Assembly: GCA_903842365.1 (NCBI GenBank)
Contig: CAIMLU010000004.1
Span: 1-44,830 of the forward strand
From: an uncultured bacterium
GTDB lineage: Bacteria > Patescibacteriota > Minisyncoccia > Phycocordibacterales > UBA6065
DNA length: 44,830 bases
Direction: 5' to 3'
Shown: positions 1 through 44,830 of the stretch, in pieces
Layout of the letters: every line of letters begins with the position of its first letter
Numbering within the stretch: position 1 is the stretch's first letter
The notes under the pieces: generated by a model
Databases searched by the model: none
Seen by the model: the letters and a program-made list of their open reading frames with translations, nothing else
What the model was told of the DNA's origin: nothing
Made by a program: the position numbers and the translations under genes

Positions 1-105
1 CCCCTCCTTTTTTATTGCCGAATCATGCACTGTTAGTTATTTATTCCTCCTCTGCTACAATAGAAACACTTACACATAATAAAAGTGGTCTTTGGATAGG
101 CAGGT

Positions 106-133
106 TTGAATCCGAAATAATTCGGTGTTTCAA
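106..133 (+). promoter_or_regulatory. hairpin in pnp leader
   Basis: TTGAA(106-110) t CCGAA(112-116) ATAA TTCGG(121-125) tgt TTCAA(129-133), directly upstream of the pnp ATG at 164. Confidence 0.4.
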
Positions 134-163
134 GTCTGAAATCTGAAGGCCACCCTACACACA

Positions 164-2317
164 ATGCAAAGTAAAACATTTTCAACCGAATTGGGTGGTA
201 AAAAATTCGAAGCAATCTTTTCTAACCTCGCCGACCAGGCGCATGGATCAGTCATCGTCCGATATGGAGAAACAGCTGTTATGGCAACAGCAGTTATGTC
301 AGCGCAAGAAAAAAAAGGTGATTTCTTCCCACTCACTGTCGACTTCGAAGAGCGTTTTTATGCGGGTGGAAAAATTGCCGGCTCACGATTTGTACGAAGA
401 GAAGGTAGACCATCAGACGCAGCAATTTTGTCTGGCCGTATTATCGACCGAACTATTCGACCGCTTTTCGATGGGCGTATCCGAAATGAAGTTCAAGTTG
501 TTATGACTGTCCTTGCTCTTGGAACCGAAGATGTAAATGTCGCGTCAGTTCTCGCTGCATCACTTGCACTCTCGACATCTGACATTCCATGGAATGGGCC
601 AGTATCAGCAGCTCGTGTTGCTATCAAAAAAGGAACTGGTGATTTAGTTGTAAACCCAACGTACGTTGAAAAAGAAGGCGAACTCACCTTTGACCTCCTC
701 GCCTGTGGTAAGGATGGGATGATTAATATGATTGAAGTTGGTTCAGATGAAGTTCTTGAATCAGTAATCACAGCAGGACTCACCAAAGCGTCAGAAATAA
801 TTGAGACACTCCAGAAATTCCAAAACGAAATCATTAAAGAGATCGGTAAAGTAAAACGCGCTGTCACCATCAAAGAAATCAGTGCAGATGTCGTCGAGCT
901 TTTCAAAACAGAAATTGAACCAAAAATGTTTGAGTACGTTTTCAGCACGACGCCAGGTAAGGCTCGAATGGGGGAATTGGCGGTATTGTGGGATACACTT
1001 GTTGCTGAAAAACTACCTGACGCTGATGGTGGTCTTGCTGCTGCATATTTGGATAACAAGATAAATGACATCATCCACAAAGAGGCGATCGAAAATGGTC
1101 GTAGGGCTGATGGCCGTGGTATTGACGAGCTCCGCCCGCTCTTTGCTCGTGTTGGTGGCATCTCGAGTATGCTTCATGGTACAGGTATTTTCTATCGCGG
1201 GGGAACACATATATTATCTGTCGCAACACTTGGAGGTCCGCAAGATGCACAGTTAATTGATGGAATGGAAGGTGAAGAAATTCGTAGGTACATGCACCAC
1301 TACAACTTCCCTCCATTTTCAACAGGGGAGACAGGACGCATTGGTGGAACCAACCGTCGCATGATCGGTCACGGAGCACTCGCAGAAAAAGCACTCGTAC
1401 CAGTACTTCCAAGTAAAGAAGAATTTCCATACGTCATTCGCGTTGTCTCAGAAGCCTTTGCATCAAACGGATCAACATCAATGGGATCGGTATGTGGTTC
1501 AACGCTCTCACTTATGGATGCTGGTGTACCTATTAAAAAACCAGTTGCAGGTATTGCGTCAGGACTCATGATGGAAACCGTTGATGGAAAATTGAAATAC
1601 AAAGTACTTACTGATATCCAAGGACCAGAAGACCATCACGGCGATATGGATTTTAAAGTTGCAGGCACTCGTGATGGCGTCACCGCAATGCAGATGGATG
1701 TAAAAGTAGAAGGTGTTCCCGTGTATGTTTTGACTGAGGCGCTCGAAAAAGCAAAAGCTGCTCGATTTAAAATCCTCGACGTCATGACCGAAGCGATTCG
1801 TGCACCCCGTGAAGCAATTTCACCACACGCTCCTCAGATTGTTTCAATAAAAATTAAACCAGATCAAATAGGTCTCGTTATTGGTGGGGGAGGTAAAACG
1901 GTTAATGAAATTAGGGAAAAGACCGGCACAGAAATCGATATTGAAGACGATGGCACTGTTTTCATTACAGGAAAAAACGGTTCAGCAGACAAGGCACGTG
2001 CAATCATCGAAGAAATGACACGTGAGTATAAAATGGGTGATACTTTTACCGGTGAAGTTGTCCGTATCGTCGACTTTGGAGCCTTTGTCAAAATAAGCAG
2101 CCGCGCAGACGGACTTGTACATATTTCGGAAATTGCTCCATGGCGAGTTGAAAAAGTGACTGATTACCTCACAATAGGAGACAAAATACCTGTTATTGTC
2201 AAAGAAGTTGACGCCCTCGGACGCATCAGCCTCTCGATTAAACGTGTTGCACCGGAACAATTTAAAGATAAACGACCAGCCACTGTAGTCGAGACACCAA
2301 AGCCAGAAACGAAATAA
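164..2317 (+). CDS. pnp: polyribonucleotide nucleotidyltransferase (PNPase)
   Basis: 717 aa, two RNase PH domains, KH (IGLVIGGGGKTVNEIREKTG) and S1 (GDTFTGEVVRIVDFGAFVKI) at the C-terminus. Confidence 0.97.
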   Translation: MQSKTFSTELGGKKFEAIFSNLADQAHGSVIVRYGETAVMATAVMSAQEKKGDFFPLTVDFEERFYAGGKIAGSRFVRREGRPSDAAILSGRIIDRTIRPLFDGRIRNEVQVVMTVLALGTEDVNVASVLAASLALSTSDIPWNGPVSAARVAIKKGTGDLVVNPTYVEKEGELTFDLLACGKDGMINMIEVGSDEVLESVITAGLTKASEIIETLQKFQNEIIKEIGKVKRAVTIKEISADVVELFKTEIEPKMFEYVFSTTPGKARMGELAVLWDTLVAEKLPDADGGLAAAYLDNKINDIIHKEAIENGRRADGRGIDELRPLFARVGGISSMLHGTGIFYRGGTHILSVATLGGPQDAQLIDGMEGEEIRRYMHHYNFPPFSTGETGRIGGTNRRMIGHGALAEKALVPVLPSKEEFPYVIRVVSEAFASNGSTSMGSVCGSTLSLMDAGVPIKKPVAGIASGLMMETVDGKLKYKVLTDIQGPEDHHGDMDFKVAGTRDGVTAMQMDVKVEGVPVYVLTEALEKAKAARFKILDVMTEAIRAPREAISPHAPQIVSIKIKPDQIGLVIGGGGKTVNEIREKTGTEIDIEDDGTVFITGKNGSADKARAIIEEMTREYKMGDTFTGEVVRIVDFGAFVKISSRADGLVHISEIAPWRVEKVTDYLTIGDKIPVIVKEVDALGRISLSIKRVAPEQFKDKRPATVVETPKPETK

Positions 2318-2381
2318 TCTATATAAACGCTCGGTTGAAGCACAAAAACAAGTTATCGCGTATAATGAAACAACTTACGCT

Positions 2382-3782
2382 ATGGATCCTCAGAACAAAC
2401 CCCAAAAACCAACAGAACAAGCTGACGTCGCTGGACTTGAAAGCGAGGGTGTTGAGATTGTGTCTGATATAGGAGACGAAGACACCGGCCCAAAGCAAAC
2501 ACTCGAAAAAACCCAAGACGATTTACGTGAGACGCTTGCAGAAATAGAGAACGGAGACAGCGACATTTTTGCAAAAGCAAACGCTGTTCCAGCTACCGAC
2601 CCAGGAAGACCTACTGATTCAAAAGCGCCGAAAATGTACTCAGGCGCTTCACCATTTATTGCACCCAAAGAAGAACCTCGTAAGGCTCCTCTGCCTTTTG
2701 TCGCGGCACCACACGAAGGGGCGCTCTCGAGCACGGGAGGTAAGATACTTGGCACCGGACCAGCGGAAGGATTAAAGAGGCCAGTTATCGGAGCGGGTGG
2801 AAAAATAAACCTTCAAAATGCAATCGAAGGGATGCTTGGTAATACCGTCAAACCAACAGAGATACCAAGGACAGTTGTTGAAGAGCAAAAGAAAGCGTTC
2901 GAAAACTTCAACACCACCAACGATCCATCCATAAAGGCAATCCATACGTATCAATCTGACACCAAAGAAATGGTTACGACTCAGAGCATCTCGGTTGCGA
3001 AAATGGCCCTCGCAGAAGCCCGCAAAAATGAATCTGAAGGAACACCGATCGAGTACATCGACGAAGAAAAAAGAATATACAGAAAAAAAATCTTACTTGT
3101 AACACTGTCGTTCTCCCTTGTTTTTATTGGCATTGGGGCTATGGCGTATGTGTATATAACATACATTAACCCAGCACCACTCCCCACTGTAGTAAGTGTC
3201 ACCAACGTGCAATCTATTATTGAATCAGAAAAATCACAAAACGTTGATATAACAAACTCATATAGTCCGATACAGTCATTCGCAAACACGATAAGCACAC
3301 TACCAAGTAATCAAGGGATCGTAGAGAATATTAATCTCATTAAAAAAATTGATGCAGGAGAACGACTTTCCACAACTGATGAAATATTTGGAGGCAACAA
3401 CACCTCAATACCTTTTCGTGTTCTTAAAAATATTGAAGACAATAAAGTAATGTTCGGTGCACTTGTCCTCCGAAGCTCGACACCGTTTATTGTATTTAAA
3501 ATATCCTCGTTCTCGAATGCGTGGGCAGGGATGCTTGAGTGGGAAAAGACTATTGCAAAAGATCTAGAACCAATAATACGTGTAAACCGCCCTGATGCCT
3601 CAATCTCTGGTGGATTTATTGACGAGGTTATATCAAACAAAGACGCTCGTATTATTAAAGATGAACAAGGCGACATACTTCTCTATTCCTTCATTGACTC
3701 TAACACGCTCGTTATTACCACCTCGCGATCAGTTCTCAAAGAATTAGTTCGACGAGTCACGTCAGCAACAATTATTCAGTAA
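2382..3782 (+). CDS. hypothetical single-pass membrane protein
   Basis: 466 aa, Pro/charged N-terminus, one TM (ILLVTLSFSLVFIGIGAMAYVYITYI), extracytoplasmic C-domain; TATAAT at 2361-2366 upstream. Confidence 0.75.
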   Translation: MDPQNKPQKPTEQADVAGLESEGVEIVSDIGDEDTGPKQTLEKTQDDLRETLAEIENGDSDIFAKANAVPATDPGRPTDSKAPKMYSGASPFIAPKEEPRKAPLPFVAAPHEGALSSTGGKILGTGPAEGLKRPVIGAGGKINLQNAIEGMLGNTVKPTEIPRTVVEEQKKAFENFNTTNDPSIKAIHTYQSDTKEMVTTQSISVAKMALAEARKNESEGTPIEYIDEEKRIYRKKILLVTLSFSLVFIGIGAMAYVYITYINPAPLPTVVSVTNVQSIIESEKSQNVDITNSYSPIQSFANTISTLPSNQGIVENINLIKKIDAGERLSTTDEIFGGNNTSIPFRVLKNIEDNKVMFGALVLRSSTPFIVFKISSFSNAWAGMLEWEKTIAKDLEPIIRVNRPDASISGGFIDEVISNKDARIIKDEQGDILLYSFIDSNTLVITTSRSVLKELVRRVTSATIIQ

Positions 3783-3787
3783 AAAAA

Positions 3788-3827
3788 TAAAAACCACCTC
3801 ATACTACCGTTTGAAGTGGTTTTTTTA
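3788..3827 (+). terminator. intrinsic terminator
   Basis: AAACCACcTCA / TGAaGTGGTTT hairpin followed by T tract. Confidence 0.75.
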
Positions 3828-3857
3828 GATTTACCTAATTCAAAAAAGTTTTCCAAT

Positions 3858-3886
3858 TTGCAAACAAGTAATCACCCTTGTATCAT
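3858..3886 (+). promoter_or_regulatory. sigma70-like promoter
   Basis: TTGCAA(3858-3863)-N17-TATCAT(3881-3886) upstream of the DksA-like gene. Confidence 0.55.
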
Positions 3887-3918
3887 GGTGGTGTTAAGAA
3901 AATAACTAAACACTGATC

Positions 3919-4281
3919 ATGATAGATATTACGAAATACGAAAAAGCTCTCCGTGCCGAACTCGAAACACTTGAAACTGAACTCAAGTCAGTGGGACACA
4001 TAAATACAGATAACCCAGGTGATTGGGAATCAGACGCAAAAGACGTTGATATTAATACATCGGATGAAGCTGACATTGCCGATAACATTAATGCATATGA
4101 ATCAAACACTGCACTCTTAAAACAATTTGAGGTACAGTACAACGACGTCAAGTCCGCACTTGAACGTATTACAAAAGGAACATACGGTTTTTGTGAAGTG
4201 TGTAAAAATCCGATTGAAGCAAAGAGGTTAAGTGCAAATGCAGCAGCACGCACCTGCCTCGAACATATGGATCAGAAATAA
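3919..4281 (+). CDS. DksA/TraR-type zinc finger protein
   Basis: 120 aa, N-terminal helical region, C-terminal GTYGFCEVCKNPIEAKRLSANAAARTCLEH. Confidence 0.85.
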   Translation: MIDITKYEKALRAELETLETELKSVGHINTDNPGDWESDAKDVDINTSDEADIADNINAYESNTALLKQFEVQYNDVKSALERITKGTYGFCEVCKNPIEAKRLSANAAARTCLEHMDQK

Positions 4282-4283
4282 AT

Positions 4284-5801
4284 ATGGGATTCTCAAAAGT
4301 CCGCAGCGCACAGATTTCGATGCTCGATGCTCATATCATCGATGTTGAAACCGACACCGCTCGCGGACTTTTTGCATTCTCGATTGTTGGTCTTCCTGAT
4401 AAGGCAGTAGAAGAATCACGTGATCGCGTCTCTGCGGCACTCAAAAATTCTGGATTTGAATCACCGAAATCATCTAACAAAAAAATAATAGTATCACTTG
4501 CACCAGCGCATGTGAAAAAAGAAGGCTCAGCTTTTGATGTAGCAATCGCCCTCGGTTATTTGCTTGCAGAAGAAATTATTACCTGTGACCCGGAAGGAAA
4601 ATTGTTTCTTGGTGAGCTATCCCTTGATGGAAAAGTCCGACCGATACGCGGAGTGCTTCCACTCGTCGCAAAAGCAAAAGCTTTGGGTTTCAAAGAAGCC
4701 TATGTGCCAAAAGAAAATGCAGATGAGGCGGCAATAGTGGAAGGCATAACCATCTATTCAATAGACGCACTTACTGACATAACAAATCATCTCGAGAGGA
4801 AAAAACATCTTGAGAAACACGTACGCGCAAATGCTCATTCAAAAATTGACCACGATGCTGATGTTGGAGACATCGCAGGAAACGAACATGCGAAACGTGC
4901 AATCACCATAGCGGCGGCAGGTGGTCATAATATTCTTCTTTATGGGCCACCTGGAACAGGTAAAACAATGCTCGCCCGTGCCCTTGCGTCAATCCTCCCA
5001 CCATTCTCATTCGACGAAATGCTTGAGGTAACAGGTATACACTCAATCGCAGGCACCCTTATAAAAAACACGGTAGACACGCCACAAATCAGGTCACCGC
5101 ACCACACGTCTTCATATGTTGCACTTGTTGGAGGGGGAACAACACCACGGCCAGGGGAAGCAACACTTGCTCACCGAGGAGTACTCTTTCTTGATGAATT
5201 TCCTGAATTCGACCGTAAGGTTATTGAGGCTCTCAGAGAACCTCTTGAGGAAGGGTTTGTAACAATTTCACGCGCAAAAGGCACAGCAAAATTTCCAGCA
5301 CGATTTATGCTCGTTGCGGCAATGAACCCATGTCCATGTGGTAATTTTGGAATAAGTGGTAAAAAATGTGTGTGTTCACCACTTTCAATTGAACGGTATA
5401 AAAAGAAAATATCAGGGCCAATTATTGATCGTATTGATATGTTTATCGAAGTTTCAAAAGTATCGCACGGTGCTGTCATCGACCACAGACGAACAGAAGG
5501 TGAAAGTGACACACTACGCAAAATAGTGACCGAAGCACGAAACAGCGCATTGAAACGAAACGGTAAACCAAACCGAGATATATCCACAAAAGAAATTGCA
5601 GCACAAACACATTTAACAAATTCAGCAAAACAAATTCTCGAGTTATCCGCACAGAAACTCGACCTATCAGCACGGGCATGTCATAGAATTATGCGACTTG
5701 CTCGCACAATCGCTGATATGGAATCAGTCAACGATGTTTCAGATAAACATATTCTCGAAGCACTTCAATACCGACCAAAACACGATTTCCTTTCCATGTA
5801 A
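4284..5801 (+). CDS. comM: YifB/ComM family Mg-chelatase-like AAA ATPase
   Basis: 505 aa, GPPGTGKTMLARALASILPP Walker A, N-terminal ChlI-like domain, C-terminal Mg_chelatase_C. Confidence 0.93.
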   Translation: MGFSKVRSAQISMLDAHIIDVETDTARGLFAFSIVGLPDKAVEESRDRVSAALKNSGFESPKSSNKKIIVSLAPAHVKKEGSAFDVAIALGYLLAEEIITCDPEGKLFLGELSLDGKVRPIRGVLPLVAKAKALGFKEAYVPKENADEAAIVEGITIYSIDALTDITNHLERKKHLEKHVRANAHSKIDHDADVGDIAGNEHAKRAITIAAAGGHNILLYGPPGTGKTMLARALASILPPFSFDEMLEVTGIHSIAGTLIKNTVDTPQIRSPHHTSSYVALVGGGTTPRPGEATLAHRGVLFLDEFPEFDRKVIEALREPLEEGFVTISRAKGTAKFPARFMLVAAMNPCPCGNFGISGKKCVCSPLSIERYKKKISGPIIDRIDMFIEVSKVSHGAVIDHRRTEGESDTLRKIVTEARNSALKRNGKPNRDISTKEIAAQTHLTNSAKQILELSAQKLDLSARACHRIMRLARTIADMESVNDVSDKHILEALQYRPKHDFLSM

Positions 5802-5838
5802 CAAAAAAACTCTATACCCTATAGAGTTTTTTTGTTAC
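5798..5838. terminator. bidirectional palindromic terminator (convergent genes)
   Basis: perfect 19-bp arms GTAACAAAAAAACTCTATA / TATAGAGTTTTTTTGTTAC, loop CCC; contains both stop codons. Confidence 0.9.
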
Positions 5839-6824
5839 TGAAATGGGTTTCGGGCACCACGCACTTCAAAGTGGAGATGAGGTCCTGTTGATTTTCCTGT
5901 ATTTCCAAGAGCACCAATCAGATCGCCTTGATTTACAACATTACCCACAGTAACCCCAACCACACTCATGTGACTATAGAGCGTCTGTGTTCCGTTCGGA
6001 TGGCTTATAACAACATATTTTCCATACCCACCGTTATAACCAGAATCACGAGCAACAATAACCGTACCGGCAGCAGCTGCGAGAATAGGGGATCCAATTG
6101 GCACACCCGCAAAATCAATACCATTATACCCGTGGAGACCTTGAGTTTTAACACCTCCAACAAGGGGGCGGCCGTAGTATCCTTCATAATCAGGACCTGA
6201 TCCACCACGATAAGGGTTGGTGTACGTGGATTTTTTTGTTGCGGGAGTAACAATCATCGGCATTTCACCATCAGGGACAACCACTGTTGAGTTAATAACA
6301 AGTGTTGATGATGCAACAATGTCATTGAAACGCATAATATCATCGATATCAGCTTTATACTTCTTTGCAATCGATCCGATAGTATCACCCTTCTTCACGA
6401 TATGACTAATACCCGTAACTGGAAGTATAACAAGTACATCGCCTTCTTTTATTTTTCTACCAACCAAATCATTGGCCCAAGTAATGGTGTTAATTGATAC
6501 TTTAAACATCTTGGCAATATCACCAAGAGAATCGCCTTTGTGTACGGTGTAGACACTAATCGCGGTTGATTTGATATCCTCTACATCGACAATAGTTCCA
6601 ACAACGCCGGCATCTGGCATAAGCGCAACGTCATCAATAATAGAAACATCTGGTGTTTCTATTGCATCGGGGTCTATTGTATGTGCCGCAGCCAAGACGT
6701 GCATTGAACGAACAGAAATAGGTACGCTATCAACCTGAAGAGCCTCATTCGCATGAGGTCCAAATAAGTCAGATATAAAAGAAAACATTCCCGCATGGAC
6801 GACATAGGGGAAAGAAAAAGCCAC
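5835..6824 (-). CDS. LysM repeat + M23 family metallopeptidase
   Basis: two LysM (YTVHKGDSLGDIAKMFKVS; HIVKKGDTIGSIAKKYKAD) and an M23 core (GPHLHFEVR). Annotated GTG start is probably internal, see findings. Confidence 0.92.
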   Translation of the reverse strand: MAFSFPYVVHAGMFSFISDLFGPHANEALQVDSVPISVRSMHVLAAAHTIDPDAIETPDVSIIDDVALMPDAGVVGTIVDVEDIKSTAISVYTVHKGDSLGDIAKMFKVSINTITWANDLVGRKIKEGDVLVILPVTGISHIVKKGDTIGSIAKKYKADIDDIMRFNDIVASSTLVINSTVVVPDGEMPMIVTPATKKSTYTNPYRGGSGPDYEGYYGRPLVGGVKTQGLHGYNGIDFAGVPIGSPILAAAAGTVIVARDSGYNGGYGKYVVISHPNGTQTLYSHMSVVGVTVGNVVNQGDLIGALGNTGKSTGPHLHFEVRGARNPFQ

Positions 6825-7001
6825 TCCTAACGTAATAAGTGTAAAAAACCTTGCATATGAGCCCTTTTTCGAATATTTAGAAGAAGGGGTATGTGGAACG
6901 AGTCCTGTAATATTTTTTTAAGTTACTCTGACCTACTGATTTTCAGACAATATGGCTTTGTTAAGCCATGGAAATATCGGAATATGCCTCAACACCCCTT
7001 C

Positions 7002-7029
7002 ACTATACCTTTTATAGGTCGAGGGTCAA
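7002..7029 (-). promoter_or_regulatory. putative promoter of the M23 gene
   Basis: on - strand TTGACC-N16-TATAGT (forward ACTATA 7002-7007, GGTCAA 7024-7029). Confidence 0.5.
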
Positions 7030-7094
7030 CCGCTGCATACCCACCCTTTGTCCACATGCTAAAAAAAGGCTCAATCAAGCCATTATTATACAAT

Positions 7095-7122
7095 TTGATG
7101 GTGAGGGCTGGGGTGGTATAGT
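7095..7122 (+). promoter_or_regulatory. putative promoter abutting helicase start (leaderless type)
   Basis: TTGATG(7095-7100)-N16-TATAGT(7117-7122), 6 nt before GTG at 7129. Confidence 0.5.
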
Positions 7123-7128
7123 TGTCCC

Positions 7129-9072
7129 GTGCATTATCTTGAAACACTCAACCAAAAACAACGCGAAGCGGTAGAAGCAACTGAAGGACCACTCCTCATC
7201 CTTGCCGGAGCGGGAGCGGGAAAGACAAAAACACTTACCCACAGGATGCTCCACTTGATTCACAAAGGAGTAACACCTGGAAAAATACTTGCAATTACTT
7301 TTACCAACAAAGCTGCTAAAGAAATGCGGGAACGTGTTGGATTACTCATTGAACAAGACCCTTCTCTCAACCTACCCATCTCGTTTGACGAGCGACCATT
7401 CGTCTCAACTTTTCATTCACTAGGTGTCCATATTATACGATCGGAAGCACAAACACTTGGACTACCACGTATGTTTTCAATTTTTGATCGAAGTGATAGC
7501 AAACGCGCGATCAAAGAAGCTCTCGAACAACTTGGATACGATACCAAGGAGTTTGAACCAAACGTTGTTCTTTCAATCATATCGAAGGAAAAAGGACTAG
7601 GAGTAACCCACACAGAATACGGACAGCAGGCCGCAACGAGTTTTATGAGCGACCTTATTAAAAATGTCTGGAGGCTCTATGAAGAACGTCTCAAAAAGGA
7701 AAAAGCGCTTGATTTTGACGACTTACTTCTTAAGACGCTCAAGCTGCTTACTGAAAATACACAGGCACGGGAACGATGGCAAAATACATGGGACTACGTC
7801 CACGTTGATGAATATCAAGACACAAACAAAGTACAGTACCTCATCATGCGAGCACTTGTTGGAGATAGGAATAATATTTGTGTTGTGGGTGATGTTGATC
7901 AAAACATCTACAGTTGGCGTGGCGCGGATATTAAAAATATCCTAAATTTTGAACGTGATTTTCCAAAATCACAAATGATTCTTCTCGAAGAAAACTATCG
8001 TTCATCGAAAACAATCCTCGATGCAGCAAACGCAATCATCAAGAAAAACAAAAATCGATTTGATAAAAATTTATTCACCCAAAAAGGTGTAGGGGAGAAG
8101 ATAGCAGAATATGAAGCTTATGATGGCTCTGATGAGGCACGTTTTGTTGCTGATGAAATAAAAAAACTTGTCGATTCAGGGACAAGACCCGAGGAAATTG
8201 CAGTACTCTACCGCGCCAATTTCCAATCACGAGCAATTGAAGAAGCGTTCCTTGAACGAAATGTTCCCTACCAAGTTCTTGGCACCAAGTTCTTTGATCG
8301 AAAGGAGGTAAAAGATACATTGTCGTTCCTGAGAGCTGCAATGAACCCTGATTCACTTTCTGACATATCACGTGTCATCAACGTACCACCCCGTGGTATT
8401 GGTAAAGCAACCATTGCAAAAATATTTTCAGGGAGCGGTGAGACCCTCACCGGCACAACTGCAAAAAAATGGGAGGATTTCAAACGAATGCTCGAGGTAA
8501 TTAAAACCTCTGCTGAAACTGAAAAACCGTCTGATGTCCTGAAAAAAATTATTGAAATTACAGGCCTTGAAAAAGCATTCCTTGAATCTGGAACCGAAGA
8601 AGATGTCGAACGAGTAGGAAACATGAAAGAACTTGTGACCCTTGCGACCAAGTACGATGCATTACCACTTCTGACAGGTATTGAAAAGCTTCTCGAGGAT
8701 GCGTCGCTCCATAGCGATCAAGACGATTTAGAAGAGACACAACAAGCAACGCGCATGATGACCGTCCACTCTTCGAAAGGACTCGAGTTTGACGCAGTGT
8801 TTATTGTTGGCCTCGAACAAGACCTCTTCCCACACAAACCGATGGATAGAGATGCAAAACGAGACAATGAAGAAGAGAGGCGATTGTTTTACGTCGCAGT
8901 CACACGAGCACGAAAGAAACTGTACCTTTGTCATGCAAGTGTCCGAACTATCTATGGGTCACGTGAATTTACCGCGCCATCAGAATTTCTCTTTGACGTC
9001 CCACCAGACCTGATTCACAAAGAAGAGCGGGTTGAAACAGGAAGGGGGAGGGTTATTTATTTAGAGCTCTAA
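7129..9072 (+). CDS. UvrD/PcrA-type superfamily 1 DNA helicase
   Basis: 647 aa, LNQKQREAVEATEGPLLILAGAGAGKTKTL, VDEYQDTN, QNIYSWRGAD, MTVHSSKGLEFDAVFIVGLEQDLFP motifs; GTG start. Confidence 0.95.
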   Translation: MHYLETLNQKQREAVEATEGPLLILAGAGAGKTKTLTHRMLHLIHKGVTPGKILAITFTNKAAKEMRERVGLLIEQDPSLNLPISFDERPFVSTFHSLGVHIIRSEAQTLGLPRMFSIFDRSDSKRAIKEALEQLGYDTKEFEPNVVLSIISKEKGLGVTHTEYGQQAATSFMSDLIKNVWRLYEERLKKEKALDFDDLLLKTLKLLTENTQARERWQNTWDYVHVDEYQDTNKVQYLIMRALVGDRNNICVVGDVDQNIYSWRGADIKNILNFERDFPKSQMILLEENYRSSKTILDAANAIIKKNKNRFDKNLFTQKGVGEKIAEYEAYDGSDEARFVADEIKKLVDSGTRPEEIAVLYRANFQSRAIEEAFLERNVPYQVLGTKFFDRKEVKDTLSFLRAAMNPDSLSDISRVINVPPRGIGKATIAKIFSGSGETLTGTTAKKWEDFKRMLEVIKTSAETEKPSDVLKKIIEITGLEKAFLESGTEEDVERVGNMKELVTLATKYDALPLLTGIEKLLEDASLHSDQDDLEETQQATRMMTVHSSKGLEFDAVFIVGLEQDLFPHKPMDRDAKRDNEEERRLFYVAVTRARKKLYLCHASVRTIYGSREFTAPSEFLFDVPPDLIHKEERVETGRGRVIYLEL

Positions 9073-9094
9073 AAAAGCAGAGAGTGGCATACAG

Positions 9095-9136
9095 AAAAAG
9101 AGAGGGGTTTTGCTTCGCAAAACCCCTCTCTTTTTT
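9095..9136. terminator. intrinsic terminator
   Basis: AAAAAGAGAGGGGTTTTGC TTC GCAAAACCCCTCTCTTTTTT. Confidence 0.9.
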
Positions 9137-9241
9137 CCACACACACCTCCAACAATCAATGTTTTTGTTATTAACTGTAACGCATCAACCTTAGCCATCG
9201 GTTTGCCTTTCCTATTAAAATCGAATACCGTAGAGTTATTC

Positions 9242-10027
9242 ATGTTTGCAAAAAAATCACTTGGACAAAATTTCCTCCACGATGAAAGCGCCCTTCGGGC
9301 AATCGTTGAGGCTGGAGATGTACAAGCGGGGGACCATATCCTCGAGATTGGACCAGGACTCGGAGCGCTTACTAAAAAACTCCTTGCAACTGGAGCACGT
9401 ATTGTTGCTATTGAAAAAGATGATCGACTTATAGCAATCCTCAATGAAACATTCAAAGTAGAAATTGAAAACAAAACATTCACCCTTATACATGGTGACG
9501 CGCTTGAGGTTGATATAAAGAAACTTGGTTTTAAAAATAATGCATACAAGTTAATTGCCAATATTCCCTACTACATAACAGGGCAAATCCTCAGGCAGTT
9601 TACCGAAAACACACCACGACCAACATGTGCCGTGATGATGGTTCAAAAAGAGGTCGCTGAACGAGCTGTTGCACGAGATGGAAAGGAAAGTATTCTATCG
9701 ATGTCGATCAAAGCATTTGGAGACCCAAAAAAAATTAAAACGGTCCCGCGTGGAGCGTTCAACCCCGCACCAGGTGTTGATTCAGCAATACTCCTGATCA
9801 AAGACATCTATCCACGTTTTGAAAAACAAGAGGAACAAGAGCTTTTTTTTCTTCTCATGAAAGCAGGTTTTGCTGCAAAACGAAAAATGCTCGCACCAAA
9901 CCTCCGGGAGGTTACGACCAACCCACACACACTACTTGTAAATGCAGGTCTCTCTGAAAAAGTGAGGGCTGAAGACTTACACCTTGAAGATTGGAAAAAA
10001 ATTATTTACTACGCGGCAGGTAAATAG
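9242..10027 (+). CDS. rsmA: 16S rRNA (adenine1518-N6/adenine1519-N6)-dimethyltransferase
   Basis: FAKKSLGQNFLHDESALRAIVEAG, LEIGPGLGALTKKL, NIPYYITGQILR; start at 9242 preferred over 9110 because the extra N-terminus is not KsgA-like and follows the terminator. Confidence 0.93.
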   Translation: MFAKKSLGQNFLHDESALRAIVEAGDVQAGDHILEIGPGLGALTKKLLATGARIVAIEKDDRLIAILNETFKVEIENKTFTLIHGDALEVDIKKLGFKNNAYKLIANIPYYITGQILRQFTENTPRPTCAVMMVQKEVAERAVARDGKESILSMSIKAFGDPKKIKTVPRGAFNPAPGVDSAILLIKDIYPRFEKQEEQELFFLLMKAGFAAKRKMLAPNLREVTTNPHTLLVNAGLSEKVRAEDLHLEDWKKIIYYAAGK

Positions 10028-10076
10028 AAGGCAAAAAAATACTCCGAAACGGAGTATTTTTTGTCTTCTATTTACC
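10019..10076. terminator. bidirectional palindromic terminator
   Basis: GGTAAATAGAAGgCAAAAAAATACTCCG AAA CGGAGTATTTTTTGtCTTCTATTTACC; includes both convergent stop codons. Confidence 0.88.
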
Positions 10077-10463
10077 ACCCGGTAAACCAACACCGGCGAA
10101 TGCCATCACACCAACTGAGTAGAGAGGAAAACAACCTGTTCCAGCATACATCCAACACGCCTGGACGCCAGCAAGGTATGCGCCGAGGTGTGGTGCACCT
10201 GGCATGGTAATTGTATAATTTGGAAATGGAACCGTTCCTTCTGGTACGTATACCATAGGACCGGTCATGGGAGCAGAAGAAAGATAGAGCGGTGCAAACC
10301 ATGACCATAAACTTGCACTACATGTGCATGGTATTGGCGTTATAACTGGATACCCACCCCACGAAAGGAGAGGTGGAACTAAAGCGTAACTGTGAAATGG
10401 TGGCATCATAAAGAGCACCATACTTGTTATCAAAACCGAACTTTTCCAAAAAAAGTTTTTCAT
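10068..10463 (-). CDS. small secreted hypothetical protein
   Basis: 131 aa, N-terminal signal-like MKNFFWKSSVLITSMVLFMMPPFHSYA, Cys/Pro/Gly-rich. Confidence 0.65.
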   Translation of the reverse strand: MKNFFWKSSVLITSMVLFMMPPFHSYALVPPLLSWGGYPVITPIPCTCSASLWSWFAPLYLSSAPMTGPMVYVPEGTVPFPNYTITMPGAPHLGAYLAGVQACWMYAGTGCFPLYSVGVMAFAGVGLPGGK

Positions 10464-10468
10464 ACTAT

Positions 10469-11662
10469 TTAGAATTGAACTTCAAAAAAGAACGGCTCAT
10501 CACTCATACCGGCGTCTGTCTTTGCATATACCGCAAACTTGAATTTTGACCCACTTTTTACGTATGGTGACTCGGTAAAATTTTTCATATATTGAAGCGA
10601 TTTCAAATTAATTGAATTCGACGAGCCAAGAACCCAACCGACCGAAGTATACAGACCCTCGAGACCTGATAAGGAGTCACCACGAACAACAATGGTGCCG
10701 TCCGGACTCACAACAGATGGTTCAACGCTTGTTATCTTGGGAAGAGGTTTTGGACTATTAGTAACCATTATATGTATAGGCCTCTCTGTCGACAGTGTCG
10801 AACCACGACTATTTTTCACATACACATTATATGAGCCTTCAGAAACAGAAGGAGGAATGGTTGTGGTAAAACTCATACCATCGCCACTCTCAGCCGAGAG
10901 AGATGCGGTGTCACCAACATAGAGCGTGTTACCTTGTGATTGAAAACCCATCCCTTTTACAACGACGACACCACCAGGTCTTACTTGATATGGCGACACT
11001 TGAAAAAGTGATGGCGCGACTTTGTCAGCCACTCTGTTATAAAAACCATCGGCAGTATAACGAGGGTCAGGATGAGAAACAGCCTCTTGATACTTGCCAA
11101 CCTGTTTTGCAATCTCGCTTTGCATGAATGAATTCATGTCAGTGGTAATCGCCTGCGAAGCAGTATTATTTCCTGTTGAAATTGGTGCATCTGGTACAAG
11201 CGATGGAATCTTTGTGTCGACAATCTTTCGATCAACAAGGTCCACACCTTGCGCCACAATACCACCCAAGCATGATTTTTTCGCCTCAGGTTTTGTTAAT
11301 ACATCACATAAACTTTTTGACTGTTTCTCGACCGCGAGTGTTGAAATACATTCATCGGTCTCGATGACTGACAAACCATTACACCTAGAAACAAGAGCGG
11401 GTAAAGATGGCGCCGTAATTATTGTTGAGGTGGTAGTTGCAGTAGGTTTTGCAGGGCGGAAACAAGGCTTCGTTGAGTCATCAAACTGCCACACAATACA
11501 ATCCTTTGAATTACTGAGCGTATTATTCTGAGCAGATCCCACATTAATGTTTTGGGAAGGAGTTCCACCAAGCCCATTCCATAAAAACCAAAATACAAAA
11601 AAAACAAACGCAACAACGGCGATACTAATACCAACCCACAACAAAACGTTCTTTTTATTCAC
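10469..11662 (-). CDS. membrane-anchored protein with Cys module and IPT/TIG-like domain
   Basis: GTG start at 11662 (VNKKNVLLWVGISIAVVAFVFFVFWF TM); FQVSPYQVRPGGVVVVKGMGFQSQGNTLYVG resembles IPT/TIG; -10 TATACT 6 nt upstream of GTG. Confidence 0.75.
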   Translation of the reverse strand: MNKKNVLLWVGISIAVVAFVFFVFWFLWNGLGGTPSQNINVGSAQNNTLSNSKDCIVWQFDDSTKPCFRPAKPTATTTSTIITAPSLPALVSRCNGLSVIETDECISTLAVEKQSKSLCDVLTKPEAKKSCLGGIVAQGVDLVDRKIVDTKIPSLVPDAPISTGNNTASQAITTDMNSFMQSEIAKQVGKYQEAVSHPDPRYTADGFYNRVADKVAPSLFQVSPYQVRPGGVVVVKGMGFQSQGNTLYVGDTASLSAESGDGMSFTTTIPPSVSEGSYNVYVKNSRGSTLSTERPIHIMVTNSPKPLPKITSVEPSVVSPDGTIVVRGDSLSGLEGLYTSVGWVLGSSNSINLKSLQYMKNFTESPYVKSGSKFKFAVYAKTDAGMSDEPFFFEVQF

Positions 11663-11760
11663 ATCACCAGTATATCGAACCCGCACAAAAGAAGCACGTC
11701 TAACATATTGCCACCTTGAACATAGGACAATATTCAGAAACATGAACCAAATGAGTATTC

Positions 11761-12438
11761 TTATTTTCCAATCAAAGATCCATCTGTTGTATACAAGGTT
11801 GGATCGATATCGCTATGGGCATCAGTTGTGTACGTCGTCGCTGTTGCGTCGGTAGAATTTGTCTTTGGAACGTCCCCGGTACCGCCATTTGTTGGCTTTG
11901 AAATAGACACAAGGCTTGTATCTGTCGTTACCGTACTTGGTTTTGTAACAGTATTCTTACAAACACTCTGTGCATTAGCACTTGTAATATACGCACACAA
12001 AGACACCAGTTTCTTGGAGAAGGCAATCGCAGCAATGCACTCATTCCGATTAATTTCAGAGAGATCGCAACAACTACTTAAAGCAGCAGGGAATTGGCAC
12101 TTGGTGGTAACAACTGGTGGTTTTATACTATCCGCAATTGAAAAAGAGCTTGCTGATGGTTTAATCGTTGAAACAGCGGCAACCTGTTTTGGTGTTGCTG
12201 CAATTTCTGAGGTTGTTGTTGCAACAGTAGAATTAAGATCTACATTAAAATCACTTATCGTCGCTCTTGGATCCGGCTTCTTTGCAACCTCTGTTGGCCA
12301 GCCAAGCGAAAGCGTTTGTTCAGTTTTTGAACCAATCACAGAAACGAGTGGTGCTCGCTGCGAGCTGTACCACAACGCTAAACCAACCACACAAAGCAGT
12401 ACGAAGGAAAGACTAATGACAAGAATTTTTTTATTCAC
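11761..12438 (-). CDS. membrane-anchored hypothetical with the same Cys module as its neighbour
   Basis: GTG start at 12438 (VNKKILVISLSFVLLCVVGLALWYSS); CDLSEINRNECIAAIAFSKKLVSLCAYITSANAQSVC. Confidence 0.7.
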   Translation of the reverse strand: MNKKILVISLSFVLLCVVGLALWYSSQRAPLVSVIGSKTEQTLSLGWPTEVAKKPDPRATISDFNVDLNSTVATTTSEIAATPKQVAAVSTIKPSASSFSIADSIKPPVVTTKCQFPAALSSCCDLSEINRNECIAAIAFSKKLVSLCAYITSANAQSVCKNTVTKPSTVTTDTSLVSISKPTNGGTGDVPKTNSTDATATTYTTDAHSDIDPTLYTTDGSLIGK

Positions 12439-12495
12439 ACGACAATAATACAACGACGTGCAGAACAGAGCCACCTCAGATATACTGTAACCACA

Positions 12496-13383
12496 ATGCA
12501 ATCGAAAACTAAAATCGCAACGACGTTCGCAATCGCACTTGTTATTATCTCTATCGCCTTTGCTACTCGTGAAAAAAACAAGCCTGCAGTAAAAACCACC
12601 CAAGAAGAAGTTCGTGAAATTGTCCAGGCTGCACTACAAAAATCAATCAAAAATCCAGACGCCGAAGCGGTAAAAGCCTGGGAAGATTCAATCTACAAAA
12701 ATCACCCAGAAATGGATGAATTATTGAACGGTACATCGACCACAATTACACTGAGTAGCACCACACAACCAACAGCAACCGATCTCTTTGCGCGTGATTT
12801 GTTGACAAAATACATGGAAGCCAAGCAACAGGGCAAGGAAATCGATGCTCAGGTGCAAAAAGAAATTGTCGATGCAATCCTTGGAAAGACATATGTTATC
12901 GAAGAACCTGAATACGATGGAGCGGGCCTTACCACTATCGCAAACCCAACCCTCTCTGATTTTAAAATGTACGGAAATAAAATGGGTGTAGTAGCAAAAA
13001 CACCTTATCCAGCAAATGTTGTTCATGAAATTAACATATTTCAACAACTCTCACAGGGAGGGCTGAGCGATATGGACCTTGCAAGTCTTGCGGTTATCAA
13101 AAAACGCTATGAATCAATGCGTAGCGCATTTATTGCCATCTCTATTCCGCAAGAACTTACTGAATTTCACCTAAAAATCATTCGTGGTGTTGATGGAATA
13201 CTCAAAGCACTAGAAGGTGCAACCACCATCGACACTGACCCTATTGGATCTATGTCGAAAATAACAAGGTACCAAGAAGCCCTCGACACCATGACCGCAG
13301 CTATTATGGGCATAAAATCGAGCCTCATTGAAAACAATGTTTCATTCTCCCCAAATGAACCCGGTCATTTATTTATGGAATAA
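12496..13383 (+). CDS. hypothetical protein, N-terminal TM/signal
   Basis: 295 aa, MQSKTKIATTFAIALVIISIAFA; TATACT at 12481-12486. Confidence 0.75.
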   Translation: MQSKTKIATTFAIALVIISIAFATREKNKPAVKTTQEEVREIVQAALQKSIKNPDAEAVKAWEDSIYKNHPEMDELLNGTSTTITLSSTTQPTATDLFARDLLTKYMEAKQQGKEIDAQVQKEIVDAILGKTYVIEEPEYDGAGLTTIANPTLSDFKMYGNKMGVVAKTPYPANVVHEINIFQQLSQGGLSDMDLASLAVIKKRYESMRSAFIAISIPQELTEFHLKIIRGVDGILKALEGATTIDTDPIGSMSKITRYQEALDTMTAAIMGIKSSLIENNVSFSPNEPGHLFME

Positions 13384-13406
13384 GGTATACTTAAAGGAAT
13401 AATTCT

Positions 13407-15908
13407 ATGACCATGAAGGATGTTTTTAACAAATCAATTGCCGGTGCGCTTGTAGTTGCATTCATCGTGCCAGCGAGTTTCGCCTTCATGCCTAAAAAAG
13501 CGGAAGCTCAGCAGGGAAAAATAAGTGCTTGTGTTGCAGGTTTACTTACAGCAATAGGTGTATCAACGCCAGCATTCCTAAAAGACACCGTAGGGGTCTC
13601 CACAGGACACGGAGGTTCTGTTGTTGATGCAACAGACACTGGAAATTCAGGCGGAATTTCTTTCAACTCCTGTATCCTTCAACCCCTTGCAAAAATAATG
13701 ATTATTACACTCATCCGCCAGATCGGAGCGAGTGTTGTTGATTGGGTTAACAATGGTTTTGAAGGCAAACCGTCCTTTGTCACTGATTTTGAAGGAACCT
13801 TGCGCGATGCTGCTGATAATGCCCTCGGTGAATTTATCGAAGGATCAGAATTAGGTTGGCTCTGTTCAAATTTTTCATTCCAAATCCGCATCGCCCTTGC
13901 GATGAAATATAGCAAACCATGGAAAAGAAAGGCTCAGTGTACCCTTACAAAAATCAATCAAAATATTGATAATTTTGTTCAAAATAACGGAGGTGCTGGT
14001 TGGGATAACTGGTTAGAAGTGACCTCGGAACCTCAAAATAACTGGATCGGCGCTTATTATATGGCCGACTCAGAACTTGCAGCCAGGATGATGAAAGCAA
14101 CGGACATCAAAGAAAAACGCATCACCATGGGCGCGGGTTTTCTTGATTTTGAAACGTGTGACGATTGGGAAACAGACACAGAGGCAATGAACCGCGCATA
14201 TGGTACTCAGGGAGGAACATCTAACACAGTAAACACTAATACGTTTGGTACTCAGGGAGGAACATTTAACACAGTAAACACTAATACGTTTGGTACTCAG
14301 GGAGGAACATCTAACGCAGCAAACACTAATACATTCAATCTTGAACCAGCTTTTGCCCCCGCTGATTTAAGAACAAACGATGAGGTTTTAAATACTAAAT
14401 TTGAGACAACATTACTACCATCATCAAAACCAAAGTGTAAGAAATCATCGACAAAGACCCCAGGAACCATCATCGCAGGAAAATTGAATAGCACCTTTAT
14501 GCAAGGCGATATTCAAGCCGCAGTAGCGCAGGAAATTGATGACGTCATTGCTGCAACCCTGAACCAAATCGCAAAAAAAATGATGACAGGAGCAATGGGG
14601 CTTCTTGGCCTCTCAAAAAAGAAAGGTGGGTCAAATGTAAACTATGGTAAAAAATATGAAGCATTGTATTGGGGAGGACAAACACCCACATCAACAGAGG
14701 CTGCCGATACTGGCGCACAATCAGAAATGGATGCATACCGAAATGAAACGAGTGATTTCAATGCTACCCAGAACTTAATAAACACAAATTCTGACACCGT
14801 TAAAATCAACCAGTATACAGACCAAAAAGCACAAGAAGCGTACAACCAACAACAAGAACAGCTCAACAACATAACAGACCAGTTCACTGGCGTCGTCGAT
14901 GCATCAGAACGAAATGTTGCCCTTGGCAAGACAGCGACACAATCAACAACAGATGCTTCTGCAATGAACGCGGTAAACGGGATCACCACCGAAGGGTCAA
15001 ACACAGTATCAAAACCAGCATCAACCCACCAAGTCACAGCAGACGAAGCTCTTTATAGTGGAAACGCTGGTGACATTCGTCCATGGTGGCAAGTTGACCT
15101 TGGAAGAGTAGAGAAAATAAAAGAGGTTCGTATATACCCAGCTCAAAATAAGCCCGTAAACGTAACACTCGAGACATTTACCATCACTCTTTCAAACAAC
15201 CCAACTGATGCCTCGGCAAGCCCTACTTGGACAAGTGACGTCATTACAGGAACCGCAAACTATCCAATCAAAATTGCAATCCCAGCAACGGGCGCGTGGA
15301 GGTATGCCCGTATAACGAAAAACGCAAAAAAGGACACGTCATGCTACAACAACCCAGCATCATATCAATCTGCCGCATGTTATCACGCACTTGAATTGGC
15401 AGAGGTAGAGGTTATTGTTCCACTTGAAACCACAAACCTATTCCCAGGAACAGCCTCAACAAGTACAAGCTCTGGCACAAACACCGTAAATGGTGATTCA
15501 GGGAAACTTGTGTGGACCACAAATCAAAACAATATCCAGATTTCAAAAGGTAACCTAGTGTCGTTCAACCAAACACTTTCTGGGGCAAATAAATCAAACC
15601 TTACCATTACCACAACGCTCTACGAAGGAACAAAAAATATCACCTTTGGATCGCTTTTTAGCGTCCTAACAGTAGGGTGGGGCAATGGATCAACAGAGCG
15701 AAACTCAATGACGTTTGATAGCACAATGACCCACGGTGCACTCAAATTAACCAATGTATCAACAACAAACGCATCGCAATTTTTCCTCAAATACAACGGC
15801 CTTACCAAAACCTCTACAAAATCAGGAACATACCGAATGGAAGCGATTGTTACCGATGGGGCGGGGAATAACCTTGGCACACTCTCGACACAGTTTGTGA
15901 TACAATAA
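13407..15908 (+). CDS. large secreted protein with tandem repeats and an F5/8 type C (discoidin/fucolectin-like) domain
   Basis: 833 aa; NVALGKTATQSTTDASAMNAVNGI...PWWQVDLGRVEKIKEVRIYP matches the F5/8C pattern; N-terminal hydrophobic segments; upstream of a VirB6-like gene. Confidence 0.8.
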   Translation: MTMKDVFNKSIAGALVVAFIVPASFAFMPKKAEAQQGKISACVAGLLTAIGVSTPAFLKDTVGVSTGHGGSVVDATDTGNSGGISFNSCILQPLAKIMIITLIRQIGASVVDWVNNGFEGKPSFVTDFEGTLRDAADNALGEFIEGSELGWLCSNFSFQIRIALAMKYSKPWKRKAQCTLTKINQNIDNFVQNNGGAGWDNWLEVTSEPQNNWIGAYYMADSELAARMMKATDIKEKRITMGAGFLDFETCDDWETDTEAMNRAYGTQGGTSNTVNTNTFGTQGGTFNTVNTNTFGTQGGTSNAANTNTFNLEPAFAPADLRTNDEVLNTKFETTLLPSSKPKCKKSSTKTPGTIIAGKLNSTFMQGDIQAAVAQEIDDVIAATLNQIAKKMMTGAMGLLGLSKKKGGSNVNYGKKYEALYWGGQTPTSTEAADTGAQSEMDAYRNETSDFNATQNLINTNSDTVKINQYTDQKAQEAYNQQQEQLNNITDQFTGVVDASERNVALGKTATQSTTDASAMNAVNGITTEGSNTVSKPASTHQVTADEALYSGNAGDIRPWWQVDLGRVEKIKEVRIYPAQNKPVNVTLETFTITLSNNPTDASASPTWTSDVITGTANYPIKIAIPATGAWRYARITKNAKKDTSCYNNPASYQSAACYHALELAEVEVIVPLETTNLFPGTASTSTSSGTNTVNGDSGKLVWTTNQNNIQISKGNLVSFNQTLSGANKSNLTITTTLYEGTKNITFGSLFSVLTVGWGNGSTERNSMTFDSTMTHGALKLTNVSTTNASQFFLKYNGLTKTSTKSGTYRMEAIVTDGAGNNLGTLSTQFVIQ
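14202..14336 (+). repeat. 3 x 45-bp in-frame tandem repeat
   Basis: GGTACTCAGGGAGGAACATCTAACACAGTAAACACTAATACGTTT at 14202, 14247, 14292; encodes GTQGGTSNTVNTNTF. Confidence 0.97.
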
Positions 15909-15914
15909 AAACCA

Positions 15915-18656
15915 ATGAAAAAGCTCTTGAGTAAAAAACATTCCATACTTACACTAACTATTATCGTGTTTGTGGTGTTTTTGCTTAGTCCTCAAACAGG
16001 AATTGCAGCTGATACCCTTGATGCACTCGGTACAATAGCAAACGTGCTAACAGCTCCTATGAATTTCATACAAGGTATATTTGGTCAAATACTTTATTTC
16101 GTTGTTCTATGGCCACTCAACCTATACGTACGCGCTAATGGTTTTGCCCTTGATGTTATTATAAGAATGACGTTTGGTTTTTCGGCCTTTTACAAAGATA
16201 GCCCCGCAATAAAAGCTGGTTGGGTCGCTGTACGTGATGTGTGTAACTTGTTCTTTATATTCATACTTATCTTTGCATCAATAAAGACAATCATCTATTC
16301 AAAGGTTCAAAAGGATCTCATCAAAAACACCATTCTTGGTGCCATCGCCATCAACTTTAGTATGTTTGTTGTTTTGGCAATGATTGATATTGGAAACATA
16401 CTTTCCATTTGGATTTATAATGCTATTTTGTCCGCAACAGGTACAAGTGGAGGTTTAGGATCAGCGCTTGGTGCAGCATTTAATCCAGCAAAATTTCTTG
16501 GATCAGGCAGCCTTGTACCAAGTGCAATAACCGATAATAGCGGACTCCAGGCAGTGATTATCCTTTGTGTTATAACATTCCTTATTGCACAAACCTTCAC
16601 AAAAGCAAACGCCCTCTTTATAGGACGAATGATTGCCTTTGTATTTCACATCATCCTTGCCCCCGTTGGAATGCTCTCTCTTTTTAAATTAGCACCGAAA
16701 GAATTTAGTGATGAATATGATTGGTGGAAAAACGTGAAAGAAGACGCCTTGATGCCCGTGTACTACCTCCTGCTTCTCTTTGTCTCAATTTACTTTACGA
16801 TTTCAGTAAAAGACACACTCTCAGCCACGAAGGCCGGTGACCTTATTGGTGCTGGAGGCAAGTTCCTGCAGGGTTCGAGTTTTGGCATTGTTGATTTCAT
16901 TATTTTCTACATTATCTATAAGCTTTTTGATCAAAGCTACACAATCGCAAAAAAACACAGTGGTAGTATCACTAGTAAAATAGGAGGGGCTATTAACGCT
17001 GCATTTGAGGTTGCAAAAGTAGTTGCCATGACCATAGCAACAGCGGGTGTAGGAACTGCTTTGCAGGGTAGTAGGCTAGGGCTAAGCCTTGCAAAAACAG
17101 CTGGTGGAACGGGTATGAGGGCTATGGCAGCGCAGAGAGTGCTTACAGCTGCAAGGGGCGCACGAAGCACCGGAACAATGATGACAAAGATAACAGGCGC
17201 CGTCAGTAAGAACTTTGATAAATACGACCTCAAAAAAGCTCCTGGCGTTGGACAGATCGTTGCTGATGCAACAAAAAGTAAAGCTGACATCTACCAAAAA
17301 GGCATGGGTGTAAAGGGTATAGTAGGCGGACTTGTACTATCGGCAAGAGAGACAGCAAAAAATAATCTCGAAAAATTCACCGAAAACGTTATTGCGCCAA
17401 ACAGTGAAGGTGACCTGGATATCGCAGGAAGACAGCGTATGGCTGAGTATGCCAAGAATTTTGTAGACAAAGACCCATCATCACTTCGAGGTCTTGCAGC
17501 TAAACTCATATCAAAAGCAGGAAAGGGAATAGACGCTGCTGCAAAGAAAGAAGTGGATGAGGCTATTGCTGAACAAATGGAAACAAAAGAGATTGAGGTT
17601 AATGGAGTAAAGACAAAAGTAGCCCCTCTTGAGCAAAAAATCACAGCAGATGTAAGTTCACATAAAACCCAAAGCACAATACGTGCACTTGGTGAAAACA
17701 AGAGTGCGATAAAGGAGCGAGAGGAAAAGATAAATAAAGAAAAAGAACCCATTATTGAGTCAGAGAACAAACTGACCCAAGAGATTGCTAACCTCAATAA
17801 AAACCTTGGGGACGTAAAAAAAACTGGTTCTCAATTAGAAACAAAAATGCGTGCAGAGGGTTTTGAAAAAGACCCAGAGAATCTAGAGGACAACTCAGGA
17901 CTCACGGACACCAGTGGAAAACCTATACCCACAACAATGAAAGGTCCTGGGGACAAAATAATGACAGTCGCTGAATACAAAGCCTTACATGCCGCCGCAA
18001 AAAATCGTATTGAACAAGAACACTCAGCGCGAATTACAGAGCTAGCGGGCGAAATAAGTAAAAAAGAAGAAGCACTGAGAGAAAATGAGGGCAAGAGAAA
18101 ACTGATAGAAAAAGAGACGGAGGACGTTCGCCTCGAGATTGAAGCACTCAATAATAATATCAGCGTTGGAGAGTTAAAAGATTACAAAGAAACAAAAAAG
18201 AAACTGGAAGAGATAGACAAAGGTTTATCCGAGGTTGGGTGGCAGTTTGTTCCTAATGAACCAGCAGAAACGACAAAAAGGAGACATGACCTTCTTGAGG
18301 GAAAGAATAAATTAGGAGAAATGGGTGAAAAAGTTGAACGAGCACGTAATCGTAAAGAAAAACCAAAAGGTGTGGACGGAAAGGAAATAGACACCCAAGG
18401 TATGACTGACGATGAAATTAGATACAAGGCTTCTATTGAACAGGTAAAAATGGAACTTCGTGGAGCTGCACTAAAAAACATAAACAAGGACCTGGGTGGT
18501 ACGAAAACATACAAAAATTACACAGAATTGAGCGAAGGTGTAAAAAAGGCACAAGATGATGAAGTAAAGAAAAATCGAGAATTAGTAGAGAAAAAACAAG
18601 CTGAGGAATACTCTAAACCAAAAGAAGAAAAGCCCCCTGAAGAAGAGAAAAAATAA
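15915..18656 (+). CDS. VirB6/TrbL-like polytopic protein with long C-terminal coiled coil
   Basis: 913 aa, multiple TMs in the first ~400 aa, then ~450 aa Lys/Glu-rich helical region. Confidence 0.75.
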   Translation: MKKLLSKKHSILTLTIIVFVVFLLSPQTGIAADTLDALGTIANVLTAPMNFIQGIFGQILYFVVLWPLNLYVRANGFALDVIIRMTFGFSAFYKDSPAIKAGWVAVRDVCNLFFIFILIFASIKTIIYSKVQKDLIKNTILGAIAINFSMFVVLAMIDIGNILSIWIYNAILSATGTSGGLGSALGAAFNPAKFLGSGSLVPSAITDNSGLQAVIILCVITFLIAQTFTKANALFIGRMIAFVFHIILAPVGMLSLFKLAPKEFSDEYDWWKNVKEDALMPVYYLLLLFVSIYFTISVKDTLSATKAGDLIGAGGKFLQGSSFGIVDFIIFYIIYKLFDQSYTIAKKHSGSITSKIGGAINAAFEVAKVVAMTIATAGVGTALQGSRLGLSLAKTAGGTGMRAMAAQRVLTAARGARSTGTMMTKITGAVSKNFDKYDLKKAPGVGQIVADATKSKADIYQKGMGVKGIVGGLVLSARETAKNNLEKFTENVIAPNSEGDLDIAGRQRMAEYAKNFVDKDPSSLRGLAAKLISKAGKGIDAAAKKEVDEAIAEQMETKEIEVNGVKTKVAPLEQKITADVSSHKTQSTIRALGENKSAIKEREEKINKEKEPIIESENKLTQEIANLNKNLGDVKKTGSQLETKMRAEGFEKDPENLEDNSGLTDTSGKPIPTTMKGPGDKIMTVAEYKALHAAAKNRIEQEHSARITELAGEISKKEEALRENEGKRKLIEKETEDVRLEIEALNNNISVGELKDYKETKKKLEEIDKGLSEVGWQFVPNEPAETTKRRHDLLEGKNKLGEMGEKVERARNRKEKPKGVDGKEIDTQGMTDDEIRYKASIEQVKMELRGAALKNINKDLGGTKTYKNYTELSEGVKKAQDDEVKKNRELVEKKQAEEYSKPKEEKPPEEEKK

Positions 18657-18679
18657 ACCTGAAACTAAATAAAACAAAC

Positions 18680-19243
18680 ATGGAACCTGATCAGGAATTA
18701 GTAGCAAAAAAGTATGAAACACTACCCCAAGAGCTCAAAGAGCTCTTGGATTCTCCTGATGTTGGCGTTCAATTGCTTGAGATAGGTGCTCAAAACGGCC
18801 TCCATTACGATAAATTAGGGCTCTTGAGTAATGAAGTAATTAATGTGGTTCTTGGTGCAAAGGGACGTGATGATTTTATGTCAAACATAGAATCACTCCT
18901 CTCTATTGATCCACAAACCGCACAAAACATTACAAACGATGTAAACGAGAAAATACTCAAGCCAGTACAACACCTCTTGTTTGGGGAACACGAGGATCAT
19001 AAAGATATCAAAAAAGAAGATTTGCTTGCCGAAATTGAAAACCCAACCCCACACCAAACAAACAAAGTTGTATCGGTAGCAACACAAGTAAAAGCAGACA
19101 TTCCTCTTCCAGAAACCATTGATCCTGTTCAATCAATAATCGAGAAAAAACTATCAGAAGTCGTCTCCACACCGACCGAACACACGATTATTGAAGAAAA
19201 AAAGAAACCAAAGGTTGATCCATACCGAGAACCCATAGTGTAG
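18680..19243 (+). CDS. hypothetical cytoplasmic protein in the secretion cluster
   Basis: 187 aa, no TM, collinear in operon. Confidence 0.7.
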   Translation: MEPDQELVAKKYETLPQELKELLDSPDVGVQLLEIGAQNGLHYDKLGLLSNEVINVVLGAKGRDDFMSNIESLLSIDPQTAQNITNDVNEKILKPVQHLLFGEHEDHKDIKKEDLLAEIENPTPHQTNKVVSVATQVKADIPLPETIDPVQSIIEKKLSEVVSTPTEHTIIEEKKKPKVDPYREPIV

Positions 19244-19250
19244 GATATAC

Positions 19251-19279
19251 GCAAAACAGGCCCACGTGGCCTGTTTTGC
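19251..19279. terminator. intrinsic terminator-like hairpin
   Basis: GCAAAACAGGCC CACGT GGCCTGTTTTGC. Confidence 0.75.
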
Positions 19280-19312
19280 ATTTTATGCAATAGAGGGCGA
19301 TAATAGGTGTAT

Positions 19313-19765
19313 ATGCAGTTTCAAGTTCCCCAATTCATAGAAGTCGAAGATAAAATCTTTGGACCACTTACTTTGAAACAATTTATTTACCTTACAGGTA
19401 CTTTTGGTCTTGCGTTTGCCCTATATTCCCTGATAAGCAAAGTAAGTACTGTGCTGGGTATAATTGCAGGTATTCCATGCGTTGGTTTTGGTCTTGCCTT
19501 GGCATTCTATAAGTTCAACGAAAAACCCTTCCTCAATATTATTGAATCCGCGGTAAAGTTTTACTTCTCTGAAAAACTCTATATCTGGAAAAAGAAAGAG
19601 GAGACGAAACCACAAGAGACAATTCGAATAGTACAACAGATGGTAAATCCAAATTTTGCAATACCAAAACTTTCCGACAGTAGACTCAAAGACCTCACCT
19701 GGAGTCTCGACATCAAACAATCAACAACCCCACTTATGAATCAAAAGGGGCAGAATAACATATAG
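19313..19765 (+). CDS. PrgI family protein
   Basis: MQFQVPQFIEVEDKIFGPLTLKQFIYLTGTFGLAFALYSL, two TMs, directly upstream of TraC/VirB4-like genes. Confidence 0.85.
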   Translation: MQFQVPQFIEVEDKIFGPLTLKQFIYLTGTFGLAFALYSLISKVSTVLGIIAGIPCVGFGLALAFYKFNEKPFLNIIESAVKFYFSEKLYIWKKKEETKPQETIRIVQQMVNPNFAIPKLSDSRLKDLTWSLDIKQSTTPLMNQKGQNNI

Positions 19766-19770
19766 CATCC

Positions 19771-20421
19771 ATGCCAACACCACCATCAAAAACAACCCAA
19801 GACTTCGTACCCATCAAAGAAATACGCCAAGGTGTGGCCGTTTTAAAAGATGGATCACTTCGTGGCATTGTCATGTGTTCTTCAATCAACTTCGCTCTCA
19901 AGTCATTTGAGGAACAACAATCAATACTCAACCAATTTCAAAGTTTCCTAAATGGACTCGATTTTTCAATCCAAATTTTTATTCAGTCACGAAAACTCGA
20001 CATACGACCATACATCGCCCTCCTCGAAGGTCGTCTCAAAGAGCAGGTGAGTGAGCTTCTTAAAATCCAAACGCGAGAATATATAAAATTTATCAAAGAT
20101 TTTTCCGAGAAGCAGAACATTATGACAAAAACGTTCTTTGTTGTTGTGCCTTATTCACCAACAATAGTGAGCGGCTCATCAAACCCACTCTCAAGTTTTT
20201 TGGGTGGAAACAACACTTCAACGGCAACCAATGCCACAGACAAAAAAATTGAAATCTTTGAGGAACATCGAAGTCAGCTTGAGCAACGTATGGGAATGAT
20301 TGAACAGGGATTGGCGGGATGTGGAGTGCGCACCGCAGAGTTAGGGACTGAAGAAATTGTCGAACTATTTTATAAGATATTCAACCCTGGGGATACGGAA
20401 AAACCTATTCCTTTAAACTAA
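19771..20421 (+). CDS. TraC-like domain protein
   Basis: DFVPIKEIRQGVAVLKDGSLRGIVMCSSINFALKSFEEQQSILNQFQSFLNGLDFSIQIFIQSRKLD; upstream of VirB4-like. Confidence 0.75.
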   Translation: MPTPPSKTTQDFVPIKEIRQGVAVLKDGSLRGIVMCSSINFALKSFEEQQSILNQFQSFLNGLDFSIQIFIQSRKLDIRPYIALLEGRLKEQVSELLKIQTREYIKFIKDFSEKQNIMTKTFFVVVPYSPTIVSGSSNPLSSFLGGNNTSTATNATDKKIEIFEEHRSQLEQRMGMIEQGLAGCGVRTAELGTEEIVELFYKIFNPGDTEKPIPLN

Positions 20422-20428
20422 AAACCAC

Positions 20429-22246
20429 ATGGGAATATTTGATTCATTGTTTGGTAAAAAGAATGGCGTACAAAACGTATCCATTGCACCAATTCTTCCT
20501 CAGGAAATATATGAAGCAGGCATCCTTGAACTCAAAGATGTTATTGCACCATCCGCACTCAAAGTCTCACCGCGTGAGCTCAACCTCGGCGACAAGATTT
20601 GTCGTAGTTTTTTCGTTATATCATACCCACGATTTCTCACCGAGAGCTGGTTTGCACCAATCATAAACATTGATAAGGTTTTTAACATATCGATTTACAT
20701 ACACCCAATCGACACAGCAACCGTACTTCGCCAATTTCAAAAAAAAGTTGCAGAGGTTCAAAGCCAGATAGTCGAGCGTGAGAGGAAGGGTCTTGTACGT
20801 GACCCAATGCTCGACACCGCATATCAGGACCTTGAAGGACTTCGTGATCAACTCCAACAAGCACAGGAGAAACTCTTTGAAGTGGGTCTCTATATCACTA
20901 TTTACGCAGAAAAAGAAACAGAGCTCGACAAGATTGAGTCTGAAATCAAATCAATCCTCGAGTCAAAAATGGTATATATTAAACCAGCTCTTTTCCAACA
21001 AGAACAAGGTTTTAAATCAAATATTCCAACAGCATCAGATGAACTCTTGGTCCATTCCAAACTCAATTCAGCGCCACTTTCATCGCTCTTCCCATTTGTC
21101 TCATTTGACCTCACTTCAGACAAGGGGATCCTCTACGGTGTAAATAGACATAATGCATCGCTTGTACTCTTTGATAGGTTTTCACTTGAAAACTATAATT
21201 CGATTACATTTGCAAAATCAGGTTCTGGAAAATCTTACTGTACCAAACTCGAGATCCTTCGAACACTCATGTTTGATACTGAAATTATTATCATTGACCC
21301 TGAAAGGGAATATGAATTCCTTGCGGAATCAGTTGGTGGCAAATACTTCAACATCTCACTCAACTCTGAACACCATATTAATCCATTTGATCTTCCACCT
21401 ATCCAAGAGGATGAATCACCTGCGGATGTGCTTCGTAGCAACATCATTAACCTTGTGGGAATGTTCCGAATAATGATGGGAGGACTCACCTCAGAAGAAG
21501 ACGCGATTGTCGATCGCGCGATCACAGAAACATATGCGCTTAAAGACATTACTCCTGATTCAGATTTTTCAGGTATAGACGCACCACTCCTCTCTGATTT
21601 CGAACTTGTACTTGCGGGAATGGAGGGAGGTGAATCGCTTGCTCAAAAACTTACAAAGTTTACAAAGGGAACATGGGCTGGTTTTATCAACAGACCAACA
21701 AACGTTGATATTAACAGCAAACTTGTGGTCTTCTCACTCCGCGACATGGAAGAAGAAATTAAGCCCGTTGCGATGTATATCGTGACTCACCACATCTGGA
21801 CCGTAGTAAGGAAGAATAAACGAAAGCGCCTCCTTGTTATCGATGAAGCATGGCTCATGATGAAGTCTGATGACACAGCGTCATTCCTCCTCGGGCTCGT
21901 AAAACGTGGTCGTAAATATGGTTTAGGAATAGCAACTATCACCCAAGACGTTGACGACTTCCTAAAATCACAATACGGGCTACCGATTATTACGAACTCA
22001 TCGATGCAAATACTCCTCAAGCAGTCGCCAACATCCATCGATAAACTCCAGCAAATATTTCACCTAACCGACGAAGAGAAATACCTTCTCTTGGAATCAC
22101 AGATAGGTGAGGGAATCTTCTTTGTTGGACTCAAACACGTGGCAATTAAAATTATTGCGTCGTACACCGAAGATCAAATCATCACATCGGACCCATTCCA
22201 AATTCTCGCCATAAAAGAGGCACAGAGAGCGAAAATAGGGCAGTAA
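20429..22246 (+). CDS. VirB4/TraC-like type IV secretion ATPase
   Basis: FAKSGSGKSYCTKLEILRTLMFDTEIIIIDPEREYEFL Walker A, KRLLVIDEAWLMM Walker B, FLLGLVKRGRKYGLGIATITQDVDDFL. Confidence 0.92.
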   Translation: MGIFDSLFGKKNGVQNVSIAPILPQEIYEAGILELKDVIAPSALKVSPRELNLGDKICRSFFVISYPRFLTESWFAPIINIDKVFNISIYIHPIDTATVLRQFQKKVAEVQSQIVERERKGLVRDPMLDTAYQDLEGLRDQLQQAQEKLFEVGLYITIYAEKETELDKIESEIKSILESKMVYIKPALFQQEQGFKSNIPTASDELLVHSKLNSAPLSSLFPFVSFDLTSDKGILYGVNRHNASLVLFDRFSLENYNSITFAKSGSGKSYCTKLEILRTLMFDTEIIIIDPEREYEFLAESVGGKYFNISLNSEHHINPFDLPPIQEDESPADVLRSNIINLVGMFRIMMGGLTSEEDAIVDRAITETYALKDITPDSDFSGIDAPLLSDFELVLAGMEGGESLAQKLTKFTKGTWAGFINRPTNVDINSKLVVFSLRDMEEEIKPVAMYIVTHHIWTVVRKNKRKRLLVIDEAWLMMKSDDTASFLLGLVKRGRKYGLGIATITQDVDDFLKSQYGLPIITNSSMQILLKQSPTSIDKLQQIFHLTDEEKYLLLESQIGEGIFFVGLKHVAIKIIASYTEDQIITSDPFQILAIKEAQRAKIGQ

Positions 22247-22290
22247 ATAACAAAAGAATCCCCAAAATCGGGGATTCTTTTGTTATTTAC
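22243..22290. terminator. palindromic terminator
   Basis: perfect 21-bp arms GTAAATAACAAAAGAATCCCC / GGGGATTCTTTTGTTATTTAC, loop AAAATC; includes virB4-like stop codon. Confidence 0.9.
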
Positions 22291-22322
22291 ACAACCAACC
22301 ACATGGTATACTTGTACGTATC

Positions 22323-23318
22323 ATGAATAGATTTTTCGCTGTTGTTGCTATTTTTTTGGTCAGCATTATTGCAACACCTTTTGTTGTACAAGCCCAAGCA
22401 ATAGGTTTCGATAACGAAGTCACAATCCTCACCATCCCCGAGTACCCAAAACCATTTGAGACAATGACGCTCAAGGCACGAAGTTTTTCAACCGATCTTG
22501 ATATTGCTCAATTTAATTGGATAGTGAACGGAAAAACCTATAAACAGGGTACTGGAGTCAAAGACATTAGCGTAACTATGGGTAAACCAGGAACCCTTAC
22601 TGTCGTAAGCGTGGTGATAAAAACAAAAAACGGACAGACAACAACTCAAACTTTTTCATTTCGACCAGCTGACGTAACACTCCTTTGGGAAGCAGACACA
22701 TACAAACCACCTTTTTACAGAGGACACACCACCGCCGCCTTTGGGAGCACATTCCGTATTACAGCTATCCCAGAATTTTTTGATAAAAAAGGTGTCCGGA
22801 TGAATCCAAAAGACCTTGTCTATACATGGAAAAAGAATTACGAGATTGTTGGTGAAGCATCAGGGTATGGAAAGGATAGTTTTATCACAACGAAAACTGG
22901 ATACCTCGACGAGGACGAAAACATATCCGTGGAAGTTTCTTCTCCACGTGAATCGGTTATAGGTAGTACTCACGTTACCATATCACCTACAACCCCAAAA
23001 GTTCTTTTCTACGAAAATAACCCTGCCCTTGGTGTACTTTTTAATAAGGAATTAGGGGGTAGTGTCAACACAGATGCGAGCAGTATTGACCTATTCACGG
23101 CACCATTCGGTATGTCACAATCTAATAGGAACAACCCTATAAACATAGATTGGTCATCTGGAAACACATCTCTCACCGACTTTTTAAGTAAACGATTTAT
23201 CACCATAGACAACAGACTCAACTTAGTACCACTCTCAGTTCAATTCCAAAGCACTAAAAAATTACTCCAAAGTGCCACTGGACAAATTGTTGTTTCATTC
23301 ACAAAATCAAATGAGTAA
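22323..23318 (+). CDS. secreted protein, Ig/PKD-like beta-rich
   Basis: 331 aa, signal peptide MNRFFAVVAIFLVSIIATPFVVQAQA; TATACT 10 nt upstream of ATG. Confidence 0.7.
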   Translation: MNRFFAVVAIFLVSIIATPFVVQAQAIGFDNEVTILTIPEYPKPFETMTLKARSFSTDLDIAQFNWIVNGKTYKQGTGVKDISVTMGKPGTLTVVSVVIKTKNGQTTTQTFSFRPADVTLLWEADTYKPPFYRGHTTAAFGSTFRITAIPEFFDKKGVRMNPKDLVYTWKKNYEIVGEASGYGKDSFITTKTGYLDEDENISVEVSSPRESVIGSTHVTISPTTPKVLFYENNPALGVLFNKELGGSVNTDASSIDLFTAPFGMSQSNRNNPINIDWSSGNTSLTDFLSKRFITIDNRLNLVPLSVQFQSTKKLLQSATGQIVVSFTKSNE

Positions 23319-24792
23319 CATAAAAAAAATACTTTTCATCGTCCTTTTATTTGTGTTAATTGGATCAACACCGGTCTACGCAGAAACAACAAGGAATTCA
23401 ATGCGGATGGTTTTTGATGCGGTTTTTGCTACTGGGCCAATTAAATATGAACCAATCACCAATATTCCCGGTGTTACCGATGTGCACCAAAACGGACAAC
23501 CTGCCAACCAAAATCCTGCTGAAATTTTCACTAGTTTATATAAATTTGCAATCGGAATAGCCACTATACTTGCTGTTATTATGATTATGTGGGGAGGTTT
23601 TGAATACATGACAACAGAAGCCTTTACCGGTAAAAACAGTGCAAAAGATCGTATAACATACTCCTTTGTTGGTCTCATCCTTTTGTTAGGATCATACATA
23701 ATACTCAACACCATCAATAGAAACCTACTCACATTTAAAATTACCTTTCCAACGGCAGGAGAAACTGGGATGAACACTGCTGTTACAGCATCACAAGACG
23801 CTCTCAATAAATTTGAAGAAGATAGGGAGACTGCATTGAACACACTTGCAAAGGTAAATGGAGCAAAACGCCTCCTTGAAGAAACAGAAAAAGATTTAAG
23901 TGACGTCAATGCCCAAATGGCACCGCTTGAGGAACGAATAAAAATGGGTAAAGAACTCTCCAAAACCGAAACAGAACTACTAGAAAACCTCACAACACGA
24001 AAAGAAGAGCTTTTAAAACAACAGACAGAGGATCAATCTTTGTATGCCCAAAATACAGAGGGATTAAAAAAACAACTAGACAATCAGTTTACTACAGCTC
24101 TAGATAGAGGATTAACTGATTCAGCTAAAAACATCATGGCAATTCAAAAAAACCAAACAGTGGTGCTTGAAGAATACATAACTCGCGTAAAACCAGCACT
24201 CCAAAGTCAAAAAACTCAACTTGAGGCAAAAATAGCTCAAGTGGGAGAAAGTAATCCAGAGGCACAAGGGTTAAAAAACCAACTAGCCGTCGTCAACGAA
24301 AAACTTGCAGCTGTTACAAAAAATGAGGATGTGATCAGCTCACAAAAACTTGATGCCTACAAACAAGAAGCGGAGGTTGCAATACTAGAGACAAAAAACG
24401 TACAGTGGTGGCAATCAATCAAAAACACTGTCTATGACGCGGAACAAAGTAAGGAAAGGATAAACGAAAATACAACCTATAAAGCCCTCGAAACACCATA
24501 TCCAGCAGACTTCAAAAATACAGTAAATGAAAAACTAGAGGACGCCCTTACTGATTTTAATGAGAAAAGAATAAACGATAAAATAAAAAATGCAGAAGGG
24601 AAGTATAAAGTTTCTTTAAATTCACCTGAGTTTAAAGAAGTGCGTGGCAAAATAATTGAAGGATCAAGGGCCGCTTTTACGAAAGTGCAGTTGACTATCG
24701 AAAACCGAAAAGATGTTAAAATACAAGAAGATAACAGTATTTTACAAGCAACTATGGTTGAAAACCCTGATGGCACTGTAGACATAAAATAG
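23311..24792 (+). CDS. VirB2/pilin-like two-TM protein with C-terminal coiled coil
   Basis: signal MSNIKKILFIVLLFVLIGSTPVYA, TMs FAIGIATILAVIMIMWGGFEYM and SFVGLILLLGSYIILNTI, then ~330 aa helical; ATG overlaps the upstream stop (ATGAGTAA). Confidence 0.72.
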   Translation: MSNIKKILFIVLLFVLIGSTPVYAETTRNSMRMVFDAVFATGPIKYEPITNIPGVTDVHQNGQPANQNPAEIFTSLYKFAIGIATILAVIMIMWGGFEYMTTEAFTGKNSAKDRITYSFVGLILLLGSYIILNTINRNLLTFKITFPTAGETGMNTAVTASQDALNKFEEDRETALNTLAKVNGAKRLLEETEKDLSDVNAQMAPLEERIKMGKELSKTETELLENLTTRKEELLKQQTEDQSLYAQNTEGLKKQLDNQFTTALDRGLTDSAKNIMAIQKNQTVVLEEYITRVKPALQSQKTQLEAKIAQVGESNPEAQGLKNQLAVVNEKLAAVTKNEDVISSQKLDAYKQEAEVAILETKNVQWWQSIKNTVYDAEQSKERINENTTYKALETPYPADFKNTVNEKLEDALTDFNEKRINDKIKNAEGKYKVSLNSPEFKEVRGKIIEGSRAAFTKVQLTIENRKDVKIQEDNSILQATMVENPDGTVDIK

Positions 24793-24799
24793 AAAAGGT

Positions 24800-26020
24800 A
24801 TGAAAAAAATTCTCATTGGTATAAGCATTTTGTTGTGCGTCGGTATGGTGATATGGTTTTTCTTCTTTCAAGGTAATGTTGAACAAAACAATACCCCCAC
24901 AAAGAGTGATACCTCTAGTAGCATATTCCCTTTTGGGGAAGGAAACATTGTAAAAACAAAGCCTCAAAAACCAAAAACATCTGATATTAGTGAAGTAAAT
25001 AAGACACCTGATCAGGAATACCTTCCAATACTCAGAAAAATTTGGGATAAACCAGTCGCTGGTGGTGTTATTTTTGACGACGGAAAGTCTACTAAAATCA
25101 GATTCGTTGAACGCTCAACGGGCCATATTTATGAGACGGAGAAGTACTTACCAAAAACAACACGTCTCTCGAATACAACCATACCTCGTGTTGGGGAGGC
25201 ATTGTGGCAAAACGATGGATCAAAAGTTCTCTTGCGTTATTTACGTGACGACAACGAAACGATTCGAACCTTTTCTGGAATTGTGCCAACCACGACAAAT
25301 AGCACGATAGATGGTGTTTTTCTAGCGGACAATATTCAATCACCAGCACTTTTCAAAGACAAGATTGCCTACATAACAACCTCGGTTGATGGGGCAACTG
25401 TTATAACGGCGAACATGGATGGGACTAAAAAAACAGCCATCTTTACCTCACCCTCAAACGAATGGGAGATTTCATGGACTAATCCAAACTCATTAGCCTT
25501 ATGGAGTTCACCAAGCATTGTTTCACCTGGGGCTTTATATTCTCTTAACACAACGAAAGGAACGTATAACCGTGTGGCCTCTGAGGTATATGGAGGTGAG
25601 GGTAAGCTAAACAAAAATGGTAGTTTAATGCTCATTACAGGATCAAAAAACAGTGGATTAGGTACAGCGGTATTCGATGTAAAGAGTGGTGATAAAAAAG
25701 TTTTGGATATAGGAACCGTGGTTGATAAGTGTACATGGAGCCCAATCGCCACATCAACCGTATACTGTGCAGTTCCAGATACATTAACACAAGGCAATTA
25801 CCCAGACGATTGGTATCAAGGACTTATATCAACAGGGGACAGTGTGTGGCGAATTGATACAATAACAGGCTCAAAGGAAAGAATCTTTAGCCCAACAAAA
25901 ACTGAACTTGAAGATCCAATTGATGTAACACATCTTACTATAAACAACAAAGGTGATACGTTGTTGTTTATGAACAAAAAGGACCAGACGCTGTGGTCCT
26001 ACGACATATACGCATTTTAA
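24800..26020 (+). CDS. membrane-anchored hypothetical, possible beta-propeller
   Basis: 406 aa, N-terminal TM MKKILIGISILLCVGMVIWFFFF, repeated WS/GD motifs. Confidence 0.65.
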   Translation: MKKILIGISILLCVGMVIWFFFFQGNVEQNNTPTKSDTSSSIFPFGEGNIVKTKPQKPKTSDISEVNKTPDQEYLPILRKIWDKPVAGGVIFDDGKSTKIRFVERSTGHIYETEKYLPKTTRLSNTTIPRVGEALWQNDGSKVLLRYLRDDNETIRTFSGIVPTTTNSTIDGVFLADNIQSPALFKDKIAYITTSVDGATVITANMDGTKKTAIFTSPSNEWEISWTNPNSLALWSSPSIVSPGALYSLNTTKGTYNRVASEVYGGEGKLNKNGSLMLITGSKNSGLGTAVFDVKSGDKKVLDIGTVVDKCTWSPIATSTVYCAVPDTLTQGNYPDDWYQGLISTGDSVWRIDTITGSKERIFSPTKTELEDPIDVTHLTINNKGDTLLFMNKKDQTLWSYDIYAF

Positions 26021-26075
26021 ATCACAACAAAATACCCCTGGCACCAATTGGTGCCAGGGGTATTTTGTTGTGATT
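26020..26075. terminator. perfect 56-bp palindromic terminator
   Basis: AATCACAACAAAATACCCCTGGCACCAATTGGTGCCAGGGGTATTTTGTTGTGATT equals its own reverse complement. Confidence 0.93.
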
Positions 26076-26079
26076 ACCC

Positions 26080-26808
26080 TTAAGCTTTCTTCAAACCTTC
26101 TTTTTCCAACTGCTTTCTAACAACATATTCCTGACCAATCATAAACACATTGCTCGTGATAAAGTATATAGCAACAGCGGCGGTGGCATTGTATGCAATA
26201 AAAAGCATCATAATAGGAAAAACGTACTTCATTTGAAACTGAAGCATGGCATTCATATCACCCATAACAGATGCCCCCATTTTCTCCTTCTTTTGTGCTT
26301 TCGGCATAACCATAACACTTTGAATGTACTGTGTAACAGCCGTCACAACAGCAAGAGGGATGTTTTTAGACGTTATATCAACAAGGCCAAGGAAAGACGT
26401 TTTAATGACCTCTGGAACATGTATGAAAGAGTAAAGGATACTTGTATTGATTTCTGTTAAACCATGTGAGGAAAAAATCTGATACAGAGCCAAGAGGATT
26501 GGAATTTGTATAAACAAAACAACAATTCCGGCGAACGGGTTAATTCCTTTTGTTTTATAGAGAGCCATTGTTTGTCGTGCCTGCTCTTCTTTGTTGTCTT
26601 TATGCTTTTCTTTAATAGCATTGAGCTCTGGCTCTACTGTTTTCATTAAAATCTGCGTGCGGGCTGATTTTTTAGAAAGGGGAAACAAAACAACCTTTAC
26701 AAATATAGTAAAAACAATAATCACCATACCTGCATCAAGGAAGGAAAATTTACCGAGCAAAAACACCAAAGCATTGTAGAGCGGGTTGAATATAATGGTA
26801 CTGAACAT
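26080..26808 (-). CDS. yidC: YidC/Oxa1 family membrane protein insertase
   Basis: MFSTIIFNPLYNALVFLLG..., VVLFPLSKKSARTQILMKTVEPELNAIKEKHKDN, five TMs; upstream of rnpA-rpmH. Confidence 0.93.
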   Translation of the reverse strand: MFSTIIFNPLYNALVFLLGKFSFLDAGMVIIVFTIFVKVVLFPLSKKSARTQILMKTVEPELNAIKEKHKDNKEEQARQTMALYKTKGINPFAGIVVLFIQIPILLALYQIFSSHGLTEINTSILYSFIHVPEVIKTSFLGLVDITSKNIPLAVVTAVTQYIQSVMVMPKAQKKEKMGASVMGDMNAMLQFQMKYVFPIMMLFIAYNATAAVAIYFITSNVFMIGQEYVVRKQLEKEGLKKA

Positions 26809-26818
26809 GGTGTGTATA

Positions 26819-27172
26819 TTATATGATATTTGTTTTTTTAGACAGTGAACCGCTCTTTTCCAGAAGACCCGTAACATCTGGTGTTATGGAACAAATAGAA
26901 ACACCTTTGTTTATCTTAAAAACAAAGCAGTATAGGCCTGGATTTATAGAGTATGTCTTTTGAATTTGCTCAACAACAGCATACCCAACCCTCCTTAAAC
27001 GATGCCTTAATACAGATGTTGGTGCTACTTTTTTTGAAGTAGAAAAAGAGAACCTTGGAACAAGGCCCTCTTTTTTGTATGCAAGCATCGTATAAGTACC
27101 CGATACTTTTTTACCGCTCGAAAAAACCATATTAACGAGCGCAGTATTCATGCGCGCAGATGTGCGCAACAT
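26819..27172 (-). CDS. rnpA: ribonuclease P protein component
   Basis: FSFSTSKKVAPTSVLRHRLRRVGYAVVEQ plus synteny yidC-rnpA-rpmH. Confidence 0.85.
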   Translation of the reverse strand: MLRTSARMNTALVNMVFSSGKKVSGTYTMLAYKKEGLVPRFSFSTSKKVAPTSVLRHRLRRVGYAVVEQIQKTYSINPGLYCFVFKINKGVSICSITPDVTGLLEKSGSLSKKTNII

Positions 27173-27186
27173 AGATAGGTGGTAAA

Positions 27187-27321
27187 TTATGCAGAAAGCT
27201 TCTTGCGGCCTTTGTGCATCCTACGCTTTATGGTGTTTTTACCATTTGTCGATGACATCCTCTTTAGGAAGCCGTGAGAGCGTGCGTGTTTACGAACCTT
27301 TGGTTTTGTTTTGATTGCCAT
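27187..27321 (-). CDS. rpmH: 50S ribosomal protein L34
   Basis: MAIKTKPKVRKHARSHGFLKRMSSTNGKNTIKRRMHKGRKKLSA. Confidence 0.95.
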   Translation of the reverse strand: MAIKTKPKVRKHARSHGFLKRMSSTNGKNTIKRRMHKGRKKLSA

Positions 27322-27347
27322 ATATAGTGTGAAAATGATTTCAAAGT

Positions 27348-27381
27348 ATCGGTTGTATGTACAGCAAATGTCATAACCGAT
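27348..27381. promoter_or_regulatory. inverted repeat in rpmH-dnaA intergenic region
   Basis: ATCGGTT-N20-AACCGAT. Confidence 0.4.
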
Positions 27382-27474
27382 TGCTTGTAGACATATTATT
27401 AACACACTTAATGATTGTTCACAAGTTTTAAAAAAGGAACAAGACCGTATACTTCAGATAACCAAACAAACTCG

Positions 27475-28812
27475 ATGTCTGACCAAAAAAAACTCTGGGA
27501 TAGCGTCCTCGGAAGCGTAGAGCTTCAGGTGTCGAAAGCAAATTTCAATACATGGTTTAAAGATACCTATATTTTGAAAAACGATGACGGTATTATTTAT
27601 GTAGCAGTCCCAAACGCCTTTGTACGTGATTGGCTTTTTAACAAGTACCACAAATGTATCCTGAAGAGCCTGCGTGATTATGGTGGTGATATACGATCAG
27701 TTGAATACGTTATAACAAGGAGCGAACAGAAGAAAGAAACAGACCTACCTAAAAAACAAGAAGTGGGGGAGCTACCACTTCAGGAACCTATTATAAACAA
27801 GGACGACAACCTAAACCCACGATACGTGTTTGAATCTTTCGTTGTGGGACCATTTAACGAACTCGCTCACGCCGCCTCTCAAGCAGTTATAAAGAAACCA
27901 GGTATTGCATACAACCCACTCTTTATTTATGGGGATACAGGACGCGGAAAAACACACCTTATCCAGGCCGTTGGAAACCACCTTAAAAATCACTCAAACC
28001 AGAGGGTTATTTATATAACATCTGAAAAATTTGTCGTTGAGTATGTAAACGCCCTCCAATCAAACAAAATCAACCAATTTAAGGAAAAATACCGAAAATA
28101 CGATGTGTTTATTATGGATGATATTCAATTCCTATCAGGAAAAGAGAAGAGTCAAGAAGAGTTATTCCACCTATTCAACACTCTCTATGACAACAACAAA
28201 CAAATACTCTTTTCTTCAGATAGGCACCCAAACTATATAGACAACCTCGAAGCACGCCTTAAATCACGTTTTAGCGCAGGAATGACGGTTGATATATCAG
28301 CACCAGATCACGAATCCCGCATCGCAATTCTTAAAACGAAAATCAAGACAGTGGGAATCAACCTAACTGACGATGTTATTGATTTTATAGCAAGTAACGT
28401 TGATTCAAACATCAGGGAACTTGAAGGAACCTTCAACTCAATTGTTGTACAATCGCAATTAAAAGGAAGAACCCTTAATTTAATTGAAGTAAAAAACCTC
28501 ATAAAAGACTCATCTAAACCTAAAAAAGCACTCTCGGTAAAGGATGTGGTTAAAACAGTGAGTGGTTATTACAACATAGCAGAGGAGAGTATTTATGAAA
28601 AAACACGTAAAAAGGAGGTTGTTAAGCCGCGCCAAGTTATTATGTTTATTTTGAGGGAAAATTTAAGCATTTCATATCCATCAATAGGAGAAAAGCTGGG
28701 CGGAAGAGATCACACCACGGTCATTCACTCATGTGAAAAGATAAAAGGTGACATCAAGATTGACCAAAAACTTGCACAGGAAATTGAGCACATTAAATCC
28801 TTGTTGTTTTAA
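27475..28812 (+). CDS. dnaA: chromosomal replication initiator protein DnaA
   Basis: NPLFIYGDTGRGKTHLIQAVGNH, DVFIMDDIQFLSGKE, GRDHTTVIHSCEKI; ATG at 27475 preferred over TTG at 27415. Confidence 0.97.
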   Translation: MSDQKKLWDSVLGSVELQVSKANFNTWFKDTYILKNDDGIIYVAVPNAFVRDWLFNKYHKCILKSLRDYGGDIRSVEYVITRSEQKKETDLPKKQEVGELPLQEPIINKDDNLNPRYVFESFVVGPFNELAHAASQAVIKKPGIAYNPLFIYGDTGRGKTHLIQAVGNHLKNHSNQRVIYITSEKFVVEYVNALQSNKINQFKEKYRKYDVFIMDDIQFLSGKEKSQEELFHLFNTLYDNNKQILFSSDRHPNYIDNLEARLKSRFSAGMTVDISAPDHESRIAILKTKIKTVGINLTDDVIDFIASNVDSNIRELEGTFNSIVVQSQLKGRTLNLIEVKNLIKDSSKPKKALSVKDVVKTVSGYYNIAEESIYEKTRKKEVVKPRQVIMFILRENLSISYPSIGEKLGGRDHTTVIHSCEKIKGDIKIDQKLAQEIEHIKSLLF

Positions 28813-29026
28813 GTGGATAACTATGTGGATAGTGTGTGGGTATACTGTAATAACCGTGTGGGTAAAAAGTTGAAAAAGAGCGCATGTGACGAGAAAGAAG
28901 AAAAAGATACACAAATAAAACAAAGTAATCAACAAAATCTTATAGTTTTTTTTCAGAAAAAAGGCTTCAACGTTGAATAAAAAAAGAAATCCACATATTC
29001 GACCTCTTAATAGGGAAGTAAGGGTT
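28812..29026. other. putative oriC
   Basis: DnaA-box-like 9-mers (vs TTATCCACA, - strand): TTATCCACT 28812-28820, CTATCCACA 28824-28832, ATACCCACA 28835-28843, TTACCCACA 28857-28865; then AT-rich tract; dnaA-dnaN context; skew flip. Confidence 0.75.
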
Positions 29027-29030
29027 TATA

Positions 29031-30140
29031 ATGAAAAATATGAAATTAGAATGTGTACGAGAAAGACTGAGTGCTCAGTTGTCTAAAATAGATAAAATTC
29101 CATCAAAGAATGCAAACCTACCGATTCTTTCTTGTATTCTTATTTCTGCTCGAAAAGGTGAACTTGTTTTAAGGGCAACAAACCTTGATGTTGGTGTTGA
29201 AGTTTCATTGCCAGCCCATGTTGATATTGAGGGTTCTGTTGCTGTTCCAGCCCAGATGTTTTCTAGTCTCATTTCTCAACTTAAAGGTGATAAGTCTGTT
29301 GTGTTGGAATCGGTTGAGGGAAACGTGAAGGTCTCTTGTGGGGGGGTTGTGTCTGTCGTGAAAGGTCTGTCTCCTGATGATTTTCCTGTGATCCCAGAGG
29401 TTGATTCTGTTGCGAGTACAACTATAAACCCAGAATCTTTTACTAAGGGTATTCTTTCTGTTTCTTTTGCTGCTTCTCAATCGCAGGTTAAACCGGAGCT
29501 GGCTTCTGTGTATGTTTATTCGTTGGATGAATCCCTTGTTTTTGTTTCAACGGATTCTTTTAGACTTGCGGAGAAGAAGGTAAAAATTAAAAACGCCGCT
29601 GATTTTAACCCTGTTATTATTCCGTCTAAAAACGTTGCTGATATTGCCCGCGTGCTTGCTGGTGTCGATGAGGATGTTGTTGTTTGTTTTGATAAATCAC
29701 AGATTCAATTCAAATCAAATTCTTTTATTTTTGTAAGCAGGGTTATTGAGGGAACGTTTCCAAATTATGCTCAGATTATTCCAAAAGAATACAGTACTGA
29801 GGCTATTGTATTAAAATCCGAATTTATTGAGGCTCTTAAAACATCGTCGCTTTTTTCTGATAAGTTTAATCAGATAAAAATGATAATAAGCCCATCGGAG
29901 AAAAAATTTGAAACCCAAGTTAAAAATGGTGATATTGGTGAAATCATATCACGTATACACACCTCGTTGTCAGGTGAGGATGTTGAACTTTCTTTTAACC
30001 AACGTTATATAACCGACTCAATGCAAGCTATTTCATCGGATAGCATTGTATTATCTTTTGTCGGTGCAACTAAGCCGTTGGTTATGAGGGGGGTTGGTGA
30101 TAAAACCTTCCTTTATTTGGTAATGCCTATGAATAAATAG
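29031..30140 (+). CDS. dnaN: DNA polymerase III subunit beta (sliding clamp)
   Basis: MKLECVRERLSAQLSKIDKIPSKNANLPILSCILISA...; C-terminal FLYLVMPMN; follows dnaA; second ATG at 29040 may be the true start. Confidence 0.95.
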   Translation: MKNMKLECVRERLSAQLSKIDKIPSKNANLPILSCILISARKGELVLRATNLDVGVEVSLPAHVDIEGSVAVPAQMFSSLISQLKGDKSVVLESVEGNVKVSCGGVVSVVKGLSPDDFPVIPEVDSVASTTINPESFTKGILSVSFAASQSQVKPELASVYVYSLDESLVFVSTDSFRLAEKKVKIKNAADFNPVIIPSKNVADIARVLAGVDEDVVVCFDKSQIQFKSNSFIFVSRVIEGTFPNYAQIIPKEYSTEAIVLKSEFIEALKTSSLFSDKFNQIKMIISPSEKKFETQVKNGDIGEIISRIHTSLSGEDVELSFNQRYITDSMQAISSDSIVLSFVGATKPLVMRGVGDKTFLYLVMPMNK

Positions 30141-30144
30141 GTGT

Positions 30145-30399
30145 ATGAATGGTATTGGTGATTATTTAAAGAGATACGTAGGGATTCATAGTGCTCTTGA
30201 ACAAAAAAAAAATATTTTTAGCGGTGTTGTTTTTGATGTGTTGCATGTTGATATTTCAAAAAAAACAATTCAATTTAAAGACACGACCGTTTCTATTTCT
30301 GGTTTAAATTCAAGCGAGCGAACTCTTCTGTTCTTAAAGAAGAAAAACCTCATTGAAGGGTGTTTGAAAAAAGGATTGGTTATTATTGAAATACGATAA
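30145..30399 (+). CDS. small hypothetical protein downstream of dnaN
   Basis: 84 aa, 4-bp gap to dnaN, same strand. Confidence 0.65.
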   Translation: MNGIGDYLKRYVGIHSALEQKKNIFSGVVFDVLHVDISKKTIQFKDTTVSISGLNSSERTLLFLKKKNLIEGCLKKGLVIIEIR

Positions 30400-30443
30400 A
30401 AAAATCTCCCCTAAGGGAGATTTTTTTATCGTATTTCAATAAT
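30382..30443. terminator. long palindromic terminator spanning both convergent gene ends
   Basis: perfect 29-bp arms ATTATTGAAATACGATAAAAAAATCTCCC / GGGAGATTTTTTTATCGTATTTCAATAAT, loop CTAA. Confidence 0.93.
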
Positions 30444-32949
30444 TGAATGATATGGTTTTTTCTGTTTTGTTAAATATTGAATCCGTTACCTCAAAAGTGA
30501 GTTTGTTTACCCCTGCTTTTGCGTTCAACATTTTTTTTCCATCGAGTGTTATTTTTTGATTTTGACCAATTGCTGAGCCTATATACATATCGTTGAGGTA
30601 TATGTTTGTTTTTGTGATAGGGAACCTTCGTTCATTTGCGATATGTATTTCATATACCGAGTCCCCATTTAAAGTGTCGTTTTCATTAATACCTGTTATT
30701 TGAATTACAGGCATATTTTCTGGTACATGAACATTGTCATATCCTGTTGGCTGTGCAATATTTGCTTGGCTTATATTGTTGTTCTGTACCCATTTTTGGA
30801 CACCCGCTTCCCAATGTTCAAACTGAGAATCTTTTGTTGGGTCTTCGGGTTTTTCACCTCGTGGGTTATTTTTATTAACCCAATAAAGAATGCTATGGAT
30901 ATTTGGTAGTACTCGATCCTCCTTTGTTTCTTCTGGTGTTAGGTTTGTTGCAAGCTTTCCTGATATAGAATCAATGGTGTATACATCACCACCTTCCCAA
31001 ACACCACGGAGGACTGGTTTAAGGCGTGGTGGAATATCCTCTGGTTTCTTGAAGTATTCTTTTGGGACGGTATCGAGTGCTATTTTCATAATATCACTCC
31101 AGATCGGAGCAACTATTTGACCGGCAACCTTTTTCTCCATAGGACTATTGTTGTTGTTTCCAGCCCACACACCTACGGCGATATTGGGACTAAATCCAAT
31201 CGTCCAAGCATCGCGATAATCATTCGTGGTACCTGTCTTAACAGCAATATCACGGTTGTTGAAATAGAGTACTGATCGTGGTCCGTATGCGGGTGTTCGC
31301 GCTGTGTTGTCACTCAATACATCTGCTATTGTACGTGCTGTGTTCGGTGATAGAACAGATCCCTCGTTTGTTCTTCGTACATATAATTCTTCGCCCGCTT
31401 GGTTTTTAACCGAGAGAATTGCATTGTGTGTTTTATAATATCCATCCGACGCAAATACGGCGTATGCATTTGTCATATTAAGGAGTGAAACTTCACCACC
31501 ACCAAGCACAAGGGTTAATCCATATCTATCTGGATCATCAAGGGAAGATAGTCCCATTGCTTGGGCAGTTTTTATTGCATTAGGAAGACCTGCAAGATAG
31601 AGCGTTTTAATCGCTGGTATGTTGATTGATTGCGCAAGTGCGTTACGCATGGTGATGGGTCCTCTAAAAATCCCATCATAATTTTCTGGGTGGTAGCATG
31701 TTTTTGGATCGATATCTCTGTAGTTCTTCGGTGTACCATCAATGGTACATTCAGTGCTAAATTCTGTTGGAACATCAAAAAGAACAGTATCTGGTGTAAA
31801 CCCTTTTTCAAATGCGGTTGCATACACAATGGGTTTCATGGTTGAACCTGGTTGCCTATTTGCAGTTGTTATATTGAAGTTTCCATCAATTTCTTTGTCA
31901 AAGTAATTCCTTGACCCAACCATGGTTTGAATATTTCCTGTTTTAGGATCAAGTATGACGATACCCAAATTCTCAGCGTTAAAATTTTTCTCATTACTTA
32001 ATGCACGTTCTTTCGCAAGCTTCTCAACCTTGTCTTGTAGCTCGTAATTTAGGGTTGTTTTTATGGTCAATCCACCACTATTGATTATATCTACGCCAAA
32101 TTCTTTTTCTAATTCATCTTTTACAAACATTACAAAATGAGGTGCTTTTATTCCAAAACTACGTTGTGTTTTAAATTCAACTTTTTCAGCACGTGCAGCA
32201 GCATGGGTTTTATTATCAATAAAACCAATCTCAAGCATTTTGTTCAATACGAGATTTTTACGGGCATCGAGTTTATCTTTATTGTTTCCATAAGGAGAGT
32301 AGGTTGTTGGTGCTTGTGGGATTGCTGCAAGATATGCCGCTTCTGCAACAGAAACATCTTTTGCCGTTTTACCAAAAAATTCTTGAGAGGCTTCTTCTAC
32401 GCCATAAACATTGCCACCATATGGTGATTCATTTAGATACACCCCTAAAATCTCATCTTTTGAAATTGTTTGTGTGAGTTTGATTGCAAGCACCCACTCT
32501 TTAATTTTTCGTGTGATTGATTTGTCCTGAGTAAGGAGTGAATTTTTTATTACTTGCTGTGTAATGGTTGACCCACCTTGAGAATACCCACCACTGGTAA
32601 TATTTGCGAGAATTGCACGTAGAAAGGAAATTGGACGAATTCCCATATTTTCATAAAAAGTATCATCCTCAATTGCTACAGCAGCCTTTTTTATGTTATC
32701 TGATATATCGTCTGTGGGAACAACTGTTCTTCGTGATCCTTTAAAAATGTCATAGAGGAGTATCGTACCTGTATTATCGTAAATTTTTGTTGATTGTGAT
32801 ACTTTGCGTTGCTCAAATGAGTTAAGATCGGGTATTCGAAATGTAGAGAGCCAGATTAGGACACATGCGCATGTAATAAATACAAAAGAGGCGAGTGTTA
32901 AAGCGATGTGATGTCTACGAGTATTTTTGTGGTGTGCATGTTTCTTCAT
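30436..32949 (-). CDS. class A penicillin-binding protein (transglycosylase/transpeptidase)
   Basis: EDDTFYENMGI, STITQQVIKNSLL, transpeptidase RQPGSTMKPIVYATAFE, SINIPAIKTL, KTGTTNDYRDAWTIGFSP. Confidence 0.95.
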   Translation of the reverse strand: MKKHAHHKNTRRHHIALTLASFVFITCACVLIWLSTFRIPDLNSFEQRKVSQSTKIYDNTGTILLYDIFKGSRRTVVPTDDISDNIKKAAVAIEDDTFYENMGIRPISFLRAILANITSGGYSQGGSTITQQVIKNSLLTQDKSITRKIKEWVLAIKLTQTISKDEILGVYLNESPYGGNVYGVEEASQEFFGKTAKDVSVAEAAYLAAIPQAPTTYSPYGNNKDKLDARKNLVLNKMLEIGFIDNKTHAAARAEKVEFKTQRSFGIKAPHFVMFVKDELEKEFGVDIINSGGLTIKTTLNYELQDKVEKLAKERALSNEKNFNAENLGIVILDPKTGNIQTMVGSRNYFDKEIDGNFNITTANRQPGSTMKPIVYATAFEKGFTPDTVLFDVPTEFSTECTIDGTPKNYRDIDPKTCYHPENYDGIFRGPITMRNALAQSINIPAIKTLYLAGLPNAIKTAQAMGLSSLDDPDRYGLTLVLGGGEVSLLNMTNAYAVFASDGYYKTHNAILSVKNQAGEELYVRRTNEGSVLSPNTARTIADVLSDNTARTPAYGPRSVLYFNNRDIAVKTGTTNDYRDAWTIGFSPNIAVGVWAGNNNNSPMEKKVAGQIVAPIWSDIMKIALDTVPKEYFKKPEDIPPRLKPVLRGVWEGGDVYTIDSISGKLATNLTPEETKEDRVLPNIHSILYWVNKNNPRGEKPEDPTKDSQFEHWEAGVQKWVQNNNISQANIAQPTGYDNVHVPENMPVIQITGINENDTLNGDSVYEIHIANERRFPITKTNIYLNDMYIGSAIGQNQKITLDGKKMLNAKAGVNKLTFEVTDSIFNKTEKTISFNY

Positions 32950-32956
32950 AGGTGTA

Positions 32957-32984
32957 ATAATACGCTAAACACGCAAGGTAACAA
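32957..32984 (-). promoter_or_regulatory. promoter of PBP gene, leaderless type
   Basis: - strand TTGTTA-N16-TATTAT, then 7 nt to ATG at 32949. Confidence 0.5.
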
Positions 32985-33019
32985 GACAAAGGGCTCCGTT
33001 TCTGATAAATTTTTAACCT

Positions 33020-34252
33020 ATGATAGGAATGTTTAAAAAACACACGGTTGTGATTGATGAGTTTCGTATAAACGAATTGCTGGAACGCTCTGTTGAAAAT
33101 ATCTTTCCAAACAAAGAAGTTTTAAAAAAAGCACTCATGTCTGGAAAGAAGCTTTCTTTTTATTTTGGTATTGATCCAACGGGCCCAACTATACATATGG
33201 GTCACCTTATCCCTATATTGGTAGCACAGAAGCTTCAAAACTTGGGGCACCACATTATTCTCCTTATGGGTGATTTTACAGCAATGATTGGTGATCCAAC
33301 AGACAAATCAACAACCCGAAAACAACTCACCAGAAAAGAGGTTTTAATAAACCTGTCTGCGTACAAAAAACAACTTGCTCGATTTATTCGCCTTACCGGT
33401 CACAATAAGGCTCAAATTGTTTTTAACAGCACATGGTTGGGTCAAATGAGATTTGATGATGTTGTTCGTTTAACATCACTTATGACGGTTGATCAAATGC
33501 TCAAACGAGATATGTTTGATAAACGTGTGCAAGAAGGAAAACCAATTTTTATCCATGAGTTTTTATACCCCTTAATGCAGGGGTATGACAGTGTTGCGCT
33601 TGATGTTGATGGTGAAATTGGTGGGAATGATCAAACGTTCAACATGCTTACCGGTCGTGACCTTATGAAAACCATTAAAAAGAAGGAGAAGTTTGTGATT
33701 GCAACAAAACTCCTCGTAGACCCTTCTGGTAAGAAGATGGGTAAAAGTGAGGGTAATATGATTATGCTCTCTGATTCACCAAGTGATATGTTTGGAAAAG
33801 TGATGAGTTGGTCGGATGCGATGATTATTCCAGGATTTACGTACTGCACCTCAGTGCCTATGAAAAATATTCACGCTGCACAAGAACGCCTTAATCAAGG
33901 CAATAACCCTCGTGATGAGAAAGCGTCTCTTGCTGAAGCTTTTGTCGAGATGAATTACGGTAAGGAGGCGGCACAAAAAGCACAAACCTCATTTTTTAAT
34001 TCATTCTCAAAAAAAGAAATGAGTGAAGATGCATTGGTTGTTGTGTGTGAGGAAGGTGATGATCTTGCGACAAAACTTATCGAAGCGAACATTATTCCAT
34101 CAAAATCAGAATTACGCCGTCTTATTTTAGCTGGTTCTATTTTTAATGTCTCACAAAATGAAAAAGTATCACTTGAGTCATTTAAGATATTTAAGTCTGG
34201 TAATCTTAAAATAGGGAAGCATCGATTTGTAAGGATTGAGTGTGCTGAGTAA
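33020..34252 (+). CDS. tyrS: tyrosyl-tRNA synthetase
   Basis: FYFGIDPTGPTIHMGHLIPILVAQKL (HIGH-like), DPSGKKMGKSEGNMIML (KMSKS-like), C-terminal S4. Confidence 0.94.
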   Translation: MIGMFKKHTVVIDEFRINELLERSVENIFPNKEVLKKALMSGKKLSFYFGIDPTGPTIHMGHLIPILVAQKLQNLGHHIILLMGDFTAMIGDPTDKSTTRKQLTRKEVLINLSAYKKQLARFIRLTGHNKAQIVFNSTWLGQMRFDDVVRLTSLMTVDQMLKRDMFDKRVQEGKPIFIHEFLYPLMQGYDSVALDVDGEIGGNDQTFNMLTGRDLMKTIKKKEKFVIATKLLVDPSGKKMGKSEGNMIMLSDSPSDMFGKVMSWSDAMIIPGFTYCTSVPMKNIHAAQERLNQGNNPRDEKASLAEAFVEMNYGKEAAQKAQTSFFNSFSKKEMSEDALVVVCEEGDDLATKLIEANIIPSKSELRRLILAGSIFNVSQNEKVSLESFKIFKSGNLKIGKHRFVRIECAE

Positions 34253-34285
34253 CAAAAAAGCCCTTATGAGGGCTTTTTTGTTACT
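34248..34285. terminator. bidirectional palindromic terminator
   Basis: perfect 17-bp arms AGTAACAAAAAAGCCCT / AGGGCTTTTTTGTTACT, loop TATG. Confidence 0.92.
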
Positions 34286-34589
34286 ACCAATTATTTTCCT
34301 TGAATTCTTCTGGTAAAAAATCATCTGTATCGGTTTCAAGTCCATTGTTTGCCGTGCTATTTTCATCAGATCCATAGTACGCATCTTGCTCGTCCTCACC
34401 CTCATCGCTTGTTATTTTTTTTGGATCAAAATCCTCCTCTGCTTCCTCAAGTGGAACCACCCCTTCTTTAAACTCTTTTGGTTCAGGTGGTTCAGTTTCA
34501 GTTATCTTTTCTTCACCTTCTGTAACCTCAACGTCTTTTTCGACAAATTTATTTTCCGTTGCAGTTTTTTTTGTTGTTTTTGTTGCCAT
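34284..34589 (-). CDS. small acidic hypothetical protein
   Basis: Lys/Thr-rich N-terminus followed by very acidic tail; ends at convergent terminator. Confidence 0.6.
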   Translation of the reverse strand: MATKTTKKTATENKFVEKDVEVTEGEEKITETEPPEPKEFKEGVVPLEEAEEDFDPKKITSDEGEDEQDAYYGSDENSTANNGLETDTDDFLPEEFKENNW

Positions 34590-34678
34590 AATTCGTTGCG
34601 TGATCATTATCTATGGGTTTAAATGTATTTTTACCAAATGGTTTTTCCCTTGGGAAGTGGTTTGTGTGGATAAGTGGT

Positions 34679-35161
34679 TTATAAAAACAAAAAACGTTCT
34701 GTGGCAAATAGTGTGAGCCCTATTGCGATTGCGTCATACTCATCATCGAGCGCGTCTTTCTCAAACCTTGTAAGTTTTTTTACCATAAAAACAACTTGTT
34801 TTTTATCGCTTTTTCCATATCCTGTTACAGCGATTTTTATATGTGCTGGGCTGTATTCAAACACCTGTAGTCCTGATTGAACACACGTTGCTAATAGTGC
34901 ACCCCGTGCCTCAGCTACAAGGAGCGCTGTTTTTTTGTTTGCGGAAAAGAAGAGTGTTTCAATTGCGAGTGCCGTTGGTTTGTATTCCTCAATAATTCTT
35001 ACCACCTCTTGTGCAATAAGGTTAAGCCTCTTTGGGTGTGATTCTTTGATTGATGTATGAAAACAGTCCGAATACACGATGGTTTCTTTTGTTGATTGTG
35101 TTTTTTCTAAAATAGCGATGCCTAAACGTTCGTATCCAGGGTCAATTGCGAGTATCCTCAT
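34679..35161 (-). CDS. ruvC: crossover junction endodeoxyribonuclease RuvC
   Basis: MRILAIDPGYERLGIAIL, ALAIETLFF, ARGALLATC, KLTRFEKDALDDEYDAIAIGLT. Confidence 0.94.
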   Translation of the reverse strand: MRILAIDPGYERLGIAILEKTQSTKETIVYSDCFHTSIKESHPKRLNLIAQEVVRIIEEYKPTALAIETLFFSANKKTALLVAEARGALLATCVQSGLQVFEYSPAHIKIAVTGYGKSDKKQVVFMVKKLTRFEKDALDDEYDAIAIGLTLFATERFLFL

Positions 35162-35202
35162 ATGGTGACTATACACTGGGTGCTATTACAAATACAAGCA
35201 AT

Positions 35203-35230
35203 ATAAAACCGCTTACATAAGCGGTTTTAT
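35203..35230. terminator. hairpin between yebC and ruvC
   Basis: ATAAAACCGCTTA CA TAAGCGGTTTTAT. Confidence 0.7.
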
Positions 35231-35233
35231 TGA

Positions 35234-35761
35234 TTAGTCAACATTAGTGAACACTTCTTGCACCTCATCGTTATCTTCAAGTGCATCAACAAGTTTTTCA
35301 AGAAGGATTAGATCTTCATCAGAGAGGGGAACGGTTGTTGATGCTGTCCATGAGGAACCTTCTCGTTTGAATGCCCACGACGCACTCCCTATTGCGGCGA
35401 GAGCAAACCCGTTCTCGGTAAGTATATGTTTTATTTCTTGAGCCGCTTTGTTTTTATTCGACGTAAGCGCTTCAATAATAATTGCTGATCCACCCGGACC
35501 GTATGTTTCATAGGTTATAGATTCAAGTCCAACTGATCCTTCTGTTGCTTTTTTTATCGCACGATCAATTGCATCGTTTGGCATGTTAACCTCTCTTGCC
35601 CTTTCGATTGCCGTTCGGAGTCCTGGGGCGTCTTTATTTCCTTTTGCTTTACGCGCTTCATCGGTTATAAGTCTTGAAAATTTTGAGAAGTGTTTCGATT
35701 TTTGAGCGTCAGTCTTGGCTTTCTTATGCTTTATCTGTGACCATTTATTATGTCCTGACAT
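35234..35761 (-). CDS. yebC: YebC/PmpR family regulatory protein, short form
   Basis: MSGHNKWSQIKHKKAKTDAQKSKHFSKFSRLI, YGPGGSAIIIEALTSNKNK, C-terminal LVDALEDNDEVQEVFTN. Confidence 0.93.
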   Translation of the reverse strand: MSGHNKWSQIKHKKAKTDAQKSKHFSKFSRLITDEARKAKGNKDAPGLRTAIERAREVNMPNDAIDRAIKKATEGSVGLESITYETYGPGGSAIIIEALTSNKNKAAQEIKHILTENGFALAAIGSASWAFKREGSSWTASTTVPLSDEDLILLEKLVDALEDNDEVQEVFTNVD

Positions 35762-35798
35762 TTTTTTAAATGTTACTTTTCTGTGTAATAGAAGTTAC

Positions 35799-36827
35799 CT
35801 ATATGGTATCGCGCATGTGATCGTATCCTTTTGCTGTTACGGTACGTCCGCGAGGTGTTCTTTCTATAAGGCCCAGCTTGAGAAGGTATGGCTCATATAC
35901 TTCCTCAACTGTTTCTTGTTCTTCGGAAAGTGAGGCGGCAACTGTATTGAGTCCAACAGGACCACCTCCAAAAGTATTAATGATGGCATGGAGTAGTTCG
36001 CGATCGGACTTATTGAGTCCCAAAGAGTCAATACCGAGCATTGTGAGGGTTTCTTCGACGATACTACGTGATATGGTTGTTTTTCGTATTTGTGCCAAAT
36101 CACGAACGCGTTTAAGAAGAAAGTTCGCGGTTCGCGGTGTAAACCTACTTCGTTCGGCAATTACAAGTGCTGATGGTGTATCCATTTCTACACCCAAGAG
36201 CTTTGCAGATCGTTTAATAATCTCCTCTATTTCGTTTTTTGAATAAAATTCAAGTTTGTGTACGCCTCCAGAAAATCGTGATCGAAGTGGGGAAGAGAGG
36301 AGTGCGACTTTTGTTGTAGCACCAACAAGTGTAAAAGGTGGAAGGTCGAGCTGGATGGTTCGCGCCGAGGGGCCTTTGCCGATAATGATATCAAGTACCC
36401 CTGATTCCATTGCTGGATAAAGGACTTCCTCGATTGATTTATTAAGTCTATGTATTTCATCTATAAAAAGAACGTCTCCTGAGGATAGATTAGTGAGTAT
36501 TGATGCTAAATCACCAACTTTTTCAATTGCAGGGCCTGAGGTTTGTTTCATTTGAGCACCAAGTTCTTTTGCAACAAGGTGTGCGAGTGTTGTTTTTCCA
36601 AGACCTGGTGGACCGTAAAAAAGGATGTGTTCAGGTGGGTGATTACGTTCTTTTGCAGCAGATAAAAGGATTTTAAGATTCTCTTTTATTGATACCTGTC
36701 CAACGTATTCATCCCACGAGGAAGGTCGTAGTGTTTGGTCAAGAAAAAGAGAGTCGCCTTTAGAAAAGGCTTGATTTTCCTTGCTATTATTGGCATCTAG
36801 AGGTTGAGGGCGAGAAGGGCTTGACAT
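35799..36827 (-). CDS. ruvB: Holliday junction branch migration helicase RuvB
   Basis: LRPSSWDEYVGQVSIKENLKI, FYGPPGLGKTTLAHLVAKEL, LFIDEIHRL, RFTPRTANFLLKRVRD. Confidence 0.96.
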   Translation of the reverse strand: MSSPSRPQPLDANNSKENQAFSKGDSLFLDQTLRPSSWDEYVGQVSIKENLKILLSAAKERNHPPEHILFYGPPGLGKTTLAHLVAKELGAQMKQTSGPAIEKVGDLASILTNLSSGDVLFIDEIHRLNKSIEEVLYPAMESGVLDIIIGKGPSARTIQLDLPPFTLVGATTKVALLSSPLRSRFSGGVHKLEFYSKNEIEEIIKRSAKLLGVEMDTPSALVIAERSRFTPRTANFLLKRVRDLAQIRKTTISRSIVEETLTMLGIDSLGLNKSDRELLHAIINTFGGGPVGLNTVAASLSEEQETVEEVYEPYLLKLGLIERTPRGRTVTAKGYDHMRDTI

Positions 36828-36849
36828 ATAAAATACTTTATGCTAGACT
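36821..36849 (+). promoter_or_regulatory. sigma70-like promoter for putative ncRNA
   Basis: TTGACA(36821-36826)-N17-TAGACT(36844-36849) with TGn (TGC) extended -10. Confidence 0.65.
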
Positions 36850-36855
36850 ACAAGT

Positions 36856-37205
36856 ACAAGCTCGATTGGTAAGAGCTTGTCTCGTTTCAGAGCTATGAAT
36901 CTCTAAGGAATTAAGTCTTCACGGCTTACTAGTGTTTCCTTTGAGGACGTTCTGGTTAATACTTCGGTATTTTACTGGGCCTATCCTTGAAACAACATTT
37001 AACTTACGCGGGCGTCGCTTAAGTATTCCTTGGAGATTTATGGCCCGGAATCTCTTTCAAACCTCGCCCTCATGTGTGCGGGGTTTGTTGTTTGAACTGT
37101 ACTCTCTGTTTCAAAAGAGTGCAATGTGTACAACGTAAAAGGACACAAAAGTCTGTTAAAATCAAAAAACACCAGGAATTTCCTCATGTTTTTTGATTTG
37201 TCTTT
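36856..37205 (+). ncRNA. unclassified structured RNA (putative)
   Basis: own promoter, at least six hairpins including a UUCG tetraloop, and a terminator; no convincing ORF. Confidence 0.55.
37159..37204 (+). terminator. terminator of putative ncRNA
   Basis: AAATCAAAAAACA / TGTTTTTTGATTT perfect 13-bp arms with inner AGGAA/TTCCT, then TCTTTT. Confidence 0.7.
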
Positions 37206-37330
37206 TAATCTGACGGGTGACCTAATTCTTCTGAGTGAAGCTGTTGGTGATTGAAAGCGTTCCTGTTGTGCGAGGTTTCTTTGGGCGAATCTTATATATG
37301 TTGTCTGGGTGATGTTAAACCAAGTTTGGT

Positions 37331-39058
37331 CTATTCAGTTTCAAGGTCGACAACTCGACCAAGTTCATCAAGCGATGTTAAACCCTTTAAAACTTTAAGA
37401 ATTCCATCTTCACGAAGAGTTGGAATACCTTGGTGTTTTGTTGCCGCCCGTACTTCTCGTTCCGATGGATTTTTAATAAGGACATCTTCAAGTGTTTGGT
37501 CTGCAAGTATCGCCTCATAAATACCAATACGGCCCTTGTATCCAAGACCGTTACATATAAGGCAGCCTTTTGCACGGAATATTTTTTTTGAGTTTACACC
37601 TTCAATAAGTGTTTTATCAAAAATGGTATTAAGTGAGTCTTCAATAATTTTTCTCTCCTCATCAGTTGGAGTGTCTTCTGTTTTACAGCTTGAACAAAGT
37701 GTTCGAACAAGACGTTGTGCGAGTGCGATGTTTAATGCTGAGATGAGTGTTTTAGGACTGATACCAAGGTCGATTAATCGTGGAAATGTACCTGCGGCTG
37801 AATTTGTGTGGAGTGTTGAAAACACAAGGTGACCCGTGAGAGCTGCGTTCACTGCCGTTTCTGCTGTCTCGGAATCGCGGATTTCACCAACCATAATAAC
37901 ATCAGGGTCTTGACGGAGTGCTGCGCGGAGCCCAAGTGCGAACGTGTATCCTTTGTCTGCATTTGTTTGGGTTTGAGTAATTCCTTTTAAGTGATACTCA
38001 ATTGGGTCTTCGATAGTGAGAACTTTTACACCTGGATCATACACTTTACTCAAGAAAGCATAGAGTGTTGTTGTTTTTCCAGATCCAGTTGGCCCAGTGG
38101 TGAGGAGTAATCCTTTTGGTCGCCCTATTTCATGGGTAAGTATTCCTAGGAGTTTTTCGGGAATACCCATCGCTTCTAAAGGAACCTGGATAGACTTTGG
38201 ATTGAGGATTCGCATAACAATTGATTCGTTGTATGCACCAGGGAGGAGGGAGGTTCGGATCTCGATTTCTTCACTATCTAATTTAATACTAAAACGGCCG
38301 TCTTGAGCCTCGGATTTAACATTTAACTTTAGACCAGAAAGGAGTTTTATGCGCGAGAGCACGAGTGGATATGTTTCTACATCAAGACCTATAATATCTG
38401 TTAAAACACCATCAAGACGATATCGTAATCGTGTTGATGTTTCTTCAGGTTCGATGTGTATGTCTGATGCCTTGGTTGCAAGTGCTCCACCAAGAATGAT
38501 CTCGAGTATTTTTGAAATACGAAGACCTTTCTTCATTTTTAAAATATCACTCACGATTCGCTTAACATCTTCGGTCGAGTGAATTTCACTTAAGAATGTC
38601 TTGATTTCCTCACTTGATATTTCAAGGGCCCCAGCCTTACTTTGTTCTGAATGAGAAAGGTCTGCATAGCGGACCCATGCTTTCTCAAGGCTATTCTGAG
38701 AGACAACAACCTGGGTTACTTCGTAATTTTGGTTTTCAAGTGATGTAAGAATCTCACCCAGTTTTGGGTGGTTAGGGGAGAGTACTCCTACTTTAATTTT
38801 TTTTCCAATAAGTGAAAAACCAACGACTCTTGTTTCGCGGGCAATGTGTTCAGGAATAACACGCAAAGCATCCATGTTTATAGGAATGGGGCCAAGGTCT
38901 GCGTATTCAAGACCATTTCTTCCTGCAACAATTTGGGCAAGATCCTCCTCCTCTTTTTTCTTGAATTCCTCAAGTTGTTTTATCTGCTTTTCCTCATCAA
39001 ATATAACTGTCATGGCGTCTATTGTATCGTGTTTGGGTTGGTAAACGATGCTTGACAA
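37331..39058 (-). CDS. pilB: type IV pilus assembly / type II secretion ATPase (PilB/GspE)
   Basis: LLTTGPTGSGKTTTLYAFLSKVY, LTIEDPIEYHLKGITQTQ, LRQDPDVIMVGEIRDSETAETA, CSSC...CLIC zinc motif. Confidence 0.95.
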   Translation of the reverse strand: MSSIVYQPKHDTIDAMTVIFDEEKQIKQLEEFKKKEEEDLAQIVAGRNGLEYADLGPIPINMDALRVIPEHIARETRVVGFSLIGKKIKVGVLSPNHPKLGEILTSLENQNYEVTQVVVSQNSLEKAWVRYADLSHSEQSKAGALEISSEEIKTFLSEIHSTEDVKRIVSDILKMKKGLRISKILEIILGGALATKASDIHIEPEETSTRLRYRLDGVLTDIIGLDVETYPLVLSRIKLLSGLKLNVKSEAQDGRFSIKLDSEEIEIRTSLLPGAYNESIVMRILNPKSIQVPLEAMGIPEKLLGILTHEIGRPKGLLLTTGPTGSGKTTTLYAFLSKVYDPGVKVLTIEDPIEYHLKGITQTQTNADKGYTFALGLRAALRQDPDVIMVGEIRDSETAETAVNAALTGHLVFSTLHTNSAAGTFPRLIDLGISPKTLISALNIALAQRLVRTLCSSCKTEDTPTDEERKIIEDSLNTIFDKTLIEGVNSKKIFRAKGCLICNGLGYKGRIGIYEAILADQTLEDVLIKNPSEREVRAATKHQGIPTLREDGILKVLKGLTSLDELGRVVDLETE

Positions 39059-39079
39059 ATTCTATTTTTGTAGTACTAT
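39052..39079 (+). promoter_or_regulatory. promoter of lipoprotein gene
   Basis: TTGACA(39052-39057)-N16-TACTAT(39074-39079). Confidence 0.55.
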
Positions 39080-39094
39080 TAAATACAGAAATTT

Positions 39095-39619
39095 ATGAAA
39101 AACATAATAGATAGGGTGTTCTTTATCATCAGCATCGGAACGGTTTTTTTGCTGTTCCTGGGTGGGTGCGCAGTTGGAGTGCGTCCTGTAGGACCCCTCG
39201 TTCTTGAGGGTGGTTCACCTATGGCGCAGCTGAATAGCCCTTCAAGAAACTTCAGGGACACGATGCGTCGTCCCTCCTATGATTGGAGGTACACCACCTT
39301 CTGTTACAGGGCCATACGGGGGAGTATTGGTGGCGATTCGCTCGCTATCACCTACACCAATCCAAATTATGTTGCTGTACTTAATCAAGGCAATATAGTT
39401 TTGTCCGACAAGGAGACCTTTATAGGTGACTTGTCAAAAATTCCAAGCGCTTTTCGTGGTGACAATATTATTATCGTCATCGACTTCTATGAAAAGGGTA
39501 CGGGAAATTGGGTGGGTGATGCGCATATCTCCGTGCACATTAATGGTGCTGATAATTTTCAGCGCTACAACGTGCACATTCAAGGTCCGTGTGATCGGAC
39601 AATATACGCATCTTATTGA
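39095..39619 (+). CDS. putative lipoprotein
   Basis: MKNIIDRVFFIISIGTVFLLFLGGCAVG with lipobox LGGC; 174 aa. Confidence 0.75.
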   Translation: MKNIIDRVFFIISIGTVFLLFLGGCAVGVRPVGPLVLEGGSPMAQLNSPSRNFRDTMRRPSYDWRYTTFCYRAIRGSIGGDSLAITYTNPNYVAVLNQGNIVLSDKETFIGDLSKIPSAFRGDNIIIVIDFYEKGTGNWVGDAHISVHINGADNFQRYNVHIQGPCDRTIYASY

Positions 39620-39638
39620 TTAGGGTTAGTTTTGCGAG

Positions 39639-39669
39639 GAGGCTATTTTAACGAGTAGCCTCTTTTTTA
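39639..39669 (+). terminator. intrinsic terminator
   Basis: GAGGCTA / TAGCCTC followed by TTTTTT. Confidence 0.85.
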
Positions 39670-39718
39670 TTCTGACCAGCGAGGAGTGTGGGCGAGCATC
39701 CTCGCACACAACGTCAGA

Positions 39719-39776
39719 GCGACCAAAATCTCTTGAGCAAAGCGATTAGAGATTGGAAGTACTCTTGTGGTGCGAC
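39719..39776. repeat. hairpin repeat element, copy 1
   Basis: gcgaccaaaatctcttgagcaaagcgattagagattggaagtactcttgtggtgcgac; near copy at 43946-44003. Confidence 0.85.
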
Positions 39777-39852
39777 GTCAGAACAAATTGGTTTGTTCTT
39801 CGAATTCCACAAGCGTCAGCCCAAGGTGGTTTATTGCCTATATTTATGGATA

Positions 39853-40293
39853 ATGGGGGATATGTTTATACGCTCAATTGGAGAGTTAAAAGATTTTGCC
39901 AAAGAGATAGTTGATTCACTTAAGGCAAATGAGAGGGCAACTATTATTGCCCTTGATGGAGATTTAGGTTCTGGAAAGACGACTTTTTCAAAGTGTATTG
40001 CAGCCCTTTTGGGGGTTAAGAATCAAGTACAAAGCCCCACTTTTGTTATTATGAAATCCTATAACATAGAAGACGATAAGCGTTTTAATAACCTTATCCA
40101 TATTGATGCGTATCGTTTTGATGATCCTAAAGAGGCAGACCAAATACGATGGAATGAACTTGTTTTGGAACCAAGAAACCTTGTGTTGGTGGAGTGGCCC
40201 GAGAAATTAGGTGACAGACTTCCAATTGGAACTATGCGTATTTGTTTCTCCTTTGTCGATGAGACAACCCGTGAGATTTCCGTAGTAGAATAG
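39853..40293 (+). CDS. tsaE: tRNA threonylcarbamoyladenosine biosynthesis ATPase TsaE
   Basis: ATIIALDGDLGSGKTTFSKCIAALLG, SPTFVIMKSY, HIDAYRFDDP, LVEWPEKLGDRLP; start 39853 or 39862. Confidence 0.9.
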   Translation: MGDMFIRSIGELKDFAKEIVDSLKANERATIIALDGDLGSGKTTFSKCIAALLGVKNQVQSPTFVIMKSYNIEDDKRFNNLIHIDAYRFDDPKEADQIRWNELVLEPRNLVLVEWPEKLGDRLPIGTMRICFSFVDETTREISVVE

Positions 40294-40297
40294 GGTT

Positions 40298-42682
40298 ATG
40301 AAAAAAAAGAGCAGGGAACGACTTGTCATTCTTGATACACACGCAATTCTTCATCGTGCGTACCACGCTGTGCCTGACTTTGTCACGTCGACAGGGGTTC
40401 CCACAGGCGCTTTGTTTGGACTTGTGTCGATGGTGCTTTCTATAGTTGAAACACTTAAACCTGATTACGTTGTTGCTGCTTTTGATTTACCAAAACCAAC
40501 ACATAGACATGAGGCATATAAAGAATACAAAGCAGGACGTTTGAAGACTGACGGTGCTCTTGTTGAACAGATAAAACGAGCGCGAGATGTGCTGGGAGCC
40601 CTATCGATCCCAACATATGACCGTGAAGGATTTGAGGCTGATGATATTTTGGGGACTATTGTTGAAAATGAAAAAAATAACAGTGATTTAGAAATTATTA
40701 TTGCAACAGGTGACGCGGATGCATTTCAACTTGTCTCAGGTAATAAGGTGCAAGTCTTTACCATGAGAAAAGGTGTAAAGGATGTTGTTTTATATGATGA
40801 AGCGGCCGTTGTTGAGCGTTATGGTTTTATTCCAACCCTCCTTCCTGATTACAAAGGCCTCCGTGGTGACCCTTCTGATAACATTATTGGTATTAAAGGC
40901 ATTGGTGAAAAAACAGCAACAATCCTCATAAAAGAGTTTGGAACTATTGAATCAATGTATGAAGCGCTTAAAAAAAGTGAGGAGCGTTTCAAGACGGCTG
41001 GTATTACGCCCCGTGTTATAGGTTTGTTACGTGACGGTGAAGAAGAGGCTCTCTTTTCAAAAACACTGGCAACAATTCGTCGTGATGCACCTATTGAATG
41101 GTCTCTTCCTGAAAAGAGGTGGGTTGAAACAATTTCGGTTGATGAGGCTGGTGCACTTTTTATGCAACTTGAATTTCGTGCAATGAAGTCACGGCTTGAA
41201 AGTGCTTTAAAAAAGGTGTCAGGGGGTAGTGTGATTACCGCTTTTGCGGTTGAGCCCGCAAAAACAGTGAATGAAATTTCCGAGCAGGAACTTAAAGAAC
41301 TTTGTGTTGCTTTATGGGTATTTGATTCAAATATTACAAACCCCAACACCGAAGATATTCTTTCGTTTGCAAACACAAAAACACTTAGAGAAGCACAGCC
41401 ACTTGTACTGGAAGCTCTCACGAGGAGAAATGCCGTACGTATATTTGAGGATATTGAAAAACCTCTTATCCCTGTTGTTTCTGCAATGGAAAAACACGGT
41501 GTACTGATCGATAAAACATTTTTACAAGAGCTTGGTGTTACATATCGTGCTGAACTTGAAAAACTAGAAAAATCTATTTATATCCATGCTGGGTGTGAAT
41601 TCAATGTTGCGTCGCCAAAACAGCTCGGTGAAGTTTTGTTTTCCAAAATGGGTCTCAAGGTTGCTCGGCAGAAAAAAACCGCAGGAGGAGCCCTTTCAAC
41701 AAAAGAGTCAGAGCTTGAAAAAATGCGCGACCTCCATCCAATTATTGGAGAAATTTTACAGTTTCGTGAGTTGGCAAAATTATTGGGTACGTACATCGAG
41801 GCAATACCACCGCTTCTTGATGGGGGAGACCGACTCCATGCTCGATTTATTCAAACGGGTACGGTCACGGGTCGAATGGCGTCAGAAAATCCAAACCTTC
41901 AAAATATTCCAAATAAAACAAACCTTGGTCGTGCAATACGAAAAGCTTTTATTGCACCTAAAGGACGAGTGCTCCTTTCTCTCGATTATTCACAGATTGA
42001 ATTACGAATTGCCGCCTTCTTGTCCAAGGATCCATCGTTTATAGAAATTTTTACAAGTGGGCAAGATGTTCACACTGCTGTTGCGGCAAAAGTGTTTAAT
42101 GTCTCCATTGATGATGTTACAAAAGAAATGCGTTCAAGGGCGAAGGTTATAAATTTTGGCATCTTGTATGGTATGGGGACCCTTGCACTCAAACAGAATT
42201 TAAATTCCTCTCGCGAAGAAGCGCAAACATTCATGGACGAGTATTTTGCACGCTTTCCTGAGCTTGCAGGGTATCTCAATAGAACAAAAGAAGAGGCGGG
42301 GAGGCTTGGTTACACTGAAACGTATTTTGGACGCCGTCGTTATTTTGAGGGACTCAAATCACACCTTTCGTTTGTAAAAGCAACTGCGGAACGTATGGCC
42401 ATAAACGCACCAATACAAGGGACGTGTGCTGATATGGTTAAAATAGCCATGCGTCGTATTAATGAGTGTATCCAGGAACGTTTTACACACAAAGCTGACC
42501 TAGTGCTCCAGGTGCATGATGAATTGGTGTATGAAGTTGATAAAGATATATCAGTTGAGTGTTCATGTGCCTTTAAATCAATTATGGAATCAGTTATACC
42601 TGCAAAAGACATTTCGGGTATTGTTTGTGTCGCAGAAGCGCGAGTTGGTACGAGTTGGGAGGATATGGAAAAGGTGAAATAA
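40298..42682 (+). CDS. polA: DNA polymerase I
   Basis: 5' nuclease domain (LVILDTHAILHRAYHAVP, DYKGLRGDPSDNIIGIKGIGEKTA), polymerase motifs (LLSLDYSQIELRIAAFLSKD, RRYFEGL, QVHDELVYEV). Confidence 0.96.
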   Translation: MKKKSRERLVILDTHAILHRAYHAVPDFVTSTGVPTGALFGLVSMVLSIVETLKPDYVVAAFDLPKPTHRHEAYKEYKAGRLKTDGALVEQIKRARDVLGALSIPTYDREGFEADDILGTIVENEKNNSDLEIIIATGDADAFQLVSGNKVQVFTMRKGVKDVVLYDEAAVVERYGFIPTLLPDYKGLRGDPSDNIIGIKGIGEKTATILIKEFGTIESMYEALKKSEERFKTAGITPRVIGLLRDGEEEALFSKTLATIRRDAPIEWSLPEKRWVETISVDEAGALFMQLEFRAMKSRLESALKKVSGGSVITAFAVEPAKTVNEISEQELKELCVALWVFDSNITNPNTEDILSFANTKTLREAQPLVLEALTRRNAVRIFEDIEKPLIPVVSAMEKHGVLIDKTFLQELGVTYRAELEKLEKSIYIHAGCEFNVASPKQLGEVLFSKMGLKVARQKKTAGGALSTKESELEKMRDLHPIIGEILQFRELAKLLGTYIEAIPPLLDGGDRLHARFIQTGTVTGRMASENPNLQNIPNKTNLGRAIRKAFIAPKGRVLLSLDYSQIELRIAAFLSKDPSFIEIFTSGQDVHTAVAAKVFNVSIDDVTKEMRSRAKVINFGILYGMGTLALKQNLNSSREEAQTFMDEYFARFPELAGYLNRTKEEAGRLGYTETYFGRRRYFEGLKSHLSFVKATAERMAINAPIQGTCADMVKIAMRRINECIQERFTHKADLVLQVHDELVYEVDKDISVECSCAFKSIMESVIPAKDISGIVCVAEARVGTSWEDMEKVK

Positions 42683-42689
42683 TACACAT

Positions 42690-43421
42690 ATGTTTTTTCT
42701 TGTTACTGGAACAGATACAGATAAGGCCCGTGCAAAAGCGCGTGAACTCATTTCGCTCATGGAAAAAAAGCGCCCTGACGCAACGTCAATCCGTGTTCTT
42801 GCTGACACAGCAACAATGAGTATGGTGGATGAATTGGTATTATCTCAAGGCTTATTTGAAGCCAAGACGATCACTTTTTTTGATGAGGTGTTTGAAAATG
42901 AAGACGTTGGAGCACGGGTGATTGCTGTTGTTGATGCGCTTAAATTGTCACAAAACGGTTTTGTTCTTTTCGAAGAAAAACTTTCAAAGAAAAATCTCGA
43001 GATATTGTCGGGTTCTGCAGAGAAAGTGTTTCATTTTGATTCAACAGAACCATCAAGTGATTATTCAATGTTTCCAATCGCTGACGCTTTTGGTTCGTGT
43101 GACAAACGTTCCTTATGGCTCCTTATTCGTGAGGCACTCGATCACGGTTCACCAGCAGAAGAAATTCACGGGATCATGTGGTGGCAGGTGAAGGCAATTG
43201 CAATAGTTCGTATTGCAAAAGATGCTAAATCAGCGGGGCTTGCACCTTTTGTTTTTACAAAAGCAAAACGCTTTAGCATGGCTTTTTCATCAGAACAAAT
43301 TGAAAAAATCATGTGTGATTTGGTCGCCATATACCACAAGGCTCATAGGGGAGAGATTGATTTCAATGTTGCGCTTGAACGCTTTGCTCTCGATTTTCCA
43401 GTGTCACATGTTGAAAAGTAA
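42690..43421 (+). CDS. holA: DNA polymerase III delta subunit-like protein
   Basis: MFFLVTGTDTDKARAKARELIS..., ELVLSQGLFEAKTITFFDEVFEN, C-terminal helical domain. Confidence 0.75.
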   Translation: MFFLVTGTDTDKARAKARELISLMEKKRPDATSIRVLADTATMSMVDELVLSQGLFEAKTITFFDEVFENEDVGARVIAVVDALKLSQNGFVLFEEKLSKKNLEILSGSAEKVFHFDSTEPSSDYSMFPIADAFGSCDKRSLWLLIREALDHGSPAEEIHGIMWWQVKAIAIVRIAKDAKSAGLAPFVFTKAKRFSMAFSSEQIEKIMCDLVAIYHKAHRGEIDFNVALERFALDFPVSHVEK

Positions 43422-43439
43422 TTAAAACGCTGATAGTAT
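43411..43439 (+). promoter_or_regulatory. promoter upstream of tRNA-Lys
   Basis: TTGAAA(43411-43416)-N17-TAGTAT(43434-43439). Confidence 0.45.
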
Positions 43440-43465
43440 GCCACATACGCACTCAAAACCTCTTT

Positions 43466-43500
43466 GGGTAGAGCGTCTCCCTTTTAAAGGGTGGGTCTGG
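43466..43500 (+). pseudogene. partial tRNA-Lys duplicate (D-stem to variable region)
   Basis: GGGTAGAGCGTCTCCCTTTTAAAGGGTGGGTCTGG resembles TGGTAGAGCATCTCCCTTTTAAGGAGTGGGTCGTTGG of the intact tRNA 55 bp downstream. Confidence 0.7.
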
Positions 43501-43521
43501 AATAGTTACATATAAACACAT

Positions 43522-43594
43522 GCGCCCTTAGCTCAGTTGGTAGAGCATCTCCCTTTTAAGGAGTGGGTCGTTGGTTCGATTCCAACAGGGCGCA
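43522..43594 (+). tRNA. tRNA-Lys(UUU)
   Basis: acceptor GCGCCCT/AGGGCGC, D-arm AGCTCAGTTGGTAGAGC, anticodon loop CTTTTAA, T-arm GTTGGTTCGATTCCAAC; CCA not encoded. Confidence 0.96.
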
Positions 43595-43605
43595 CAAACG
43601 CGATC

Positions 43606-43640
43606 CAAGAAAACCTGCACTGCTGCAGGTTTTTGCGTTT
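43606..43640 (+). terminator. tRNA terminator hairpin
   Basis: AAACCTGCA CTGC TGCAGGTTTTT. Confidence 0.7.
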
Positions 43641-43641
43641 G

Positions 43642-44027
43642 TGCGAACCGGAGCGATGTTTGTTCAGTAGAACAAACCGCGAGGTAGGGCCGAGGAAATT
43701 CTGGTTCGACAGAACCAGAATTATCCGTGGCCACAAATCATATGGTGGTTTTCGGTTGTGCTGTGCGAGCCGGAGGCCGACGGGCCGAGGCGGGTGAGTT
43801 CGGGATAAGGGACCCGAACGTAAAACCTTCTTGAGACGGTACTCCGTCCAAAAGGTGTACTGACCATGTAATGGTCGCGAGATTTTTCAGCAGAAAAATA
43901 CTTGTGACCACATCCATGCGAGCCAGGGCCGAGGAATTTTCGAGCGCGACCAAAATTTCTTGAGCGATAGCGATTAGAAATTGGAAGTACTCCTGTGGTG
44001 GCGGCGAGAAAATATCCGTGGCCACAA
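43642..44027. repeat. intergenic hairpin mosaic / repeat region
   Basis: at least six perfect hairpins; GGGCCGAGG at 43687, 43782, 43926; 16-bp repeat TATCCGTGGCCACAAA at 43722 and 44013. Confidence 0.8.
43946..44003. repeat. hairpin repeat element, copy 2
   Basis: gcgaccaaaatttcttgagcgatagcgattagaaattggaagtactcctgtggtggcg. Confidence 0.85.
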
Positions 44028-44049
44028 ACTGCCAGTGGCAGTCTTTTTT
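44028..44049 (+). terminator. terminator closing the hairpin mosaic
   Basis: ACTGCCA G TGGCAGT C TTTTTT. Confidence 0.75.
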
Positions 44050-44171
44050 CCCCCAAACCCTTGACACCCCCCTATTTTCCATTACCATCCCTCCCCGGAT
44101 GAACCTTGTTGTGCATTTTTGCACGACATTGTCTCTGTTCTTCCACAACACAATCAGACTGCCTTAGTTAA

Positions 44172-44830
44172 ATGAAAACCAAATTATTTGGTTCAGTATT
44201 TGTATTAACGAGCGCTCTTCTTCTGAAGAGCGCTTTTGCTGGGACTGTTATATATCAACCGAGTCCATTCAATGGACGAGACATCTGGATTACGAGCCAC
44301 TACCCATACAGCTCAAACGGTGGAGACTACGGACTTGATAATGGTGACATCACTGTCGGTGGTTGGGGCGACTGGTATAACGGCGCGATCAAGTTCGATC
44401 TCGAAGGATTACCAAACACACCAACCAACGTCGAAATGTGGCTTTTGCCCCATACATATCCGAACAGTACCTCTCAACGCGTTGGTATGAAATTCTACGT
44501 TCTCACCAATACTTGGAATACTAGTTCGGGTTGGTATAACACATCGTGGACAGGCATGCTGCTCGGTACTGCACCTGCTCCGGTAGTTGATAGGTGGAAC
44601 CCGTACGGGATTACCGTCACGTACAACCAGTGGAAAAGTGGAAGCAGGGTAAACCAGGGATTCATGCTTGCTCCAACAGGCAATAATAACCAGTTTAACT
44701 ACTTCTACGCTTCCAATCACACGGTTCCGTCTCAGCGGCCCAAGCTTGTGATTACGTACAATGATGCCTCGTATCCTACGCCTCCCGCCTTCAAGTTACC
44801 GCTTCCAAGTGGTTACAAGTGGTGTGTGAC
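44172..44830 (+). CDS. secreted protein with DNRLRE-like domain, truncated by window end
   Basis: ORF open from ATG 44172 to end (absent from ORF track because no stop): MKTKLFGSVFVLTSALLLKSAFAGTVIYQPSPFNGRDIWIT...NGAIKFDLEGLPNTPTNVEMWLL... Confidence 0.75.
   Translation, partial: MKTKLFGSVFVLTSALLLKSAFAGTVIYQPSPFNGRDIWITSHYPYSSNGGDYGLDNGDITVGGWGDWYNGAIKFDLEGLPNTPTNVEMWLLPHTYPNSTSQRVGMKFYVLTNTWNTSSGWYNTSWTGMLLGTAPAPVVDRWNPYGITVTYNQWKSGSRVNQGFMLAPTGNNNQFNYFYASNHTVPSQRPKLVITYNDASYPTPPAFKLPLPSGYKWCV

Follow-up and report, generated by a model that had tools for sequence, protein, structure and literature searches.

Data from the window, by which we mean the whole 44,830-nt stretch of contig CAIMLU010000004.1, and from its relatives showed a short repeat of two hairpins, here named E1, whose recurrence is far beyond chance. 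Mobility is probably the cause of the observed pattern, and E1 would then be a very small, non-autonomous and structure-constrained mobile element of one order of Patescibacteria. The original prediction had proposed two copies of a single hairpin element of ~57 bp, with a C-G pair exchanged for T-A on both arms, and had taken the exchange as a sign that the fold is maintained. On re-reading of the sequence, both copies, all four stem coordinates and the exchange between copies 1 and 2 were exact. The claim of a maintained fold was right, and about 70 further copies, in which the pairing is kept, support it far better than the original single pair. The unit itself had to be redrawn: it is 53 nt long in copy 1 and 54 nt in copy 2, since the tandem period and the empty sites described below mark its ends, and it contains a second hairpin at 39760–39772 and 43988–44000, respectively.

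Copy 1 (39720–39772, forward strand) is a complete element running from CGACC to GGTG, as delimited by BLASTN, covariance model, tandem copies and empty sites. Its hairpin 1 (39720–39759, forward strand) is supported by covariation and comprises the pair C39720–G39759, CC/GG, the main stem AATCTCT/AGAGATT (39727–39733/39748–39754), which also appears in the RNA minimum free energy (MFE) structure, and an inner GC/GC stem. Hairpin 2 of this copy reads UACU-CUUGU-GGUG, covaries and is likewise predicted by RNA MFE. Copy 2 (43947–44000, forward strand), found by BLASTN and the covariance model, has the loop GATA, a hairpin 1 (43947–43987) with the stem AATTTCT/AGAAATT (43954–43960/43976–43982) that is read from the sequence and from covariation, and a covarying hairpin 2 of UACU-CCUGU-GGUG. 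One of these copies lies in front of tsaE-polA and the other beyond tRNA-Lys. Both had been placed in intergenic DNA after terminators, which holds for copy 1, directly past an intrinsic terminator, but not in the same sense for copy 2, which lies ~300 nt beyond the tRNA-Lys terminator and is nested within another repeat. A GAACAAA/TTTGTTC hairpin noticed at both loci is indeed present at ~39781–39799 and 43659–43676, but it is a separate feature and does not belong to the conserved unit at other copies. A probable degenerate third copy was found at 37215–37273 on the forward strand (model R1, 30.2 bits, E 2.3e-4 for the whole genome; model R2, 25.9 bits); it lies downstream of an ORF on the minus strand (37331–39058), named GspE/PilB-like by eye from its sequence.

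E1 has the layout CGACC, variable hairpin 1, GAAG and hairpin 2 (UACY-CYUGU-GGUR), with a length of 41–60 nt that is mostly 53 or 57. Hairpin 1 accepts nearly any sequence between its fixed flanks, CGAC on the 5′ side and GAAG on the 3′ side, and its inner GC-RAA-GC stem is optional. It is kept only as a shape, and the 2 × 2 internal loop CGAC/GAAG and hairpin 2 are kept in sequence. With the first covariance model, 18 of 60 relatives proved to have divergent copies, and it was reading these that revealed hairpin 2. A closing helix ACC/GGT across the whole unit, contained in model R1, was dropped, as hairpin 2 pairs GGT with UAC and this pairing covaries. Over 67 distinct sequences, pairing was seen in 96.5% of cells, and cells with both partners changed numbered 116, compared with 26.5 ± 4.2 after shuffling and no more than 21 with slid partners; the covariation score was 0.409 against at most 0.066 for slid partners, in an alignment that was fitted to the model and is biased towards the structure, although hairpin 2 was absent from the first model. 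Hairpin 2 also occurs in the variants UACC/GGUA and UCCC-UUUA-GGGA. Hence, the fold is strongly supported by covariation. The folding of single copies is no better than that of their dinucleotide-shuffled counterparts (z −0.5 and −1.0), so that single-copy folding energy is uninformative and the evidence for the fold is comparative. Moreover, hairpin 2 has conserved U-G pairs (UG in 51/67 and 40/67 sequences at two positions), which turn into A-C mismatches on the opposite strand, and therefore the given strand is the constrained one. Such a one-strand constraint fits RNA and equally fits single-stranded DNA.

In the genome of the window, BLASTN found nine copies (E-values down to ~1e-37 for further copies), including a head-to-tail pair with a period of exactly 53 nt, and the covariance model at least 11. 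With the corrected model R2, E1 was found in 104 of the 397 genomes of the order and in 60 of its 179 genera; per-genome counts in this search are lower bounds once near 13. Outside the order, a phylum-wide draw of 380 genomes gave one E1 genome only. An exact 21-base pattern searched in 84,980 species genomes matched Patescibacteria or unclassified MAG contigs, one record being tandem, together with one Myxococcota contig that we regard as a chance match, its flanks not matching. Copy number is unequal among close relatives, with 18 copies in genome G014 and none in its congener G435. Identical copies occur as well: in G001, a member of the window's family, E1 and its flanks are identical to an E1 in Ca. 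Taylorbacteria contig JACRJQ010000003.1, and one 53-mer is identical in two distinct MAG records. No Rfam family matched E1 above its gathering threshold, no match was found in phage and plasmid records, and no description of E1 was found in Rfam or the open-licence literature searched. A partial E1-like copy of 22 bits lies at 5231–5287 of a 7-kb contig filed as viral (IMGVR_UViG_3300047308_000376).

The filled and empty sites of E1 are new here. Host repeat E4 (TTATTGCCAAGCGAGTGAG-GGAGAGAAAAAG...-GGCAACAAAGGGTTTAATACCCTTTAT; loci L139–L146 in G435 and L148, L149 and L154 in G014) is present in at least 11 E1-free copies in G435, which carry one mark between GCGAGTGAG and (c/t)GGAGAG and another between CCCGAGCGAG and CGACGGCAACAAAGGG. 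In G014, three loci have E1 at each of the two marks, and two more have it at the left mark alone. Another genus gave the same picture with host repeat E5, which is empty in G477 (GCGAG followed directly by CGGTGGCTCGC) and filled in G027 (GTCGAG, then 54 nt from CGACC to GGTG, then CGGCGGCTCGC). The third host is E1 itself, as two G014 loci have one unit inside another, between GGAAG and UACC. In all three comparisons the block begins with CGACC, it is joined directly to a preceding GAG or AAG, and no duplication is seen. Tandem units with an exact 53-nt period are found in two genomes, and a third genome has adjacent units that differ in hairpin 1, which simple slippage would not yield. E1 is found nested within older repeats and within other E1 units, and also in tandem.

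GAG precedes E1 at 24 of 72 distinct sites, where 1.2 would be expected, and the trinucleotide before copy 1 (39717–39719, forward strand) is accordingly a putative target. G is found at −3 in 54 and at −1 in 53 of the 72 sites, positions −4 and +4 are at background, and the three bases after E1 favour C-G/A-A, with nothing conserved beyond 3 nt. Gain or loss of E1 involves precisely the block CGACC...GGTG, directly after GAG or, within E1, after AAG, with no duplication of the target; the filled and empty comparisons use repeated hosts instead of single-copy orthologous sites, so that gain and exact loss look alike in them. For one single-copy E1 site in G027, the G477 counterpart is an intergenic stretch too diverged to read.

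E1 is dispersed and extragenic. Thirty-five of 45 clusters avoid ORFs of at least 100 aa, in DNA of which 12% is intergenic, and 13 of the 45 are found no more than 300 nt from a tRNA or tmRNA gene, compared with 6.2 expected at random intergenic spots (p 0.0095). The orientation of E1 to flanking genes is mixed, and a fixed orientation was rejected on this ground. Single-strand transposons often show a replication-strand bias; none was seen for E1, with 27 of 46 copies on the G-rich strand (p 0.30). The flanks of E1 are complementary only weakly above chance (p 0.006–0.09, depending on length), with a few striking exceptions such as locus L037 and copy 2 of the window, and insertion into host hairpins was not retained as a general rule.

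The DNA around the two copies contains further repeats. Copy 2 is enclosed by hairpin repeat E3 (GGCCGAGGA...TATCCGTGGCC), which at 43927–44023 (forward strand) reads GGCC-GA-GGA-ATTTTC ... GAAAAT-ATCC-GT-GGCC around the element, with a predicted flank duplex of −23.6 kcal/mol. The same repeat is found at 43688–43732 (forward strand) with no E1 inside (GGCCGAGGAAATTCTGG...CCAGAATTATCCGTGGCC), and a relative at locus L017 has GGTC/GACC pairs instead. A dispersed two-hairpin module, E2 (CCTTCTTGAGA-hairpin-TCCAAAAGGTGTACT-GACCATGTAATGGTC), lies at 43826–43877 (forward strand) and has matches in 24 of 60 relatives; the region 43820–43900 reads CCTTYTTGAGA, hairpin, TCCAAAAGGTGTACT and a hairpin with a TGTAA loop. 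Near tRNA-Lys, 38 nt at 43460–43497 are 84% identical to part of the tRNA gene 72 nt downstream, and may be a tRNA fragment or remnant. In addition, a composite of ~150 nt is present in three copies (loci L002 and L003, and 39640–39720 of the window), and the start of each coincides exactly with the T-run of an intrinsic terminator (TTTTTTATTCTGACCAGCGAGG), a different one each time. Far from these repeats, three in-register 45-nt tandem repeats at 14201–14335 are probably coding, with 15 codons each.

A link of E1 to a REP-associated transposase had been hinted at in the original prediction, and was not found. Y1_Tnp matches are present in 36 of 60 relatives, many in frames of 220–250 aa, and they occur in 13 of 18 E1 carriers and 23 of 42 non-carriers (Fisher p 0.26). 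Five well-sequenced genomes have E1 and no Y1_Tnp, and the only Y1 match in the window's own genome is a short reading frame interrupted by a stop codon. At 23 of 24 Y1 loci no E1 flanks the transposase gene. The sole other case is 2.4 kb off, in G001, where the only E1 of the genome lies at this distance from its only Y1 transposase gene, an arrangement that may be due to chance. A Y1 HUH transposase that acts in trans on the gene-free E1, or that has since been lost, may nevertheless have moved it. Reverse transcriptase (PF00078) showed no association either (9/18 carriers and 19/42 others) and is absent from the window's genome; a retro-mobile element was rejected for lack of such an association.

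According to our preferred explanation, an enzyme supplied in trans would recognize the folded strand of E1 and join it 3′ of a GAG-like site. A clean, strand-specific and one-sided target free of duplication resembles single-strand transposition, and for this reason an enzyme acting in trans is favoured. As enzymology, single-strand transposition of the IS200/IS605/REP type by a candidate enzyme acting in trans is a tentative choice, made by analogy. More tentatively still, E1 may represent a separate class and rank with the smallest mobile elements of bacteria, with the folded single strand recognized by an undescribed candidate enzyme and joined 3′ of GAG; together with E2–E5 it would build mosaic intergenic DNA, with possible use as an RNA module, as in a thrS leader.

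An alternative, which we consider rather unlikely, is that E1 works as RNA: a module that binds a protein or has a regulatory role, such as in 3′ regions, that spreads by duplication of intergenic blocks and is retained for this function. The conserved U-G pairs that single out one strand, the combination of sequence-conserved joints with free stems, which is typical of RNA motifs, the strong conservation of hairpin 2 and the excess near tRNA and tmRNA genes would all suit such a module, as would the E1 relative within a thrS leader. However, the one-strand constraint suits single-stranded DNA too, the orientation to genes is mixed with no fixed neighbour, the congener G435 lives with no copy at all, and block duplication alone would not be expected to give clean insertions into other repeats and into E1 itself. 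The same leader could also be read the other way, as the source of the element: E1 would be the part of a T-box leader that links Stem I to the antiterminator, set free and then amplified. In genome G000 (contig C25, 3060–3118, minus strand), an ungapped E1-like stretch of 79% identity stands in front of the T-box-like antiterminator sequence AGGTGGAACCGCGG, in a leader that directly precedes a threonyl-tRNA synthetase-like ORF. But this is one case only, in which Rfam finds no T-box and R2 gives 26.7 bits, and entry of E1 into the leader is equally possible. We consider a T-box origin highly improbable.

It is also unlikely that E1 belongs to the REP elements and is mobilized by a RAYT, a Y1 transposase. 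In favour of this are its short extragenic hairpins, its clean insertion with no duplication and the frequency of Y1 matches among relatives. REPs have so far been defined as single palindromes of 20–40 bp (PMC3733652), E1 has neither a GTAG nor a CGTC tag, and the Y1 genes are neither flanked by E1 nor associated with it in presence or absence, as the five E1-positive genomes with no Y1 illustrate. Neutral palindromes with a coincidental common change would account for the poor folding of single copies, but such a chance origin is practically negligible, being refuted by the covariation over 67 distinct sequences and by the concentration of model matches in one order.

Mobility of E1, as we prefer to read these data, can help to understand the intergenic DNA of Patescibacteria, which are seen as streamlined and have intergenic regions built of nested, mobile, structure-constrained modules, of which the searches of Rfam and of the open-licence literature gave no description. 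How coding-free hairpin repeats spread is a question common to REPs and mitochondrial GC clusters. The defined unit, its target and the covariance model make this spread testable in bacteria.

Among known systems, E1 resembles REP, BIME and REPIN sequences in being a short, dispersed, extragenic hairpin with single-strand-specific features, unequal copy number among strains and mosaic arrays. It differs from them in having two hairpins, the first of which is free in sequence, in its ends CGAC and GGTG and joint GAAG, in place of the unpaired GTAG/CGTC tag that the alignments do not contain, and in having no linked or associated RAYT. With MITEs, E1 shares its tiny size, non-autonomy and intergenic location, but its ends bear only CGACC and GGTG; long terminal inverted repeats and target-site duplications are both lacking. 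Hairpins near both ends are shared with elements of the IS200/IS605 family. Like these Y1 HUH elements, E1 is found 3′ of a short fixed sequence with no target duplication (PMC8266576), whereas it measures ~53 nt in all, with no gene inside and no strand bias. TIGR arrays of CPR bacteria are also short, repeated, RNA-like units in Patescibacteria, but E1 has no paired spacers and is mostly dispersed instead of arrayed (PMC12045711).

In kind, and with no claim of common descent, E1 resembles the GC clusters and double-hairpin elements of yeast and Allomyces mitochondria, which are ~40–80 nt long, hairpin-forming and mobile with no known enzyme, and which show tandem merger, shuffling and variation in copy number. 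The comparison with double-hairpin elements is based on what was reportedly described by Paquin et al. in 2000. Yeast GC clusters have short flanking direct repeats and are flanked by AG (PMC4478555), whereas E1 has a one-sided GAG and no duplication. E1 is short, hairpin-forming, probably mobile, intergenic and gene-free, as these mitochondrial elements are, but it resides in a bacterial host and has a conserved GAAG and hairpin 2.
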